DNA from: Fibrobacter sp.
GTDB taxonomy: Bacteria; Fibrobacterota; Fibrobacteria; Fibrobacterales; Fibrobacteraceae
NCBI GenBank assembly: GCA_024398875.1
Contig: JAKSIJ010000002.1
Span: forward strand, 186,001 to 250,000
Direction of reading: 5' to 3'
Length of the DNA: 64,000 bases
Part shown: in pieces, positions 1-64,000 of the stretch
How the letters are laid out: the number at the start of each line of letters is the position of its first letter
Position numbering within the stretch: position 1 is the stretch's first letter
Position numbers and translations under genes: made by a program
Notes under the pieces: generated by a model
Told to the model about the DNA's origin: nothing
Database searches by the model: none
The model's input: the letters and a program-made list of their open reading frames with translations, nothing else

Positions 1-873
1 GCGATTGCTAAAAAGTTTGGCGTGAAGACTTCGCAGATTATCATCGGAAATGGTTCCGACGAAATCATCGATATGGTGGGTAAGGCCTTCATTCGCCAGG
101 GTGACAACTGTGTAGGCATTACGCCTACATTCTCGGTCTACAAGTTCACGACGCTCTCAAATGGTGCGGACTTTGTGGGCGTTGGTGCAGGAGACGCCAA
201 GACGAGTTTGGATGACCTTGTCAGTGCCATCAACGACAAGACTCGCGTGGCTTTTGTTTGCAACCCGAACAACCCGACGGGCCTTTACTACAGCGAGGCG
301 GAACTCCGCGCATTTTTGAAGAAGGTTCCGTCAAATGTGCTCGTGTTCCTGGACGAGGCGTATGCGGAATTTGCGACGGCGCCCGATTATCCTGATTCCA
401 CGAAGCTCCTTGCTGAATTTCCGAACTTGTTTGTGAATCGTACCTTCAGTAAGGTTTATGGGTTGGCCGGATTACGTGTGGGTTATGCCATGGCGAGCGA
501 AGATGTCGTGAAAGCCATGTGGAAAATCAAGCCACCCTTTGACGTGAATCAGGCGGCTCAAGTGGCGGCCATTGCTGCTCTCGGCGATGCGGAACACGTT
601 GAGTCGACTCGCGCGATGAACGCTGCAGGTATCAAGGTCTTGACGGCTGCATTTGAAGGCTTTGGCTTTAAGGTGCTCTCGACACAGGGCAACTTTATTT
701 GCGTGCATGTTGGCTCGCGTGTTAAGGAACTGGTGAACTTCCTTGAATCCAAGGGCATGATTGTGCGCGGTCTTGCAAGTTTTGGTCTTCCGGAGCACAT
801 CCGCGTGACGATTGGCAAGCCCGAAGAAAATGAACTGCTGGTGGCTTTGGCAAAACAGTGGGTTAAAGGCTAG
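1..873 (+). CDS. hisC: Histidinol-phosphate aminotransferase (5'-truncated by the window edge)
   Basis: This enzyme transfers an amino group from glutamate to imidazole-acetol phosphate in histidine synthesis, using pyridoxal phosphate (PLP). The reading frame is open from base 1, so the true start lies to the left; the GTG at 22 is only an internal valine. About 290 codons are visible against a usual length near 350. The visible part has the fold-type I aminotransferase signatures: NPNNPTG in the middle, a DEAYAEF motif with the cofactor aspartate, and SKVYGLAGLRVGY, whose lysine (codon at 451-453) should hold PLP. hisN follows after 29 bases on the same strand, which supports a histidine operon. 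Identification is firm; only the N-terminus is missing. Confidence 0.93.
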   Translation, partial: AIAKKFGVKTSQIIIGNGSDEIIDMVGKAFIRQGDNCVGITPTFSVYKFTTLSNGADFVGVGAGDAKTSLDDLVSAINDKTRVAFVCNPNNPTGLYYSEAELRAFLKKVPSNVLVFLDEAYAEFATAPDYPDSTKLLAEFPNLFVNRTFSKVYGLAGLRVGYAMASEDVVKAMWKIKPPFDVNQAAQVAAIAALGDAEHVESTRAMNAAGIKVLTAAFEGFGFKVLSTQGNFICVHVGSRVKELVNFLESKGMIVRGLASFGLPEHIRVTIGKPEENELLVALAKQWVKG

Positions 874-902
874 TTCAAACGAAAAGTGAAAGGCGATATA
901 CG

Positions 903-1703
903 ATGATGGAAAATCAGGAACTTTTGAAGATTGCCTTAAAGACGGCGGAACTTGCCCAGGAGAATATCCTCAAGTACTTCCAGACCGATGTGGGCGTGGA
1001 ATGGAAGGCCGATAAAACGCCGGTAACCATCGCCGACAAGAGCTCCGAAGAAATCGCCCGTAACTTTTGGGCCAAGGAAACGCCTGGCTTTGGCGTGATT
1101 GGCGAAGAGTTCGGGATTGAAAGTCCGGATGCCGAGTACCAGTGGGTCATTGACCCTATTGATGGTACCAAGTCCTTTGTACATGGAGTTCCTCTGTTCG
1201 GGACGCTTATCGCGCTTTACAAGCGTAACATTCCAATCTGTTCCGTGATTCGCATTCCCGCAATGAATACTGCTGTGTGGGCGGTGAACGGCGGTGGCGC
1301 CTTCTTGGATGGCCGCCCGACGCACTGCTCCAAGGTTGGCCAGATGAAGGATGCCCTTGTGCTTTCCGGCACGGTTAACACGATGGAAACTGCGGGCTAT
1401 GGCGAAGGTTTTAACCGCCTGCGCCGCAGCGCAAAACTCTACCGCGGCTGGGGCGACTGCTATGGTTATTTCTTGATTGCTGCCGGTCGGGCTGAAGTGA
1501 TGCTTGACCCGGTGGTGAGTCTCTGGGATATTGCGGCATACCCGCTCTTGATGCGCGAGGCTGGGGGAGCGTTCTCTACCCTCGACGGAAAGACTGAATT
1601 GTTTGATGCTGATGGCAAACCGGTCGCTCCGATTTATGAAGGCTTTTCCAGCATCGCTACCAATGGACTTTTGCATGACGAGGCAATGTCTCTCTTGAAA
1701 TAG
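903..1703 (+). CDS. hisN: Histidinol-phosphatase, inositol monophosphatase family
   Basis: This 266-residue protein belongs to the lithium-sensitive Mg2+ phosphatase superfamily (inositol monophosphatase, CysQ, HisN). It carries GEEFG with metal-binding glutamates near residue 67, the hallmark DPIDGT near residues 85-90, and the C-terminal WDIAAYPLLMREAGG motif. Many family members act on inositol phosphate or PAP, so the sequence alone does not fix the substrate. Position directly after hisC, with only 29 bases between, makes histidinol phosphate the likely one. An AAAGG sequence lies just upstream of the ATGATG start. Confidence 0.82.
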   Translation: MMENQELLKIALKTAELAQENILKYFQTDVGVEWKADKTPVTIADKSSEEIARNFWAKETPGFGVIGEEFGIESPDAEYQWVIDPIDGTKSFVHGVPLFGTLIALYKRNIPICSVIRIPAMNTAVWAVNGGGAFLDGRPTHCSKVGQMKDALVLSGTVNTMETAGYGEGFNRLRRSAKLYRGWGDCYGYFLIAAGRAEVMLDPVVSLWDIAAYPLLMREAGGAFSTLDGKTELFDADGKPVAPIYEGFSSIATNGLLHDEAMSLLK

Positions 1704-1767
1704 GTGTTGGCATTTCCGCTGATGTTGCGTGCAGTGGATTAATCCCGGAAAAATCATTGAAAAAAAG

Positions 1768-1790
1768 AAGGCTCCTCAATGAGGAGCCTT
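1768..1790 (-). terminator. Rho-independent terminator for the pentapeptide-repeat gene
   Basis: A perfect 10-bp stem with a 3-base loop. On the minus strand it is followed by a T-rich tract, the complement of the A-run at 1760-1769. It lies between convergent genes and may also slow plus-strand transcription from hisN. Confidence 0.8.
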
Positions 1791-1814
1791 GCTTATATCC
1801 GTTAGAAGGGAAGA

Positions 1815-3248
1815 CTATTCGTCGTCATCGTCATAGGCGGCTTTCTTTTTTTTCTTTTTCTTCTTCTTCTTAGGCATAGCATCGTCTGCTACCTTAGAAT
1901 CCTTCTTCTTCTTTTCTACGATCACTTCAGCAGCCTTTTCACCACGCTTGGTAAATCCGTATGCACGAGGTTCGAAACCGCCGGGGAACTTGGTCTTGTT
2001 GTCATAGATGACATGCTTTGCCGTGAACTTATCAATCTTCGCCTTGGAAAGGTCTGCACCAGAGAAGTCCACATCTTCCATCTTGGTATCGGCGTCAATC
2101 TTCACGCCCTGCATGTTGGCGTTGAGGAAGCTCACCTTGATGAGTTTTGCACCAGCGAGGCTCACACCAGACATCTGGGCCAGGTTGAAGTCGGAACGTT
2201 CAATGGTGGAGTTGGCAAAGTTGGCCTTGGTCAAGTCAGCCTTATCGAAGATGCTCTTGAAGATGTAGGCACCATCAAAGACGGACTTCATCATGATGGC
2301 TTCCTTGAAGATGTTCTTTTCAACGGAAGCATCGTAGAAGGAGGCTTTGTCCAACTTGGTCTTTTCGAAGTTGTTCTTGGAAACTTCACTCTTATCGAAT
2401 ACCACGCCAGTCAGGTCCTGGCCGCCAAACTGCATGTTCTTGACGGTGGCCTGGGCGAACTTGGCCCTCTGGAGCTGGGTCTTGGAAAGGTCCACATCGT
2501 TGAATTCAGTGAGGGAGAGGTCTGCATCCTGAAGGTTCACGTTGTTGAACTTCACACCACTGAAGTTGGCTTGAGAAAGACCGGCCTTGGAGAAGTTCAC
2601 ATTGTCAAAGTCAGCGCCCTTGAAGTTTGCGGCAATGAGGTTGCAAGCCGTAAAGTCGGTCTTCACGAGGATGGCCTTGCGGAAGTCGGAATTAGCAATC
2701 AAGGAACGGGAGAAGTTTGCACCACTCAGGTTGGTCTTGCTGAAATCGGCGCTGGTCAGGTCCACGTCCATCACGGAGGCCTGGGTCAAGTCTGCCTTGG
2801 CGAAATTCACCTGGTCGGAAACCTTCATTGCGTCCAGGCGGGCGTTCTTCAAGTTTGCTTCAGGAAATTCGCTATCCAGAAGGGTGGCACGATAGAGGTT
2901 TGCCTCTTCCATGTCGGCACCCTTGAAGGAGGAACTACGAATATCGGCACCACTGATGGTGGCTTTTCTCAGGTCGGCATCCTTAAACTTTGCGTTACTG
3001 ATAACGGCATTCTGGAAAGAGACTCCAGAGAGCTCGGCACCCGTGAAATTCGGGGCATCACCGGCAGCACGCTGGAAGTCGGTCACATTCTTAACGGCTT
3101 TTGCGTTAGTGAAGTTAAAACCATCGATACGTTTGTCGCGGAAAGAAGTGTTGAGCTCCTGGCCGGAATAGTCACCCTGTGCAAAGCCACTAATGGCAAG
3201 TGCACCGATGAGGCAAAGCCCAAACTTTGAAATCTTCATCATATTCAT
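1815..3248 (-). CDS. Secreted pentapeptide-repeat protein with Lys-rich and Asp-rich tail
   Basis: This 477-residue protein starts at the ATG at 3248, which has a good AAGGGA site upstream and opens a signal peptide (about residues 3-24). Upstream in-frame ATGs lack both. Most of the mature protein is pentapeptide repeats of the A(D/N)LXX type, such as ANFKGADFDNVNFSKAGLSQ, predicted to fold as a right-handed quadrilateral beta-helix. Near the C-terminus a run of ten lysines is followed by a short DDDDE end. Pentapeptide proteins range from DNA mimics to unknown secreted forms; the signal peptide argues for a periplasmic or surface role. Function is unknown. Confidence 0.85.
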   Translation of the reverse strand: MNMMKISKFGLCLIGALAISGFAQGDYSGQELNTSFRDKRIDGFNFTNAKAVKNVTDFQRAAGDAPNFTGAELSGVSFQNAVISNAKFKDADLRKATISGADIRSSSFKGADMEEANLYRATLLDSEFPEANLKNARLDAMKVSDQVNFAKADLTQASVMDVDLTSADFSKTNLSGANFSRSLIANSDFRKAILVKTDFTACNLIAANFKGADFDNVNFSKAGLSQANFSGVKFNNVNLQDADLSLTEFNDVDLSKTQLQRAKFAQATVKNMQFGGQDLTGVVFDKSEVSKNNFEKTKLDKASFYDASVEKNIFKEAIMMKSVFDGAYIFKSIFDKADLTKANFANSTIERSDFNLAQMSGVSLAGAKLIKVSFLNANMQGVKIDADTKMEDVDFSGADLSKAKIDKFTAKHVIYDNKTKFPGGFEPRAYGFTKRGEKAAEVIVEKKKKDSKVADDAMPKKKKKKKKKKAAYDDDDE

Positions 3249-3447
3249 AGTATTCCCTTTTATGGATTTGACCAAATAACGGATATACCTAAAATAACTA
3301 AAAAAAGTCCATAAAATGCCAGAAAAACAAAAAAACATGGGTAAATTTCGGTTAACCACGGAAAAAAGACGAAAAAACGAAGGAAATGCGGTTTTTGGCT
3401 AAAAAAAGAAGATAATCTACTGTTTTAATGCTAACTTTTAAGGGAAA

Positions 3448-4647
3448 ATGTCCAATTTCAAGTCCAAAACTTATGACGCCATTGTCTGTGGGGCCGGCCC
3501 TGCAGGCTTGATGGCGGCATGTACCCTTGCCCGATTGACGGGTGGGGCAAAGAATGTGTTGCTTTTGGACAAGAAGGATCCCTGGAAAGAGCCTATTTTT
3601 TGCGCAGAGGCTGTATCGACGGATCGCTTGAGCGCCTTGTGGCCTATAGATGGGTCCTGGGTTCGAGGATCAATCTCTGGAATATACTTTACCTCTCCAA
3701 AGGGGCATCGGGCTGAGTTTTACAGCAAGGACTGCGGTTCTCTGCTGGACCGTTCCAAGTTCCATCGGGCACTGGCGGATGGATGTGCCGCTGCTGGCGT
3801 GGAGTGCCAGTTCCGCGGGCTAGTGAAATCCCTGGATCGTTTAGAATCGGGAGATTGGACCCTAAAAGTTTCTGTGGAAGGCGAGGAAGAGGAACTGCAG
3901 GCCAGAGTGGTGATTGACGCTACGGGCCCCGGTTCCAGACTCACCCACGGAATTCCCGAACTGGAAGGTATTGAATCCGGAGATACGGATTTGGAGCCTG
4001 CTATTTTTGCGGTGGCGGAAGGCATCAAGCACAGCCGGGAGCATATTGAACTGTTCTTTGGAAGTGAGTTCCCCTCGGGCTATGGCTGGATTTTCCCTCG
4101 GGATGGAGTGGAAGTCAATATCGGGTTTGTGCTAGGGAAGGATGTGAAGCTTGGAAAATCCCTGCGTGAAAAACTGCAGGAGTTTATCGGGACGCACTAT
4201 CCGGAGGCGAAGGTCAAAGCTGTGTATGGCGGCATGATTGCCTGTGGGCAATCCACAAAGCCCATGGCTTTGCACGGCCTTTTCAAGGCCGGGGATGCCG
4301 CCAGTTGCGTGAACCCCATCAGCCGCTCCGGCATTGTGGAAGCACTCCTTTGCGGTAAGGTTGTGGCGGAGTCCGCCAAGGAATGGCTGGAGGCGACCTC
4401 TGCAGAAGGCCGCAAGGCAGCTGAGGAATCGGCCCTGAGGCGCTGGATGGACGCTCTCGGAAAATCCCATTTGCAGATTGCCCGCGCGAAGCCCGGTTTC
4501 AATTCCATTACCGACAAGCAGTTTGACCGCGCCGCCGAGAAGTTGTCCAAACTCCCTCGGGAAAAACAGACCTTGATTCGCATCTTCTGGACTGTCCTGT
4601 GGAGCTGTCCGTCCCTCATTTGGAAGATGCGCTCTTTTTTGCATTAG
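3448..4647 (+). CDS. FAD-dependent oxidoreductase, geranylgeranyl reductase-like
   Basis: This 399-residue flavoprotein begins with an FAD-binding Rossmann motif (GAGPAGLMAA near residue 16). It has the family's later ATGPGSRL segment and a C-terminal GDAASCVNPISRSGIVEAL motif that contacts FAD. The layout matches geranylgeranyl reductase and related isoprenoid or quinone-modifying enzymes. An AAGGGAAA site precedes the ATG at 3448. SufE follows 10 bases downstream, with two more genes behind it on the same strand, so they are probably cotranscribed. The actual substrate cannot be told from the sequence; hydrogenation of an isoprenoid chain is the family expectation. Confidence 0.72.
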   Translation: MSNFKSKTYDAIVCGAGPAGLMAACTLARLTGGAKNVLLLDKKDPWKEPIFCAEAVSTDRLSALWPIDGSWVRGSISGIYFTSPKGHRAEFYSKDCGSLLDRSKFHRALADGCAAAGVECQFRGLVKSLDRLESGDWTLKVSVEGEEEELQARVVIDATGPGSRLTHGIPELEGIESGDTDLEPAIFAVAEGIKHSREHIELFFGSEFPSGYGWIFPRDGVEVNIGFVLGKDVKLGKSLREKLQEFIGTHYPEAKVKAVYGGMIACGQSTKPMALHGLFKAGDAASCVNPISRSGIVEALLCGKVVAESAKEWLEATSAEGRKAAEESALRRWMDALGKSHLQIARAKPGFNSITDKQFDRAAEKLSKLPREKQTLIRIFWTVLWSCPSLIWKMRSFLH

Positions 4648-4657
4648 AGTTACTGGC

Positions 4658-5104
4658 ATGGCGAGTGAGATTGAAAATCGTTTGAATGAGATTCGGGAGA
4701 AGTTTGCTTCTTTCGGGGATCCGGACGACAAGTGGAAATACTTGCTGGATTTGGCCCGCGCCCATCAGGGAATGGATGCCGCGTTGAAGGCGGAGAAGTT
4801 CATCATCCAGGGCTGTGCCTCTACCATGTACCTCGTGCCTAAGTACTTGGACGGGAAAATCCATTTTGAGATGGATGTGGAAGGGGGAACCACGAATCCT
4901 CTGATTAGCCGCGGGCTGGGCGCCCTGGCGCTGCGAGTCTATAACGACACCGCCCCTGCAGAAATTCTTGCTGTGGATCCGGCCTTCTTTCAGCAGATTG
5001 GCTTGAATGTGGGTCTCTCGCCAACCCGTTCCAATGGATTTGCGAGTCTTTTGAAACAGATTTATTTGTATGCACGCGTCTTTGACGCCATTAGCAAAAA
5101 GTAG
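4658..5104 (+). CDS. sufE: SufE-like sulfur acceptor protein
   Basis: This 148-residue protein has the size and layout of SufE, which takes persulfide sulfur from a cysteine desulfurase for Fe-S cluster assembly. The key cysteine sits in FIIQGCAST (about residue 52), which matches the VQGCQS loop of SufE proteins. A later GLSPTRSNGFASLL segment also fits the family's conserved C-terminal part. No cysteine desulfurase or SufBCD genes are visible in the window. The gene sits 10 bases after the flavoprotein gene and 7 bases before the next reading frame. Confidence 0.82.
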   Translation: MASEIENRLNEIREKFASFGDPDDKWKYLLDLARAHQGMDAALKAEKFIIQGCASTMYLVPKYLDGKIHFEMDVEGGTTNPLISRGLGALALRVYNDTAPAEILAVDPAFFQQIGLNVGLSPTRSNGFASLLKQIYLYARVFDAISKK

Positions 5105-5111
5105 GTAAGCT

Positions 5112-5693
5112 ATGTTCAGTTTCTTGAATGGAAAAAGCCCTTTTGATGAGGCGGAAGAAAAACTGGAAGCAGGCGAGGTGGTGAATGGCCGCCCCAAGCT
5201 TCCTAAGGCTCCGGCCATGGGTTGGCAGGATGGACTCTTCCTCCTGGTGATTATCGCCCTCATTGTGGGCGGTTACGAATACTACCAGTATTCCAAGGCG
5301 AAAAGCGCAGAGACTTTTGCTCGCTGCGACGCCCAGTATGTGGCTGCGGCTGAAAAACCGGAAATGCTCTTGGAAGCGGAAGCCTGCTACGACAGCACTT
5401 GGACTTTAGGGTTTGTCAGCGATTCCATGGAAGTGCTGCGTCAGAACCGCATGGGCGAAATTGCAGACAAACGAACCTTGATGAAGGATTTGCTTGCGGA
5501 TGCAAAACTCGATTTGAAGGATGGTGATACCGCTAAGGCTGTGAAGGCTATTCAGGAATACAACGGCCCCATGCTTTTGGTGGGTGACGATGTTGAAGCG
5601 TGGAAGCAGATTGCCACTATGAAGGTTGGTGAAACTGCGCAGGATTCTGCCGCTGTTGCTGCTGATTCGTCTGTTGCTACGGAACAGAAATAA
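5112..5693 (+). CDS. Hypothetical single-pass membrane protein
   Basis: This 193-residue protein is not recognised. Residues 1-36 are hydrophilic and charged. One hydrophobic segment (about residues 38-55) follows, then GYEYYQYSK and a mostly charged C-terminal domain. The domain includes one cysteine pair (ARCDAQ and EACYDS) and ends in an Ala/Ser-rich tail. It could be a bitopic inner-membrane protein with its C-terminal domain in the periplasm. Spacing of 7 bases after sufE suggests one transcript. The alanine-rich tail overlaps the reading frame of the next gene only if an unlikely upstream start is used. Confidence 0.6.
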   Translation: MFSFLNGKSPFDEAEEKLEAGEVVNGRPKLPKAPAMGWQDGLFLLVIIALIVGGYEYYQYSKAKSAETFARCDAQYVAAAEKPEMLLEAEACYDSTWTLGFVSDSMEVLRQNRMGEIADKRTLMKDLLADAKLDLKDGDTAKAVKAIQEYNGPMLLVGDDVEAWKQIATMKVGETAQDSAAVAADSSVATEQK

Positions 5694-5709
5694 GGTGACG
5701 GCCGCTGTT

Positions 5710-6786
5710 ATGTTGGTAAATGTGCGGCGGCTGTTCCTTTTTACAATGTTTTTTTGCGGGCTTGCTTTTGCGGGCCCCATTTCTGCATTGAACGGTTTTT
5801 TGGATTGGATGGATTCTTGCGAACTTGCAAGCCTTGATACCAACTATGTGATGCCCCACAAGCAGTGGTGGCGCATTGCCTATATCAATTCCTTTAGCAA
5901 CACGAACATGAACGTGCGTTCCTTTGAACCCATGTATGGCGTGGAAGGGAATCTCAATGCAGAGACAAGGCTCCATTTGGCGGGATCGGTGGCTTTCCGC
6001 GGATTGGGCTACACTTACACCTACGACATGGACCATCAGGACATGAGCATGATGTTCAACTATTACGGGAATGTTTTTGGTGGGGAAATCCTGTTCAACC
6101 GGACAAAATCCATGCACGGCCCCCTTTCTATTTACAACTGGCTTGAACTTGAAGAGGAATTGTATGGACTGGTGAATACGGATGTGGACGTGGAAGGCAG
6201 CGACATGAGCTACTATAACGTATTGACGGATTTCTACGTGGTGCTGAATGACGAAAAATTTTCCTTCCCGGCGGCTTTGGGCTATTCCCATTTGCAGAAG
6301 AAAAGCGCGGGGAGTATTATTCTGGGCGGTGGCTATGTTTATAGCGGAACATCGGTGCGGAATCCGGCCTTGCAGTACATCTGGGGAGGCTTGAAGCACT
6401 TCTCCATTCGGGAGGCGGCATTGGGTGCGGGCTATGGATACAACTTTGCGTACAGATTAGGTGCAGAACATTATCTTCTGTTTCACTTCTCCCTGGTGCC
6501 TCTTGTGACGGTGTGGAACTACTACGACGACCATTACGAGGAGTATCAGGAGGACGCCACTTTTAAGGAGAGGGATTCTGATGAGACGACCTGGCTTTGG
6601 GACGATATCACTAATGATGAAATCCAGATTATCTGGATGTTCCGCAATTCTCTCAACTACAACTACAAGAACTTTTTTGCAGGCATGAACAGCTTCTTTG
6701 CTCGGCAGACATTGAGCAAGGGCGACGATTTGGACTACGAAGTGGATCTGTGGATTTTGCGGGCCTTCGTGGGCGTGAGATTCTAA
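5710..6786 (+). CDS. Putative outer-membrane beta-barrel protein
   Basis: An unrecognised 358-residue protein. The chosen ATG at 5710 opens a clear signal peptide (about 20 residues, ending FCGLAFA-G). An in-frame ATG at 5626 would bury it behind a basic, leucine-rich stretch inside the previous gene, and a GTG at 5695 is also possible. The mature part is rich in aromatic residues and glycine with alternating hydrophobic and polar residues, such as GAGYGYNFAYRLGAEHYLLFHFSLVPL, and ends in an aromatic residue pair (VRF). That pattern fits an outer-membrane barrel. It is the last gene of the run that starts at 3448 and is followed by a hairpin terminator. Confidence 0.6.
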   Translation: MLVNVRRLFLFTMFFCGLAFAGPISALNGFLDWMDSCELASLDTNYVMPHKQWWRIAYINSFSNTNMNVRSFEPMYGVEGNLNAETRLHLAGSVAFRGLGYTYTYDMDHQDMSMMFNYYGNVFGGEILFNRTKSMHGPLSIYNWLELEEELYGLVNTDVDVEGSDMSYYNVLTDFYVVLNDEKFSFPAALGYSHLQKKSAGSIILGGGYVYSGTSVRNPALQYIWGGLKHFSIREAALGAGYGYNFAYRLGAEHYLLFHFSLVPLVTVWNYYDDHYEEYQEDATFKERDSDETTWLWDDITNDEIQIIWMFRNSLNYNYKNFFAGMNSFFARQTLSKGDDLDYEVDLWILRAFVGVRF

Positions 6787-6806
6787 TAGAGAGTTGGATG
6801 AAAAAA

Positions 6807-6827
6807 GGCTTTCCCTGAGGGAAAGCC
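6807..6827. terminator. Bidirectional hairpin terminator
   Basis: A perfect 9-bp stem with a 3-base loop lies between the convergent barrel-protein gene and purC. Six A residues on its left serve as the U-tract for minus-strand transcripts; a short TTTT lies 5 bases beyond its right side. Confidence 0.72.
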
Positions 6828-6866
6828 AAAAGTTTTCGCGGACATGCCGCCAGACTGAGATCTCTA

Positions 6867-6899
6867 TTAAAGTTCAGGCTGCTTGCCGGTGAGGCGCAC
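6867..6899 (-). pseudogene. Stranded copy of the purC 3' end (last ten codons plus stop)
   Basis: Read on the minus strand, this stretch encodes VRLTGKQPEL-stop, exactly the last ten residues and stop of the functional purC gene that ends at 6959. Nine of the ten codons differ synonymously. Here the codons (GTG, CGC, CTC, ACC, GGC, AAG) match the codon style of the purC body. The functional gene's terminal codons (GTT, AGA, ACA, GGA, AAA, CCA) do not. The simplest reading is that this is the original tail, displaced by the palindromic element between the two copies. It has no start and is not a gene by itself. Confidence 0.85.
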
Positions 6900-6999
6900 G
6901 TGTCATCCCGTACTTGATACGGGATCTGCCTGTTGAATTTCAACAGGCAAAATTTTTGTTAGAGCTCTGGCTGTTTTCCTGTCAGTCTAACAAAAATTT
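6900..6999. repeat. Palindromic element inserted at the purC 3' end (three hairpins)
   Basis: Three hairpins stand side by side. The first (6905-6925) pairs ATCCCGTA with its complement across a 5-base loop. The second (6928-6948) pairs GCCTGTTGA with its complement across 3 bases. The third has perfect 14-bp arms at 6950-6963 and 6986-6999; its right part lies in the final codons of purC and its left part just beyond the stop. The recoding of the purC tail starts where the right arm starts. No open reading frame is present. The second hairpin followed by AAAATTTTT could also act as a plus-strand terminator. Confidence 0.7.
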
Positions 7000-7843
7000 C
7001 CACGTACTTGTCGAGGGTGTTCTTCACCACGTCGGCAGGAATTTCCGGACCCGGGTAGCACTTTCCCCAGTCCAAGGTTTCGAGCCAGTCGCGGATGTAC
7101 TGCTTGTCGAAGCTTTCCTGGTTCTTGCCCACCTGGTACTTGTCGGCAGGCCAGTAGCGGCTGGAGTCCGGAGTGAGGACTTCGTCGATGAGGATGGTTT
7201 CGCCATCGATTTCACCAAATTCGAACTTGGTGTCGGCGAGGATGATGCCCTTGGAGGCGGCGTAGTCGCGGGCCTTGGTGTAGATTTCAAGAGACATGTC
7301 GCGGAGGGTTGTTGCCACCTTTTCGCCAACGATGTCGAAGGTCTGCTCGAAACTGATGTTTTCGTCGTGACCCACATCCGGCTTGGTGCTGGGCGTGTAG
7401 AGCGGCTTCTCCAACTTCTGGCAGAGCTGCATGTTGCTGGGGAGCACGTGACCGCAGATGCGGCCCGTCTTCTGGTAGTCCTTCCAGCCGGAACCCACGA
7501 TGTAGCCGCGGACGATGCATTCCACGGAGTGGCGGTTGGCCTTCTTCACAATCATGGAGCGGCCGCGGAGGTAGTCGGCGTGCTTCTTCAAGACTTCGGG
7601 ATATTCGTTCACGTCGGCGGTGATGAGGTGGTTCTTCATGCCGAGGTGCTGGAACCAGAAGAGGGACAGCTGGTTCAGGATCTTGCCCTTGCCCGGAATG
7701 GGGGTGGGGAGGACCACGTCAAAGGCGGAGAGACGGTCGCTGGCGACCATCAGGAAGCTGTCGCCCAGGTCGTACATGTCGCGTACTTTACCCTGGTGGA
7801 ACAGCGGAACTTCAGTAATCGGGGTATCAAATTTTAAACTCAT
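6959..7843 (-). CDS. purC: Phosphoribosylaminoimidazole-succinocarboxamide synthase (SAICAR synthase)
   Basis: This 294-residue cytoplasmic enzyme joins aspartate to CAIR in purine synthesis, using ATP. The N-terminus has the family HQGKVRDMYDLGD segment and the SDRLSAFDVVLP motif. The middle has the SAICAR-synthase signature IVRGYIVGSGWKDYQ, and LADTKFEFG with a metal-binding region follows. Length matches the long form of the family. The final ten codons use rare-looking synonyms compared with the rest and form one arm of an inverted repeat that covers the stop codon; an older copy of the tail lies at 6867-6899. No strong ribosome site is seen before the ATG at 7843. Confidence 0.95.
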   Translation of the reverse strand: MSLKFDTPITEVPLFHQGKVRDMYDLGDSFLMVASDRLSAFDVVLPTPIPGKGKILNQLSLFWFQHLGMKNHLITADVNEYPEVLKKHADYLRGRSMIVKKANRHSVECIVRGYIVGSGWKDYQKTGRICGHVLPSNMQLCQKLEKPLYTPSTKPDVGHDENISFEQTFDIVGEKVATTLRDMSLEIYTKARDYAASKGIILADTKFEFGEIDGETILIDEVLTPDSSRYWPADKYQVGKNQESFDKQYIRDWLETLDWGKCYPGPEIPADVVKNTLDKYVEIFVRLTGKQPEL

Positions 7844-7975
7844 AGTACTTGATAATTTAGAAAAAAGGGTAGATATTTGCTAGTGGAGCGAATGGGAAGG
7901 TTTTTGTGTGATATGCCGTTCATGTCAACCCATTATTTTGTATTTTAGTGCTAACTTGTTGATGGAGAATAAGTT

Positions 7976-8854
7976 ATGAATTGCTTGAAAAGTATGGCCG
8001 CCCTTGTGTCGTTGGCCGCGGTTTGTGCAAGTGCTGCAGGTGGTGCGGCGTCCATTGTGGCAAAAGCTAGTGGAAAGGGTTATAGCGAGCCGACCCGCAC
8101 GGAATTTTTGAAGAGTTGCATGGAAGGTGTGGAAAAGCCCACTTGCGAATGCGTGCTGAAAAAGTTGGAAGGGAAGTATGACGAGGCGACCTTCAAGCGT
8201 TTGGAAGGGGAACTGAATCAGGGAAAGGAAGACCCGAGCTACGTGAATTTTATTGTGGAGTCTACGACCAGTTGCATGGGAGCTTCGTTCAGTACCGCGG
8301 CGGTTGTATCGGGCACTGTTGCGTCGGGTGCTGCTTCGGGTTCTGGGACTGCTGCGGGCAGTGGCGTCACGGGCAGTGGCATCGCGGGCTTCTCCATCTC
8401 TCCGGAAGAAATGGAGATTCTGAAGGCTATGCTGCAGAGTAAGATGTTCAAGAACAGTTTTGCGGATGAGTGTGCCGACGAGGTGGACGATTGGTTTGGA
8501 AAAAAGCAGGCGAAAAAGTCCTGCGAGTGCGCCTACGATAATCTGATGAAGAATGATTCCCTGGTGCATTTGCTGACGGGAGCCACAAACGCCAAGGGCG
8601 AGGCTGATGACTTTGAAAGATGGGGTTATGAGATTATTGCCCCCTGCCTGCCAAAACAGTTTACGCCGGAAATGGAAAAGGCTTTTATTCGGGAATGCAC
8701 CGATGAGGCGAAGGCCAACAAGGCCACCTGCCAGTGCGTGCTGCAAGAAATCAAGAAGGATTACACCGTGGAATCCATGATGAAGGCTGTCTTCACTTCG
8801 GAAGACAAGTTTGAGTTGGACATAGCGGTGAAAGCCGCCAAGTGCTTGCAGTAG
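7976..8854 (+). CDS. Secreted protein with three Cys-x-Cys repeats
   Basis: This unrecognised 292-residue protein has a signal peptide (about residues 1-22) and a GGAG site 8 bases before the ATG. The mature part holds three copies of one unit. Each has a cysteine after F(L/A/I)xxC, then about 12-15 residues, then (T/S)CxC and a helix-like stretch: CMEG..TCECVLKKL, CADE..SCECAYDNL and CTDE..TCQCVLQEI. A fourth cysteine closes each unit, as in TTSCMG, IAPCLP and AAKCLQ at the C-terminus. A Gly/Ser/Ala-rich linker separates the first unit from the second. The even cysteine count suggests disulfides in the periplasm. Function unknown. Confidence 0.7.
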   Translation: MNCLKSMAALVSLAAVCASAAGGAASIVAKASGKGYSEPTRTEFLKSCMEGVEKPTCECVLKKLEGKYDEATFKRLEGELNQGKEDPSYVNFIVESTTSCMGASFSTAAVVSGTVASGAASGSGTAAGSGVTGSGIAGFSISPEEMEILKAMLQSKMFKNSFADECADEVDDWFGKKQAKKSCECAYDNLMKNDSLVHLLTGATNAKGEADDFERWGYEIIAPCLPKQFTPEMEKAFIRECTDEAKANKATCQCVLQEIKKDYTVESMMKAVFTSEDKFELDIAVKAAKCLQ

Positions 8855-8883
8855 CATTTGATATCAAGCCCGGGAAACGGGTG

Positions 8884-9025
8884 GTATAAGTGGGGAAAAG
8901 AAATTTTCTAGCGAAGGGACGTAAGTCACTAAGCAAAACAATCCACAGACCACGAAGTGGTCGAGGACCCGTTTTGCGTGTGAGCTTACGCCCGGAGCTT
9001 AGATGAAAGCTTCGATTACTTATAC
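8884..9025. repeat. Structured repeat unit A downstream of the GH116 gene
   Basis: The unit is closed by an 8-bp inverted repeat, GTATAAGT (8884-8891) and ACTTATAC (9018-9025). Inside is a long helix: GTAAG, CAC and GCAAAAC (8921-8939) pair with GTTTTGC, GTG and CTTAC (8971-8989), separated by internal loops T/AG and TAA/GT. The tip is a perfect 6-bp hairpin with a GAA loop (8948-8962). The 17-base word ACGGGTGGTATAAGTGG at its left (8877-8893) recurs exactly 170 bp later at the left of unit B. No gene is visible in 8855-9233. Confidence 0.78.
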
Positions 9026-9036
9026 AACAGAGCGAA
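9016..9036 (-). pseudogene. Copy of the GH116 gene's last six codons plus stop
   Basis: On the minus strand this reads FALLYK-stop, the same peptide end as the functional gene (stop at 9234-9236), with two synonymous changes (GCT for GCC, CTG for TTG). Sequence further upstream no longer matches the gene. It forms the right arm of unit A, as the true gene end forms the right arm of unit B. Confidence 0.75.
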
Positions 9037-9053
9037 ACCTGAAAATACGGGTG

Positions 9054-9243
9054 GTATAAGTGGTTGTAAAGGGGAACGAGGTGAGTCGCTAAGCGGACAA
9101 TAAAGGAGCGAAGCGACGTCGTGCGCAAAGCGCTTTCCCCTTCGCCTCGGTTATGCCTGTAAATAAATTTACAGGCGCAACGCTCGGCTTGCAGGGCAAT
9201 GTCCGCGTGCGAGCTTACCTCGTGAACCGGAACTTACTTATAC
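9054..9243. repeat. Structured repeat unit B overlapping the GH116 3' end
   Basis: Built like unit A. Closing arms are GTATAAGT (9054-9061) and ACTTATAC (9236-9243); the right arm is the gene's own last codons and part of its stop. The inner helix pairs GTGAG, CGC and GCGGACA (9081-9099) with TGTCCGC, GCG and CTTAC (9200-9218), with the same internal loops as unit A but different paired bases. The tip is larger and includes a perfect 10-bp hairpin at 9155-9176 with an AA centre. The flanks of that hairpin match the element after the OmpA-family gene at 37221-37265. Confidence 0.78.
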
Positions 9244-12200
9244 AACAAGGCGAAAACCATGCCAGGGCGGAAGTACTTGCCCGCGGTATACTTTAGCGCA
9301 GTGCTGTGCATCAGCGTGAACAGAGCTTCCACATCCACCTTGTTTGCCTTGGCAATCGACCCGAAAGCCTTTGCAAAAGCAGGAACGGTGCGGGGGAGCT
9401 TGGGGCTGATGCGGCTATCCACCTGGAGAGCGCCCTTTGCGAGAAGTTCCTTGTGCATCTTGGCGGCTGCAGCAGGAGTGAGTCCGAAGGCCTTCGAAAG
9501 CGCTTCCGGATGGAGGCGGCAGGAACCGTTGAATCCCTCTGGTGCGGCGAACGGAATGCGGGCCTCGTCGTAGAGGTTCGTAATCATGGAATCGCCGAGA
9601 GCGGCGGCTTCCGCCACCATGCCGTGCATCATGCAGGCGGTCATAATGCTGTACTGGATGCCAATCCAAACGTCGTGCGCCTGGAAGTTGAATTCGTCCA
9701 GAGGTTGGCCATCTTTACGGACCAGGTTTGCGGCGCCAATGAGCGGGCTGTTTGCCTTATAGTTTGTCTTGAACACGACTTCAAGATTCTTCTTGGCCTT
9801 CTTGCCGTCGGTAATGGGCTTGAGGCCAAGGAGACGGAGGTAGGTGTCTGCCAGCATGGTGTCGGCGAAGACATCATCGCAGTCGTTACTGACTTTCGCT
9901 TCCCAAGACTTGGTGAAGGCTTCCTTGCACTGAGCGGTGAGCCAAGCCTTTTTGAGACTGCGGAGCTCATTCTTGGAAAGTTCCACGTCAGAGGGAATGT
10001 CGGCGGAATTGAGCCAGGCGTTAATGGCCTTCACTGCACCCTTGGGGCATTCGGGAAGTTCCAGAGTGCCCTTGACGGCCGCTGCCAATTTCGGCAACTT
10101 GTCTACATTCACATCCTTCATTTCCATAGGTGTCACGAAGAAGTGGAAGTAGCCGCCCTTTTCATCCCAGAGGGCGTCATCGAATTCCTTGTTGGCGGCG
10201 TCGGACATGGAGTTCCAGCGGTCGGCCTGCTTCTTGTCGCCGAGGAGTTCTGCAATCTTTGCGGCAGCACGGAGGCCTGCAATCCAGAGGGAACCGCAAT
10301 AGACGGAAATGCCGTAGCTGCAGAGGTTGTCGAAGGTATCGTCTGTGCCGTGGGTGAGGGGGAAGTTCTCGCCTTCGTTCACCATCTTTTCCAAGTATTC
10401 CATGGAGGCGTAAACCGCTTCTTTGCAATCCTTCAGCACTTGGAGATTCTTGGTGGTCACATAGTGGCGGAGCACCATGAGCACATACTTGGGAGCCAGA
10501 TCCTTCCATTCCTTCACGTTGTGCCAATCGTAGGCATCGGGTTCAGCATCAAAGGGACTGCCCAAATCGTGAATCACGGCGCCATAGACGGCACGGGGAC
10601 CTTCCAGTTTTGGGTCCGGGAGGTCGGCGAATGGGTGGTTCACGAATTCGTGGTGGCGGCGGCGGTTCTTATTGACGGCGAGAATGGCGTCGCCAAAGCG
10701 CTTCATGGTAATGCCATCCAGGCGGGGCATCAAGGCGAGAAGGCTGAAACTGCCGTAGAAGTAAACGTCCAGAGAGTTGAAGAAGGGATAGTCGGCGCAT
10801 TCGCGGACGAGGAAGCGGTCTTCCTTATCCCACACGGTGGCTTCGGCGAGGAAGCTGAGGGTGTTGATGGCTAGGCTCTTGAATTCCGCCTGTTTTGCTG
10901 CGGACTTGTAGAGCTTTGCTGCTTTTGCCTTCGGGACGAGGGCTTCAAACGCCTTCAGGCGAGCGTCGAACTTTTTGTCGGCGGCGAGAGCTTCCAGAAG
11001 CATGGCGGTAACACGACCGTAAGCTTCCGGATAGAAGGCAGTGTACTTCTTCTGGCTGGTGAGTTTTACCAGCTTGATTTCGGGGAAGTCCAGCACCATG
11101 TTGAACTGGAAGCTGACCTTCTGCTTTGGCTTGAGAACTACGGTTGCGGCAATGGCGCCGGCGATGGTTTCGCGACCGCTATAGACGTTCTTCACGAAGG
11201 TGCTGGAGAGGCGGCCGCTCTGGAGTGCGCCCTTCACGATGCTGGCGGAATCGGCCTGATAGAAAACGGGCTTGGTGGAAACGCAGAGGTTGTCCTTCGG
11301 GTTCCAGGCGACGCTTATGCCCATGCAGCCGTTGAAGTCACTTTCGGCGAGAGGCTTCTCGTTGAAGTATTCAATGCCGCGGATCTGACGTCCGTCGCTA
11401 ATCTTCTTATCAAACTGCACTGCCTTCGGGTTCTTGGCCATGGGCACCAGCACAAAGCTGGAATCCTGCACGCCTTGGCGGTCTTTGCGGGCGTTGTAGC
11501 CGCAGAGGTTGTCCTGCACTTGCACGATGGTGATTTCGCGGGTATCCTTCGTCGTGTTTTCGAGGGTGAAAACTGTAGCGTTCACCGGCAGGCTAGAGAG
11601 GCGTTCATCGCCGGGAGTCACATAGCTGGACTGGGTCTTGGTGATTTGCACGCCCTTGCTCTGGTACTTGGTTTCGCTTACCGGATAGAGGGCCGTGTAT
11701 TGCATTTTCGCAGCATCAAAGCCGTCTTCGCCCAAGAACTTGGTGTCGTTTGCCCAGGCGGCAGTGAGGGCTCCCTTGCTTGCAATCTTTTCGCCCACAA
11801 CGCCATCAAAGAAGTCGATGAGGAGGTTGCGGTTCAGTTCTTCGACCTTCACACCCTTCTTTGCCATGAGGGTTGCGGTGCGGTCGCTCCACTGGATGTG
11901 CCAGCGTTCAAAGGCGGCCTTGTTGGCGCTAAAGAAGGATTTGTCAGAAAGTGTTTTGTTGAGTTTGGCTTCCGCCTTCTTCTGGTCGGCGATTTCAGCG
12001 GCGCCAAAGAGAACTTCACCGTTTGCGGTGGTGAGGGCGTACTTGCCGAGATGGGTGCCGAAGCTCGCCTGATTGAAGATGACCAGCGGGGACTTTTCGC
12101 TAATGACGGATTCGCGGAAGAAGAAGTTGTTGAAGCGGAGGTCTTCCGGCTTTTCCGTGCGGACCTGAACGCCAGGCATCACGTTCATCACGGGCGTTGT

Positions 12201-12380
12201 GCCTGCGGGAGTTGACGTAAAAGTGGAGCCGATGCCGCCCACTGCAATACCAGTGGTGGAGGGCGTGGTTGAAAGCGGGGTATACCAGGGCTGGATGAAT
12301 TCAACAGCAAGGCCTGGGGTCATGAGTTTCTGGACTGAACCGGACATCTTTGCGCCGGCGAGATATTCTTTTGTGCTCAT
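9234..12380 (-). CDS. GH116-family (GBA2-like) beta-glycosidase, cytoplasmic
   Basis: This 1048-residue protein resembles glycoside hydrolase family 116 (bile-acid beta-glucosidase type, with beta-glucosidases and beta-xylosidases). Family-like stretches include GIAVGGIGSTF in the N-terminal domain, CADYPFFNSLDVYFYGSFSLL (about residue 528), YDWHNVKEWKDLAPKYVL, HGTDDTFDNL with GISVYCGSLWIAGL (about residue 680), and QAHDVWIGIQYS. The acid/base is probably an aspartate in DDTFD and the nucleophile the glutamate in RECADYP; that alignment is from memory. The ATG at 12380 is preferred over one at 12470, being preceded by ATGGATT and matching the family start. No signal peptide is seen, so it would act on imported oligosaccharides. 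A GH94 phosphorylase was considered and fits less well. Confidence 0.72.
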   Translation of the reverse strand: MSTKEYLAGAKMSGSVQKLMTPGLAVEFIQPWYTPLSTTPSTTGIAVGGIGSTFTSTPAGTTPVMNVMPGVQVRTEKPEDLRFNNFFFRESVISEKSPLVIFNQASFGTHLGKYALTTANGEVLFGAAEIADQKKAEAKLNKTLSDKSFFSANKAAFERWHIQWSDRTATLMAKKGVKVEELNRNLLIDFFDGVVGEKIASKGALTAAWANDTKFLGEDGFDAAKMQYTALYPVSETKYQSKGVQITKTQSSYVTPGDERLSSLPVNATVFTLENTTKDTREITIVQVQDNLCGYNARKDRQGVQDSSFVLVPMAKNPKAVQFDKKISDGRQIRGIEYFNEKPLAESDFNGCMGISVAWNPKDNLCVSTKPVFYQADSASIVKGALQSGRLSSTFVKNVYSGRETIAGAIAATVVLKPKQKVSFQFNMVLDFPEIKLVKLTSQKKYTAFYPEAYGRVTAMLLEALAADKKFDARLKAFEALVPKAKAAKLYKSAAKQAEFKSLAINTLSFLAEATVWDKEDRFLVRECADYPFFNSLDVYFYGSFSLLALMPRLDGITMKRFGDAILAVNKNRRRHHEFVNHPFADLPDPKLEGPRAVYGAVIHDLGSPFDAEPDAYDWHNVKEWKDLAPKYVLMVLRHYVTTKNLQVLKDCKEAVYASMEYLEKMVNEGENFPLTHGTDDTFDNLCSYGISVYCGSLWIAGLRAAAKIAELLGDKKQADRWNSMSDAANKEFDDALWDEKGGYFHFFVTPMEMKDVNVDKLPKLAAAVKGTLELPECPKGAVKAINAWLNSADIPSDVELSKNELRSLKKAWLTAQCKEAFTKSWEAKVSNDCDDVFADTMLADTYLRLLGLKPITDGKKAKKNLEVVFKTNYKANSPLIGAANLVRKDGQPLDEFNFQAHDVWIGIQYSIMTACMMHGMVAEAAALGDSMITNLYDEARIPFAAPEGFNGSCRLHPEALSKAFGLTPAAAAKMHKELLAKGALQVDSRISPKLPRTVPAFAKAFGSIAKANKVDVEALFTLMHSTALKYTAGKYFRPGMVFALLYK

Positions 12381-12543
12381 AATAAATCCATGAGATGGAG
12401 GGTTAAATTTACGGAGAAAATAGTAGCATTTTTGCAAAAATTGCAATGGCATTTCGCGCGAGTTTGTCATTCAAAGCGGTAAATCGAAGGATTGGGAAAA
12501 CATACTTTTCTACATTGTGGAGAGTGGAAGCAAAGGATTTTTC

Positions 12544-13308
12544 ATGAAATTTAAGACGCCTGGGTTTATGGAGGGGGTGAAAACCCCGATAGAAGGTGAA
12601 ATTGCGATTCGCAAATTTGCAGCGAACCCTGGTGCATTCGATTCTACAGGAACTTGCGATTTGTTTGCAAAAACCACTCTGCGTGAAAATGTGATTGTGG
12701 TTGGCATTGACGAGGTCGGCCGTGGCCCGTTGGCTGGTCCTGTGGTGGCCTGTGCCGCGGTACTTAAAGCTCCCGATATCATGCCGGAACTGAATGATTC
12801 CAAAAAGCTCACGCGCCCGAAGCGTGAGGCCATGTTTGATGCGGTGAAGGAGGCGTGTGCCTGCTATGCCATCGCCAGTGCCAGCGTGGAAGAAATTGAT
12901 GAGATGAATATTCTGGAGGCTGATTTTTTGGCCATGCGCCGGGCTTTGACGGCACTTGGAATGAAGGGGTTGGATGCTCCGTCTCCCGAGATGCCTGTGG
13001 AGGTGAAGGGCTCCTTTGCCAGTCAAAATATTTTAATCGCTGTTGACGGTAACCTGAAAATTCACGGCGTCCCTGATGAAATGCAGATTCCAATCATTAA
13101 GGGCGATGGTTTGGTGGCTAGCATTTCTGCGGCTTCCATTTTGGCAAAGGTTTTCCGTGACCGTTATATGGACAAACTTGGCAAAACCTATCCTGGCTAC
13201 GGATTTGAAAAAAATGCGGGTTACGGCACTAAGATTCATTTGGATGGAATCCGCAAACAGGGATTTTGCCCAGCCCACCGCAAAACATTCCACCCTAAAA
13301 GTCTGTAA
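12544..13308 (+). CDS. rnhB: Ribonuclease HII
   Basis: This enzyme cuts the RNA strand of RNA-DNA hybrids and single ribonucleotides in DNA. The catalytic DEVGRGPLAGPVV motif with the paired Asp-Glu is about 55 residues from the start. Family elements LNDSKKLT and the later DGLVASISAASILAKVFRD, with its catalytic aspartates, follow. The ATG at 12544 has AAAGGA 8 bases upstream, better than the GTG at 12517. The N-terminal extension of roughly 50 residues before the core is longer than in E. coli RnhB. Length is 254 residues. Confidence 0.93.
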   Translation: MKFKTPGFMEGVKTPIEGEIAIRKFAANPGAFDSTGTCDLFAKTTLRENVIVVGIDEVGRGPLAGPVVACAAVLKAPDIMPELNDSKKLTRPKREAMFDAVKEACACYAIASASVEEIDEMNILEADFLAMRRALTALGMKGLDAPSPEMPVEVKGSFASQNILIAVDGNLKIHGVPDEMQIPIIKGDGLVASISAASILAKVFRDRYMDKLGKTYPGYGFEKNAGYGTKIHLDGIRKQGFCPAHRKTFHPKSL

Positions 13309-13326
13309 AAACCTATTATTGATGAT

Positions 13327-15834
13327 ATGAAAAAAGAAAAATCTTTGACACTCGTAGAAAAGTTTAAGTCGTTGAATCTGGGAAAGGTTCAGGGATTGGC
13401 CTTGATTGCCACGTTAGTGGTTCTTGTGGTCTCTTTCCTGATATTCAATGGAAGTTCCGTCTCTTTTGCCCGTAGCTGGGATATCAAATACGGCTATTTT
13501 GCCATTCTTCTTACATTCATTCTCTTGATTGCGGGAATTGTGGTCAACATTCCGTTCATTAGCAAAAATATCAAGAGCTATCTGCCTTCTGGCAAATCTT
13601 TCTGCATTCTCGCCATATTGATGATTGTATTCTCGGTATTCATGTTCCAGAATATCAGCAATACTCACCGCGTTTTGAGCGACGAGACCAGCTGGGAATC
13701 CATGGGTCTCCAGATGTATTTCGACCATACGGGCGGCGTTTGCAACGAGGGCATTTGGACGGATGGCAATCTGGACTGCAAGACGGAGGTCAACAACTTT
13801 AAGGGAAAGGCTTTGGGATTTGTCTATTCCATTGTCTTCAACTTTATGGACCCCAATCGTGATACCACACTTTTGGTGAACTATCCCTTCTACATCTTGA
13901 GTTTACTTTTCTTCTTCCTTGCTCTTTCCAAGTGGTTCAAAAGTGAAAAAGTGGCTTTGGCGGCAGTGGCTTTCCTGGGGGGGATGCCTATCTACCTTTT
14001 GCAGGCCCGTTCCGCCTCCACGGAAGTGCTCTACATTGTGCTACTTACGGCTTTGATGGCCTGGTACGCCTTTGTTCCGGCGAGCAAGGTGACTTGGAAA
14101 CATTTCCTGCTTACCGTTCCACTGTTGGGCTTCTTTGCCCAGACCCGCCAAGAAACGGTATTTGCCTTTATTCCATTTGCGCTGTATTACTACAAGTATT
14201 TCCTGGAAAAATCTCACAGACTTCCGCTGTTTGTAGCGAGCGTTATTGCGGTGAGTTGGCCTTCTGTGAATACTATGGCGGCCTACCGCGGCTATGATTT
14301 TCAGGGTGGTGAGCATGCAGCTCATTCTCTAGAGAATTTCTGGTTTAACTTGAAGACCAATATCGAGGTGATGCTGAATTTGGAAAAGGATGCTGCCATG
14401 GGCGGTATTCTGGACAATCCCTTCTATACCACGTTCACTATCATTTTGTTTGCGGCAACGCTTTGGCTCTTGTTCCGCCTGATTTACTCCAAGCGTTATG
14501 TGAAGGGCTTTGTTCTGGGCATTTTCTTCTGCTTCCAGATTTTTGTGATTCTTCTGAACGTGTCGGGAACCTTTACCATCGATATCAACCAGCGCTACGT
14601 GCTGGTGGCGCTCCCGCTTTTTGCCCTCATTATGGCGCTTGGTCTTTACGATGCCCTGCAGTTCTCTACCAAGATGAAGCCGGATGCCGCCGCTGGAATT
14701 GTGGCTGTGGTGGCATGCATTCTGAGCGTGGGCCTCATGATGTTCCACGCTCCCAGCTATAAGGCGAACATGCTCTACTACAAGAATAAACTTCTTGGAG
14801 AAGAGGATATGCTGAATACGGAACTGAAGAGCTATCCTAAAAATTCCATCTTCATTTACGCACGTCCTTGGCAGATGCTGGCTTCTGGGCACAGCGCCTT
14901 TAGTGAACGCTCTTTCGAGGGTTGGAGTGTGGAAACCTTTGCCAGCTGGATGGAAAAGTCGGATGGTAACATCTATCTGGTCCGCGGCCAGGATGGATAT
15001 GGTTCCGTGAATAGAAATTCCCGCGTGGTGGGCTTCAAGACAACCGATCAGATTGACAAGATTCTGGATTCCTACAAGAATGAACGCGTATTTTTGGACA
15101 ACAAAACTTTCGGCTATCCGTTGGTGATTTACAAGATTATCGCCATGAAGGGTAAATCGGCATTTGCGCAGAATTTCGTGATTTCTGATTACGAAAATGA
15201 CGGATTCGTTTTGAAGAAGCGGTTTGACGGTTCCGTTCCCTGCGAATTTTCCATCAATGGTGAAAAACAGGCAGAGTTGCTTTTGAACCAGGAAACGGAC
15301 ACCCTAGCGTTGGATTCCACCGTGGTTCGGCAAGGACTCAATCGTGCACAGTTTAACTGTGTGATGCCTGATGGTGATTCTCTGCAAGTTCATAAGGATT
15401 TCTTCAAGAACACTCCCGCGGTGGCGCTACTTTCCGCTATGGATATGATTTCCTCGACACAGGATTGGGGAAGCCCGCAAAAGAATGAATCGGTCGAGCA
15501 TCATACCCTGACTTTGGATGGGGAGCCTTTCCGCTACGGAATCGGAAGTCATGCGAATTCAAAAATTGAATATCGCTTGCCTCGGAATTACAATACCTTC
15601 CATGTGACGATTGGGTTGGATGATGAAAGTCATTGCGGAGATGGAGCCAGCTTTATCGTGCAGACAGATGGCAATGAAATCTATCGCTCCAAAAAGATGT
15701 ATTCCTTGGAGAAGGAAGAACTCCATTTGGATGTGAACCATGCCAAAATTCTCACATTGATGCTGGATATGGGGAAGAATAAAGATTGCGACCACGGTGA
15801 TTGGGCTAATGCCTGGTTGGAGGTTAATCCGTGA
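13327..15834 (+). CDS. Multi-pass membrane glycosyltransferase-like protein with C-terminal NPCBM domain
   Basis: This 835-residue protein has about eleven hydrophobic segments in residues 15-480, in the style of GT-C (PMT/ArnT) enzymes that use lipid-linked sugars. An acidic DETSWESMG motif sits in the first large loop, where such enzymes hold a catalytic Asp/Glu. The C-terminal part is soluble and ends (about residues 715-835) in an NPCBM-like carbohydrate-binding fold: GIGSHANSKIEYRLP, then TIGLDDES, then LTLMLDMGKNKDCDHGDWANAWLEV. The next two genes overlap its end by a few bases, so the three form one operon. Acceptor and donor are unknown. Confidence 0.68.
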   Translation: MKKEKSLTLVEKFKSLNLGKVQGLALIATLVVLVVSFLIFNGSSVSFARSWDIKYGYFAILLTFILLIAGIVVNIPFISKNIKSYLPSGKSFCILAILMIVFSVFMFQNISNTHRVLSDETSWESMGLQMYFDHTGGVCNEGIWTDGNLDCKTEVNNFKGKALGFVYSIVFNFMDPNRDTTLLVNYPFYILSLLFFFLALSKWFKSEKVALAAVAFLGGMPIYLLQARSASTEVLYIVLLTALMAWYAFVPASKVTWKHFLLTVPLLGFFAQTRQETVFAFIPFALYYYKYFLEKSHRLPLFVASVIAVSWPSVNTMAAYRGYDFQGGEHAAHSLENFWFNLKTNIEVMLNLEKDAAMGGILDNPFYTTFTIILFAATLWLLFRLIYSKRYVKGFVLGIFFCFQIFVILLNVSGTFTIDINQRYVLVALPLFALIMALGLYDALQFSTKMKPDAAAGIVAVVACILSVGLMMFHAPSYKANMLYYKNKLLGEEDMLNTELKSYPKNSIFIYARPWQMLASGHSAFSERSFEGWSVETFASWMEKSDGNIYLVRGQDGYGSVNRNSRVVGFKTTDQIDKILDSYKNERVFLDNKTFGYPLVIYKIIAMKGKSAFAQNFVISDYENDGFVLKKRFDGSVPCEFSINGEKQAELLLNQETDTLALDSTVVRQGLNRAQFNCVMPDGDSLQVHKDFFKNTPAVALLSAMDMISSTQDWGSPQKNESVEHHTLTLDGEPFRYGIGSHANSKIEYRLPRNYNTFHVTIGLDDESHCGDGASFIVQTDGNEIYRSKKMYSLEKEELHLDVNHAKILTLMLDMGKNKDCDHGDWANAWLEVNP

Positions 15835-16910
15835 AAATTCTTGTAGCCCCGCTGGATTGGGGGCTGGGGCATGCGACTCGTTGCGTGCCTGTAATTCAGG
15901 AATTTTTACGTCAGGGGGCAGAAGTTGATTTGGCCGTTGTGGAACAAAATGCCGCGCTTTTGAAGGAATTCTTTCCACAACTAAAACAGTTTAATGCGCC
16001 TTCCTATGGAATCGTCTATCCAAAGCATGGCTCCAATATGGGACTTTGGCTTCTGAAAAATGCGGCACATTTATGTTCCGTGATGAAGGCGGAACAATGC
16101 TTTGCGGAAGAGATGGTTCAAAAGAATCATTACGACGTGTTATTCTCGGACAACCGTTTTGCTTTCTATTCTAAAAATGCCTACAGCATTTACATGACGC
16201 ATCAGCGACGCATCGCCTTCCCAGAGGCTTTTTCGAAATTGGAAGGGGTTGGTGAGGCATGGCACAACTCACGCATAAAACATTTTGATGAAGTCTGGGT
16301 GCCGGATTTGGAGGAAGAACCGGGCTATGCGGGAGCAATGTCTCATGTGAAAAAAACGCCTGTTCCTGTAAAGTTCGTGGGACCGCTTTCACGGTTTAGC
16401 GCTGACGATAATGCCGCCGGCACCTCAAAAAAGTATGGCGTCGTTGCCGTGATTTCTGGCGTTGAACCCGCCCGCTCTCAGTTTGAAGCAAAACTTCGGG
16501 AAATCCTGCCGCAAATTCCAGACCAGCATGTCATGATTCTTGGGAAACCTTCTGCCGGTGAGAAATCTTGGCAAGAAGGCAATGTGGAATTCCATCATCA
16601 CTTGCCTACGGAAACTTTTGCAGAAGTTGTTCGAAATGCAGAATGGGTGATTTCTCGCGGCGGTTACAGCACCATCATGGATATGGCTGTTCTTGGAGCA
16701 AAGAGCATTGTTGTTCCCACACCGGGGCAGTATGAACAGATTGTGCTAGGGAAGTCGCTGGACCAATCGGGATATGGAGTTTGTATCCCGGCAAATCAAC
16801 TGACGGCAGGCTCGTTGCAAGCGGCTTTTTCTCGGCAGGTTCAATTGCCTGTTCCACCCAATAATTCTTTGTTAAAAGATGCTGTTGCATCTTTGAAAGG
16901 TCGTGTATGA
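15831..16910 (+). CDS. MurG-like glycosyltransferase (GT-B fold)
   Basis: This 359-residue protein has the shape of a UDP-sugar glycosyltransferase of the MurG/GT28 kind. The N-terminal domain begins MKILVAPLDWGLGHATRCVPV, with the glycine-rich GLGHATR loop. The C-terminal domain holds WVISRGGYSTIMDMAVLGAKSIVVPTPGQYEQ, the usual donor-binding region with a GGxST core. The start is a GTG that overlaps the previous stop (GTGA at 15831-15834), and the stop overlaps the next ATG. Coupling to the NPCBM membrane protein suggests a shared pathway for a surface glycan. The sugar is not known. Confidence 0.72.
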   Translation: MKILVAPLDWGLGHATRCVPVIQEFLRQGAEVDLAVVEQNAALLKEFFPQLKQFNAPSYGIVYPKHGSNMGLWLLKNAAHLCSVMKAEQCFAEEMVQKNHYDVLFSDNRFAFYSKNAYSIYMTHQRRIAFPEAFSKLEGVGEAWHNSRIKHFDEVWVPDLEEEPGYAGAMSHVKKTPVPVKFVGPLSRFSADDNAAGTSKKYGVVAVISGVEPARSQFEAKLREILPQIPDQHVMILGKPSAGEKSWQEGNVEFHHHLPTETFAEVVRNAEWVISRGGYSTIMDMAVLGAKSIVVPTPGQYEQIVLGKSLDQSGYGVCIPANQLTAGSLQAAFSRQVQLPVPPNNSLLKDAVASLKGRV

Positions 16911-17620
16911 ATCAGTTTGTTCTTGCGTTCCCCTTGAATGTAGATTGCCCTGTCAAAAGCAGTGCCACTGAATTTGCCATTACTGAAAATGTAAAGATTA
17001 CGGCAGATACAAAGAAAGTCATCATTCCCGGTTGCATCATTGAATTTTCTGTGGTTTGGAACGGGGCTACTGAAGGCTTGGCCCAGCTTTTTAATGAGCA
17101 TGAACTGATTTCTGCAGAAGAAACAGCTGCTTTGAATGCCCACAAGTCTTTGCTGTTCTTGCTAGGTTCGCTGAAAAGTGGGGAAGATTTGCGGATGGTG
17201 AATAATGCCATCATGAAGATGCTTTCTGCGGGCGCTCTGGGCGTCTATATGCAACAATCAGGAACCGCTTGGACTGCGGCGCGGTTCCGCGAGATTCTCG
17301 GGGATGCGGAATTCCCCATGGATCCTTGGCTGAATTACCTGGAAAATGGAGAAACCTTGTTCTCTCTCGGGATGGAAACTTTCGGACTTCCGGACATTTG
17401 CATCTCGAAATCGGCTGCAACTTCTGGCGACGACCCTCAGGACATTTTAAGCGTGGTTGCCGATAGCCTGTTTATGGATGGAATTGCCGCAAAGTCGGGA
17501 ACGGAAGTCGATGGCGGTGATGTGGGCGTGTGGACGCTCCGTCAGGAACAGAAAAGTCCCTTTGCGAAAGATGCTCCGGAGTTCAACCGCCAGGGAATTC
17601 TGCGGCTCGCGAAGAAATAG
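16907..17620 (+). CDS. Hypothetical protein, DUF4261-like
   Basis: This 237-residue soluble protein overlaps the preceding gene by 4 bases (ATGA). It shows the general plan I associate with DUF4261: HKSLLFLLGSLKSGEDL, then AIMKMLSAGALGVYMQQSGTAW, then a GETLFSLGMETFGLPDI block, then DGIAAKSGTEVDGGD. I cannot confirm that without a profile search. No signal peptide, membrane segment or catalytic motif is visible. The link to two glycosyltransferase-type genes is by position only. Just after its TAG, the word GAAATAGYGC occurs a second time (17615-17624 and 17627-17636). Confidence 0.5.
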   Translation: MNQFVLAFPLNVDCPVKSSATEFAITENVKITADTKKVIIPGCIIEFSVVWNGATEGLAQLFNEHELISAEETAALNAHKSLLFLLGSLKSGEDLRMVNNAIMKMLSAGALGVYMQQSGTAWTAARFREILGDAEFPMDPWLNYLENGETLFSLGMETFGLPDICISKSAATSGDDPQDILSVVADSLFMDGIAAKSGTEVDGGDVGVWTLRQEQKSPFAKDAPEFNRQGILRLAKK

Positions 17621-17683
17621 CGCCCGAAATAGTGCGGACAATTTGAATGCTCGAAACAGCGCGGGCTGCTTATGCGATTGAAT

Positions 17684-18400
17684 TTAGCAGACCACTTTTC
17701 CGAGGGCGATGATGGCGGCGGTCCTGGCCCGAAGTCTCGTATTCCCCAGGTTCAAAAGATGAACTTTGCCTTTGGTAAATGCTTTTATTGCGGCAATTTC
17801 CTTCGGGGAGAATCCGCCCTCGGGACCAACCAGAAGTGTGAGCGGCTTATCGCCGGCGGTGACGTCCGCTTCCAACCCCTTTTTCCCATCCACATCGCAG
17901 AGGATTAAATCGCCCTCATAGCGGGAGAGCCATTCCGAAAATTCAACAGGCCCTTCGATTTTAGTGAGCCAGGGCTTCTTGGATTGTTTTAGGCTCACGA
18001 GGCTCTTGAGTTCGGAGCGCCGTACCAGCTTGTTTAAGTCGGAATTCTTGGGCTCCTGGGAAAATTCTGTCCGCAAAAAAGTGATGGTGCTGATTTCTGT
18101 TTGGGCGGCGTGAAACACCACTTCTTCCAAGGCGTCATCCTTGAGGCAAGCGATGGCGAGATTGATGTGGGGCGCGGGGCCTTCGGCAGTTTCAAACTTG
18201 TCAATCCGGACTTCGCAGGCTTTCGCGTCGGCCTTCGTGATGATGGCGTCGGCGTAATGCCCTTTGCCATCAGAGAGTTGCAGAATATCGCCGATTGCAG
18301 CACGACACACCCGCACCGCATGAGTACTTTCGTTCTCATCCAGTGTGAAATTTCCTACGGAAATCTCGGGAATGAAAAATCGGCTGTCGGGCGTTTTCAT
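17684..18400 (-). CDS. rsmE: 16S rRNA (uracil-1498-N3)-methyltransferase
   Basis: This 238-residue SPOUT-class enzyme methylates U1498 of 16S rRNA with SAM. The N-terminal PUA-like part includes HAVRVCRAAIGDILQLSDGKG. The C-terminal part has the RsmE knot motifs LTLLVGPEGGFSPKEIA and VHLLNLGNTRLRARTAAIIAL. The ATG at 18400 is chosen because homology starts there; the same frame runs on upstream only as an open shadow of the divergent helicase gene. The two start codons are 45 bases apart, with a common A/T-rich promoter region between them. Confidence 0.93.
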   Translation of the reverse strand: MKTPDSRFFIPEISVGNFTLDENESTHAVRVCRAAIGDILQLSDGKGHYADAIITKADAKACEVRIDKFETAEGPAPHINLAIACLKDDALEEVVFHAAQTEISTITFLRTEFSQEPKNSDLNKLVRRSELKSLVSLKQSKKPWLTKIEGPVEFSEWLSRYEGDLILCDVDGKKGLEADVTAGDKPLTLLVGPEGGFSPKEIAAIKAFTKGKVHLLNLGNTRLRARTAAIIALGKVVC

Positions 18401-18445
18401 GGAGTGAAATTTACTATTTTTCAAAACGGAAATTAAGGTTTTTTT

Positions 18446-20917
18446 ATGGCGAATGTTGTTGATTTTGGGGTATTGGATAGGGAACTGAATCCCGAGCAGG
18501 CCGCTGCTGCAAAAAAGATTGATGGGCCTATGCTCATTCTTGCGGGCGCAGGTTCGGGAAAGACTCGCGCCATCACTTACAAAATCGCACATCTCGTCTC
18601 GTTCCATCACATCGAATCGGAGCGGATTCTTGCGGTGACGTTCACCAACAAGGCCGCCCGCGAAATGAAGGACCGCATTCAGAAATTGCTGGGCTGCTAT
18701 GTGCCATTTTTTTGGATGGGAACCTTCCACTCCGTTTGCCTCAAGTTTTTGAAGATGTGCCTTGCCAAGGATTTTGTGATTCGCGAACTGGGCGGGCCTT
18801 GGTACGACTCCAATTTCTCCATTTATGATGACGAGGACCAGAAACGGGTCTTGAAGGATATTCTGAAGACGGAATTGGGTGAGGAATACGATGCGGCGGA
18901 GGTGAAGAAGGTCCACGGCGCTATTTCGCATTACAAGAACACTATTCTCTATCATGGAAAGACTGCGGTTTTGCAGACTCCCGATGTGGCCTTGGCCCAG
19001 GCGGAATTTGCAGACCAGGAACGGTATGCTCGCCTTTATAAGGAATACCAGCAGCGCCTTCTGGAATCCAACGCCATGGATTTTGACGACTTGCTGTTCA
19101 ATACGGTTTACATGCTCCAGAAGGTTCCTCATTTGGCGGAGCAACTGGCTAACCGTTTCCAGTATGTGGTGGTGGACGAATATCAGGATACCAACGATGT
19201 CCAGTATGAGCTTCTGAAACTGCTCATCAACGAGAACAAGAATGTGACGGTGGTGGGTGATGATGACCAGAGCATCTATGGCTGGCGTGGCGCCAACATC
19301 AAAATCATCCGGAACTTCCATCGGGATTTTGCTCCCGTGACCATCGTGAAGCTCGAGCGGAATTATCGCTCCACCAGTAACATCGTGAAGGGCGCAGGTT
19401 CTGTCATTGCCCACAATATCCGGCCTGCGGAGATGGAGAAGAAGGTTTTCTCTAAGGAAGAGGCTGGAGATTTGATTCGTGTGCGGCACATGATGGACGA
19501 CCGCACGGAAGCGAGCCAGATTGCGGAATACATCGCGGCTGCAGGCCCGGAATTCTATTCCAAGACGGCAGTCTTCTACCGCACCAACGCTCAATCCCGC
19601 GTTATTGAAAAGGCGCTGAACGACAGCCGCATTCCTTCTGTGATTTTTGGCGGAACGCGGTTCTGGGACCGTAAGGAAGTGAAGGATATTTTAGCCTACT
19701 TGCGGCTTCTCGCCAACGAGAAGGACGATGCCGCTTATTTGCGGGTTATCAATACGCCGCCTCGTGCCATCGGTAAGACGACGGTGGAAGGCATCTTGGA
19801 AAAAGTTCGTGCGGGAAGCGGCACCTTCTGGGAGATGCTTTTAGCTGAGGTGGAAGGTACTGGCCGCGCAGCTGCAAAACTGAAACCCTTTACAGATTTG
19901 GTTCTGAATTGGAAGAAACTTTTAGCAGAGGGCGAAACTCCGCTCCCTATCTTTGTGGAGCAGGTCATCGCCGACGTGAACTACAAGGAATTTCTTCGGA
20001 AGGATGACGAACTCACTGCGGATGAACGCATTGCCAACCTGGACGAAATGATCAACGCCATTCGTGAATTTGATGAAGAACATCCCGGTGCTACGTTGGA
20101 TGCTTTCTTGCAGGATATTTCCCTTTTGACGGACGCGGACAAGAAGGTGGATGCTTCTCAGGGCCAGGTGACCTTGATGACCATTCACATGGCGAAGGGT
20201 TTGGAGTTCAATACGGTTCATATTGCCGGTTGTGATGAGGAAATTTTCCCGTTGGTTCGGGGCTCACTTTTGACCAGCAGCAAGGAAGCCCAGGAGCAGA
20301 TGGAGGAAGAACGCCGTTTGTTCTATGTGGGCTGCACTCGTGCAGAAAAAAAGTTGTATTTGTACCATGCGGGTCGTCGTTTTTTCCAGGGAACCATTCG
20401 CCCCTTCGCTCCCTCCAGATTTTTAAGGGAATTGGACCCGTCTGTAGTGGAATTTACACCCTGCATCGATGAACAACCCGTTTATCATCAGGCTCCCGCA
20501 TTTGCTCGCAGACCTGGTAGCGGATTTGGTGGTTCTAGTCGGTTTGGTGGAAATGGTGGTTCTAGCGGATCCAGCAATTTTGGCGGATTTAGTTCAGGTG
20601 GCCGTAGTTCCGGTTTTTCGAGTTCTGGCACCCGTTCAGTTCCAGCCTCTGTTCGCAAGAATGATCAGCGAATCGTTTATCGCAATCCCATCAAGGTGAA
20701 GGCCGAGGTGCCATCGGGGCCGCGTATCGTTTATGATGAATATAGCGAAAATCCCTACCGCCCAGGAGTTCGGGTGCGCCATATCAAATATGGTGTGGGA
20801 ACCATTACCCGCTGCTATGGAGCGGGTGAAAATGCCCGCGTGGATGTCCGTTTTAACGGGGATAACATGGAACGTACCATTATCCTCAAATATGCGGCAC
20901 TCCAGATTTTGGGATAG
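18446..20917 (+). CDS. pcrA: UvrD/PcrA-family ATP-dependent DNA helicase
   Basis: This 823-residue superfamily 1A 3'-5' helicase serves DNA repair and replication restart. It begins with LNPEQAAAAKKIDGPMLILAGAGSGKT (Q motif and Walker A near residue 36). VVDEYQDTN (Walker B), DDDQSIYGWRGA (motif III) and VTLMTIHMAKGLEF and VGCTRAEKKLYLYHA in the second RecA domain follow. A Gly/Ser-rich flexible linker of about 50 residues (around 685-735) leads to a C-terminal Tudor-like module (VRVRHIKYGVGTI), as in PcrA, which binds RNA polymerase. UvrD or PcrA is a naming choice. Confidence 0.94.
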   Translation: MANVVDFGVLDRELNPEQAAAAKKIDGPMLILAGAGSGKTRAITYKIAHLVSFHHIESERILAVTFTNKAAREMKDRIQKLLGCYVPFFWMGTFHSVCLKFLKMCLAKDFVIRELGGPWYDSNFSIYDDEDQKRVLKDILKTELGEEYDAAEVKKVHGAISHYKNTILYHGKTAVLQTPDVALAQAEFADQERYARLYKEYQQRLLESNAMDFDDLLFNTVYMLQKVPHLAEQLANRFQYVVVDEYQDTNDVQYELLKLLINENKNVTVVGDDDQSIYGWRGANIKIIRNFHRDFAPVTIVKLERNYRSTSNIVKGAGSVIAHNIRPAEMEKKVFSKEEAGDLIRVRHMMDDRTEASQIAEYIAAAGPEFYSKTAVFYRTNAQSRVIEKALNDSRIPSVIFGGTRFWDRKEVKDILAYLRLLANEKDDAAYLRVINTPPRAIGKTTVEGILEKVRAGSGTFWEMLLAEVEGTGRAAAKLKPFTDLVLNWKKLLAEGETPLPIFVEQVIADVNYKEFLRKDDELTADERIANLDEMINAIREFDEEHPGATLDAFLQDISLLTDADKKVDASQGQVTLMTIHMAKGLEFNTVHIAGCDEEIFPLVRGSLLTSSKEAQEQMEEERRLFYVGCTRAEKKLYLYHAGRRFFQGTIRPFAPSRFLRELDPSVVEFTPCIDEQPVYHQAPAFARRPGSGFGGSSRFGGNGGSSGSSNFGGFSSGGRSSGFSSSGTRSVPASVRKNDQRIVYRNPIKVKAEVPSGPRIVYDEYSENPYRPGVRVRHIKYGVGTITRCYGAGENARVDVRFNGDNMERTIILKYAALQILG

Positions 20918-20984
20918 ACAAAATTTTGCTAGTTTATAGTGGAAAGGTGGTGTAAACCAAAGGTTTTTCAAAAGGAAGTTGAAA

Positions 20985-22304
20985 ATGAAATCCAAAATTA
21001 TTGCAGTCGGTGTTGCCGCTCTCGCTATGACGGCTTGCGATATGCAAGCGAAGTCTGCGGCTATTTCTCCAAACTCTACGGATGACCAGAAGTTCGCCTA
21101 CATGCTGGGAGCCCAGTTTGGTGGCCAAAACTTTGTGGCCTTGCCTCGTCAGGTAGGTGAGCCGCTGGATGAAGATGTGGTGGTTCAGGCTGTTTTGGAT
21201 GCGCAAAAGGCGAACACGGATACGACTTTCAAGGTCCAACTTTCTGACGATACGCTCCAGGCTGTAGGGGCCCGCTACTCCAACATTGCCCGTGAACGCA
21301 TGAGTAAGACCCGTCCGGATAGTGCCACGATGGCGTCTTTTGCTGGCGACCAGGCTAAGATGCGCGCCTACATTGATTCTGTGAATAAGGCTTTGCCTAT
21401 GGCTCCTGCGACTCCGGTAAAGAACGCTCCTGTTAAACTGGACGCAAATTCTACGGATAACCAGAAGTTCTCCTACCTCATTGGTCTCCAGTTTGGTAAC
21501 CAGTTTGTGGCTATTGGAAATCAGTTTGAAACAGAATTCGATGTGAATTATTTTGTGCTGGGTGTTCGCGATGCTGGCGTTAAGACTCGCGATACAACAA
21601 AGACGCTTCAGTTGCCGGAAGATTCCTTGAAGGCTGTTGGGGAACGCTTCAACGAGAAAATGAAAACCATTCGTGAAGCTGCCATGAAGAAACAGCAGGA
21701 AGAAATGGAAAAACTGAAGGCTGAAGTGAATGCTCTTCGCGGTGACACTTTGGTGAATGGAATGCCGGCAAAGATCAACTTCAAGGTGAAGGCTACGGGA
21801 ATCACAGTGAAGGGTGAAACCATTGAAGCCTTTGCGGGTAAGCCTCTCCTAATTTTCTACTTCTCTGCTACATGCGGACATTGCGCTCACGCCGCGCCGT
21901 CCATTCTTGAAATGGCCAAGGAATTTGCGCCTCAGGGCCTTACCACCCTGGCAATCAGCAGCGGTGGAAACTCCAAGTCTGGCATCCGCAAGTTTATGGA
22001 CAACGCCAAGTGGGATGAAACCGTCAACGTGATGTTTGATGAATCCCGTCAGTTTGGTGAACTTTATAGCGATGGCTATGTTCCCAAGGTTTATCTGGTG
22101 AACCCCGATGGTACTTACAAGCAGTATGCCTCTTTCGAGAAGGACAAGCCTGAGATGAAGGCGGATATTGCTGCCTTGATGAAGGGGCAGAATGTGGTTT
22201 GGAAATTGGATGCTCCGGCTCCAGTTGATACGGCTGCGCCTGTTGCGCCTGCTGCACCTGCCAAGGCTGAAGCTCCAGCTGCTCCCGCAGCACCTGCAAA
22301 GTGA
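20985..22304 (+). CDS. Lipoprotein with two FKBP-N domains fused to a thioredoxin-like domain
   Basis: This 439-residue protein starts at the ATG at 20985 (AAGGAAG upstream); a TTG two codons earlier is less likely. A lipobox (LAMTAC) puts the lipid on the cysteine near residue 18. Two similar domains follow, DQKFAYMLGAQFGG and DNQKFSYLIGLQFGN, each like the helical dimerisation domain of FkpA/Mip prolyl isomerases. A charged coiled coil (KKQQEEMEKLKAEVNAL) then leads to a TlpA-like thioredoxin domain with the active site CGHC (about residue 297) and a cis-proline (GYVPKVYL). The tail is Ala/Pro-rich. No FKBP catalytic domain is present. It is probably a periplasmic redox protein. mnmG overlaps the stop. 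Confidence 0.75.
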   Translation: MKSKIIAVGVAALAMTACDMQAKSAAISPNSTDDQKFAYMLGAQFGGQNFVALPRQVGEPLDEDVVVQAVLDAQKANTDTTFKVQLSDDTLQAVGARYSNIARERMSKTRPDSATMASFAGDQAKMRAYIDSVNKALPMAPATPVKNAPVKLDANSTDNQKFSYLIGLQFGNQFVAIGNQFETEFDVNYFVLGVRDAGVKTRDTTKTLQLPEDSLKAVGERFNEKMKTIREAAMKKQQEEMEKLKAEVNALRGDTLVNGMPAKINFKVKATGITVKGETIEAFAGKPLLIFYFSATCGHCAHAAPSILEMAKEFAPQGLTTLAISSGGNSKSGIRKFMDNAKWDETVNVMFDESRQFGELYSDGYVPKVYLVNPDGTYKQYASFEKDKPEMKADIAALMKGQNVVWKLDAPAPVDTAAPVAPAAPAKAEAPAAPAAPAK

Positions 22305-24190
22305 TTCTCGCAGAATATGATGTAGTTGTGGTGGGTGGTGGCCACGCAGGCATTGAAGCCACTCACGCCGCATGGAAATTAGGCGTTAAAACCGCCATGC
22401 TGACCATGGACTTGAAGGCCATTGGTCGCATGTCTTGTAATCCTGCTGTAGGCGGTGTTGCTAAAGGGCAGATTGTTCGCGACATTGATGCGCTTGGTGG
22501 CCTCATGGGGCTGCTGACGGACCGTGCAGGTATTCAGTTCCGGATGCTCAATATGAGCAAAGGGCCTGCAGTTTGGGGCCCGCGGGCACAGTGCGACATG
22601 AAGTTTTACAGCGAGGTGGCGCGGGAAACCATGGAGAGTCTTCCTGGCCTCGATTTGATTGAAGGCGAGTTGGCTGCTTTTGAACGCATGCCTGATGGTC
22701 GCCTGGAAATCACCCTGCTGAACGGCAACCGCTATATCACCCGCGCGATTGTAGTGACCAGCGGAACCTTCCTTGCTTCAAAGATGTTTACAGGGCTTGA
22801 AACCAGCATTGGTGGGCGAGTAGGGGAACCCAGTTCTGATAAACTCTCTGCTTGCCTTGCGGCTGCGGGAATTAGCTTACGGCGTTTGAAAACGGGAACG
22901 CCCAGCCGCTTGGATCCGGACTCCATTGATTTTAATGAGTGCGAAGTGCAGCGGGGAGATGAATTCCCGTGGCCATTTAGCGACCGCCATACGGATGACC
23001 GCTTTTATGGTGACCGCGCGAATAAAACCGTTCGCAATGATTGCGTTTGCTGGATTACCCGCACCAACATCAAGACTCACGATATTTTGCGCAGTGGTTT
23101 CAAGGATAGCCCCATGTTCAGTGGGCGTATTCACGGAAAGGGTCCGCGTTATTGCCCCAGCATTGAAGACAAAATAAACCGCTTTGGCGATAGGGATGGT
23201 CACCAACTCTTCTTGGAGCCGGAACAAGCAGATATTGGTCGCGTTTACATCAACGGCTTCAGTTCCAGTTTGCCGGCGGATATTCAGCTCTCTGCAATCC
23301 ATACCATTCCGGGCCTTACGCGGGCGAAGGTTTTGCAGATTGGGTATGCGGTGGAGTACGATTCCGTAGATGCAACACAGCTTTACCCTACATTTGAATG
23401 TAAGAAAGTTCCTGGACTTTATTTTGCGGGTCAGGTTTGCGGCACTAGCGGCTATGAAGAAGCGGCGGGCCAGGGCCTTATGGCGGGCATCAACGCCGCT
23501 TTGAAGGTGAAGGGGGAGGACCCCTTCATTCTCGGACGTTCGGAAAGCTATCTCGGCGTCATGGTGGATGACTTGGTGAACGTTCTGCTGGACGAACCTT
23601 ACCGCATGTTCACCAGTCGTGCGGAATACCGCTTGTTCCTCCGGAGTGATAATGCGGAAGCGCGCCTGAAAGAGAAGGCTCGGAAGATTGGCATGATTGA
23701 TGACCGCGATTGGGCGGCTTGGATGAATCGCGTGGAGACCATGCAGGCAGTGAAGCGTCGCTTGGCAGAAGAATCTGCAACGCCAGAAGAAGCCAATAAG
23801 ATTTTGGCCCCAGGTGGACAGGCTCCGGCAACAGAGCGCACTCGCTGGATAAACGTGCTCCGCCGTCCGGGAATCAATCCGGAGTTGTTCTTCAAAACAG
23901 CAACGCCCGATGTGGAATTGCCGCGACGAGACCAGTGGTATCTTTTTGCGGAAGAGATTTATTCCGGCTTCTTTGAACGCCAGGAAAAGGAAATCGAAGA
24001 GCAGAAGAAATACGACATGGTGCGGCTCCCTGCGGATTTGGACTACATGTCCATTACGGCGGTGAGCATTGAAAGCCGCCAGCGCTTGAACGCCCAAAAG
24101 CCTTTGACGCTAGGCCAGGCCAGTCGCATTCCCGGAGTTCGCCCGGCGGATATTACGGTATTAGCTCACTGGCTGGAAAATCGAAATTAA
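22301..24190 (+). CDS. mnmG: tRNA uridine-34 5-carboxymethylaminomethyl modification enzyme, FAD subunit
   Basis: This 629-residue protein works with MnmE to modify the wobble uridine of certain tRNAs. It begins with the FAD motif VVVVGGGHAGIEA. It then shows the hallmark MSCNPAVGGVAKGQIVRDIDALGG, TGTPSRLDPDSIDF, GYVEEAAGQGL-like GYEEAAGQGLMAGINAAL, and the C-terminal LADLDY-type helical domain (LPADLDYMSI, SRIPGVRPADITVL). The start is GTG at 22301, overlapping the previous stop by 4 bases; translation is probably coupled. Length is standard. mnmE is not in the window. Confidence 0.96.
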   Translation: MILAEYDVVVVGGGHAGIEATHAAWKLGVKTAMLTMDLKAIGRMSCNPAVGGVAKGQIVRDIDALGGLMGLLTDRAGIQFRMLNMSKGPAVWGPRAQCDMKFYSEVARETMESLPGLDLIEGELAAFERMPDGRLEITLLNGNRYITRAIVVTSGTFLASKMFTGLETSIGGRVGEPSSDKLSACLAAAGISLRRLKTGTPSRLDPDSIDFNECEVQRGDEFPWPFSDRHTDDRFYGDRANKTVRNDCVCWITRTNIKTHDILRSGFKDSPMFSGRIHGKGPRYCPSIEDKINRFGDRDGHQLFLEPEQADIGRVYINGFSSSLPADIQLSAIHTIPGLTRAKVLQIGYAVEYDSVDATQLYPTFECKKVPGLYFAGQVCGTSGYEEAAGQGLMAGINAALKVKGEDPFILGRSESYLGVMVDDLVNVLLDEPYRMFTSRAEYRLFLRSDNAEARLKEKARKIGMIDDRDWAAWMNRVETMQAVKRRLAEESATPEEANKILAPGGQAPATERTRWINVLRRPGINPELFFKTATPDVELPRRDQWYLFAEEIYSGFFERQEKEIEEQKKYDMVRLPADLDYMSITAVSIESRQRLNAQKPLTLGQASRIPGVRPADITVLAHWLENRN

Positions 24191-24224
24191 GTGCTGCTGC
24201 GGATTGCGGTGGCAAATAAGAATT

Positions 24225-26762
24225 TTATACAACTTTCTCGGGCCAGGGATGCTTTGGATAGCGCCCGCGCAGTTCCTTCCTGACTTCGGGATATGTGTTT
24301 TCCCAGAATCCCGTCAGGTCCCAGGTCTTCTGTATTGTCCTGAAGTTTGGCGCTAGAATGTCATAGCGGACTTTCAGTTTTTTGTCGGCGATAAAATGTT
24401 CGCCCCGAAGTTCCATGAGGTCTTCGATGCGGGCGGAAATTTCCACCAGGACGCCGGCGGCACTTTGCGCGATTTGACCGTGGCTATTGCCAGCTGTTTC
24501 GCCGGTGTCGCCTTCGGGTGCGGCTACCGCCTGATAGCTATAGCGGGCTCGCTTTCCGTTAGGGAGCTGGTAGTGGTCCGGAAATGTCTTTGCAAGCCAG
24601 GGCAGCATGGATTTTCCGAAGTAGTCCTCCAGAATGGCGCGGTAGCGGTCTTCACTAATGTCTCGCAGCATAAATACGCCGCTGACGAAATCTTCCAGAA
24701 TGAGGGCCATGTCCTCCTCATTGAATTCTGGCAATCCGAATTCGGGATACAGCTTTGCCGCCAAACGCATCTTGATGAGGAGCGTCTGAACTGCCTCTGT
24801 CTGGAAACGACCATTCCAGTTTTCCTTTTCAAGTTTTTCCTTCCAGGCGGTTGCGGTAAGTTCCTTCAACGCGTTCAAAACTTTTGGCGAAGCCTCTTGC
24901 GGTAAAATTTCCTTTCGGCTGAAAGGCGTTACTTCTATGCCAATGAAACGTTCCTGTCCATTTCGCCATAAAAGCTCATAATGAGTTTCTTTAGTCCCGT
25001 TATTCAGGAGGCTTTCTTCTAGAGGGACGTAGAGATTGAGCCGCAGTTCCACTTTGCTTGCGGTTCCTGTGCGGAGCATTTGAATGGCGAGAATGGCGTA
25101 GGGAGGCTCGTCAGTCTGCAAACGGATTGCATTTTGGTTTCTTAATTTGTATGTAACGGTATTGCCGTTGGTGCCAGAGGTTGTAGCAAGACAATCGGGG
25201 TAGGCCTGAAGCAAGGCTTTTTTTGTGGCTTGCGAGGTGTCTGTCGCCAATAATATTCCGGTGTTCTTACAGTAATCCTTTAACTGACGGAATGTCCACT
25301 GCACCTCCCGCGGGAGCTCCGCCCTGTCACTTAGAGAATCTTCGGCCAAAGTGATGAGGTTGACGGGATTCTTGTTTTTTTGGAGCGATTCCGTGCCAGA
25401 ATGAATCCAGGCCATAGCCATTAAGGTGAGGCCGGAAAGGGGCTCGCCGGAAAAGAGAATTTGGGAAAGGCTTACATCGGAGATGGGAGATTGCACGGCT
25501 TTCAAACCCAATTCCGTAATGTTAGCCTGGGCTAACATTTTGAGACGATTGAGTTTGGCAAGAGCGGTTTGCTCTCTAGCTGCAGGAATTGCCGTGGGCA
25601 AAAGCAACGCGTTTGGCACATTTTTTGCACCCCAATTAGCGTCGCCATTTGCTAAAACATTTTGCTGTAATTGGTATTCCAGTGCCGCCTTTTGCAAAAT
25701 GAATTCCGATGGCTCGATTTGCGTCACCTCGGGAATAATTCCCGAAGGCATCCGCTTGTCGGTAGCCCCATTCCACAGCTGGATGCATACGCCATTCTGG
25801 GTACGGCCTGCACGGCCTGCCCGCTGGATGGAATTCTGCTTGGAAATCTGCACCGTGCGAAGAACGTTTATTCTCTGGGCGTCATCGTATTCGCTAATCC
25901 GCTCCACTCCGGAATCTACAACGCCTGTGACGCCGGGAACGGTGATGGAAGTTTCTGCAATGTTTGTAGTGAAGATGATGCGGGGCGATTCCGTCTCTTC
26001 AAAAATCTGGTTCTGAATCTCGCGGCTTTGGCCTGCGTAGAGCTCGAACATCAGAGCCACATTTGGCCCCAGGGCTTCCATGGCGGCAGTATGGCACTTT
26101 GCGATTTCTCCTTTGCCCGGGAGAAACACCAGCGTGGTTTGCCAGATGTTGTTGCGGTACAAAGTTCGCAGCGCTCGAACCACTTCAGTTTCTAGGGTAG
26201 TACCAGTTGCAGGATCCTGGTGAAGTACCTGCACGGGATAGAGAGGGTGCCCCAGTTCCAAACATTTTACGCCGAGAGCCTTTTCCATTTCTTCCCGGTT
26301 GAGTTTGGCGGACATTACTATCAACCGCGGACCATTCCTTAGCGTCGTGAGATAACTGAACAGCATATCCATATCGGATTTTCGTTCATGATATTCGTCG
26401 AAGATGACCCATTCTGCATCAAGTTTGCCGTGGAGAATTTCCTGAAGAAAGTTCCCGTAGGTCTGGAACAGAATCCGGGTTGCGTCGCTGCGGCATGATT
26501 CCTGCCGAAACTGGTAACCGATGGTTTTGCCGCAGGGCTCGTGATGGAGTTTTGCGGAAAATTCAGCAAGAGCGAGCGCCGCAATCCGCCTGGGCTGCAA
26601 CACCACAATTTTTCCAGAAAAATGATTTTCCAGAAAGTAGGGAAGGTAAAGGGATTTCCCGCTGCCTGTAGGTGCCTCAATCAGCAAATTGCGGGAAGTG
26701 TTGACAGCCTCGAGAAGCTTACTCTCTTCCTCCGCAATGGCTAGATTCTGATATGACAGCAT
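24225..26762 (-). CDS. hrpB: HrpB-type ATP-dependent helicase
   Basis: This 845-residue superfamily 2 DExH helicase matches HrpB, whose cellular role is not well defined. It has Walker A EAPTGSGKS near residue 31, a DEYH box (the E. coli protein has DECH), SAKLNREEME in motif III position, TNIAETSITVPGV and QRAGRAGR (motif VI). The helicase-associated domain and the HrpB-specific C-terminal part follow, with KVRYDILAPNFRTIQKTWDLTGFWENTYPEVRKELRGRYPKHPWPE. Upstream DNA is entirely repeat-derived A/T-rich sequence, so its promoter may lie in the repeat. Confidence 0.92.
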   Translation of the reverse strand: MLSYQNLAIAEEESKLLEAVNTSRNLLIEAPTGSGKSLYLPYFLENHFSGKIVVLQPRRIAALALAEFSAKLHHEPCGKTIGYQFRQESCRSDATRILFQTYGNFLQEILHGKLDAEWVIFDEYHERKSDMDMLFSYLTTLRNGPRLIVMSAKLNREEMEKALGVKCLELGHPLYPVQVLHQDPATGTTLETEVVRALRTLYRNNIWQTTLVFLPGKGEIAKCHTAAMEALGPNVALMFELYAGQSREIQNQIFEETESPRIIFTTNIAETSITVPGVTGVVDSGVERISEYDDAQRINVLRTVQISKQNSIQRAGRAGRTQNGVCIQLWNGATDKRMPSGIIPEVTQIEPSEFILQKAALEYQLQQNVLANGDANWGAKNVPNALLLPTAIPAAREQTALAKLNRLKMLAQANITELGLKAVQSPISDVSLSQILFSGEPLSGLTLMAMAWIHSGTESLQKNKNPVNLITLAEDSLSDRAELPREVQWTFRQLKDYCKNTGILLATDTSQATKKALLQAYPDCLATTSGTNGNTVTYKLRNQNAIRLQTDEPPYAILAIQMLRTGTASKVELRLNLYVPLEESLLNNGTKETHYELLWRNGQERFIGIEVTPFSRKEILPQEASPKVLNALKELTATAWKEKLEKENWNGRFQTEAVQTLLIKMRLAAKLYPEFGLPEFNEEDMALILEDFVSGVFMLRDISEDRYRAILEDYFGKSMLPWLAKTFPDHYQLPNGKRARYSYQAVAAPEGDTGETAGNSHGQIAQSAAGVLVEISARIEDLMELRGEHFIADKKLKVRYDILAPNFRTIQKTWDLTGFWENTYPEVRKELRGRYPKHPWPEKVV

Positions 26763-26786
26763 GACAATTCAAAATTTAAAATTCAA

Positions 26787-26955
26787 AATTCACAATTAGT
26801 ACTTCGTACTCATTTTGACTTCGGCTCGGCACAAACCCATAAGCGAGCAAAGTAGAAAAGCGTGCTTTTCTATTTTCAAGCGACAGGTTTGGTACTTGTA
26901 CAATGCCCGAGCAAGCTCGGGCGCTGCACTCGCCTCGACAAAATTCACAATTAGG
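26787..26955. repeat. Structured intergenic repeat upstream of hrpB
   Basis: The word TTCACAATTAG borders both sides (26789-26799, 26944-26954). Inside are a TTC-triloop hairpin (26798-26810, stem AGTAC), an outer helix ATTTTG/CAAAAT, a central perfect 8-bp palindrome (AGAAAAGC, 26861-26878) and CCGAGC-AA-GCTCGG near 26907-26920. The left and right parts match the tandem repeats at 37303-37676; the central arm is an extra insertion here. To its right, 26956-27020 holds a small hairpin and A/T-rich simple sequence (AATTATTAATT). No gene is seen in 26763-27023. Confidence 0.72.
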
Positions 26956-27023
26956 TCTCTGGTATGATGCATCGCCAGACTCAATTATTAATTTTGAATT
27001 GTGAATTATTAATTGTTAATTGC

Positions 27024-27491
27024 TTACGCTTTCGGGTATTTGAGTTTTTCGCCGGTGGGCACATCCATATAGGGCGGCTTACCTTCGCGGAATTTCTGGT
27101 TGATGACCAGGTTCTCGATGCGACGGCGGAGGCCAGCTTCTGTTTTGCAGAAGAAGTACACCACTTTGTTTGTACCTGGAATGAGGAACATGGCGAGCTT
27201 ATATTTTTGAGAAACGGCGCGCCGGAAGAACTTCATGTCTTCCTTGCTTGGAATCACGAAATTGCTGTTTTCCTTGGTTTCGCAAATCATGTCGGCATCG
27301 GCCAGAAGAGCCTTGGACTTTTGTTTAAGAGCGGCAAAGTTGGGCTCAGAATTCTTCCGGATGGTGGCGAGGCTAAATGCTCCACCGCCTTCCTTTAAGG
27401 CTTTGCGGAGCCCGCGGAATGCAAAAACCGCCAGCACCACGAGAACAACTGCGAGAATATAGGGCCAATTATTGGCAAGAAAATCTAACAT
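27024..27491 (-). CDS. Hypothetical membrane-anchored protein
   Basis: This 155-residue protein is not recognised. One N-terminal membrane segment (about residues 8-26, ILAVVLVVLAVFAFRGL) is followed by a basic stretch. A soluble domain of about 110 residues then contains RRAVSQKYKLAMFLIPGTNKVVYFFCK. With the short N-terminus outside, the soluble domain would lie in the cytoplasm. GAGG sits 6 bases before the ATG at 27491. It is divergent from the Omp85-like gene, with 67 bases between the starts, and its 3' end abuts the hrpB-side repeat. Confidence 0.6.
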   Translation of the reverse strand: MLDFLANNWPYILAVVLVVLAVFAFRGLRKALKEGGGAFSLATIRKNSEPNFAALKQKSKALLADADMICETKENSNFVIPSKEDMKFFRRAVSQKYKLAMFLIPGTNKVVYFFCKTEAGLRRRIENLVINQKFREGKPPYMDVPTGEKLKYPKA

Positions 27492-27558
27492 AGGGACCTC
27501 TATTTGTCGGGAAAAATAGCAATTATTTTTCTACTTTTTGGGTAACGCGTGAGGTTCT

Positions 27559-28851
27559 GTGAAGTTTTCCCCGAAAAAAATGCTTGCCCTGCCCTTGCTC
27601 CTGCTAATGGGAGCGGCTTTCGCGGATGCAGGGAATCAGGGAAATGCCTGCGCTGATGGGGCGCCCATCGCTTCCATCGATTACGAGGGACTGGTCCACA
27701 CAAACCCTAGAGTCGTAGACCGTGAGCTTTTGAACAAGGTGAGCGAGCCCTATTCTGCGGCAAGCTTTGCAGCGGAAAAACTGAGGCTTCAGGACCTGGA
27801 TTTGTTCACGGAAGTTTCTGCCAGCTGTGAGCCAATTTCGTCCAACCCAAAATCTGGCCAGGCGCTTCACTATCACTTCAAGGAAATCTTCCGCTGGATT
27901 CCGTCCCCTGCAGGGAAGAAGACGGACCGCGACGGACTCATGATTGGCCTTGCCCTTGCCAACTTGAACGTGGCGGGGGAGGACGTTCGCGCAGAGGTGC
28001 AGTACCGCACATCGGTGGACCCGGTTTTTGACAATAACGAGTATGCGTTCTATGCCAGTTCGCCCTATTTGCTCGGGCTTCCCTTGGGTTGGAATTTCGA
28101 GTTTCTTCGGACGAACAGTTACGATGACATTCGGGATTTCCAGGATGCCAGTTGGCTAGTGGATTTGGATTTGAACTGGGACTTGAAGGAGAATTTTGCC
28201 ATCCTTTTGACGGGCGCCTACCGCTATATGGAAGACGTGGAACAGCATTTGCCGGAAGTGGGTGCGGGCTTTGCCTTCGATTTTCGGGATGCCGCTTTGG
28301 ACACCCGCAAGGGAATTTATCAGGAATACATGCTCACTCATGTGGGGCACGGAAAGTATGAGGGCGATGACTACTGGGAACTCCTGAGCGATAGTCGTGC
28401 CTATTATCCGGTATGGCGCTTTATTACGGGCGCTACGGCGCTTCTCCGCTATCGGCCGGGCAACGTGGGCTTCTATGACTACTTCTATCATGGTGGCGCA
28501 AATACCTTCCGCGGGCATGAATCGGATTCTCTCCATCTTGGAGTTCACGAGGCATTGCTCACTCTGGAAGAGCGGTTCGTGCTGATGGAGCGCCATGCGG
28601 CAAGCCTCTGGGGAATCAACTTCTTCTATGGCATCCAGCTGGTGGCCGGCTTGGATGGAAGCCTCTTGTGGGATGAAGGTCATCCTAGCTGGGACAACTA
28701 TGAGGGCGCTGTTTATGGCGGCATTCATCTTGTGATTCCGGCGCTGGACCGCATTCGCTTTGAGGTGGGTTACAGCCCCGATAATGGGGAACCGGTCTTC
28801 TACTTTGGTTTGTTTGACAAAGTAACGTCGGCACGCTGGCGCAGTCGCTAA
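27559..28851 (+). CDS. Omp85-superfamily outer-membrane protein with one POTRA domain
   Basis: This 430-residue protein starts at a GTG with GAGG six bases upstream. A signal peptide (about 1-24) leads to a short POTRA-like domain (IDYEGLVHTNPRVVDREL and ASFAAEKLRLQDLDLFTEVSASCEP). The rest is a beta-barrel with the Omp85 (R/F)RG signature in NTFRGHESDSLHLG, and ends GYSPDNGEPVFYFGLFDK followed by a short basic tail. The full-length BamA has five POTRA domains and about 800 residues, so this is a small paralogue. It may insert or secrete another protein, or be a TamA- or patatin-type relative. The neighbour genes give no hint. Confidence 0.68.
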   Translation: MKFSPKKMLALPLLLLMGAAFADAGNQGNACADGAPIASIDYEGLVHTNPRVVDRELLNKVSEPYSAASFAAEKLRLQDLDLFTEVSASCEPISSNPKSGQALHYHFKEIFRWIPSPAGKKTDRDGLMIGLALANLNVAGEDVRAEVQYRTSVDPVFDNNEYAFYASSPYLLGLPLGWNFEFLRTNSYDDIRDFQDASWLVDLDLNWDLKENFAILLTGAYRYMEDVEQHLPEVGAGFAFDFRDAALDTRKGIYQEYMLTHVGHGKYEGDDYWELLSDSRAYYPVWRFITGATALLRYRPGNVGFYDYFYHGGANTFRGHESDSLHLGVHEALLTLEERFVLMERHAASLWGINFFYGIQLVAGLDGSLLWDEGHPSWDNYEGAVYGGIHLVIPALDRIRFEVGYSPDNGEPVFYFGLFDKVTSARWRSR

Positions 28852-28886
28852 AATGCATGGCCTCGTGCCCGCGTTCCCCTAATCCC

Positions 28887-28916
28887 TTGAAATATTTTTC
28901 AGAATTGTTAAATTTG
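28887..28916 (+). promoter_or_regulatory. Bacteroidetes-type promoter for ppa
   Basis: TTG (28887-28889), a 19-base spacer and TAAATTTG (28909-28916) match the TTTG-N19-20-TAnnTTTG promoter of Bacteroidetes sigma factors. The ppa start codon is 58 bases further on. Confidence 0.6.
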
Positions 28917-28973
28917 TATTAACAAAATAACGTCTATGATTGATGGGTTCGAGGTGAACCCTTTGGAGTTAGA

Positions 28974-29564
28974 ATGGCAATTAATTATCTGGATCTCCCC
29001 ATTGGCAGAAAGTACCCTTACGAGGTGGATTGCGTGGTGGAAATCGGCAAGGATACCAATCTCAAGTACGAATACGATGAACGGCTGCATGTGTTCCGCC
29101 TGGACCGTTGCCTCCTCAGCTCGATGAGTTATCCTTGCACCTATGGTTTTATTCCCAGCACCAAGGCTGATGATGGCGATGCTTTGGATATGCTGATTTA
29201 CAGCCCGGCCTCTATGATGACGGGTACGGTTTGCACTTGTCGCGTTATCGGTGCCCTCGACATGACCGATGGCGGCAAGAAGGACTACAAAGTTTTGGGC
29301 GTTCCCGTTTTCAATCCACGCCCCATCAAGGACATTTGCGATGTGGACCAGATGTTCCTTCGCATTACCAAGAACTTCTTCCAGAACTACAAGGAATTGG
29401 AAGGGAAGGATGTGCAGATTGGAGATTGGCAGAACGCGGCTTTCGCTCGGGAACGCGTCATCAATGCTCACAAGGCCTACTTCCAGAATCAAGTGCAGGT
29501 TCCGGAGAGTTGCTATCAAGAACCCGAGGGAGATGGAAATCTTCCGCCAGAAGAATTGATTTAA
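28974..29564 (+). CDS. ppa: Soluble inorganic pyrophosphatase, family I
   Basis: This 196-residue cytoplasmic enzyme splits pyrophosphate to two phosphates and so pulls biosynthetic reactions forward. The hallmark metal-binding motif is DDGDALDML (about residues 63-71), preceded by SYPCTYGFIPST. Later DVDQMFLRITKNFFQNYKELEGKDV matches the family's C-terminal region with its conserved aspartates and lysines. TTGGAG lies upstream of the ATG at 28974. It has its own predicted promoter and terminator, so it is probably transcribed alone. Confidence 0.92.
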   Translation: MAINYLDLPIGRKYPYEVDCVVEIGKDTNLKYEYDERLHVFRLDRCLLSSMSYPCTYGFIPSTKADDGDALDMLIYSPASMMTGTVCTCRVIGALDMTDGGKKDYKVLGVPVFNPRPIKDICDVDQMFLRITKNFFQNYKELEGKDVQIGDWQNAAFARERVINAHKAYFQNQVQVPESCYQEPEGDGNLPPEELI

Positions 29565-29598
29565 AACTGCCGCGGAAAAATCCCGCGGATTGTGTATG

Positions 29599-29627
29599 AA
29601 AAATCCGACCTTCGGGCCGGATTTTTT
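29599..29627 (+). terminator. Rho-independent terminator after ppa
   Basis: A 12-bp stem with one A-C mismatch and a TTCG tetraloop ends in a T-run of six. A second small hairpin (CCGCGG repeated inversely at 29570-29588) precedes it. Confidence 0.9.
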
Positions 29628-29696
29628 ATAACGGGGGCGTTGCGCTGTTACCAGAAGAAGACTGCTCTGTTTCCAGAGGAATACTGCGCCGCGTTT

Positions 29697-32315
29697 TTAG
29701 GCCTTCGCCGTTTTTTTGCTCGCAAAATTTTGACGGATGGCAATAACGCCAACTGCAATCAAGAGAATTGTTGCAACAGCTGCAATCTTCAAGCACATGT
29801 GGAATGGCTGGGAGCGGTATTCCATACGCACCTCTGACTTGCCTTTGGGAACTTCAATGGCACGCAGTGTACCGAAGGCCTTGAACACCTTGGTCTCGCT
29901 GCCATTGACGTAAGCCTTCCAATAGGGATGGTAGTTTCCGGCCACCACCATGATGGAGGGACGGTCCGTTTCCACTGCAAATACCTGAGTGTCCATTTTC
30001 GGGCTTGCAATAAGCTTTGCCTTGCCTTCAGGAGCACCTTCGCTTCCCTTGTTCGCAGGGGCTTCGGAAAGGATTGCCTTTTCGCGGTATTCAAATCCGT
30101 TTTTGAGGGCGCTGATGGCGGCGTCATCTTCCATCACAACGGCACTACCATACAAGTAGGCTTCTCCCATGGCTGTGGGGATTGGCATGTAGGTGGTGCC
30201 CTGACGGCTGTCAAAAATGATGGCTCCGATGTTCATCAAATCTAAGAAGGGGTGGGCAGCATCGGGATTGTTGATGTTGAGCAAATAGTTGGCATCGTTT
30301 TGTCCACCGCGGAAGGCGCGGTAAGTTCCAAGCTCGTTGTCGTGGAAACCTTCGGCATTGCGCAGGTGGTATTGAGAAAGTGCATTCCCGCTGATAGCCT
30401 TGTTCTGGCTTAGGGAAAGTACGCGAGGTGTGTTTAGACTGTCTGCTTTGTAGGGCGCCTTGATGGCATTGACAATCCCATTACCGGGCTGTAGATATTG
30501 CTTTGCGGGCACATTCTGGATGAATGCTCCGTTGATGAAGAATAGTTCCACGCCAGCGGCAATGGCGAGAATGCAGACCTTGTATGCAACGGAACCTTTC
30601 CATTTGAAAACCGCCCAAGTGACGGCAACAATGGCGAGAATGAGAATGAAGCCTGGAATGACTTTACCGGCGGTGACACTCATGACCACTTCATTGAGGG
30701 GCTTGAAGTAGGGTGCTGCTACGGGGTCGCTCATCAGCTTTTGTCCGCTCATGAGGAAAAGCCCGATGAAGGTGAACCCGACAAGAACGCAAACCTGAAT
30801 GGCTCTGGATGTTCCTGGCAGTTTCTGCTTGAATGCGTTTGTGAAATTCTGAATGTTGAGAGACTTGCCTTGGTCATCAACGCTCATCACGCCGAGAGCA
30901 GCAATGGCGTAGAGAACCATTATCACCAAGCCAAAACCACTAATGAAGAGGGTCCAGTTGAATCTCGCGATGACTGCAATGAGAAGGAGCGCAACGAATA
31001 TTACGGTTCCGTGCAAGAGTGCCTTCTTGTTTTTTGCAGCTTCCGCACTTTCGTCTGCGAGAGTCTTTACCACAGGGGCAGCCATCATCACAAGGAGGAG
31101 GGGAAGCCAGAACAGCGCCATGCCGGGAGCGCGGAAACTTTTTGCTCCAGGGAGAATGTTGTACCAGAGTTTGAACAGGGGAGAGTGGATTCCCATGCCG
31201 TAACTGAGCGCGAGAACTGCGCCCAGACCCCAGAAAACGGCAGTGCGGCGCTTGTCGGGGAGGAATAGACAAAGGAAACCGAGGAAGGTAAGAAGAGCAC
31301 CTGCGTTGTTATGGTCCAATTTGAAGGAATTGTGACCCCAATAGAAGGGTGAGCCCTGGCTTCCTGCGGATGCCATTGCATGGTATTCCTCCATGGAAAT
31401 GTTGATGAAGGAGGATCCTGTTAAATCATTCGTTTTTTCATCTTGGGTATAGACATCGACACCTACAAATCCAGGGAGGAGCATTTGTGCCAATTCTTCC
31501 TGATGAAAACACCAGCTGGTGGCATGACCGTAGTTGGTATGGGCGGCATCGCCGCGAACGGACTGCGTTGTGGTGTACATGTAGGTAGGGAGAATCTGGA
31601 AACAGGACATGGCGAGTCCAAATGCCAATGCTATTGCCGCTAGTCCAAGGCGTTTCCCTTTTGTGGCAAGTCCATCGGCGTGGAAGGCCACTTCGTATAA
31701 GGCATAGAGACCTGCTCCCCAGAGGAAGAAGTAGGTGAGCTGGATGTGTGAACCAAGAATCATCCACACAATGCTTAATGCAAGTACGATGAGGTAAGGG
31801 AGACTGCCAGTACGGATGACTTTACGGAGAGCGAGTAGGGCGAGAGGAGCGATGGCGAATACCATCATCTTTCCATCGTGACCGCCATAGATGTAGGTGA
31901 AGTATTCGGGAGAGAATGCGTATAAGAACCCGAGTAGAGCGCCCCACCAGCGGCTTCCTGTCAGATTCCATGCAAGGAGGAACGCACTAATGAAGGCAAC
32001 CCAGATGGTAAGAATGAATTTTATACCAACGGCACGAGCAGGATCTGTAAGGAATTGTACCCAAACTAGCGGGTGATACACATCGGCAAAGGAAGCGTCA
32101 ATGGTGGGAATACCTCCCAGACGTGTATCATCCCATTCCGTCACTATAACATTCTCCGCACGAAGAATTCTGGAACCAATGCCATTGAGCTGGTCGCTGT
32201 TCAGCATTAGCAAATCGGGATTGAACACAAATTCCCGGAATACAGCTAAAAGAATGACGAGAAATAATACTGCAATACTTCCGAAAAATACGGAGTTCTT
32301 TTCAAAAATTTTCAT
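29697..32315 (-). CDS. YfhO-family membrane protein
   Basis: This 872-residue protein has about twelve or more membrane segments and a C-terminal soluble domain of roughly 200 residues before a last membrane helix. It resembles Bacillus YfhO-type proteins, which are GT-C-like and act in glycosylation of cell-surface polymers. Visible family-like features are the first-loop acidic motif EWDDTRLGGIPTIDASFADVYHP, YIYGGHDGKMMVFAIAPLALLA and a C-terminal VVAGNYHPYWKAYVNG. It is the last of three co-directional genes; the microprotein gene ends 11 bases before its start, and GGATT serves as a weak ribosome site. Confidence 0.78.
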   Translation of the reverse strand: MKIFEKNSVFFGSIAVLFLVILLAVFREFVFNPDLLMLNSDQLNGIGSRILRAENVIVTEWDDTRLGGIPTIDASFADVYHPLVWVQFLTDPARAVGIKFILTIWVAFISAFLLAWNLTGSRWWGALLGFLYAFSPEYFTYIYGGHDGKMMVFAIAPLALLALRKVIRTGSLPYLIVLALSIVWMILGSHIQLTYFFLWGAGLYALYEVAFHADGLATKGKRLGLAAIALAFGLAMSCFQILPTYMYTTTQSVRGDAAHTNYGHATSWCFHQEELAQMLLPGFVGVDVYTQDEKTNDLTGSSFINISMEEYHAMASAGSQGSPFYWGHNSFKLDHNNAGALLTFLGFLCLFLPDKRRTAVFWGLGAVLALSYGMGIHSPLFKLWYNILPGAKSFRAPGMALFWLPLLLVMMAAPVVKTLADESAEAAKNKKALLHGTVIFVALLLIAVIARFNWTLFISGFGLVIMVLYAIAALGVMSVDDQGKSLNIQNFTNAFKQKLPGTSRAIQVCVLVGFTFIGLFLMSGQKLMSDPVAAPYFKPLNEVVMSVTAGKVIPGFILILAIVAVTWAVFKWKGSVAYKVCILAIAAGVELFFINGAFIQNVPAKQYLQPGNGIVNAIKAPYKADSLNTPRVLSLSQNKAISGNALSQYHLRNAEGFHDNELGTYRAFRGGQNDANYLLNINNPDAAHPFLDLMNIGAIIFDSRQGTTYMPIPTAMGEAYLYGSAVVMEDDAAISALKNGFEYREKAILSEAPANKGSEGAPEGKAKLIASPKMDTQVFAVETDRPSIMVVAGNYHPYWKAYVNGSETKVFKAFGTLRAIEVPKGKSEVRMEYRSQPFHMCLKIAAVATILLIAVGVIAIRQNFASKKTAKA

Positions 32316-32326
32316 AATCCAACTTT

Positions 32327-32437
32327 TTAGTCAACAGTGTTTTCATCAATCTGGGTTGTTTTGACCAGACTGTAAATGCCGAATGCCGAGATGATGCAAA
32401 CGGCTGCGACGACCACATATTTTATGAGTTTTGCCAT
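32327..32437 (-). CDS. 36-residue single-pass membrane microprotein
   Basis: A short gene with an excellent AAGGAG site seven bases before its ATG. The product starts MAKLIKYVVVAAVCIISAF, a basic N-terminus and then one membrane helix (about residues 7-26). A short polar tail with DENTVD follows. It fills the gap between the methyltransferase gene (15 bases upstream) and the YfhO gene (11 bases downstream), so it is surely in the same transcript if real. The ribosome site, spacing and hydrophobic pattern all support translation. Its role is unknown; a partner of the YfhO protein is a reasonable guess. Confidence 0.72.
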   Translation of the reverse strand: MAKLIKYVVVAAVCIISAFGIYSLVKTTQIDENTVD

Positions 32438-32452
32438 AAGGGTCTCCTTGTG

Positions 32453-33409
32453 CTAAACTTTATCAATCTTTTCCAAAATTATGCAGATGACGGGGAGTTT
32501 TTTATCCACCTCGTTTTCGCTAGGGATGATTTCGGAGAGGATGATTTTGCAATTAAATTCTTTAACGAAAAACTCCAGCTGTTTGCTATCGAAGCCAAGC
32601 CAGATGTGCCCATGGGTGGTGCGGAAGGATTCCTCCTTGTGCTGTGCCAGGTCCAGCAGGGCGAGAGTTCCACCGGGTTTGAGAATGCGGATGGCTTCCT
32701 TTAAGGCTAACCGCGGGTCCATGGCATGATGGAGCACCTGACTCATCAACACCAAATCGGCGAAGTCGGAGGGAAGCCCGGTCTGGGTCATGTCCGCCAC
32801 TTTCGGGGTGATGTTGTCGAAACCTTTGTGCTTGATAATGCGTTGTAGGCCGGAAATGACTTTGGGGTCGCAATCTAGTGCCGTCACATGCCTGCAACGA
32901 GTAGCGAGCATTAAGGAGAGGTCTCCGCCCTCGCCACAACCGATGTCCACCGCATTTTCAAAAGGAATCATCAGCTTGCTGAACAGACTGATTTGCGCCT
33001 TAAGGCTTCCGCCGGCCTGGTCCAGCTTGTGAATCTGGCCCTTGGTCTTGTCGGTACGTTCTTGCAGTTTCTGTTCCGCGCGACATTGGATGATGTCGTG
33101 GTCCGGAAGGTTGCTGTAGGCATCCCTGATGATGGAAAGAACCCGATTGCTGAGGAGCAGTTCTTCGCTGAGGCCGTAGTAGGCCTTGATGCCATCTCGG
33201 CGGTCTTTTAAAAGGTTGCAGCTGGAGAGCTTTGCGAGGTGTCTGCTGGCATTGCTCTGGTGAATGTCTAGAATGTCTTTGATTTCATTGACGGTCCATT
33301 CCGCCTGATCCAGAAGCATGAGAATCTTGAGACGCATTTCGTCGGAAATGGCCGAGAAAAGTTCCATGCTTGGTATGATGGGCTCGCGAATGGGTTCCTG
33401 ACTAGACAC
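32453..33409 (-). CDS. ArsR-type HTH regulator fused to a SAM methyltransferase
   Basis: This 318-residue protein combines an N-terminal winged helix of the ArsR kind (ELFSAISDEMRLKILMLLDQAEWTVNEI, then NASRHLAKL as recognition helix) with a class I methyltransferase domain. The latter has motif I VDIGCGEGGDLSLML (about residue 158), a DCDPKVI acidic loop and a later ADMTQTGLP. The GTG at 33409 has GGAG six bases upstream and is the best start. The open frame continues to 33520 but would overlap the divergent PAP2 gene. Similar fusions are known among ArsR-methyltransferase proteins. Methylation target and effector are unknown. Confidence 0.75.
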   Translation of the reverse strand: MSSQEPIREPIIPSMELFSAISDEMRLKILMLLDQAEWTVNEIKDILDIHQSNASRHLAKLSSCNLLKDRRDGIKAYYGLSEELLLSNRVLSIIRDAYSNLPDHDIIQCRAEQKLQERTDKTKGQIHKLDQAGGSLKAQISLFSKLMIPFENAVDIGCGEGGDLSLMLATRCRHVTALDCDPKVISGLQRIIKHKGFDNITPKVADMTQTGLPSDFADLVLMSQVLHHAMDPRLALKEAIRILKPGGTLALLDLAQHKEESFRTTHGHIWLGFDSKQLEFFVKEFNCKIILSEIIPSENEVDKKLPVICIILEKIDKV

Positions 33410-33461
33410 TTTGACTCCAGTTGTTTCTAAAGAGGAATATAATTTTTTAGTTTGAGTGTTG

Positions 33462-34313
33462 ATGAGAATGTCCTTCGCAAAATTGCTGATTTTCGCCTTT
33501 GTGGCCTGTTTTGGGCACACAAAAGCATGGAGTGCAGAGGATGATTGGCCGTCAGAAAATTTTTTACCGCGATTTGAAGTTTCTTTGTATCGCGATATTC
33601 CGCTGGTTGTTGGTTCTGCGGCAATTAGTTTGTATGGAAACTATCGGGCATCCCAGATGGATAAACCTTTGGAAGACGAAATTCGTCCGGAATCAAGACT
33701 CCTTCCTTGGGATAAACCTATTGCTGGCCGCTACGATGAAAATGCGGCTAGGGCCAGCCAATATGCCGCCGTTCTCGGAGCCATGCCTCTTGTGCTTGGT
33801 GGAATTTCCGTTGCACGCGACGAAGCCACTTGGGGCGAATTTGGGGCTTTTACCTTAATGTTTGCGGAGGCACTTGCCATTCAAAATGGAATCAACATGC
33901 TGGCACGTTCTCTGGAAGTTTGGCCGCGGCCTTACATTTATGGAAAGTCTGGCGAGGCGCTTCGTGAGGCAGAAGATGCAGATGCGGAGGCTTACGGCTC
34001 CTTCTTTTCGGGCCACGCTTCTGCAGCATTCATGGTGGCCTCCTTTACCTCGGAATGGTTTTCCGCCATCTATCCCAATTCTCCATACAAATCTCTGGTT
34101 TGGACCAGCACCATGTCTCTGGCCGGTTTTGTAGGGGTGCTTCGCATTGCGGCCGGTAAACATTACCCGACGGATGTAGCTGCGGGCGCTCTTGTAGGGA
34201 CGGGCGTGAGTTTGGCGGTGATACGGGCGCACAAGAAGCCGCTCCGCATTGGCGGAAATCAGATTTCCTTCTGGGCGGTGCCGAATAGCGTCGGAACGGT
34301 GGTGTCGTTCTAA
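33462..34313 (+). CDS. PAP2-family phosphatase, membrane or periplasmic
   Basis: This 283-residue protein has an N-terminal signal or anchor sequence (about residues 3-22) and the three PAP2 phosphatase motifs. ARSLEVWPRPYIYG is a variant first motif, SFFSGHASAAF (about residue 183) the second, and RIAAGKHYPTDVAAGALVG the third, with the catalytic His and Asp. Such enzymes remove phosphate from lipids such as phosphatidate or undecaprenyl pyrophosphate. The start is uncertain: ATG codons at 33462 and 33468 and a GTG at 33456 are all in frame and none has a strong ribosome site. It is divergent from the methyltransferase gene. Confidence 0.85.
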   Translation: MRMSFAKLLIFAFVACFGHTKAWSAEDDWPSENFLPRFEVSLYRDIPLVVGSAAISLYGNYRASQMDKPLEDEIRPESRLLPWDKPIAGRYDENAARASQYAAVLGAMPLVLGGISVARDEATWGEFGAFTLMFAEALAIQNGINMLARSLEVWPRPYIYGKSGEALREAEDADAEAYGSFFSGHASAAFMVASFTSEWFSAIYPNSPYKSLVWTSTMSLAGFVGVLRIAAGKHYPTDVAAGALVGTGVSLAVIRAHKKPLRIGGNQISFWAVPNSVGTVVSF

Positions 34314-34389
34314 ATTGTACGGGCTCGCAAACTTTTCCTCTAAATAGATATATATTTCCTATAGATTTTTTTCTCAACTCAGAATATCG

Positions 34390-35331
34390 ATGAAACGACT
34401 CATTTTTGCATTTATTCTTTCTGCCGGACTTGTTTCCGCAGCTACTGCAGCCCCTACCATTAAAGATTCCCGTGATGGCCATAATTACAAAACTCTCGCT
34501 TCGGGCGAATTTAACTGGTTTACGGAAAATTTGAGTGCCAAGCAGCAGGGCGTTTGCCCGGAAGGAACCCATGTTCCCGATATCAAGGAGTGGTCCGCCA
34601 TTGTGAAGGACCGCTTTACGGGCCCGCGTAAAAAGCAGAATGTCAAATCCTTTGCCGGTAAGACTAAAGGCTATTATAATGCGAAAGACAAGAAGAAAAA
34701 AGTGAAAGGGAAGGATGCGGCCTATTTTGCAGTCGCAGGTGTAGAAAATCGTGCCATGATGCTGGATTTGAAGCGGGGCTCTGCAAAACAGGTGGAACTT
34801 CCCGCCGGTTCTGTAGTTGCGGTCCGTTGTGTGAGTGAGCGGGATATTTATGCGGAAAAGGGCATTGATCGGAAGGCCATGACCTTCGTGGATTCACGCG
34901 ACAATCAGACCTACAAGGTGGAAGAGAAGGCCGGCATGATCTGGATGAAATCCAATCTGAAGTTTGGCTTGAAATCTGCAAAGCAGTGTTTTTTGGAAGA
35001 TACGGTTTTCTGTGAGAGGCATGGTCGCTTTTTTGGCCATGCGGAAGCCAAGAAGGCTTGCCCCAAGGGGTGGCATTTGCCTGATGACGGCGAATGGCGG
35101 GATTATCAGAAAGATCAGAAGATTGATTGGGATAATCTAGGCCGCGGTGGTTGCAGAGATTGGGACGAATACTGCGATGCAGAAAATACGGGCCATTACT
35201 GGTCTGCTACATCTATAAAGAAAAACACCGGACGTTCCTGGGAATTCCGGCGTGTAGGAAAGAGCATCAACCGCACGGACGAAAGCGTTTTGAAGGGGCT
35301 TTATGTCCGCTGCGTGACGGATTTGAAATAA
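34390..35331 (+). CDS. Secreted protein with two FISUMP domains
   Basis: This 313-residue protein has a signal peptide (about 1-20) and two copies of the Fibrobacter succinogenes major paralogous domain. The first is shortened: DSRDGHNYKTLASGEFNWF, then GVCPEGTHVPDIKEWSAI. The second is fuller: DSRDNQTYKVEEKAGMIWM, then CERHGRFF, ACPKGWHLPDDGEWRDY, GHYWSATS and a final YVRCV. The domain is widespread in Fibrobacter secreted proteins and of unknown function. Its stop codon directly abuts the stop of the convergent barrel-protein gene, leaving no room for a separate terminator. Confidence 0.85.
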   Translation: MKRLIFAFILSAGLVSAATAAPTIKDSRDGHNYKTLASGEFNWFTENLSAKQQGVCPEGTHVPDIKEWSAIVKDRFTGPRKKQNVKSFAGKTKGYYNAKDKKKKVKGKDAAYFAVAGVENRAMMLDLKRGSAKQVELPAGSVVAVRCVSERDIYAEKGIDRKAMTFVDSRDNQTYKVEEKAGMIWMKSNLKFGLKSAKQCFLEDTVFCERHGRFFGHAEAKKACPKGWHLPDDGEWRDYQKDQKIDWDNLGRGGCRDWDEYCDAENTGHYWSATSIKKNTGRSWEFRRVGKSINRTDESVLKGLYVRCVTDLK

Positions 35332-36366
35332 CTACTTGATAGTGCTGGTGAGGCGGAAGGCGAGACCCACATCACTGAGGGTTTCTTCGCTATATACGCT
35401 GAACTGGAGCTTAGATTTTCCGATATTCTTCACGAGAGCCACAGTCCAGGCCAGTTCGTCTGCATTGGCCTGAATTTCGTCGCGGTCGCGGACGTATTCC
35501 AATTCGAACATGAGGTTAGAGAGAATGTCGAAAGTGGGAAGTTCCAAACCGCCGTAGAAAGGCATGTACTTCTTGCCGGGCTTACCCATGTAGCTGAGTT
35601 CGTTGGCCACATAGTTTTCGGCTTCTGTATTGATGTCCTCGTCCTGGGTGTAGAGCAGACCATATTCACCGTAGAGGCGGAGATGAGGGATAAAGCTATA
35701 GCTGGCGTAAGCGGCCATGCGGTGGGTGAGGAATGCGGTATTCTGCACTACGTCCACGGCGTTGCTGCGGTAGGCGACCTTCACTTCCAGAGGGAAGGTG
35801 AACTTCATGGCGTCTTCCACACGGACGTAGCCCGTGTTAGCCTTGCCATCCTTGGCGGCTACCATGGCGTTCAACTGATTGAGACCATGTTTCCAGCCCA
35901 TTTCCAAAGCGTTGTGGCTGTAATCGCGCATCCAGAGACCGCGGGTGGCCACGTTCTTATCGATGTATGTACCGAAGTGGGTGGATTGAGACCAGTCCGT
36001 TTTCCAGCGGCCAATCTTCAGGTTCAGCATATCGCTTTCGCCCAGTTTCCACTTGTAGTTCACCCAGTAGAGGTCGGCGAGAATCTTGTCGTAGGCGGTC
36101 GTCTTTCCATCGCCATCCTTAATCTTGTTGCCGAATTCAGGCGCGAAAATGCGGAGCATCACGGTTCCTTCCAGGTTTTCGCTCTTGTACTGGCCGCCCA
36201 CATTGGCGCGAATCCAGCCGGAACTGAAGTTGTTGTCGTCATCGGCCAGGGACTTGGTGACCTGGGTTTGAACGTTTCCCTTCAGGGCAAATGCGTCTTC
36301 ATCTGCGTTTGCGGTTGCGAAAAATCCGGCAATCATCAGCGCAGCTGCGATTTTCGTGTATTTCAT
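35332..36366 (-). CDS. Putative outer-membrane porin-like beta-barrel protein
   Basis: This 344-residue protein has a signal peptide (about 1-21, ANA-D) and a mature part full of alternating strands with aromatic girdles, such as LKGNVQTQVTKSLADDDNNFSSGWIRANVGGQY and HRMAAYASYSFIPHLRLYGEYGLLY. It ends in a strand (DVGLAFRLTSTIK). I do not recognise a specific family. An ideal AAGGAG ribosome site and a TACCTTTG promoter element upstream suggest strong expression, as for a major outer-membrane protein. It is divergent from the OmpA-family gene. Confidence 0.65.
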   Translation of the reverse strand: MKYTKIAAALMIAGFFATANADEDAFALKGNVQTQVTKSLADDDNNFSSGWIRANVGGQYKSENLEGTVMLRIFAPEFGNKIKDGDGKTTAYDKILADLYWVNYKWKLGESDMLNLKIGRWKTDWSQSTHFGTYIDKNVATRGLWMRDYSHNALEMGWKHGLNQLNAMVAAKDGKANTGYVRVEDAMKFTFPLEVKVAYRSNAVDVVQNTAFLTHRMAAYASYSFIPHLRLYGEYGLLYTQDEDINTEAENYVANELSYMGKPGKKYMPFYGGLELPTFDILSNLMFELEYVRDRDEIQANADELAWTVALVKNIGKSKLQFSVYSEETLSDVGLAFRLTSTIK

Positions 36367-36393
36367 TTTGACTCCTTAATTATTTTTACGGCT

Positions 36394-36401
36394 CAAAGGT
36401 A
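36394..36401 (-). promoter_or_regulatory. TAnnTTTG promoter element of the barrel-protein gene
   Basis: TACCTTTG on the minus strand, 28 bases before the ATG at 36366. No clear TTG box is seen at the usual 19-20 base spacing. Confidence 0.45.
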
Positions 36402-36463
36402 GAATTTTATTGTATTTTTAACCAGTCCAAAGTGTTTTATTGGATGGTGTTATTGGAGATAAA

Positions 36464-37183
36464 ATGAAAAAATTGCCTTTTGCCCTTTCCCTTGCCCTGG
36501 TTGCAAGTTTTGGTGCCACCTCCCTTTTTGCAAAGGATTTGGCCCCCAACAAGACTCATGCGGTTTTGAACATCACTTACGTGAACGATGACGATGTGCC
36601 CCATGCTAAGAAGAAGTTGGTTTTTGTGGGGGTGAACAAACCCAAGAACAAGATTACGGTGACTACTGATGCCAATGGTGAAGTGAGTTTCATGATTCCT
36701 CGCGAAGACAGCTACAAGATTCTCTGCGAGAGTTTGACGGGGCCCTTTGAATGCGGTGAAACGCCTTATGTCTCTTTAAAGGCTAGCAGTGGCGGTGTCA
36801 CGGTGGTGTTTGATGATACTCGTGCCGAACTTACGGGTGTAACGTTCAAGGCTGGTAGTGCGGAATTGGTGCCCAGTTCCCTGAAGACGCTGAACATTGC
36901 CATCGATGGCTTGAAGCGGAACGCCAAGGCCAATGTGGAAATCGAAGGTCATACCAGTTCTGAAGGTAGCGAGGAATTGAACCAGAAACTTTCTGAAGAT
37001 CGTGCCAGCAGCGTGCGCGCCTACATGATTAAGAAGGGAATTTCTCCGGAGCGTGTGACTGCAGTAGGTTATGGTCCCAGCCGCCCGAAGGCTGACAATG
37101 CAACGGAAGCGGGTCGCAAGGCCAACCGCCGTATTGAAATCCGCGTGGTGAACGCAAACGAAGTCAACGCCACACAGGAATAA
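36464..37183 (+). CDS. OmpA-family outer-membrane protein, peptidoglycan-binding
   Basis: This 239-residue protein starts at the ATG at 36464 (GGAG seven bases upstream), which opens a signal peptide (about 1-23). A beta-rich domain with ITVTTDANGEVSFMIPREDSYKI follows, perhaps carboxypeptidase-regulatory-like. The C-terminal OmpA domain includes VTFKAGSAELVPSSLKTLNIAI, IEGHTSSEGSEELNQKLSEDRASSVRAYMIKKGI and AGRKANRRIEIRVV, with the Asp and Arg that usually bind diaminopimelate. It should tie the outer membrane to peptidoglycan. Confidence 0.87.
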   Translation: MKKLPFALSLALVASFGATSLFAKDLAPNKTHAVLNITYVNDDDVPHAKKKLVFVGVNKPKNKITVTTDANGEVSFMIPREDSYKILCESLTGPFECGETPYVSLKASSGGVTVVFDDTRAELTGVTFKAGSAELVPSSLKTLNIAIDGLKRNAKANVEIEGHTSSEGSEELNQKLSEDRASSVRAYMIKKGISPERVTAVGYGPSRPKADNATEAGRKANRRIEIRVVNANEVNATQE

Positions 37184-37192
37184 TTTTCAATT

Positions 37193-37274
37193 AATAACTT
37201 CGTTATTCTTGATAATGCGTCTCGGTCATAAAAATAAACAAGTTTATTTTTGCGACGCTCGACTTAGTTATCAA
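37193..37274. repeat. Structured repeat after the OmpA-family gene
   Basis: A TTC-triloop hairpin (37193-37207, stem AATAAC) is followed by an outer helix TTGATAA (37209-37215) with TTATCAA (37268-37274). An inner helix GCGTC/GACGC comes next, then a perfect 10-bp hairpin with stem AAAAATAAAC and an AA centre (37230-37251). The flanks of the last hairpin, CTCGGTCAT and GCGACGCTCGACTT, match those of the 9155-9176 hairpin in GH116 unit B with one and two mismatches. Confidence 0.72.
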
Positions 37275-37302
37275 TTAATAATTAATAATTCAAAATTCAC
37301 AA

Positions 37303-37676
37303 TTAGTGCTTCGCACTCATTTTGACTTCGGCTCGGAAGTGCCCGAGCAAGCTCGGTCGTTTCACTCGCCTCGTCAAAATTCAAAATTACCTCGGGAGAG
37401 TTCTTCGCCCGAGGTTTAATTCATTATTCAGCATTCTGCATTCAGCATTAGTTCCCCGCCCGATGCCTCTCATACTTCATACTTCATACTTAGTGCTTCG
37501 CACTCATTTTGACTTCGGCTCGGAAGTGCCCGAGCAAGCTCGGTCGTTCCACTCGCCTCGTCAAAATTCAAAATTACCTCGGGAGAGTACTTCGCCCGAG
37601 GTTTAATTCATTATTCAGCATTCTGCATTCAGCATTAGTTCACCGCCCGATGCCTCTCGTACTTCATACTTCATAC
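37303..37676. repeat. Tandem 187-bp repeat (two copies)
   Basis: Copies 37303-37489 and 37490-37676 differ at four bases. Each holds a TTC-triloop hairpin with stem AGTGC, an outer helix ATTTTGAC/GTCAAAAT, the hairpin CCGAGC-AA-GCTCGG, a 7-bp hairpin CCTCGGG/CCCGAGG, the simple sequence ATTCAGCATTCTGCATTC, and a terminal run of CATACTT units. The spacer 37184-37683 contains no credible gene; short open frames in it are the repeat read through. Confidence 0.88.
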
Positions 37677-37683
37677 TTCATAA

Positions 37684-38517
37684 TTACTTCATCCGTATGC
37701 CGTCGTCTTCCAGCAGGATTTTCCCTTCGCGGAAGAGGGTGCCTAGAATCTTCTTAAATGTCTTCTTCGACATTCCAAATTCCCGACGGATGGTCTCCGG
37801 ATCGGTGTGGTCTCCGTAGGGAAGGCTTCCGCCCGCGGCTTCCAGCTTCTGGAGAATGACGCTCGGGCTTTCGCTGTTCATAATGCCCTTGTAGCCCACA
37901 GGCGTGAGGTTCAAGGTTATCTTTCCATCTTCCGTAAACCGCTGGATGAATCCCGTCATGGTATCGCCGATGTAAATCTTGTTCATGCCGGGCTGCATCA
38001 TGAGGCGCCCTGTGTAGCGGAAATCTACCAGACAATCCACATATTCGGGAGTCACTTCGTAGGCGGCCAGCTGGACCTTTTGTCCCACGTGGAGTTCCGA
38101 AGTGTCGTCATCCAGGAAACTCTTGATTTTTTCTGTGGCCACGATGCGATTGCTCTTTTCATCTTCCAGAATAAAGACCACGCATTTGTCTCCCCGCTCC
38201 AAATCACCAAGTTGCTGCTTGTACGGAAGGAGCAGGTCCTTGCCAATCCCCCAATCCAAAAAAGCGCCAACCCGGTTCACGTCCTTCACTTCCAAGACCG
38301 CAAATTCACCAACCATGGCGTAGGGCTTTTCCATGGTGGCGATGGGACGGTCCTCGCTATCCATGTACACAAATACGTCCAGTTCATCATCCAGGTTGAG
38401 CTGGAATTGATTCCTGTTTCCGGGTAAAAGGACGCGACCGCCGGTTTCCAGTTCCAGGTAGTAGCCTTGGGGGAGAATATCCGAGACGCGGGCGTGATTG
38501 ATTTTTCCAAGTTCCAT
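37684..38517 (-). CDS. cvfB: S1-domain RNA-binding protein, CvfB/YitL family
   Basis: This 277-residue cytoplasmic protein has the CvfB plan of several S1-type OB folds and a C-terminal winged helix. It opens MELGKINHARVSDILPQGYYLE, and shows GAFLDWGIGKDLLLPYKQQ (a classic S1 strand pattern) and a third S1 with GMNKIYIGDTMTGFIQRFTEDGKITL. The end is FGMSKKTFKKILGTLFREGKILLEDDGIRMK. CvfB affects virulence gene expression in Staphylococcus; here a general RNA role is likelier. It is the last gene after EamA (18 bases) and mntP. Its last codons, ATG AAG TAA, continue into ATGAAGT repeats. Confidence 0.88.
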   Translation of the reverse strand: MELGKINHARVSDILPQGYYLELETGGRVLLPGNRNQFQLNLDDELDVFVYMDSEDRPIATMEKPYAMVGEFAVLEVKDVNRVGAFLDWGIGKDLLLPYKQQLGDLERGDKCVVFILEDEKSNRIVATEKIKSFLDDDTSELHVGQKVQLAAYEVTPEYVDCLVDFRYTGRLMMQPGMNKIYIGDTMTGFIQRFTEDGKITLNLTPVGYKGIMNSESPSVILQKLEAAGGSLPYGDHTDPETIRREFGMSKKTFKKILGTLFREGKILLEDDGIRMK

Positions 38518-38535
38518 GTTTTCCTCTTCCCAAAT

Positions 38536-39420
38536 TTATTTCTTTTTCCGCTCGGCGATGATCATGCCCACGATAATTGCCGCTGCTCCGAGGATGGCGA
38601 GGGGCGTGATGGTTTCTCCAAGGACGATGACTGCGGTAATCATGGTGACGAGAGGGATGGCGTAGATGTAGTTGGAGGCGAATACGGTGCCCAGTTTTTC
38701 CAGGGTCTTGTTCCAGAGCACGTAGCCAAAGAGACTTGCAAAAATGCCGAGGAACAGGAGGTTCCCCCACACGGCGGGGACGGCGAGATTTTCTGCGGGG
38801 AAGGGCTTGTTAAAAAATGCCAGGAAGGGAAGGGTGGTGAGGAGGCCGTAGAAGAAAATCTTCCGACTGATGAAGAGGACGGAATACTTGCCGTTTATTT
38901 TCCGGATGGTGACGGAGTAGATGGCCCAGACAAAGGCTGAGGTGAATGCCAAGAGGTCGCCCAAGGGATTCAGCTTGAGAATGAACTGGCCGTTGAGCAC
39001 CACGAGAATCATGCCGGCGAAGGTGAGGAGGGAACCCAAAATCTGGATGGGCTTCATCCGCTCCGCCTTGTAGAGAATGCCCGCGAATATCATGATGAGA
39101 AGCGGATTTCCGCAGACGATGAGGGAGACGTTGCTCGCCATGGAATACTGGAGGGCGGTGTTCTCTGCCACAAAGTAGACGGCACCGCCGGTGAAACCGC
39201 AGATGAGAAGCCGCAGTTCATCCCGCCAATTTTCGCACTTGAAACTGCTGTGACTCACTGCCAGAAGCACCAGGTAAGCGAGAGAAAAACGCAGCAGGTA
39301 GATTTGACAGGCGGTGAAGCCGTAGGAGAGCAGCACTTTTGTGGAGACGAAACTGGTGCCCCATACCAGGATGGTGATGATGGCCGTGAGATGCCAGATG
39401 AGGTTGGAGGAATTCTTCAT
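38536..39420 (-). CDS. EamA/DMT-family transporter
   Basis: This 294-residue protein has ten predicted membrane helices arranged as two EamA repeats. The first contains LVWGTSFVSTKVLLSYGFTACQIYLLRFSLAYLVLL, and the second LLAFTSAFVWAIYSVTIRKINGKYS with a late GETITPLAILGAAAIIVGMII. Drug/metabolite transporters of this kind export amino acids, nucleosides or metabolites; the substrate cannot be inferred. It lies 8 bases after mntP and 18 before cvfB on one transcript. The C-terminus is a short basic cluster (ERKKK). Confidence 0.86.
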   Translation of the reverse strand: MKNSSNLIWHLTAIITILVWGTSFVSTKVLLSYGFTACQIYLLRFSLAYLVLLAVSHSSFKCENWRDELRLLICGFTGGAVYFVAENTALQYSMASNVSLIVCGNPLLIMIFAGILYKAERMKPIQILGSLLTFAGMILVVLNGQFILKLNPLGDLLAFTSAFVWAIYSVTIRKINGKYSVLFISRKIFFYGLLTTLPFLAFFNKPFPAENLAVPAVWGNLLFLGIFASLFGYVLWNKTLEKLGTVFASNYIYAIPLVTMITAVIVLGETITPLAILGAAAIIVGMIIAERKKK

Positions 39421-39428
39421 TGCGGGGC

Positions 39429-40037
39429 CTAGAATAGCAGTTTCACGCCGATACCGATGAGGATGCAGCTTGCTATGATTTCGGGAACTTTCGTCTTGAA
39501 GAGTCTCGCGGTGCGTTTCCCGATTTCAAACCCGATTTGCGCGATGACGAAGGAGGCGATGGCGATGGCCGCTGTCGCAAAAATCAAGTCCACTTTCGCG
39601 AAGGCGAAGGAAACGCCTACGGCAAAGGCGTCGATGCTTGTGGCGATGGAGAGAAGGACGATGCTTTTGAGGGTGAGTGAGGGCGTGGCAATTTTGCAAG
39701 AGGCACCACCGGAGATTGTGCCGGCTTGGTCGTCGCGGGCCTCGCTGGCTTTGGCTTCCCGCATTTCGCGGATAGCGCCCCAGATCATCCGGAGGCCAAG
39801 TATGGAAAGGATGCCGCAGGCGATGTAGGGCCCGAAGGCACTCACCCAGCGCTCCGCAACCTTCCCGAGGAAAAATCCGAGGAGTGTCATGCCGCCCTGA
39901 AAGAACCCGAAGGAGAAGGACTGCAGCATCGCCCTGCTGTAGGGGATTGTGGATTTACATAGCCCCGTAGAGATGGATACTGCAAAGCAGTCCATGGCTT
40001 CGGTGATAGCGATGAGGATGATGGCGATGTAACCCAT
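39429..40037 (-). CDS. mntP: Manganese efflux pump MntP-like
   Basis: This 202-residue protein has six predicted membrane helices in two halves. Each half contains the aspartate motif typical of MntP: ITEAMDCFAVSIS in helix 1 and IATSIDAFAVGVSFA in helix 4. Start at 40037 gives the family's normal length; the open frame runs upstream through the tRNA region and must be chance. MntP expels Mn2+ in excess; in other bacteria it is controlled by a manganese riboswitch. No yybP-ykoY-type riboswitch is recognisable here, as the region upstream is filled by terminators and a tRNA gene. Confidence 0.88.
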   Translation of the reverse strand: MGYIAIILIAITEAMDCFAVSISTGLCKSTIPYSRAMLQSFSFGFFQGGMTLLGFFLGKVAERWVSAFGPYIACGILSILGLRMIWGAIREMREAKASEARDDQAGTISGGASCKIATPSLTLKSIVLLSIATSIDAFAVGVSFAFAKVDLIFATAAIAIASFVIAQIGFEIGKRTARLFKTKVPEIIASCILIGIGVKLLF

Positions 40038-40108
40038 GAGCCCAAAGATAAAAAGTGTGAAGCCAAGCGTCCCGATATAATTTTTGCCGCGCCCGAGAAA
40101 ACAAAAAG

Positions 40109-40195
40109 GACCTTCCATAGGAAGGTCGAAAAAGAAAAACCCTCTCGTGAGAGAGGAGAGAAAACAAAAAGGACCTTCAATATTGAAGGTCCTTT
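40109..40195 (-). terminator. Triple terminator after tRNA-Asp
   Basis: Three hairpins follow the tRNA on the minus strand, each with a U-rich tail. They are 40168-40195 (28-base near-perfect palindrome), 40141-40156 (6-bp stem) and 40109-40127 (8-bp stem). The first and third share a duplicated stretch (AAAACAAAAAGGACCTTC on the plus strand). Confidence 0.85.
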
Positions 40196-40197
40196 CG

Positions 40198-40273
40198 CGG
40201 GATAGACGAGGCTTGAACTCGCAACCTCCGGCGTGACAGGCCGGTGCTCTAACCAAAATTGAGCTACCACCCC
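40198..40273 (-). tRNA. tRNA-Asp (anticodon GTC)
   Basis: A 76-base cloverleaf. The acceptor stem GGGGTGG pairs with CTATCCC (two G-U pairs). The D arm is GCTC-AATTTTGGTT-AGAGC, the anticodon arm CCGGC-CTGTCAC-GCCGG with GTC, and the T arm GCGAG-TTCAAGC-CTCGT. The discriminator is G, as expected for Asp. CCA is not encoded. Own promoter upstream and terminators downstream. Confidence 0.95.
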
Positions 40274-40324
40274 AGATGGTGACCACTATTAGTGGTGGTT
40301 TGCCTGATTTCTCAAGCAACGAGC

Positions 40325-40355
40325 CAAATATATAAATGTGATTTTCCCCTGTCAA
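40325..40355 (-). promoter_or_regulatory. Bacteroidetes-type promoter for tRNA-Asp
   Basis: On the minus strand, TTG (40355-40353), a 20-base spacer, then TATATTTG (40332-40325). A palindrome of ACCACTA lies between it and the tRNA (40282-40296). Confidence 0.68.
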
Positions 40356-40390
40356 GGGGACAAAAACCGAAATTTGGCTCAAATTTGCGG

Positions 40391-41989
40391 TTATTTCTTG
40401 GATTTTTTGGATTCGAACCACTCGTCGAAAGTGATGCTCTTGTCCAAAACTCCATTGGGAGTCAGTTCCAGAACGCGGTTTGCTACAGTCTGAGCGAATT
40501 CATGGTCCTGGGTGCAGAAAATCACCGGACCCTGGAAGGCGGTAAGGCCATTGTTCAATGCGGTAATGGCTTCCAAATCCAGGTGGGCGGTGGGTTCGTC
40601 CAGGAGGAGGCAGTTGGCGTTGGAGAGCATCATCTTGCTGAGCATGCAGCGGACTTTTTCGCCACCACTCAAAACATTGGCACTCTTCAAGGCTTCTTCG
40701 CCGGTAAAGAGCATGCGGCCCAGGAATCCGCGGATGAAGGTTTCGTCTTGCTCGGTGCTGTACTGGCGGAGCCAATCCACCAGGGAGAGGTCCGTGTTGA
40801 AGTATTTGTCGTTATTCCGAGGGAAGTAGTTGTAGGTGATGGTGTTCCCCCACTTGAGGGTTCCTTCGGGCGCTTTTTCCGCAGCCTCTTCCGCGATGAA
40901 CTGGAAGAAGGCTGTTTTCAGAGTGTCGTATTCGCCCACCAGAGCCACGCGGTCCTGGTTCCCGAGGGAGAAGTCCAGCCCCTTGCACACGATGCCGTCG
41001 CCAGCGTCGATGGTGGCGTTCTTCACTTCCAGCACAATCTTGCCCGGTTCGCGCTCCATCTTGAAGTTGACCCACGGGAACTTGCGGCTGCTGGCCGGCA
41101 TTTCTTCCACCGTCATTTTGTCGAGGAGCTTCTTGCGGCTGGTGGCCTGCTTTGCCTTTGCGGCGTTACTAGCGAACCGGCGGATGAAGGCCTTCAATTC
41201 TTCAATCTTTTCTTCGGCACGGCGGTTCTGGTCCTTTCTCTGCTTCTGGGCCAGCTGGCTTGCAGCGTACCAGAATTCGTAGTTGCCGCCATAGAGGTTG
41301 ATTTTGCCGTAGTCGATATCGCAGGTGTGGGTGCAGACCGTGTTCAAAAAGTGACGGTCATGGCTCACCACGATGACGATATTTTCAAACCGTTCCAGAT
41401 AATCTTCCAGCCAGGAAACGGACTCCAAATCCAAGTGGTTGGTGGGTTCGTCCAGCAGGAGAATGTCCGGGTTTCCAAAGAGGGCTTGAGCCAAAAGCAC
41501 GCGAATCTTCTGACCGCCATCCAGGTTTTCCATCAAACTCTGGTGCAAATCTTCAGGAATGCCAAGGCCCTTCAAAAGCACTGCAGCGCTGGAGTCGGCT
41601 TCGTAACCGCCGATTTCACCAAAGCGTGTCTCCACTTCCATGGCTTCCATGCCCTGTTCCTCCGTCATTTCGGGGAGGGCGTACAACTCGTCGCGCTTCT
41701 TGCCCAGTTCGTAAAGCTCGGGGAAGCCCATCATCACGGTCTCGAGCACCGTATTCTTTTCGTAGGCGAAGTGGTCCTGTTTCAAAACAGCAATGCGTTC
41801 GCCCGGGTCCTTGGTGACTTCGCCCGTATTAGGCTCCAAGTCGCCGGAGAGGATTTTCAAAAATGTGGATTTGCCGGCACCATTTGCGCCGATGACACCG
41901 TAGCAGTTGCCTTTTTTGAAGGAGAGGTTCACTTCCTTGAAAAGAACGCGGCTGCCGTATTGAAGACTGACGTTAGATACATTGAGCAT
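40391..41989 (-). CDS. ABC-F family ATPase, YbiT-like (ribosome-associated)
   Basis: This 532-residue protein has two ABC domains and no membrane part, as in ABC-F translation factors. Domain 1 has Walker A GANGAGKST (about residue 36), signature LDGGQKIRVLL and Walker B DILLLDEPTNHLDL. The linker (about 230-300) is basic and helical. Domain 2 has signature LSGGEKVRCML and Walker B CLLLDEPTAHLDL. Its Walker A is degenerate: VALVGEYDTLKTAFF in place of GxxGxGKS/T. The ATG at 41989 is right behind a TACATTTG promoter element, implying an almost leaderless mRNA. Members tune ribosome activity or protect against antibiotics. Confidence 0.9.
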   Translation of the reverse strand: MLNVSNVSLQYGSRVLFKEVNLSFKKGNCYGVIGANGAGKSTFLKILSGDLEPNTGEVTKDPGERIAVLKQDHFAYEKNTVLETVMMGFPELYELGKKRDELYALPEMTEEQGMEAMEVETRFGEIGGYEADSSAAVLLKGLGIPEDLHQSLMENLDGGQKIRVLLAQALFGNPDILLLDEPTNHLDLESVSWLEDYLERFENIVIVVSHDRHFLNTVCTHTCDIDYGKINLYGGNYEFWYAASQLAQKQRKDQNRRAEEKIEELKAFIRRFASNAAKAKQATSRKKLLDKMTVEEMPASSRKFPWVNFKMEREPGKIVLEVKNATIDAGDGIVCKGLDFSLGNQDRVALVGEYDTLKTAFFQFIAEEAAEKAPEGTLKWGNTITYNYFPRNNDKYFNTDLSLVDWLRQYSTEQDETFIRGFLGRMLFTGEEALKSANVLSGGEKVRCMLSKMMLSNANCLLLDEPTAHLDLEAITALNNGLTAFQGPVIFCTQDHEFAQTVANRVLELTPNGVLDKSITFDEWFESKKSKK

Positions 41990-41994
41990 GGCGC

Positions 41995-42002
41995 CAAATG
42001 TA
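41995..42002 (-). promoter_or_regulatory. TACATTTG promoter element of the ABC-F gene
   Basis: Exact TAnnTTTG match on the minus strand, ending 5 bases before the ATG at 41989, so transcription should start at or next to the start codon. Confidence 0.5.
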
Positions 42003-42076
42003 GAAAAAAATAAAGGGGAAGGGGAGATGGGTTGGACGAACAGGCTTCTCAAACCCAGGAGCGCAGCTTTTCGGGC

Positions 42077-42781
42077 CTAGACTTTCTCGATGCTCACCAC
42101 AGAGAGGCTATTCTCATTCACCTTGAACTTCACTTCAAAACCGGCGAAATGAAAACCGTAAATCCGCTCTGGATCCGCCTGGTAATGGGGCCGCGGGTCC
42201 TCCGCTAAAACCGCCTTCAATGTTTCCCGCTTTTCTTCGGGAAGTTTTGCTAGGTCGCTTGCAGCAATTTCAACCTCCAGGTGATTGAACCGCACGGCCT
42301 CCGCAAAACCGCCTGTGGCATCGGGGATTGCGTCAGCGTAGGGGAGGTACGGCTTGATATCCACGATAGGGGTCCCATCCATCAAGTCGGCGCCACTCAC
42401 CACGATTTCGGGCCCCACGTACCCGTTTGCGGAATCGCCCGCATTCAGGCGAATTTCTTCAATCTTCACGCAGCTCATGGCGATGGGGTTTGGTCTAAAA
42501 CTGCTGCGTGTGGCGAAAACGCCCAGCCGCTTGTTCCCGCCCAACCGCGGAGGCCGCACCGTCGGGCTCCAGGAATCCCGAATGTTCTCGGAGAAAATCC
42601 ACAAAAGCCACAGGTGGCTGAAACCTTCCAGCCCGCGGAGAGCATCCGCATTCCGGAACTCTGGCATGAACTGGATGGTGGACCGCAGATTCTTCAAAAT
42701 ACCGCTCTGCCGCGGAATCCCGAACTTTTCCGGAAAGTCGCTTTTGATGTTGGCGATGATTTTGAAGTTGAGAGAATCCAT
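42077..42781 (-). CDS. trmO: tRNA (t6A37) N6-methyltransferase TrmO
   Basis: This 234-residue protein belongs to the TsaA/TrmO family, which methylates threonylcarbamoyl-adenosine-37 of tRNA-Thr with SAM. Family signatures are FGIPRQSGILKNLRSTI, LEGFSHLWLLWIFSEN, the central GVFATRSSFRPNPIAMSCVKI and DLMDGTPIVDIKPYLPYAD. The C-terminal RPHYQADPERIYGFHFAGFEVKF region is also typical. A TACATTTA promoter-like element ends 4 bases before the ATG, so the transcript may be leaderless; no ribosome site is seen. Confidence 0.92.
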   Translation of the reverse strand: MDSLNFKIIANIKSDFPEKFGIPRQSGILKNLRSTIQFMPEFRNADALRGLEGFSHLWLLWIFSENIRDSWSPTVRPPRLGGNKRLGVFATRSSFRPNPIAMSCVKIEEIRLNAGDSANGYVGPEIVVSGADLMDGTPIVDIKPYLPYADAIPDATGGFAEAVRFNHLEVEIAASDLAKLPEEKRETLKAVLAEDPRPHYQADPERIYGFHFAGFEVKFKVNENSLSVVSIEKV

Positions 42782-42785
42782 GTAC

Positions 42786-42793
42786 TAAATGTA
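42786..42793 (-). promoter_or_regulatory. TACATTTA promoter-like element of trmO
   Basis: One base off TAnnTTTG on the minus strand, 4 bases before the trmO ATG. Confidence 0.4.
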
Positions 42794-42909
42794 GATAAAT
42801 TCCGTTCATCTTTATAATTTACAGAGAATTTGTCTTCAATGTAAACCTCTTTTATAAAAATATGTTATACTTATTTTGAACATACTGAAACACGCAGAGG
42901 ATTGAAATT

Positions 42910-44136
42910 ATGAAGAAAAACATCCCCTATCTCCTTTTCATTGGATTTTCATTTCTATTCATTGCCTGCGGAGGTGGTGGCGGCGGTGGAACGTTGTTCC
43001 CATCTGACGATCAGGATGTATCCAGTAGTTCTGAAGGAAATAAGGGAATTCGTCGTGTATCTTCTTATGACGATATGCCAACGTGCACTGCTAGACGCGA
43101 TGGAACAATCTTGTTGGTGGAGGAAATGGATAGTCTCTTTTTCTGCATGTATTTTGAATGGGGGGGTGTAGGTGAATACTCATGGGAGAGTGTAGGTGAA
43201 TATGCTGCTACGAAAAAAGATATGCATCCCTGTGATGAGGAGTATTTTGAACATCTTTACTATATAGGAGATGAAGAGGAATATCGAATCTGTATAAATG
43301 AGGCCTGGAGAGAGTATAACATGGATAGTGTACTAGCGATTTATTGGTCCTTTAAATCTAGCAGTAGTTTTGAAATTTCCAGTGGATCCACTATGTCCAG
43401 TGATTCCAGAGGGTCTAGTGGTTCTCAGTCAGATTTCCCTGCAGGAATAAAGCCGGCTGGCTATTATGATTGCGATTCCTACAAATGCGTTGCAGATGAT
43501 TATTTGAATCAAGATATTCTTGAAGAGGGTGGGTATGGTGAATTCCTTGATGATCGCAATGACATGGTCTACAAGGTCATAAACCATGAAGGCACGATAT
43601 GGATGGCACAAAATTTGAATATTGAAGTTAATGATGGAATTCAAAGTTGGTGTTATGATGGTGTGGCTGCATCCTGCGACAAGTATGGTCGCTTATATAC
43701 CTGGGCGGCGGCAGTCGGAAAACTGGAAAATGAATGCGGGGCTGGGTATACCTGCAATCTTCCAAGTGATAACATTCAAGGTGTATGCCCTGAAGGGTGG
43801 CATTTGCCAAACAGGAGAGAGTGGAATGCTTTGGATGGAAGTAATAATGTTAAAATATTGCCGGGACCGACTTTGAAATCCCAAAAAGGTTGGGATGATG
43901 ATGGAAATGGCGATGACATCTATGGCTTTGCGGCGATTCCTGCAGGCGAATATGATCCGAATCTGGAATCTTTCTTTGGTTCTGGCCATAATGCTTACTT
44001 CTGGATGAACGGAGTAGCCATGGGGGAGGATGCCAATCTTGGATATTGTAAGCTACTTAGGTACAACTCTGATAAAATTCTGGCGGATTGGTGTGCTAAA
44101 ACGGAGGGGTATTCTATTCGTTGTGTAATGGACTAA
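42910..44136 (+). CDS. FISUMP-domain lipoprotein
   Basis: This 408-residue protein has a lipoprotein signal with the cleavage box LFIAC near residue 20, followed by a run of seven glycines. Residues about 30-75 and 150-180 are Ser-rich linkers (SSSFEISSGSTMSSDSRGSS). Between them is a small domain with cysteines. The C-terminal part (about 215-408) is a full FISUMP domain: VYKVINHEGTIWMAQNLNIEV, SWCYDG, CDKYGRLYTWAAAVGK, GVCPEGWHLPNRREWNAL, FAAIPAGEY, AYFWMNG, and a last YSIRCVMD. The gene is A/T-richer and uses different codons than its neighbours. Function unknown. Confidence 0.87.
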   Translation: MKKNIPYLLFIGFSFLFIACGGGGGGGTLFPSDDQDVSSSSEGNKGIRRVSSYDDMPTCTARRDGTILLVEEMDSLFFCMYFEWGGVGEYSWESVGEYAATKKDMHPCDEEYFEHLYYIGDEEEYRICINEAWREYNMDSVLAIYWSFKSSSSFEISSGSTMSSDSRGSSGSQSDFPAGIKPAGYYDCDSYKCVADDYLNQDILEEGGYGEFLDDRNDMVYKVINHEGTIWMAQNLNIEVNDGIQSWCYDGVAASCDKYGRLYTWAAAVGKLENECGAGYTCNLPSDNIQGVCPEGWHLPNRREWNALDGSNNVKILPGPTLKSQKGWDDDGNGDDIYGFAAIPAGEYDPNLESFFGSGHNAYFWMNGVAMGEDANLGYCKLLRYNSDKILADWCAKTEGYSIRCVMD

Positions 44137-44165
44137 ATCGTTTCACTTATTGTTGCCGTTTTTAC

Positions 44166-44173
44166 TACATTTA
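44166..44173 (+). promoter_or_regulatory. TACATTTA promoter-like element of argG
   Basis: One base off TAnnTTTG, 32 bases upstream of the argG ATG; no clear TTG box at the usual distance. Confidence 0.35.
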
Positions 44174-44205
44174 CAGCGTCTAAAATTTCCTAAAAGGACA
44201 ATAAA

Positions 44206-45474
44206 ATGGCTAAGAAAGAATCCAAGAAAAAAGTGGTCCTCGCCTATAGCGGTGGACTGGATACCTCTATCATTATTCCCTGGCTCAAGGAAACCTACGA
44301 TGTTGAAGTCATCGCCTTTGCTGCTGACCTGGGTCAGAACGATTTCCCGAACGCCAAGGCTCTGGAACAGAAGGCCCTTGCAACGGGCGCTTCCAAGTGC
44401 TATGTGCTGGACTTGAAGAAGGAATTCCTCGAAGAATACGTTTGGCCCACCGTCCGCGCTGGCGCCAAGTATGAAAGCACTTACCTCCTGGGAACTTCTT
44501 TCGCCCGTCCTCTCATCGCCAAGTATCAGGTGAAGATTGCTGAGAAGGAAGGCGCTTACGCTGTGGCTCATGGTGCTACCGGTAAGGGTAACGACCAGGT
44601 CCGTTTCGAACTGACCTACGCCGCTCTCAATCCGAAGCTGGAAGTCATCGCTCCGTGGAAGGATCCTCGCTGGACGTTCCACAGCCGCGAAGACGCTATT
44701 GACTACGCTGCTGCTCACAAGATTCCTCTGAACGGCATCAGCAAGAAGAAGATTTACTCCGAAGACGGCAACCTCTGGCACCTTTCTCACGAAGGTGGCA
44801 TCCTGGAATTCCCGGATAAGGAACACCAGTATGACATGCTGAAGCACACCAAGACCTTCGAAAAGGCTCCCAACAAGGCTGCCCACGTGACCATCGGTTT
44901 CGAGAAGGGCAATCCGGTTTCCATCAACGGCAAGAAGATGGGCGCAGTGGAACTCTTGGAATTCTTGAACAAGGTCGGTGGCGACAACGCCTGCGGTCTC
45001 TTGGATATCGTTGAAAACCGTCTCGTGGGCCTCAAGAGCCGCGGCGTGTACGAAACTCCGGGTGGCACCCTCCTCTACAAGGCTCATGAATGCCTGATGC
45101 AGCTGGTGCTGGACAAGGAAACCCTGTTCGAAGCTCAGAAGATGTCTATGACTTATGCTAACCTCGTGTACAATGGCCAGTGGTTCACTCCGCTCCGCCA
45201 GGCTATGGACGCTTTCTTCCAGGAAGTGAATAACGTGGTTACCGGCGAAGTGACTCTCAAGCTCTACAAGGGTAACATCATCCCTGCTGGCATCAAGAGC
45301 CCCTACAGCCTCTACGACATGGGCCTCGGTGGATTCACTGATGTGGACATGTACGACCAGAAGGATGCAACTGGATTCATCCGCTGCTTCGGCCTTCCGC
45401 TGAAGACTCGTGCCCTCTTGCTCGGCAAGAAGACCAACGTGGACTTCGGTGGCGTGCCCAGCTTGAAGAAGTAA
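44206..45474 (+). CDS. argG: Argininosuccinate synthase
   Basis: This 422-residue cytoplasmic enzyme joins citrulline and aspartate with ATP in arginine synthesis. The N-terminal P-loop is KVVLAYSGGLDTSIIIPWL. Further signatures are FAADLGQND, YLLGTSFARPLIA, the ATP-loop GATGKGNDQVRFEL, and SREDAIDYAAAHKIP. AAAAGGACA lies before the ATG. Codon use is strongly biased to C-ending codons, as in highly expressed genes. It is alone between a FISUMP gene and a strong terminator; argH is not in the window. Confidence 0.96.
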   Translation: MAKKESKKKVVLAYSGGLDTSIIIPWLKETYDVEVIAFAADLGQNDFPNAKALEQKALATGASKCYVLDLKKEFLEEYVWPTVRAGAKYESTYLLGTSFARPLIAKYQVKIAEKEGAYAVAHGATGKGNDQVRFELTYAALNPKLEVIAPWKDPRWTFHSREDAIDYAAAHKIPLNGISKKKIYSEDGNLWHLSHEGGILEFPDKEHQYDMLKHTKTFEKAPNKAAHVTIGFEKGNPVSINGKKMGAVELLEFLNKVGGDNACGLLDIVENRLVGLKSRGVYETPGGTLLYKAHECLMQLVLDKETLFEAQKMSMTYANLVYNGQWFTPLRQAMDAFFQEVNNVVTGEVTLKLYKGNIIPAGIKSPYSLYDMGLGGFTDVDMYDQKDATGFIRCFGLPLKTRALLLGKKTNVDFGGVPSLKK

Positions 45475-45491
45475 CTAATCTGAGTCTTACG

Positions 45492-45530
45492 AAAAAGCCT
45501 CACATCCTTATAGGATGCGAGGCTTTTTTT
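45492..45530 (+). terminator. Rho-independent terminator after argG
   Basis: An 11-bp GC-rich stem with one A-C mismatch and a 5-base loop, flanked by A5 and T7 runs. With these flanks it can work in both directions, and it also lies after the convergent lipoprotein gene. Confidence 0.92.
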
Positions 45531-45551
45531 ACGTTTCACAAAGAAGAATTA

Positions 45552-46080
45552 TTATTTTCTTTTTGGACTGAGTGCATTATCATCGCAATTTTCTTCGTCA
45601 ATATCGCAGTTGGTGACTCCGCTGTCGTCATCGTTGTCATCGTAGTCATCGTCAAGTTCACCCTTGGTCTTGCCGTCGACATCCTTACACTCTTCTTCAG
45701 TTTCTTTCTTGGATTCATCAAATGCCATCTTAGCGGCATCTTCGTCTTCGACGACCTGAGTCATAATTTCGCGGCCATCCTTACATTCGACTTTCATGCC
45801 TTCGTCTGCATCTTCTGCATCATCTTCGCAATAACCAATATCCGGTCCATCATAAACAAACGTGAATACGCCCTTTTCAAGTTTACCGGTAACAGTGGCA
45901 GTAGTGTCGCCATCCGGTAGTGACGGACTTGAAGCTTGTCGCATCAGAAGTGAACTTGCAGTGTACAATAGCACCATCGCCAGAACCAGAGTTGGAACCG
46001 CTGGAGGAATCGTCACCGCAAGCCATGAGGCCGAAAGCGGCAAAGAGGGAAAGCGTGAGGGTGATTTTTTTCAAAGACAT
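45552..46080 (-). pseudogene. Small acidic lipoprotein gene with a +1 frameshift
   Basis: A good AAGGAG site leads to an ATG at 46080 and a lipoprotein signal (LFAAFGLMAC, Cys near residue 21) with a Ser/Gly linker. The frame then reads HCKFTSDATSFKSVTT and stops at 45883 after nonsense. The continuing protein is in another frame: DGDTTATVTGKLEKGVFTFVYDG, CEDDAEDADEGMKVECKDGRE and a very acidic C-terminus with DDDYDDNDDD. Dropping one G in the CCGG at 45914-45917 joins them into 175 residues. It may be a real mutation, a sequencing error or slippage. It shares a leader type with the small lipoprotein just upstream. Confidence 0.72.
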
Positions 46081-46142
46081 ATTATCTCCTTTTTTTGTAC
46101 AAAAGTATGTTGTTTTCCACGTGACCTTATTCAAGTGCATCG

Positions 46143-46292
46143 TCATTCAATATCTGTTTCGCCAAGCCGATCCAGTTCATCTTGGCATGCCGCATCGCAT
46201 TCGTCGTCAGCCTTCGTGGAGGATGAACCTCCGCATGCAACGATACCAAAGGTGGCGAGGAGAATGAGGATGGAGGCAAGTTTTCTAATCAT
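46143..46292 (-). CDS. 49-residue lipoprotein
   Basis: A short gene with AAGGAAAACTT before its ATG. The product has a lipoprotein signal (MIRKLASILILLATFGIVAC, lipid on Cys20). A short mature part of 30 residues follows, with two more cysteines in ECDAACQDELDRLGETDIE. It stands 62 bases upstream of the frameshifted acidic lipoprotein gene on the same strand; both may share a transcript. The mature part is too small for a fold recognisable by eye. It could be a stub of a once longer gene, but signal, lipobox and ribosome site are intact. Confidence 0.7.
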   Translation of the reverse strand: MIRKLASILILLATFGIVACGGSSSTKADDECDAACQDELDRLGETDIE

Positions 46293-46352
46293 AAGTTTTC
46301 CTTCATTTTATTTTCATTTTTAAGATAGTCATTTTTTGTTGAAGAGTCATTT

Positions 46353-48161
46353 CTAGGGAACAATTATCTCGTATTTCGCCTTGTTTCCGGCCTCATCTTC
46401 TAGTTCGATGGTGATTTTCCCGCCTTTTGGGGGGAGTTTCTTTTTGTCTAGAACGATTTCCTTAGGTTCGGAATCAAATTCTGCGGCAATCCACTGGCTC
46501 CCGTTTGTGACATTGATGGCGTTACCGTTAAGGATTCCTGCGTATTTATAAAGGAGGGGGATGCGGAGAACGTCTTCCTTTTTCCCGTAAATCATGGATT
46601 TTTCCCAATAGGGTGTTCCTAGTGTAGGAGCCTCGGTGTCATTTAACCAGGAGATGTCCCGTAGTTCGTTGGTGCTGGCGCATCGCATGCCCTTGTTGGA
46701 TTGTTTGCTGAAGATGAACCAGTCCCGGCTGGTTTCCCCGAGCCAGTAGAGCGGGGCGCCTGCGGTTGCGCTGTCGATGCAGACTTCCCATTTGCCCATG
46801 AACTGAAGTCCCTTGGGGTGGAACTCGAAGTAGTCCAGGCTATCGGTGTGGGTGCGGGTTGCGGCAAGAAGGACGGTTGAACCATCCAGGGGCTTGGTGA
46901 GTTTGGAAATTTTTTGAGAAAGATTTGCCTTGCCCAAATCGAAATTCCAAGTCAGGCTTGAATCTGTGGATGTGTGCTGATAGACCGCGATTTCGCCAGA
47001 TTCGTTGGGTCCGTCATACTGGATTTTCTGCATTTTGGGGAACTTGCTCACGGCTTTGTTCAGAAATATTACTTTGTTCGGAAGCGTCTCGCAGAGGTTT
47101 TGGGCGAGAACGATTTCCTTATCTCCGATGGCTTTGAATTTGGTTCCTGATTCACAGCGGGACAGGTCCAGCATGGGTTTTGCGAGGGCGGTAAACAGTG
47201 GCGATTCCTGCACTTTTGTCAAGAGGATGGGGGAGTTTCCCTTGCATTTTTGCTGGAAGGAGAATTGCTGCTTGAGGATGTGGCCCGCATAATCTTCCAC
47301 CTCGATGCTGTAGGATTTCTTTGCGGAAAGTTTTGCGTCAATGTAGTGCCAATCGCCGGCGGTATCGGCTTCTTCGGTCCACAACAGTTCGTCCCGGATG
47401 TTCAGCATGGTGGAAAAACGCAAAGTGTCAAGTAGGCTGTTGAAGACTTTATTCTTCCCGTCTAGAAGCGTCACCCGCCGGACGGACATGGGATTTTCTT
47501 TGGGCTCGCGACTGTAATCTGCAATTTTTACCGCGATGTGCATGTTAGTGCCAACCCCACTAGGAACTTCCACACAGCCATTTTCCAAGGCCACTGGGTC
47601 GGTGAATGCAACGTCGGTGCTGTTCCAGGTGGCAATGCCGAAAATCTGGGGGTCCATGGTGTCGCTGACGATGGTGCCTTTTAAGACGGGGTTGACGATG
47701 ACGTCTTTATTGATGCGGGTTTCCAGGTGTAGGTGAGGGTTTCCGATGCCGCTACTCCCTGCAAAAGAGAGGGTATCGCCTTTTTTGTAAGCGACTCCCG
47801 GCTTGATTTTGATGTCGTTCTTTTGAGTCTTGTACATTTCCTCAAAAACCAGAGAATCCAATTTGCCGAAACTGCTCTGGTGGGCGTAAACCCAGGTGAC
47901 GCCGCTATTTCCCTGATAGTACATGGCTTTTCCGTAGCCAAAGGGGGAGGTTTGGAGTTCTTTTACGATTCCATCTTCGGGCGCATAGATGACCCAGCCT
48001 TCCTCCATGAGGGTGGAGTAATCGAATCCGGCGTGGTAGCGGGTACCACGGTTTTCGCCAAAGGAACTGGTGAGGTAGGCTTCTTTACCGAAGGGGGAAT
48101 AGTCGGCGGCTTGTGCTGCAAAAGTGAGTGCGAGAAGGAAAAATGCTGCTTTGAATCTCAT
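46353..48161 (-). CDS. M23-family peptidase (LytM-like), periplasmic
   Basis: This 602-residue protein starts at the ATG at 48161, which opens a signal peptide (about 1-19). Residues about 25-165 form an M23 metallopeptidase domain: SSFGENRGTRYHAGFDYST gives the first zinc His and Asp, WVYAHQSSFGKL the catalytic region, and GNPHLHLETRIN the HxH pair. All zinc ligands appear present, so it should cut peptidoglycan cross-links. The rest (about 180-600) is a long beta-rich region, ending in Ig-like or Big-type strands (ITIELEDEAGNKAKYEIIVP). No ribosome site is clear before the start. Confidence 0.85.
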   Translation of the reverse strand: MRFKAAFFLLALTFAAQAADYSPFGKEAYLTSSFGENRGTRYHAGFDYSTLMEEGWVIYAPEDGIVKELQTSPFGYGKAMYYQGNSGVTWVYAHQSSFGKLDSLVFEEMYKTQKNDIKIKPGVAYKKGDTLSFAGSSGIGNPHLHLETRINKDVIVNPVLKGTIVSDTMDPQIFGIATWNSTDVAFTDPVALENGCVEVPSGVGTNMHIAVKIADYSREPKENPMSVRRVTLLDGKNKVFNSLLDTLRFSTMLNIRDELLWTEEADTAGDWHYIDAKLSAKKSYSIEVEDYAGHILKQQFSFQQKCKGNSPILLTKVQESPLFTALAKPMLDLSRCESGTKFKAIGDKEIVLAQNLCETLPNKVIFLNKAVSKFPKMQKIQYDGPNESGEIAVYQHTSTDSSLTWNFDLGKANLSQKISKLTKPLDGSTVLLAATRTHTDSLDYFEFHPKGLQFMGKWEVCIDSATAGAPLYWLGETSRDWFIFSKQSNKGMRCASTNELRDISWLNDTEAPTLGTPYWEKSMIYGKKEDVLRIPLLYKYAGILNGNAINVTNGSQWIAAEFDSEPKEIVLDKKKLPPKGGKITIELEDEAGNKAKYEIIVP

Positions 48162-48228
48162 GTGGATTAAGCTAGAAAAATGGGGCGAGCCTTCGCTTTT
48201 CAAAAAGAAAATTTATACATTTTGCTAT

Positions 48229-49794
48229 ATGAATATTCGAATTTCTACTCTGGCTTTGGCTCTCGCTGTGGGAGCTTCTTTTGCGACTGACCCCCGTTTG
48301 GAACAAGGCAATGCCTACGCTGCTCAAGGGGAGTACGACAAAGCCATTGCTGAATATCGTGCGGTGTTGGCGGAACAACCTCGAAACTCCGAGGCTTATT
48401 TTGCGGCTGGTGAAGCCCGCATGATGAAAAAAGATTATAGCGGTGCTATTGCCAACTATCGTTTGGCGTACAAGTACGAACCCACCATGAGCGCTGCCTA
48501 CGAAGGTGCGGCAAAGGTTTATGAGGCTTTGGGTCAGAAGGCCAAGGCTGAGGCGGAGCGGGCAAAAGACCCGAAGAACAAGCCTGTTGAAGAGGTTGCG
48601 CAGGAAACTGCTCCCGCTGCTGAAGCTGCGCCTGTGATGATGCCGATTGAGGCGGGAACAACGGCGCCTACGGAAACCGCTGCTGAAACAGCCCCGGCAC
48701 CTGCAACGGCTCCTGCTGCCGAGACTGCTGCGGCGCCTGTTGCCGAGACTGCCGCGGCTCCTGCTGCAACCGCCCCTGCAGAGACCGCCGCTCCGGCGAC
48801 TCCTGAGGCTCAGACGGCCTCGGCTACCGCAACAGAACCTCAGAAAGAAACTGCTCCTGCGCAAACGTCGCCCGCTTCGGCGGTGGCCGCTACTGAACCT
48901 GCTCCTACCGAAACAGCCGCCGCTCCTGTTGCTGAACAAGCTCCCGCTGCTGCGGAACCTGCACTGGCGGCACCAGCTGTAACTTTGCCGGAAGATCCTT
49001 TCGAAAGAGGTAAAGCTCTTCTGGCGGAAGGAAAGTTTAAGGAAGCCGCTCCCCTGTGGCGTGAAGTTTTGGCTAAACATCCTGGACATGCCGGCGCCTA
49101 CTTCTATGCAGGCGTCACCCGTTATGAGATGGGCGAGATGGATAAGGCAGAATTCAACCTGAAAAAAGGTTTGAGTTATAAGGAAGAGGGCAATGATGCC
49201 AACTTCTACCTGGCTTGCGTCTATCAGAAAACCAAGAAGGAAGAGCAAGAGAAAAAAGCTTTGGCAGCTTACCTCAAGAAGGCGGCACCTGATGCCAAGT
49301 TCCGGAAACAGGCAGAGGAACGCTTTGCTGCACTAACGAAACCGCAGGAGACTGCTGCTGCCGCTTCTGAGGAAACAGCTCAGGCTACTGCAGAAGCGGC
49401 TCCCGCAACAGCAGCGGCACCTGAGGCAACTGTTGCGACTGCCGAATCCGCACCTGCAACAACAGCTGCGGCCGCACCTACATCGGGCCCGACAGATGTT
49501 CCGTCAGTAGCAAATGCCAACAGTCTTTTCAGGTCCGGCGATTTGGAAGGCGCGTTACAGATGTATCGCTCCCTTCTGGAAAAAGAAATTTCTCCTGACG
49601 AGCGCTACTTCTCCATGCTTCAGATGGGCAATATCTATCGCGAAATGCGAGATTTCCACAGCGCAGTGACCCGCTATCGCGAAGTTGTTCAGCAGTTCCC
49701 CGATTCAGATTGGGCGACGGAAGCGGAACGCGCTATGGAAGATGCTGTTTGGCTTGAAAAACACGCCAACGAACTTCCGCGTCGCGCACGTTAA
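48229..49794 (+). CDS. TPR protein with long Ala/Pro/Thr/Glu-rich linkers
   Basis: This 521-residue protein has a signal peptide (ATG at 48229, about 1-18). Two or three TPR units follow: GNAYAAQGEYDKAIAEYRAVLAEQP, YFAAGEARMMKKDYSGAIANYRLAYKYEP. A linker of about 130 residues is nearly all Ala, Pro, Thr and Glu. A second TPR block (RGKALLAEGKFKEAAPLWREVL and a Cys-containing unit) comes next, then a second such linker. A last TPR block (NSLFRSGDLEGALQMYRSLL) ends at RRAR. It is probably a periplasmic scaffold. The last 15 bases of the gene recur exactly 46 bp downstream. Confidence 0.8.
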   Translation: MNIRISTLALALAVGASFATDPRLEQGNAYAAQGEYDKAIAEYRAVLAEQPRNSEAYFAAGEARMMKKDYSGAIANYRLAYKYEPTMSAAYEGAAKVYEALGQKAKAEAERAKDPKNKPVEEVAQETAPAAEAAPVMMPIEAGTTAPTETAAETAPAPATAPAAETAAAPVAETAAAPAATAPAETAAPATPEAQTASATATEPQKETAPAQTSPASAVAATEPAPTETAAAPVAEQAPAAAEPALAAPAVTLPEDPFERGKALLAEGKFKEAAPLWREVLAKHPGHAGAYFYAGVTRYEMGEMDKAEFNLKKGLSYKEEGNDANFYLACVYQKTKKEEQEKKALAAYLKKAAPDAKFRKQAEERFAALTKPQETAAAASEETAQATAEAAPATAAAPEATVATAESAPATTAAAAPTSGPTDVPSVANANSLFRSGDLEGALQMYRSLLEKEISPDERYFSMLQMGNIYREMRDFHSAVTRYREVVQQFPDSDWATEAERAMEDAVWLEKHANELPRRAR

Positions 49795-49840
49795 TTCATC
49801 ACACTCGTTGTCGTACTCGCCAATTCGTCGCGCACGTTAA
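49780..49840. repeat. Duplicated 3' end of the TPR gene
   Basis: CGTCGCGCACGTTAA occurs at the gene end (49780-49794, coding RRAR-stop) and again at 49826-49840. The 31 bases between them hold no other feature. A 7-bp inverted repeat (GATTGCG/CGCAATC) lies further on at 49866-49895, before the convergent cyclase gene. Confidence 0.8.
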
Positions 49841-49901
49841 ATTTTTTGCGCTCACAGTTAGCCGAGATTGCGTTGTTTATTAGAATGCCGCAATCGCTAG
49901 T

Positions 49902-52900
49902 TTACTTTTCAGTAGCGGTAAACACGCCGTCCCAGGTTTCGCCTTCGGGAACAGGCGGATTCACTTTGTAGGCTTCGCAGCGCTTGATGTAGACGTGGCT
50001 AGGTGTGGTTCTACTGCCTGGGTCGCGTTCCGGATGGTGAGGCTCGTAATCCAAGCATTCTGTAAAGAGTTCGATAGCTTTATCCCAATCCATGGCGAGG
50101 TAGGCGGCACGTGCCCTTTCCCAAATATCCACCAGCTTGTTGAGAACTTCTTCGTCTTCACTTCCCACTTTTGTTAATAGCTCGTAGGTTTTTACGGGTT
50201 GGCTCTTACCAATCACGCGGATGGTGTCGAGTGAGCGGTAGATGTAGCGCCCCTTCTCCAAATGCTTTTCGGTGTCTTCACTGATTTGAATGTAGGCGCC
50301 ATACTGTTTTGCTGCACTTTCTAGACGGGCGCCCAGGTTCACGGCGTCACCCATCATGGTGTAGTTCTTACGCATGGTGGAACCCATGTTCCCTGTCACA
50401 ATATTACCGGAGTTGATACCAATGCGCATATGCATGTCGTGGACAATCTTTGGCCACTTGTCGCCTTCTCCAATCCATTTTTTGCGGAGCTTCATCAGTT
50501 CCTGTTGCATTTCAACGGCGGCGTCACAAGCACTCTGTGCATGATTGGGAAGAGGCATGGGCGCTCCAAAGAAGGCGATGATGGCATCACCTTCATACTT
50601 GTCCAGCGTTCCCTTGTTGCGGAGCAGCGTGTCGGTCATGGATGTTAGATATTCGTTCAAAAGTTCAACCAATCGCGTCGGGTCGCCAATCTTTTCAGAG
50701 AATGTGGAGAATCCCTGAATGTCGGTAAAGTAGGCCGTCATGTCGGACTTGGAACCGCCCAAGGTCGGCATGATTTCGTTGTTCACCATTTCATCAATCA
50801 GTTCCGGAGAAATGTACTGCTTAAAAGCGTTGCCCAAGAAGCGCTTCTCCTTGGATTCATAGTAGAACTGCACAATCAAAGCGATGATGTTGGTGAAAAG
50901 CATTACGAGAAGCTGCTTTGCTACACCGATATAAACGCCGTCTTGGAAGTATCGGTAGGCGATGAAGGTGTAGGAGGCCATCATGATGACGGAGAGCGTA
51001 ATGGAAATGTAACTCCTGACAAACAGCCCAATAAGTAAGCAAACCAGTGCAAGTAAGATGACGATAATTTGTTGGTAATTCTCGTTTAGCATCACCATGT
51101 ATTTGTCCTTCAAAATGTTTTGAAGAATGGTGGCGTGAATGAGAACGGCGGGGTTCTTTTCCTCGTGTGGTGCAGGCACAAAGTCAAACAAGGCCGGTGC
51201 TGCAGACCCGAGAATGAAAATTTTCCCCTGATAAAAACCGGGGTCAATGCGGTTCTTCGTTACATCGTAATAGGAAATGTGCTGGAAGGCTCGGTTCGCT
51301 TCGTTAGTGTTGTAGCGCCCTTGGTAGTTGACGAGGAACCGACCATAATTATCAATGGGGATGCGTTTCACAGGGCCGAAACGATATTCATTTCCGCCCA
51401 TTAATTTGTCTACCTCGCTATTTTCTGTACTACGAATTTCTTTTAGGACGGAATCGCTTAAAATGATAAGGTTGGATTCCCATTTGGATGTTCTGTGGTC
51501 GTAGCGGATATCCATGTCCATGGAGAGAAAAGTGGGCTTATCGACGGGGAGTTTGAAAAGGGAGTCCTTGAAAAAGTGAATCGCGCTTACGATGTAGGGC
51601 GTGATTACTGCCTCTTCCTCATTTTCTACATCAGTGAGAATGAACCTGCCTTCACCTTCTTCGTCCTTCTTGATGGTGATGCCGTTTCCTATGTCGCGTT
51701 CTTCCTCATCCCCCAAATTATTGAACGCATTCGTGTCCAAGTCAATAAGCGCCTTGGCGAGAATGGATTCAAGAAGCTGCCCTTCAAAAATTTCAAAAGT
51801 GAAATCGTTTTCCGCATTTCTGGTGGCGATGATTTTTGAGGAAACGTCAATAAAATCGTCGTTAGTACTGTTGTCAATGTCCGCTTTTTTCAACTTATCC
51901 CGCAGGGAGAGGAACATGGGGTAACTGAAGCCAGGGTAGGTGGTGTGAAATTTTCCCTTGTAATCGCGGTATACGCCAAAGGGTTTTCCCACATCAATGT
52001 ATTCACCCATCTTCACTTGCACATTTGCCGGATCCTGATGGAACAGGTGGAGGATGGTCATGAGGGACATGGTGGAATAGATGCGGCTTCCTTCGTCGGG
52101 ATACAAGTTCGGATCTGGGAAGCGATAGAGCATGGACACGTGGCGGACTACACCGTCGTTGTCCGGATAGGCATTTACGGAACCCATGTGGGCTGCGGCA
52201 TGTGCTAATTCCGGGAAGATGTTATCCAGAAGTTCCTTGTTCTCAATGTTTTCGGGATGGTCAATCTGTTCGTTGGCAAATGAGGATTCAAAGCCCAGTT
52301 CAATGGCGCGGTCAATAGTGCTGAGGGGGCGCCACTGGGATTCATGCTTGTAGGCTTTGGCTTCTTCTACCGTGAAGCATACAATGGAATTGCCTCCACC
52401 TCTAACGGCTTCGATGAGAAGAGAATCGTAGTTGTAGCTCTTCTGAATGTTATCAAAGAAGGTCTGCCGTACTTTTAGAGAGTCAAAATATCGCTTTTCG
52501 CCGGTGAGGGTACTGTCGTAGATGTAAAAAACATCTTCTGGATCACTAGGCCGCACCTCGCTGGGAATAAACTTGTTCATAATGCGGGTGGCTTGGGCTG
52601 CCTTTTGCTTTCCGAAGTCTGCATTCTTGAATAGAATATCGAAGCCAATGGCCGAGGCTCCGCCATTCCCTAGGTTTTTCACCACATTAGCATGGATGGA
52701 CCGGTCCCATTCGTTGTAGTTACCCAGTTTTGCAAGGGAAGGCTCGTCGATGTCTACAATCAGAATGTTGGGGTCGTAGTTCTGGGCCAGGGAAACCTTG
52801 TCGTCAATGTCGCTTTGCGTTTCTGTTCCAGCTGTAGCCGCTTTGAAGAACATGTCGTAGAAGAGGTATTCCACAGGTTCCGCCGCAGTACGGGCCGCAG

Positions 52901-53018
52901 GAACGTACGGATCTTGAACGTTACCTAAAACGATAATCAAAAAAACGACTATGGCCGAGAGCCCGAAACCAACGGGAATTTTCTTCAGCTTTTTAGATAA
53001 CTTTCTTTGCATGTTCAT
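49902..53018 (-). CDS. CHASE2-domain adenylate cyclase (class III)
   Basis: This 1038-residue membrane protein starts with a membrane helix (about 17-32). A periplasmic CHASE2 sensor domain follows, with ILIVDIDEPSLAKLG and NGGASAIGFDILF near residues 85-130 and a long acidic insertion. Three membrane helices (about 645-715) lead to a cyclase domain (about 755-960). The catalytic metal aspartates are in FTDIQGF and YEGDAIIAFFG. The lysine in TLDKYEGD favours ATP over GTP, and GDAVNLGARLESAAK holds the transition-state Asn and Arg. A C-terminal segment of about 80 residues looks TPR-like. It should make cAMP in response to an external signal; no cAMP receptor gene is seen here. Confidence 0.9.
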   Translation of the reverse strand: MNMQRKLSKKLKKIPVGFGLSAIVVFLIIVLGNVQDPYVPAARTAAEPVEYLFYDMFFKAATAGTETQSDIDDKVSLAQNYDPNILIVDIDEPSLAKLGNYNEWDRSIHANVVKNLGNGGASAIGFDILFKNADFGKQKAAQATRIMNKFIPSEVRPSDPEDVFYIYDSTLTGEKRYFDSLKVRQTFFDNIQKSYNYDSLLIEAVRGGGNSIVCFTVEEAKAYKHESQWRPLSTIDRAIELGFESSFANEQIDHPENIENKELLDNIFPELAHAAAHMGSVNAYPDNDGVVRHVSMLYRFPDPNLYPDEGSRIYSTMSLMTILHLFHQDPANVQVKMGEYIDVGKPFGVYRDYKGKFHTTYPGFSYPMFLSLRDKLKKADIDNSTNDDFIDVSSKIIATRNAENDFTFEIFEGQLLESILAKALIDLDTNAFNNLGDEEERDIGNGITIKKDEEGEGRFILTDVENEEEAVITPYIVSAIHFFKDSLFKLPVDKPTFLSMDMDIRYDHRTSKWESNLIILSDSVLKEIRSTENSEVDKLMGGNEYRFGPVKRIPIDNYGRFLVNYQGRYNTNEANRAFQHISYYDVTKNRIDPGFYQGKIFILGSAAPALFDFVPAPHEEKNPAVLIHATILQNILKDKYMVMLNENYQQIIVILLALVCLLIGLFVRSYISITLSVIMMASYTFIAYRYFQDGVYIGVAKQLLVMLFTNIIALIVQFYYESKEKRFLGNAFKQYISPELIDEMVNNEIMPTLGGSKSDMTAYFTDIQGFSTFSEKIGDPTRLVELLNEYLTSMTDTLLRNKGTLDKYEGDAIIAFFGAPMPLPNHAQSACDAAVEMQQELMKLRKKWIGEGDKWPKIVHDMHMRIGINSGNIVTGNMGSTMRKNYTMMGDAVNLGARLESAAKQYGAYIQISEDTEKHLEKGRYIYRSLDTIRVIGKSQPVKTYELLTKVGSEDEEVLNKLVDIWERARAAYLAMDWDKAIELFTECLDYEPHHPERDPGSRTTPSHVYIKRCEAYKVNPPVPEGETWDGVFTATEK

Positions 53019-53073
53019 AAAAATAACAAATCACATTAATTATATTATCCATGATTAGACGGAGGTGCGTAAT

Positions 53074-56013
53074 TTGGCTACGCAAAAAAAGAAATCTTCT
53101 AAAAATACCTCGAAATCCAAGGGTGAATCATCCAGTTCTTCTTTGGGTGTACTTGTTCTGGGATGGTTTGTCTTTGCTGTTGGTGCAATTCTTTTGATGG
53201 GCTGCATCAGTTCGGTGTATAGTGGCTCTGAAGGCAATTGGTTGGGCCCCTTCTTTGGTGGCTTGATTCCCAAATTCTTTATTTTCCTGTTTGGAAAACT
53301 CCCTGTGGTGATATTTACCTTTGCGGTGATGCTGTGGGGTTTGTTTGTGGCGCTTAGACCGGCCCGGGCGAAAATCCTTGCGGCTACGGTGGGGGTGAGC
53401 CTGCTAACCTTGGATTTGTCCTGCTTGCTTTCCTTGAAAAATTATGGCCAGGCCCAAGTGTCTAAGGATGTTTTGGGAATGAATGGTGGTGCAATCGGCC
53501 AGTTCTTTACCCAGTATATGGCGATTCCCGTATTTGGAAAGGAATCCTGCCTTGCGCCCGCATTGATTCTTGTGGCAGTTCTGATTTTGATTCTGGTGTT
53601 CTCTTTTGGACTGCGGCCTCGGCATTTCCGCTTCTTGTTGGTGGCGGTTCGCGGCATTACGGGATTGTTCAAAAAGAAGGAACTTGATGATGCTGATAGC
53701 GATTCAAACGACGAGGACGCAACGACGAAAGTGGCTCCTCCCAAACGCCGCGGCATTGAGATGTCCAGCGATACAACGCTATTCAATGTGCCCGATGATT
53801 ATAAGATGAAGCGGAAAGGGGTTCTGAAACCTTTCAATGCACGTTCCAATTGGATGGATCAGACGGTTTCGGATGCTCCTACCATGATGCCCGGATTGCA
53901 GGGGGAATCTCCCATGCCACCTGCGGGTGCTTCTGTGCAGTCTGCGGTTGGTGGCGCTGAACCTCAGCCGGATTTGGCTTTGCCTAGCGAGGACCCGGAA
54001 ATTGCCCGCCTGGAGCAGGAACTGCGCGATAATGCGGCGCAGATGAATGCACTCCAGATCATGGAAATCAAGGACCGCATTGCGGCTCTTCGTCGCGCCC
54101 GTGACATGCTTAACTGGGAACAGGGCCATGATGGCCGCTTGGTGGTGAAGGGCGCTGTTCGCGGTGGAGAAAATGTGGCGGCTCAGGCAGGCAATGCTGC
54201 TATCGATAGTGATGCTACGGCAGTTGCCGGCGGCGCTGCAGCAACAGTTCCCGCGGATGCTAACGATACCACCGCAGTTGCAGGCGCTTCTGAAACTGAA
54301 AATCTGGAAAATACATCATGCGACGGGAATCGCGCGGAACCTCTGGATGGAAATCCTGATGATGTGCCTGCGGATTCCTACGGCGATGCCGGCGATGATG
54401 AAACCTTCATTCCGCAGATTGTCTCCAGCGATGAAGTGGGTGAGGATCCCTCTTATGTGGCGCCGAACCAGATTGGTACCAGCACTGGGATTCCGCAGCC
54501 AGACCCCACGGTGGCTTATGATGAATACAAGGTCCCTTCTGTTGATGAAATTTTGAGTGAACATGAGCCGCAGTCGGCGGATTACACGGCGGACGAATTG
54601 AACGACATTGGCCACATGCTGGAAGAGAAGTTGGAAAACTTCAAGGTGAAAGGGAAGGTGGTTGGCTGTGAAACGGGCCCTGTGATTACGCGCTTTGAAG
54701 TGGAGCCGGGTCCTGGCGTGAAGGTGTCGCAGTTCAGCGCCCTGCAAGACGATTTGGCCATGGCGTTGAAGGCAACTTCTATCCGTATCCTCGCCCCGAT
54801 TCCAGGCAAGGGTGCCGTAGGTATTGAAATTCCCAACCGCAAGACGCAGACGATTTATGGCAGGGACATTTTTGAGAGCGAGGAATTTTCTCCATCGCCC
54901 GATAAGATTGTCATGGCCATCGGTAAGGATATTTCCGGCGAACCTTTTGCCATGGATTTGGCCAAGGCTCCGCACTTGATGATTGCAGGCCAGACAGGCT
55001 CTGGTAAGTCCGTCTGCATCAACGCCCTCATGGCGAGCATGCTCTTCAGCAAAACGCCGGACGAACTCCGCATGATATTGGTGGACCCGAAGGCGGTGGA
55101 ACTGAAGATGTATGAGAACATTCCGCATCTTCTCGCGCCCGTGATTACCAAGCCGGAGGTAGCAATACAAGCATTGCAGTGGCTCTGTTATGAGATGGAC
55201 CGCCGTACCGAGGTGCTGGCAAAGGCCCGCGTTCGTAACCTGCTGGGCTTTAACGAGAAATTCGAAGCCGGAGAACTGCCGGAGGATGTGCCCGAGGAAG
55301 ATCGCAATCACCGCATGGCATTCATCGTGGTCATCATTGATGAAATGGCGGATTTGATGATGGTGGCAGGGAAGGAAATCGAGAAGTCCGTAAGCCGTCT
55401 TGCCGCAAAGGCTCGTGCTGTGGGTATTCATTTGGTGCTCGCTACACAGCGCCCCTCAGTGAAGGTGATTACTGGTAACATTAAGGCGAACCTGCCGACT
55501 CGTATCAGTTTCAAGGTGGCTTCTCAGGTGGATGCCCGTACGGTGATGGACCATGCCGGTGCCGAAAAACTCTTAGGTCGCGGCGACATGCTGTATAAGG
55601 CTGTGAATGCTCCGGACCCGATTCGCTTGCATGGCGCATTCCTCAGTGATGAGGAGGCAGAACGATTGGCCGATGCCTGCAGTAACCAGAATGTGAACTA
55701 TCCTCAGCTGGAATCCTTTGATGTGGCCGAGGATGGCGGTGACGAAGAAGGTGGTGAAGTTGGCGGAGCTGTTGGCGGAAAGTTGGATAAGCTCATCTTT
55801 GAAGTCTGTAAGTATGCCATTGAATCTAAGGGCCTTTCCACCTCTGCAGTGCAGCGTCACTTTAGCGTGGGTTACAGCCGCGCTGGGAAGATTGTGGACC
55901 AGATTTACGGTCTGGGACTTTGCGCTCCGGGAACCGGAAACTCAAAACCCAGGGCGATGCTCATTACGGAAGAAGAGTTGATGCAATTGGAACGTTCTGG
56001 TAGATTTGGATGA
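53074..56013 (+). CDS. ftsK: DNA translocase FtsK/SpoIIIE
   Basis: This 979-residue protein pumps chromosomal DNA at the septum. A GGAGGT site lies seven bases before a TTG at 53074, the chosen start; the GTG at 53065 overlaps that site. Four membrane helices occupy about residues 25-195. A low-complexity acidic linker (about 200-500) follows. The motor domain has Walker A AGQTGSGKSVCINAL (about residue 640), VDPKAVELKMYENIPHLL and IVVIIDEMADLMM. The gamma winged helix at the end (KGLSTSAVQRHFSVGYSRAGKIVDQI) should read KOPS-like DNA signs. ispE overlaps its stop by 4 bases. Confidence 0.95.
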   Translation: MATQKKKSSKNTSKSKGESSSSSLGVLVLGWFVFAVGAILLMGCISSVYSGSEGNWLGPFFGGLIPKFFIFLFGKLPVVIFTFAVMLWGLFVALRPARAKILAATVGVSLLTLDLSCLLSLKNYGQAQVSKDVLGMNGGAIGQFFTQYMAIPVFGKESCLAPALILVAVLILILVFSFGLRPRHFRFLLVAVRGITGLFKKKELDDADSDSNDEDATTKVAPPKRRGIEMSSDTTLFNVPDDYKMKRKGVLKPFNARSNWMDQTVSDAPTMMPGLQGESPMPPAGASVQSAVGGAEPQPDLALPSEDPEIARLEQELRDNAAQMNALQIMEIKDRIAALRRARDMLNWEQGHDGRLVVKGAVRGGENVAAQAGNAAIDSDATAVAGGAAATVPADANDTTAVAGASETENLENTSCDGNRAEPLDGNPDDVPADSYGDAGDDETFIPQIVSSDEVGEDPSYVAPNQIGTSTGIPQPDPTVAYDEYKVPSVDEILSEHEPQSADYTADELNDIGHMLEEKLENFKVKGKVVGCETGPVITRFEVEPGPGVKVSQFSALQDDLAMALKATSIRILAPIPGKGAVGIEIPNRKTQTIYGRDIFESEEFSPSPDKIVMAIGKDISGEPFAMDLAKAPHLMIAGQTGSGKSVCINALMASMLFSKTPDELRMILVDPKAVELKMYENIPHLLAPVITKPEVAIQALQWLCYEMDRRTEVLAKARVRNLLGFNEKFEAGELPEDVPEEDRNHRMAFIVVIIDEMADLMMVAGKEIEKSVSRLAAKARAVGIHLVLATQRPSVKVITGNIKANLPTRISFKVASQVDARTVMDHAGAEKLLGRGDMLYKAVNAPDPIRLHGAFLSDEEAERLADACSNQNVNYPQLESFDVAEDGGDEEGGEVGGAVGGKLDKLIFEVCKYAIESKGLSTSAVQRHFSVGYSRAGKIVDQIYGLGLCAPGTGNSKPRAMLITEEELMQLERSGRFG

Positions 56014-56942
56014 TAGCGATGAAAGAATACGCACCTGCAAAAATCAATCTGTTTCTGGATGTCATCCGCAAGCGTGAAGATGGCTACCATGATTTGGGAA
56101 CGGTCTTCCAGACGGTGGATGCGGGCGATACCTTGACTTTGGAAGCCCGAAACGACGGCGTTATCACTCTGGAATACAACAAGCCCCAGGATTATCCCAA
56201 GGAATCGGATTTGGTGTACAAGGCCGCAATTGCCCTCAAAAATTATGCGGTCGGCATGGTTTCAGGTTCTGAAAATACTCCCGAAGAGAAACAGCAGGCG
56301 GAAAATTTGGGTGTGGACCTCTACTTAGAAAAAGTAATGCCTCTTGGCGCAGGCCTTGGCGGCGGAAGCGCCGATGCCGCAGCCACCCTCCGGGGGCTGA
56401 ACCGCCTCTGGAACCTGAACCTCCCGGCCACCACCTTGGAAGAAATCGGTGCGAAGCTCGGGGCCGATGTGCCCTTCCTCGTCAGAGGCGGCACGGCATT
56501 CGCCGAGGGCATTGGCGAGCGCCTTACGTTCAAGAACCCGCTGCAACTTTCCGGCGACGAGCATCTCCTCATCGCAACCCCATTAGATGCTGTCCCCACG
56601 AAGGATGCCTACGCCGGCGTCCCCAAATCCGGTCCAGACCGCTGGGAGAACTTTAAGGGAATTATGAATGCAGAATGCAGAATGCAGAATAGTGATTTCC
56701 TTGTGCGACTTGTTAATTTTAACGCCTTCGAAACCTCCGTTTTCCCGAAGCATCCTCTGGTTGCATCCATGAAAGAGGAGTTCGTGAAGCTGGGGGCGAG
56801 GGCCTCCCTCATGAGCGGGTCCGGTGCCTCGGTCTTTGGAATTTTCCCCTCCAGGGAGTCTGCAGAACGGGCTTCCGAAGCGCTGAAATCCATTTCTAGA
56901 TACCGCAAAGTGACGCGCTTTTTTACGGGATTTGCGCTGTAA
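56010..56942 (+). CDS. ispE: 4-diphosphocytidyl-2-C-methyl-D-erythritol kinase
   Basis: This 310-residue GHMP kinase phosphorylates CDP-ME in the MEP isoprenoid pathway. It opens YAPAKINLFLDVIRKREDGYHDL and has the ATP loop MPLGAGLGGGSADAAATLRGLN (about residue 112). The C-terminal motif LMSGSGASVFGIF follows. The ATG at 56010 overlaps the ftsK stop; another ATG at 56019 is possible. A repeat-like stretch at 56661-56692 adds about eleven residues (IMNAECRMQNS) in frame in a region that is variable in the family. The enzyme is likely still active, since no core motif is disturbed. Confidence 0.94.
   Translation: MIAMKEYAPAKINLFLDVIRKREDGYHDLGTVFQTVDAGDTLTLEARNDGVITLEYNKPQDYPKESDLVYKAAIALKNYAVGMVSGSENTPEEKQQAENLGVDLYLEKVMPLGAGLGGGSADAAATLRGLNRLWNLNLPATTLEEIGAKLGADVPFLVRGGTAFAEGIGERLTFKNPLQLSGDEHLLIATPLDAVPTKDAYAGVPKSGPDRWENFKGIMNAECRMQNSDFLVRLVNFNAFETSVFPKHPLVASMKEEFVKLGARASLMSGSGASVFGIFPSRESAERASEALKSISRYRKVTRFFTGFAL
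56661..56692 (+). repeat. Simple-repeat insertion inside ispE
   Basis: Three units of GCAGAAT follow ATTATGAAT. The reverse complement resembles ATTCAGCATTCTGCATTC in the 187-bp intergenic repeats at 37427-37449 and 37614-37636. The insertion keeps the frame. Confidence 0.6.
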
Positions 56943-56999
56943 AACCCGAAATTGAGCCGTCTTGGCCCCTTTTCCCTTTTATTTTCAACCCCTTTTTAC

Positions 57000-57007
57000 T
57001 ATATTTG
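57000..57007 (+). promoter_or_regulatory. TATATTTG promoter element of tRNA-Gln
   Basis: An exact TAnnTTTG word 9 bases before the tRNA 5' end; the upstream box is only T-rich. Confidence 0.55.
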
Positions 57008-57016
57008 CGCCACCAT

Positions 57017-57088
57017 TGGGGTATCGTCAAGTGGTAAGACAACGGATTTTGATTCCGTTATTCGTTGGTTCGAGTCCAGCTACCCCAA
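57017..57088 (+). tRNA. tRNA-Gln (anticodon TTG)
   Basis: A 72-base cloverleaf. The acceptor stem TGGGGTA pairs perfectly with TACCCCA. The anticodon arm is ACGGA-TTTTGAT-TCCGT with TTG, and the T arm has GTTCGAGTC. CCA is not encoded. rplY begins 36 bases downstream and may be read from the same promoter. Confidence 0.95.
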
Positions 57089-57124
57089 TGAAATTTTTTC
57101 AAAATTCCAAATTGGAGATAAAAA

Positions 57125-57778
57125 ATGGAACTCACAACGCTCAAAGCCACCTCGAGAGTGCTAGGTGCAAGCCGCAACAATGCTCGCTTGCGTAAGGCCG
57201 GTCAGATTCCGGCGGTCTATTATGGTAAGGGTGCTGAGGCTGTGAACATTACCGTTAACGCAGTGGATGTTCGCAAGGTCTTGGCTCCGGGTAAGCGCTA
57301 TACGCTTCTCGACCTTGAAATTGATGGCAAGGCTGGCAATCCGGCCGTCATCTACAACTACGACAAGGACTGCATCACTCAGGACATCATCCACATCGAC
57401 TTCCTCAAGATCGCTGAAGACACCAAGGTGAAGGTTCGCGTTCCTGTGAAGCTGACCGGTCTCCCGGTTGGTGTGAAGACTCAGGGCGGTATCTTTGCTC
57501 AGGAAACTCGTTACCTGATGCTTTCCGCTCTTCCCACCAAGATTCCTACAGTGATTGAAATGGACATCTCCGATGTCGAGACCAACACCACCTTCTACGC
57601 CAAGCAGTTCAAGTTTGAAGAAGGCGTGGAACTGGCCTCTGGTCCTCGCACTGTGATTTTCTCCATTTCTTCTAAGTCTAAGAAGAAGGATGCTGCTGAA
57701 GAAGCCGCTGCCGCACCTGCTGCCGCCGCTCCTGCTGCTGACGCTGCCGCCGCTCCTGCTGCCGACGCCAAGAAGTAA
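57125..57778 (+). CDS. rplY: 50S ribosomal protein L25 (general stress protein CTC type)
   Basis: This 217-residue protein binds 5S rRNA. The N-terminal L25 domain begins MELTTLKATSRVLGASRNNARLRKAGQIPAVYYGKG. The CTC-type second domain follows (VKVRVPVKLTGLPVGVKTQGGI and MDISDVETNT). A C-terminal tail of about 35 residues is almost only Ala, Pro, Asp and Lys, common in long L25 forms. TTGGAGAT lies before the ATG at 57125. It follows tRNA-Gln on the same strand and ends at a strong terminator. Confidence 0.94.
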   Translation: MELTTLKATSRVLGASRNNARLRKAGQIPAVYYGKGAEAVNITVNAVDVRKVLAPGKRYTLLDLEIDGKAGNPAVIYNYDKDCITQDIIHIDFLKIAEDTKVKVRVPVKLTGLPVGVKTQGGIFAQETRYLMLSALPTKIPTVIEMDISDVETNTTFYAKQFKFEEGVELASGPRTVIFSISSKSKKKDAAEEAAAAPAAAAPAADAAAAPAADAKK

Positions 57779-57800
57779 TTCTCGGAGATTAGATAACTCG

Positions 57801-57836
57801 GGTCTGAAGTGCTTTTTGCACCTCAGGCCTTTTTTG
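57801..57836 (+). terminator. Rho-independent terminator after rplY
   Basis: A stem of GGTCTGAAGTGC with its near-complement across a TTTTT loop, ending in T6. The next start codon is only 13 bases on, so the phosphatase promoter must overlap it or the gene relies on readthrough. Confidence 0.88.
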
Positions 57837-57848
57837 TATATTCAAACC

Positions 57849-58847
57849 ATGAACACTTCCATCGATTTCATTGGCGATGTCCACGGGCATTGCACGGAAC
57901 TCAGGGCCCTGCTTGCAAAGCTCGGGTACGCGGAAGTGTCAGGCGCATTCCGTTATCCGGGAAATGCCCGCATCGTAGTTTTCTTGGGCGATTACATCGA
58001 CCGCGGGAACGAATCTCGGGAGGCGGTGAATCTGGTCCGCGCCATGCGGGATGCAGGCTCTGCCATTCCTCTCCTCGGGAACCATGAGTTCAATGCCCTC
58101 AGTTTTTGGCAGGAGAACGGGAAGGGCGGTCATTACATCAGGAGCATTCCCGGCGGTTATTTGCGGGAACATTCCTTCAATAAGGTGGCCATCCATACGA
58201 AGACGGTGGAGGCTTACAAAGGGCGCCAGGCGGAATTCTTCGAGGCGCTGGATTTTTTCAAGACATTGCCGTTTTATCTGGAGACGGATCTGTTCCGCGC
58301 CCAGCACGCCTGCTTCGATGCCAGCTGCGTTGCGGAACTTCGGGCCGCGGGTATCCGCTCTTTTGTCGACGGAAATTTTGAGGAATTGATTGCCCGTGCC
58401 AACGATTTGAAAAACGAGTACGCGGATTCGCTGTTTCACCCCATCGATATGCTGTTGAAGGGGCCGGAGGTGAATCTTCCTGCGGGAATGACTTTCCGGG
58501 ATGGGGAAGGGGTGCTGCGGAAGCGGACTCGACTTGCCTGGTGGATTAATCCGGAAGGGAAGCAACTTCATGAACTGAGCTTCCAGCCCGGAGTTCAGTT
58601 GCCGCTTTGTGCGGAGCCCTTCAAACTCCCGCATCAGGGATTCTATGGCGAGGATGAACGCCCTGTTTTCTTCGGCCATTACTGGCTCACGGGACTTCCG
58701 CAGCTCATTCGCCAAAATGTGTGCTGCCTGGATTACAGCGTGGGCGGCTATCGCGGCGATGGGCATTTGGTAGCCTACCGCTTTGATGGCGAACAAATGC
58801 TGGATGCTTCCAAATTTGTTTGGGTGGATGCCAACCGCAATGGTTGA
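57849..58847 (+). CDS. Metallophosphoesterase, Ser/Thr phosphatase-like
   Basis: This 332-residue protein shows the three core motifs of calcineurin-type phosphoesterases: GDVHGH (about residue 9), GDYIDRG (about residue 44) and GNHE (about residue 77). Later histidines occur in RAQHACF and FFGHYW, which should complete the two-metal site. It resembles PrpE/ApaH-like bacterial phosphatases; substrate could be phosphoprotein or dinucleoside polyphosphate. The start at 57849 is right after the rplY terminator and fits the family start; the upstream open frame is a shadow of the rplY tail. No strong ribosome site is seen. Confidence 0.85.
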   Translation: MNTSIDFIGDVHGHCTELRALLAKLGYAEVSGAFRYPGNARIVVFLGDYIDRGNESREAVNLVRAMRDAGSAIPLLGNHEFNALSFWQENGKGGHYIRSIPGGYLREHSFNKVAIHTKTVEAYKGRQAEFFEALDFFKTLPFYLETDLFRAQHACFDASCVAELRAAGIRSFVDGNFEELIARANDLKNEYADSLFHPIDMLLKGPEVNLPAGMTFRDGEGVLRKRTRLAWWINPEGKQLHELSFQPGVQLPLCAEPFKLPHQGFYGEDERPVFFGHYWLTGLPQLIRQNVCCLDYSVGGYRGDGHLVAYRFDGEQMLDASKFVWVDANRNG

Positions 58848-61023
58848 TTTTATGCAGAACAGGCGTGCTCCACTTTCGTCCGTTCTTTTTCGTCTTTCCT
58901 CTCTGAAGGTGACTATCTTTTTGATGGTTGCCTTTTTGGTGCTTACGTTTTGGGGCGTTTTGAGCCAGGCTGCGGTGGGCGATACGGTCGGCGGCGACCG
59001 CTTTTTCAATCACTACTTCATTTGGGCGTTGGGCTATATTCCGCTCCCTGCGTTTAAGGGGTTGGCGGTTCTCGCGTCTGTGCATCTTCTGCTCGCGATG
59101 ATTTACCGGATTCCGCGCAAGGTGGGGAGTCTGGGGCTTTACATGATGCACATCGCCCTGTTGGTGCTGTTTGTGGGGAGCCTTGCGGGGAGCGCTTTCA
59201 AGCAGGAGTACTACGGCTTTCGGAAGGTGGACGGTGGGACTGCGCCGCAGTTCTACCTGCGCTCTGATAGCCTTGGCCTGAATCCCGTTGAAATTCCACA
59301 GAACAGTTGGATTTACGACGTTCGCAGTCCCGGCTCTGTGGAGGTCTTGCCCGGAAAAACGGTTGAGATTTTTACGGCGGAATACAATCCCTGCCGTGCG
59401 GTGCCGTACGTTTTTATGATTTTGATGTTGGTTGGCGTTGCGGTGCACTACGGGCTGGTGGTTCGCAAAGCTCGCAAGAAGCCGCAGATGAATGGGGTCG
59501 GGAAAGTGATGCTTGGCATCGCGGTGCTAGGATTGATGGGAATGCCGTCGGAAGCATCTGCAAACTTCACGCCTACAACGCCTGTGGTGTATGATGGCGT
59601 TGTCCGGCCTTTTGATTCATTTGCCCGCGGTGTTCTGGATGATTTTTCGGGAAAGGTGACTTACAAGTGTACGGCAGGGGAGGCTCCCGACTGCCCGAGG
59701 AAAATGAAGGCGACTGAGGTTGTAGCCGCGATTATGAGCGATGCGGCAATCGCTCGCGATGCCGCCGCCGAGCATGAAAATTCTGCCGCAACATGGAATT
59801 TGTTTAAAGTTCTCCGGAGCGATGTGGCGGCGGCACTGTCATTGCCCGAAGATAAGCGGTATGTTTCCTTCAGGGAGTTGCAGCGGGCCCGCGGAAAGCT
59901 GGAACTTTATGCCAGCCGTGACGGTAGTGATGCCGCTACTGCGGAAATGAAGCGGCTTTACAGCAATTTCCGGATGTTTGAACTGTTGCAGAATCCGGCT
60001 GCAAATCCGCTGAAAATCGCCGAGATGCCCGTGGGCAGTATAAATGCTGCGGACAGCCCAAACGCCGCGGGCGGTCAAATCGCCGCGGGTGGTAAAAATG
60101 CGGGCAGTTCTGCTCCCAGCGATAGTAGGTTGTCGGCAGAAGTCTTTTACCACAATGCAAACCCATGCCTCATTGCCTTTATCGTCGCTCTTTTTGGCTG
60201 CTTGTTGTCGTTTGTTAATTTGTCTGTAAAAAGCCGCAAGTTAGATGCCGCGGCTAACATCTGTTGTGGTGCGACGGCTTTTGTTCTGCTTGCCATTCTG
60301 ACGGCTCGATTCCTGATAGCCTCTCGTCCGCCATTTGCTAATTTGTACGAAATCATCTTGTGGGTGGCTTTGTTCCTGGAGTCCTTCCTTCTGGGCGCTT
60401 TTATCTGGTGCAAGAACCGCACTTTCGCTTTAATCGTTCCCGTTTCTGCCATGGCCGCCGGGCTCCTCTTCTTTGCCAAGTTTGGCTTGGAAGCGGGGGA
60501 TACTTTTGCGCCCATTCCGCCTGTCCTCAATGCTTCCATTTTCCTCACCATTCACGTGTTCACCATTGCACTTGGATTCTGCGGGATGATTCTCTCCGGC
60601 ATCGTGGCGCACCTTCTCCTATATCGACATACATGTCAACCCCTTTCCTCTCTTCTCTATTCCACCCTCGTCTTTGGCTCTGTCTTCTCCATTTTGGGCA
60701 CATGCCTCGGGGGTGTGTGGGCGGACTTTTCCTGGGGCCGCTTCTGGGGCTTCGACCCGAAGGAATGCGGGGCGCTTTTCGTCTCCATCTGGGGCATGCT
60801 TTTGCTTCATTTGCGGGCAGGCAGGCTGGTCAAGGAGCGGACTTTTGCCCTTCTCGCGTGTTTTAACGTGGTAGTCACGTTCCTCTGCTGGTTTGGCATC
60901 AACCTCCTCGGCGTGGGGCTCCACAGCTACGGGTTCCAGAACGGCACGTTCCTCGGGCTTTTCGCCTTCGTTTTCGTGGATGTGATTCTCATTCTTTTGC
61001 TATCTTGCAAGAAGTATGAGTGA
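58840..61023 (+). CDS. ccsBA: Fused cytochrome c synthetase (ResB-CcsA type)
   Basis: This protein of about 727 residues attaches haem to c-type apocytochromes (system II). The N-terminal ResB-like part has helices around FLMVAFLVLTFWGVLSQ and MHIALLVLFVGSLAGSAF. A long periplasmic middle follows. The C-terminal CcsA part has a tryptophan-rich haem site, GGVWADFSWGRFWGFDPKECGAL, and helices with histidines (TIHVFTIALGF, LLHLRAG). ATG at 58840 overlaps the phosphatase stop; ATG at 58852 is the alternative. A short Ala/Gly/Asn-rich repeat stretch lies at about residues 402-423 in the periplasmic part. Confidence 0.87.
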   Translation: MVDFMQNRRAPLSSVLFRLSSLKVTIFLMVAFLVLTFWGVLSQAAVGDTVGGDRFFNHYFIWALGYIPLPAFKGLAVLASVHLLLAMIYRIPRKVGSLGLYMMHIALLVLFVGSLAGSAFKQEYYGFRKVDGGTAPQFYLRSDSLGLNPVEIPQNSWIYDVRSPGSVEVLPGKTVEIFTAEYNPCRAVPYVFMILMLVGVAVHYGLVVRKARKKPQMNGVGKVMLGIAVLGLMGMPSEASANFTPTTPVVYDGVVRPFDSFARGVLDDFSGKVTYKCTAGEAPDCPRKMKATEVVAAIMSDAAIARDAAAEHENSAATWNLFKVLRSDVAAALSLPEDKRYVSFRELQRARGKLELYASRDGSDAATAEMKRLYSNFRMFELLQNPAANPLKIAEMPVGSINAADSPNAAGGQIAAGGKNAGSSAPSDSRLSAEVFYHNANPCLIAFIVALFGCLLSFVNLSVKSRKLDAAANICCGATAFVLLAILTARFLIASRPPFANLYEIILWVALFLESFLLGAFIWCKNRTFALIVPVSAMAAGLLFFAKFGLEAGDTFAPIPPVLNASIFLTIHVFTIALGFCGMILSGIVAHLLLYRHTCQPLSSLLYSTLVFGSVFSILGTCLGGVWADFSWGRFWGFDPKECGALFVSIWGMLLLHLRAGRLVKERTFALLACFNVVVTFLCWFGINLLGVGLHSYGFQNGTFLGLFAFVFVDVILILLLSCKKYE
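60042..60108 (+). repeat. Short degenerate tandem repeat inside ccsBA
   Basis: Units close to AAAYGCYGCGGRC recur every 16-19 bases in frame, coding NAADSPNAAGGQIAAGGKNAG. Similar words, AAATAGTGCGGAC and AAACAGCGCGGGC, occur in the spacer at 17628-17664. Confidence 0.4.
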
Positions 61024-61714
61024 AGAAGATTTGATCCCAGCTGAGGAATCGGAAGAACTTCCGAAAGTTGAAAGCAGTGAAGACTTGGCCCGTATTATTC
61101 AGGCCCTGGTTTTCGCCTCTCCGGATATTGTGACGCTGAAGAAGCTTCGCGAGATTCTGGGGGATTTTCTGGATGCCCGGACGGTGTCGGAAGCCCTCAT
61201 GACGGCTAACGATTCCCTCAACAAGATACAGTCTCCTTTTGAAATTGTGGAGCAGGCCGGTGGTTACCGTTATAGGACTCGCGCCAAGTATTATCCCTGG
61301 GTGCGAAAGTTGTTCCCGGACATCAATGCCCGCAGACTTTCTCAGGCCGCTCTTGAAACTCTGGCAGTGATTGCTTACCAGCAGCCCATCACCAAGGCCG
61401 CTATTGAGCAGGTTCGCGGAGTTTCTTCTGTGGATGGCCCCATCCGCAATTTGCTGGACAAGGGTTTTATTGCCCTCGGTGCCCGTGCCGAGACGGTGGG
61501 AAACCCCTTCACATACGTTACTACGGAAGAATTCATGAAGTACTTTGGCATCAACCGCATTCCGGAAGATTTGCCTCGCCTCCGTGAGTTCAGTGAACTT
61601 CTGGAAGCTGGCGCCCTGGTGCCCCAGTACGCTCATAACGAGACGGAACCGACGGAGCCCAGACCTCCTGAGGAATCTTCGGATCAGATTGAGCTTTCCA
61701 TGGGAGATTCGTAA
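61016..61714 (+). CDS. scpB: Segregation and condensation protein B
   Basis: This 232-residue protein is the kleisin-binding partner in the SMC-ScpAB complex, which folds chromosomes. It has the two winged-helix layout of ScpB: IIQALVFASPDIVTLKKLREIL in the first, and RRLSQAALETLAVIAYQQPITKAAIEQVRGVSS in the second, followed by LLDKGFIALGARAETVGNPFTYVTTEEFMKYFGI. An acidic N-terminal tail is present. It overlaps ccsBA by 8 bases and mutS by 1 base (TAATG), so translation is coupled. scpA and smc are not in the window. Confidence 0.92.
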   Translation: MSEEDLIPAEESEELPKVESSEDLARIIQALVFASPDIVTLKKLREILGDFLDARTVSEALMTANDSLNKIQSPFEIVEQAGGYRYRTRAKYYPWVRKLFPDINARRLSQAALETLAVIAYQQPITKAAIEQVRGVSSVDGPIRNLLDKGFIALGARAETVGNPFTYVTTEEFMKYFGINRIPEDLPRLREFSELLEAGALVPQYAHNETEPTEPRPPEESSDQIELSMGDS

Positions 61715-64000
61715 TGGCCGCAACTCCATTGATGCAGCAGTATTACGAAATCAAGAAACAGAATCCCGGCTGCATTTTATTCTTTAGAATGGGAGACTTC
61801 TTCGAACTCTTCGAAGAGGACGCCGTGGTCGCCTCCAAGATTTTGGGACTCACCCTCACTAGCCGCAACAACGGTGCCTCTGGCGCCACACCTTTGTGCG
61901 GATTCCCTCACCATGCGGCGGACCGCTATGTGCCCAAGATGGTGGCCGCGGGCTACCGTATCGCCATTTGCGAGCAGGTGGAAGATCCGAAGCTCGCCAA
62001 GGGCATTGTAAAGCGGGATATTGTAGAAATCATCAGTGCTGGCACCGCCATGAACGAGGCCAACCTGAATGCAAAAGATGCAAATTACTTGTGCGCTTTT
62101 ATTCCTCAGGGCGAGAATGTAGCTTTTGCCATCGCCGATGTGACTACGGGATTCCTGGCGGTTTCCTGCAGTTCCGAGGCGGCGTTCGAGTGCGAAATCT
62201 CTCGACGGATGCCGAAGGAGCTGGTGGTGCCTGCAGATACCGCGATTCCTGCGGGCGTGATGGATTTGGTGAAGGCGGAAAACATCCTCATCACGGAATT
62301 GCCGGGCTACTTGTTCCAGGAGGAACAAGCGCAGGATGTGCTCTTCTCTCACTTCAAGGTGGAATCTCTGGTAGGCCTTGGCTTGGACGGCCGCGCTGCG
62401 GAAGCTTCCGTGACGGGCGCCCTTCTTGCCTACCTCATGGACCAGAAGAAGTCGGAACTTTCCCACTTCACCAATCTGGAAATCCTCAATCTCGACGACT
62501 ACATGACGCTGGATCCCAGCACGCTCCGCAACTTGGAACTGGTCCGCCCCCTCAATGCGGACGATTACTCCAGTACCCTTTGCTATGTGCTGGACCACAC
62601 CATCACAGCCATGGGTGGCCGCACGCTGAAGGACTGGGTGAGTCACCCCTTGATTTCGGTGAATCGCATCAGGGAGCGCGAAGAGGCTGTTGCAGAACTG
62701 GTGGGGAATCCGGTTGCGTTGGATGAACTGAAGGATTCTCTCACTTCCATTCTGGATATGGAGCGTTTGATGGGTCGTGTGGGAAGTGGCCGCGCCAACG
62801 CTCGCGATTTGGCGGGCATGGGACGTTCCCTTTTCCAGGCGGCCAAGGTGGCCGGTGTTTTGGAAGGCTTGCGGGCTCCGATTTTTGAGAATTTGAAAGA
62901 GACGTTGATTCTCGCCAAGGGTCGCGGCGAAGACTTGCTGAAGAATTTTAATGATGATTTGCCCTTGACGGTTCGCGAAGGCGGCATGATTCGTGATGGC
63001 GCTAACGCTGAACTGGATGCCATGAATGCGGACATCAAGGATAGAAGGCAGTGGATTGCAAGCCTAGAAACCCGCGAGCGCGAACGTCTTGGAATTTCTA
63101 GCCTGAAGGTGGGCTACAACAAGGTCTTCGGCTATTACATCGAGATTACCCGGGCGGCAATGGCCAAAGCCTCGCAGCCCATTCCGGAGGAATACATCCG
63201 GAAGCAGACCACGGTGAATGCGGAACGCTATATCACGCCCGAAATGAAGGAATGCGAATCCATCATCAGCAATGCGGAAGTGAACATCCACGCGCTGGAA
63301 TACAAGATTTTCTGCGAGATTCGGGAGCAGGTGAACGCTGCCCGCGCAGAATTCCAGCGGATTGCCGACGCCATCGCTCAGGTAGATAGCCTTTACAGTT
63401 TCGCGCGGGCCGCCCGCAAATACAACTATGTCTGTCCCGAAGTCTACGAGGGCTCGGGAATCGAGATTCGGGGAGGTTTCCATCCCGTAATCGTGGCGGT
63501 GAATCCGGACTTGGAATTCATCAGCAATGATGTGACGCTATCGCCGGAAGCCACCCGCCTGATGCTCATTACGGGGCCCAACATGGCGGGTAAATCCACA
63601 TACCTGCGGCAGACGGGCCTCATTGTCTTGATGGCCCAAATCGGCTGTTTTGTGCCGGCGGAAAGCGCCCGCATCGGCGTGGTGGACCGCATCTTCACCC
63701 GCGTGGGCGCCAGCGACCGCCTGAGTCGTGGCCTCAGCACCTTCATGGTGGAGATGATTGAAACCGCAAACATCCTCCGCAACGCAACGCCCAAGAGCCT
63801 CGTGCTGCTGGACGAAATCGGCCGCGGAACAAGTACCTTTGATGGTCTCTCCATTGCCTGGGCCATTGTGGAAACCTTGCACGACGAGCCCTGCCGCGCA
63901 GCCCTCACGCTTTTTGCCACCCACTATCATGAATTGACTGGCCTTGTGGAATCTCTGGAACATGCCGGAAACTTCCAGGTGGCGGTTCAGGAGAAGGGCG
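61714..64000 (+). CDS. mutS: DNA mismatch repair protein MutS (3'-truncated by the window edge)
   Basis: The frame is open from the ATG at 61714 to the window end (762 codons of about 870 expected). The mismatch-reading motif GDFFELFEEDA (about residue 27) is near the N-terminus. GFPHHAADRYVPKMVAAGYRIAICEQVEDP follows. The core and clamp domains lead to Walker A TGPNMAGKSTYLRQTG (about residues 620-634), LSTFMVEM and LLDEIGRGTSTFDGLS (Walker B), and ATHYHEL. The absent end would hold the helix-turn-helix dimer domain. No frameshift is seen. Confidence 0.96.
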   Translation, partial: MAATPLMQQYYEIKKQNPGCILFFRMGDFFELFEEDAVVASKILGLTLTSRNNGASGATPLCGFPHHAADRYVPKMVAAGYRIAICEQVEDPKLAKGIVKRDIVEIISAGTAMNEANLNAKDANYLCAFIPQGENVAFAIADVTTGFLAVSCSSEAAFECEISRRMPKELVVPADTAIPAGVMDLVKAENILITELPGYLFQEEQAQDVLFSHFKVESLVGLGLDGRAAEASVTGALLAYLMDQKKSELSHFTNLEILNLDDYMTLDPSTLRNLELVRPLNADDYSSTLCYVLDHTITAMGGRTLKDWVSHPLISVNRIREREEAVAELVGNPVALDELKDSLTSILDMERLMGRVGSGRANARDLAGMGRSLFQAAKVAGVLEGLRAPIFENLKETLILAKGRGEDLLKNFNDDLPLTVREGGMIRDGANAELDAMNADIKDRRQWIASLETRERERLGISSLKVGYNKVFGYYIEITRAAMAKASQPIPEEYIRKQTTVNAERYITPEMKECESIISNAEVNIHALEYKIFCEIREQVNAARAEFQRIADAIAQVDSLYSFARAARKYNYVCPEVYEGSGIEIRGGFHPVIVAVNPDLEFISNDVTLSPEATRLMLITGPNMAGKSTYLRQTGLIVLMAQIGCFVPAESARIGVVDRIFTRVGASDRLSRGLSTFMVEMIETANILRNATPKSLVLLDEIGRGTSTFDGLSIAWAIVETLHDEPCRAALTLFATHYHELTGLVESLEHAGNFQVAVQEKG

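Follow-up and report, generated by a model that had tools for sequence, protein, structure and literature searches.

An ORF-less palindromic element in the 3' region of Fibrobacter purC, with a re-spelled copy of the gene's tail

The purC gene of a Fibrobacter genome harbours a palindromic element of three hairpins that sits ten codons before the stop of the gene. Hairpin 1 carries a synonymous version of the displaced tail, and the native tail is stranded beyond hairpin 3. The locus lies in a window of 64,000 nucleotides (contig JAKSIJ010000002.1, positions 186,001 to 250,000; genome G000), the whole stretch of DNA analysed here. The element appears to have spread between species recently, and to have inserted at least four times. 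Drawing on four purC copies only, the reading that best fits is probably that of a small mobile, ORF-less palindromic element which homes to the purC 3' end and which is, in a broad sense, rescue-carrying. What moves it is a matter of inference, and any specific enzyme in that role is less probable than the broad reading itself. The features of the locus are as follows.

6959..7843, minus strand: purC (SAICAR synthetase), 294 aa, functional (ORF, with PF01259 at E 3.5e-74)
6959..6991, minus strand: functional re-spelled tail, VRLTGKQPEL-stop, in codons common to the four element carriers
6901..6999, minus strand: element of three adjacent hairpins, 99 bp, with no ORF of its own
6950..6999, minus strand: hairpin 1, with a 14-bp perfect stem AAATTTTTGTTAGA/TCTAACAAAAATTT
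6927..6949, minus strand: hairpin 2, with the core CCTGTTGA..TCAACAGG
6902..6926, minus strand: hairpin 3, a copy of the widespread GTCATCCCG..CGGGATC repeat
6867..6899, minus strand: stranded native tail, 33 nt, an intact VRLTGKQPEL-stop outside the reading frame in use
6807..6827, minus strand: site resembling an intrinsic terminator, past the stranded tail

The gene is present as a single copy in G000. A sequence-only reading of this DNA had proposed that VRLTGKQPEL-stop is encoded twice, with nine of ten codons differing, and both copies are indeed read as described, the functional tail at 6991..6959 as GTT AGA CTG ACA GGA AAA CAG CCA GAG CTC TAA and the second copy at 6899..6867 as GTG CGC CTC ACC GGC AAG CAG CCT GAA CTT TAA. 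CAG is the only sense codon in common, and the two tails begin 92 bp apart. Chance can be set aside as the source of the duplication, because the match extends over all ten residues and the stop (11/11) and the same arrangement recurs in three other species; the duplication of the purC tail with a re-spelled copy is thus confirmed. As the terminator-like site lies beyond the stranded tail, the purC transcript would probably contain both tails. The estimate of an insert of about 100 bp devoid of a reading frame also held, at 99 bp.

Among 80 genomes of the genus, purC was found in 75. Readable 3' ends, with 120 nt or more of sequence beyond them, numbered 70, of which a few are one sequence present in two collections. 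A second tail is present in four of the 70 (G000, G007, G011 and G065), such that the two-tailed state is far from universal among relatives. In the remaining 66 there is one tail only, spelled like the stranded copies (GTN CGY CTY ACY GGC AAG CAG ...), as the sequence-only reading had predicted for empty sites. Conversely, the series GTT AGA CTN ACA GGN AAA CAR CCN GAR CTC TAA occurs in all four carriers and in no other readable purC. One empty site, that of G021, is followed by a flank which matches the sequence behind the stranded tail of G007. Since the tails of empty sites match the stranded style, and given this flank, the stranded copy is taken as native and the tail in use as having come with the insert. 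The stranded tail of G000 differs from the tails of its empty relatives G059 and G021 by two silent changes and no missense change. The suggestion that an element entered purC near its end and brought an equivalent tail is therefore supported, empty sites being found in relatives.

The two borders of the insertion are of different kinds. On the left, the border lies at or slightly upstream of 6999, and its exact position is not fixable because the start of the element, GAAATTTTT, resembles the native GARATYTTC. Counting back from the last base of the stop codon, the nearest difference between the purC genes of G011 and G065 lies at 77 nt, and the ten tail codons are preceded by approximately 40 nt of identical purC sequence; this tract includes an ACC codon where most near relatives have ACT. 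On the right, in the direction of purC, the border follows GATGACA at 6901, a sequence with which free-standing copies of the hairpin-3 repeat in the genus also usually end. All four carriers return to native sequence at one and the same codon (...GATGAC[A/G]C|GTN), with GTG, GTT, GTT and GTA as the first native codons. Judged from these sequences, the insertion appears to be homologous on its left side and fixed on its right. A target-site duplication, ACGTG, was considered in G000 and rejected, the other three carriers being without it.

Under the mobile-element reading, the left join would be made by homology with purC through the approximately 40 nt of shared sequence, and the right join would always fall immediately ahead of the valine codon of the native tail. 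The right joint may be set by a recombinase or endonuclease whose gene lies elsewhere, as in homing in trans; collaborative homing with a free-standing endonuclease would let an ORF-less element move in this way. Alternatively, folded single-stranded DNA may be transferred, with the base of a hairpin defining the right joint. The re-spelled tail would keep purC working and, since its sequence differs from that of the native tail, would escape deletion through direct-repeat slippage.

Passive exchange of alleles could give the same picture if its right joint were guided by structure. In its ordinary form, such homologous exchange (by transformation, for example) would have brought in the diverged 3' end of purC from a Fibrobacter that is AT-richer and unsampled. 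The hairpins would then be the immobile 3' UTR of this donor, and the right joint a product of microhomology (CGT). The AT-rich codon style of the functional tail and the shared tract on the left are in keeping with this, as are the partly similar codons of a distant Fibrobacteraceae purC (L073; AGA CTC .. GGA AAA .. CTC TAA). Ordinary exchange is nonetheless unlikely: the same right border appears four times despite different first native codons, which is not predicted for a 33-nt tail, the hairpins are maintained by compensated changes, and a second gene, encoding a GH116-like glycoside hydrolase, shows the same asymmetry.

The hairpins themselves are strongly structured. The arms of hairpin 1 occupy 6950-6963 and 6986-6999; the loop contains the tail codons and the right arm the stop codon, and this stem is identical in all four copies. 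The G000 stretch folds with a z-score of -6.6, none of 200 shuffles being as stable, and the four copies range from -6.1 to -8.7. Where stems vary across the copies, all four changed pairs are compensated and none is broken, which none of 500 shuffles equalled; two of these pairs are in hairpin 2 and two in hairpin 3, and hairpin 3 of G007 has gained one extra pair by insertion on both arms. Covariation of the hairpins, a point beyond the sequence-only reading, is thus indicated by four sequences, for which the compensated stems are suggestive of maintained palindromes; palindrome-perfecting repair could be another source of them. Hairpin 3 fits a REP-type palindrome, GATCCCxG..CxGGGATGACA, and hairpins 1 and 2 fall outside that match. 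The GTCATCCCG..CGGGATC repeat is common across the genus (L216-L241), occurs once in G000 at the stringency used, and, as hairpin 3 alone, has exact matches of 25-26 bp in Sphingobium and Novosphingobium plasmids. On the plus strand, at 6927-6955, hairpin 2 and the T run of hairpin 1 together form a terminator-like sequence facing a convergent DUF4421 gene.

Structure of this kind might instead point to a selected RNA or DNA signal, serving to protect the 3' end of purC mRNA or to terminate transcription from the convergent gene, with a spread that was adaptive rather than selfish. The strength of the folding, its compensated changes and the terminator-like character of the opposite strand would suit such a role, which is nevertheless improbable given that 66 of the 70 readable relatives are without the element, that the GH116 insert differs in both sequence and structure, and that a terminator-like site in the direction of purC exists downstream anyway.

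The scatter of carriers bears on the age of the insertions. In a tree of purC bodies the carriers are dispersed among empty relatives: G000 groups with the empty G059 and G021 (support 100/99), while a further supported group, with weaker inner branching, unites G011 and G065 with the empty G060, G047, G068 and G024. Only 1 of 94 bases distinguishes the element of G011 from that of G065, against 23 of 123 four-fold sites (19%) in the purC bodies of the two; the binomial probability of at most one difference in the element is ~6e-8 at the body rate and 9e-4 at half that rate. Their stranded tails show six silent differences and one missense, and at least six silent among seven changes would have P = 0.002 if the tails had been neutral since a shared insertion, after which mainly missense decay would be expected. 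The stranded tail of G065, GTACGTCTCACT, has its first four codons spelled as in G061, G047 and G068, whereas that of G011, GTTCGCCTTACC, is spelled as in G060. Near-identity of the element, lineage-specific stranded tails and the scatter of carriers together suggest that the insertions were recent and separate and that the element travelled between species. Going beyond the sequence-only reading, the insertion thus seems to recur in at least four lineages, with an element near-identical between diverged hosts.

A single old insertion that the clade received from its ancestor by vertical descent, followed by many precise losses, fits these data poorly and is very improbable. The elements of G000, G007 and G011 do diverge by 11-20 of 94 bases, which is not below what a mixture of constrained and free sites could give over the divergence of the hosts. 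However, the native tail is intact in all empty relatives, the stranded tails differ almost only silently, unlike a copy long untranslated, the elements of G011 and G065 are too alike, and many precise losses would be needed on the tree.

Donors, carriers and enzymes were also sought. Patterns for the first two hairpins and for the tail, both exact and degenerate, turned up no second copy of the purC element in the 80 genomes of the genus, and BLAST within its own genome gave only weak partial matches inside unrelated genes. A covariance model of hairpins 2 and 3 scored the four purC copies at 89-99 bits and the next best at no more than ~41 bits, the runners-up inspected being hairpin-3-type repeats; each carrier genome thus has one copy, at purC only. 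Apart from hairpin 3 alone, the element is absent from viral contigs and from phage and plasmid collections and, with no second copy in the genus, no donor or carrier is visible. In Rfam nothing came near a gathering threshold. Across the carriers, correlation with RVT_1, Y1_Tnp and Phage_integrase yielded no candidate for moving the element. RVT_1 is present in G011 and G065 and gave no match in G000 (99% complete) or in the incomplete G007, which speaks against resident retrohoming. The Y1 transposase has one shortened match in G000, three in G065 and none in G007 or G011, the last two assemblies being 82-85% complete and that of G065 99%. One Y1 (IS200-type) gene, G065:C5:106298-106654, lies ~3.4 kb upstream of the purC carrier allele of G065. 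Tyrosine recombinases are uninformative, as they are present in all genomes of the clade.

Integrative elements that target gene 3' ends by means of site-specific recombinases restore the gene end on insertion. The locus might accordingly be read as the scar of a larger element, a prophage or island with its attachment site at the 3' end of purC, which brought an attachment sequence that restored the gene and later lost its interior; this restoration and the ubiquity of tyrosine recombinases in the clade are what can be said for it. Elements of that type span kilobases and have an integrase gene and an identical attachment core, none of which is seen in the purC insert. Nor was an integrase evident beside purC in clade loci, going by the sequence prefixes of the adjacent ORFs. 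A long identical core is missing from the two tails, which have only a few bases in a row in common, no larger form was found, and the same 99-bp scar in four lineages would be unlikely, so that this origin is very improbable. An artefact of assembly or binning, suggested by a 90-contig source assembly, is negligible, because the two-tailed purC is found in four different, independent assemblies with lineage-specific stranded tails, two of them (G000 and G065) being 99% complete.

The mobile-element reading may be set beside several known systems. Rickettsia palindromic elements are bacterial palindromes of ~100-150 bp that lie inside coding genes. They add in-frame residues within proteins at many loci, whereas the purC element replaces a tail. 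With REP/BIME-type palindromes and the GTCATCCCG..CGGGATC repeat there is direct kinship in hairpin 3, which is a copy with the same GATGACA end; the ordinary repeat, however, stands alone and has no coding sequence, and the purC element carries a tail. It differs from a MITE in that an inverted repeat is found at one end only (hairpin 1), with no consistent flanking duplication and no dispersal to unrelated sites. An integron attC interpretation, suggested by GTTAGAC/CTCTAAC at the borders, was discarded, since the first position is a misfit and the interior consists of three separate hairpins.

Closer parallels come from mitochondria. Mobile ORFs resupply the C-termini of atp6 in Allomyces and of atp6, atp9, cox2 and nad3 in Glomus; the inserted and native C-termini are near-synonymous, the native ones resemble those of close relatives, and a horizontal origin was inferred (PMC3630166). 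The sequence-only reading had drawn the comparison with atp6, and its architectural side is apt: insertion occurs near the 3' end of a conserved gene, a foreign C-terminus is in use and the native one is stranded downstream, so that such resupply is the closest architectural match to the purC element. The defining endonuclease ORF, in contrast, is absent from the purC insert: atp6-type inserts are mitochondrial, ~0.5-1 kb in size and equipped with a LAGLIDADG or GIY-YIG ORF (PMC3630166), and the purC element is bacterial, 99 bp long and ORF-less. Repetitive hairpin-forming and double hairpin elements occur in fungal and sponge mitochondria (PMC2800124). Together with yeast mitochondrial GC clusters, these share with the purC element short ORF-less palindromes, hairpins in a row, compensatory stems, presumed mobility and, in some cases, a position inside genes; the closest physical match is the class of repetitive or double hairpin elements (PMC2800124). 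They are not described as carrying a replacement gene end, and they occupy many sites where the purC element has one (PMC2800124). The purC element thus works like both the atp6-type ORFs and the mitochondrial hairpins, and on the features tested is a member of neither.

Large integrative elements and the endonuclease-bearing elements of mitochondria already provide examples of coding-sequence rescue; if the mobile reading is true, it would here be accomplished by a gene-less element of 99 bp in a bacterial chromosome. Silent changes near gene ends, commonly taken as neutral drift, could then be footprints of insertion, and the empty and filled alleles of Fibrobacter would offer a directly testable system for the movement of palindromes with one homologous and one fixed junction. 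A simple screen for stranded, re-spelled C-terminal peptides downstream of genes is also suggested.

A second gene in the window, picked up because it adjoins purC, has an analogous element, a point that lay beyond the sequence-only reading.

9234..12470, minus strand: GH116-like glycoside hydrolase gene, the second instance of the arrangement
9254..9234, minus strand: functional tail, FALLYK-stop
9037..9233, minus strand: palindromic insert ending in CACCCGTATTTTCAGG
9016..9036, minus strand: stranded FALLYK-stop copy behind the insert, with two codons re-spelled

This insert is unrelated to the purC element in sequence and structure. A search for FALLY(K), which demanded an intact peptide and so missed decayed copies, found tail copies in nine genomes. 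Their right borders are closely similar (CCGTTTTTGCGG[A/T]TG|TTCGCT and variants). Between G009 and G024 the element differs at none of 133 bases, against 32 of 69 four-fold sites (46%) in the gene bodies, and the stranded tails differ silently; on the left the identity extends ~40 nt into the gene, and on the right it ends where the stranded tail begins. A long stem in G024 has the tail codons as its outer arm (folding z -5.0). Tandem duplication also acts at this locus, as the tail copies of G047 and G059 are identical in DNA.

It is conceivable, if somewhat doubtful, that the two loci are independent members, within one genome, of a class of bacterial ORF-less hairpin elements, each homing to the 3' end of a particular gene and bringing a re-spelled rescue copy of the stretch that it displaces. 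Such a class might, by the same tentative analogy, be viewed as a natural counterpart of a home-and-rescue gene drive. Among 374 gene ends (~464 kb of G000 and G065), the best other stranded tail was one of six residues, that of the GH116 gene, in a scan whose overlap filter dropped purC itself and possibly other genes too. No third convincing case was found in this ~464 kb plus further loci; KLAK in L192 was rejected as an unconvincing, identical five-codon repeat. Stems between gene tails and downstream arms were conspicuous only for purC and the GH116 gene.

In G070, G082 and G020 (L272, L273 and L274) the intact GH116 gene is followed, at a distance of ~1-3.5 kb, by extra C-terminal pieces. 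Those of G070 and G082 were rejected as cases of this arrangement and are read as fused remnants of duplicated, internally deleted genes. Elsewhere in the window, at 37300-37640, an intergenic direct repeat with a spacing of ~185 bp contains AGTGCTTCGCACTCATTTTGACTTCGGCTCGG.
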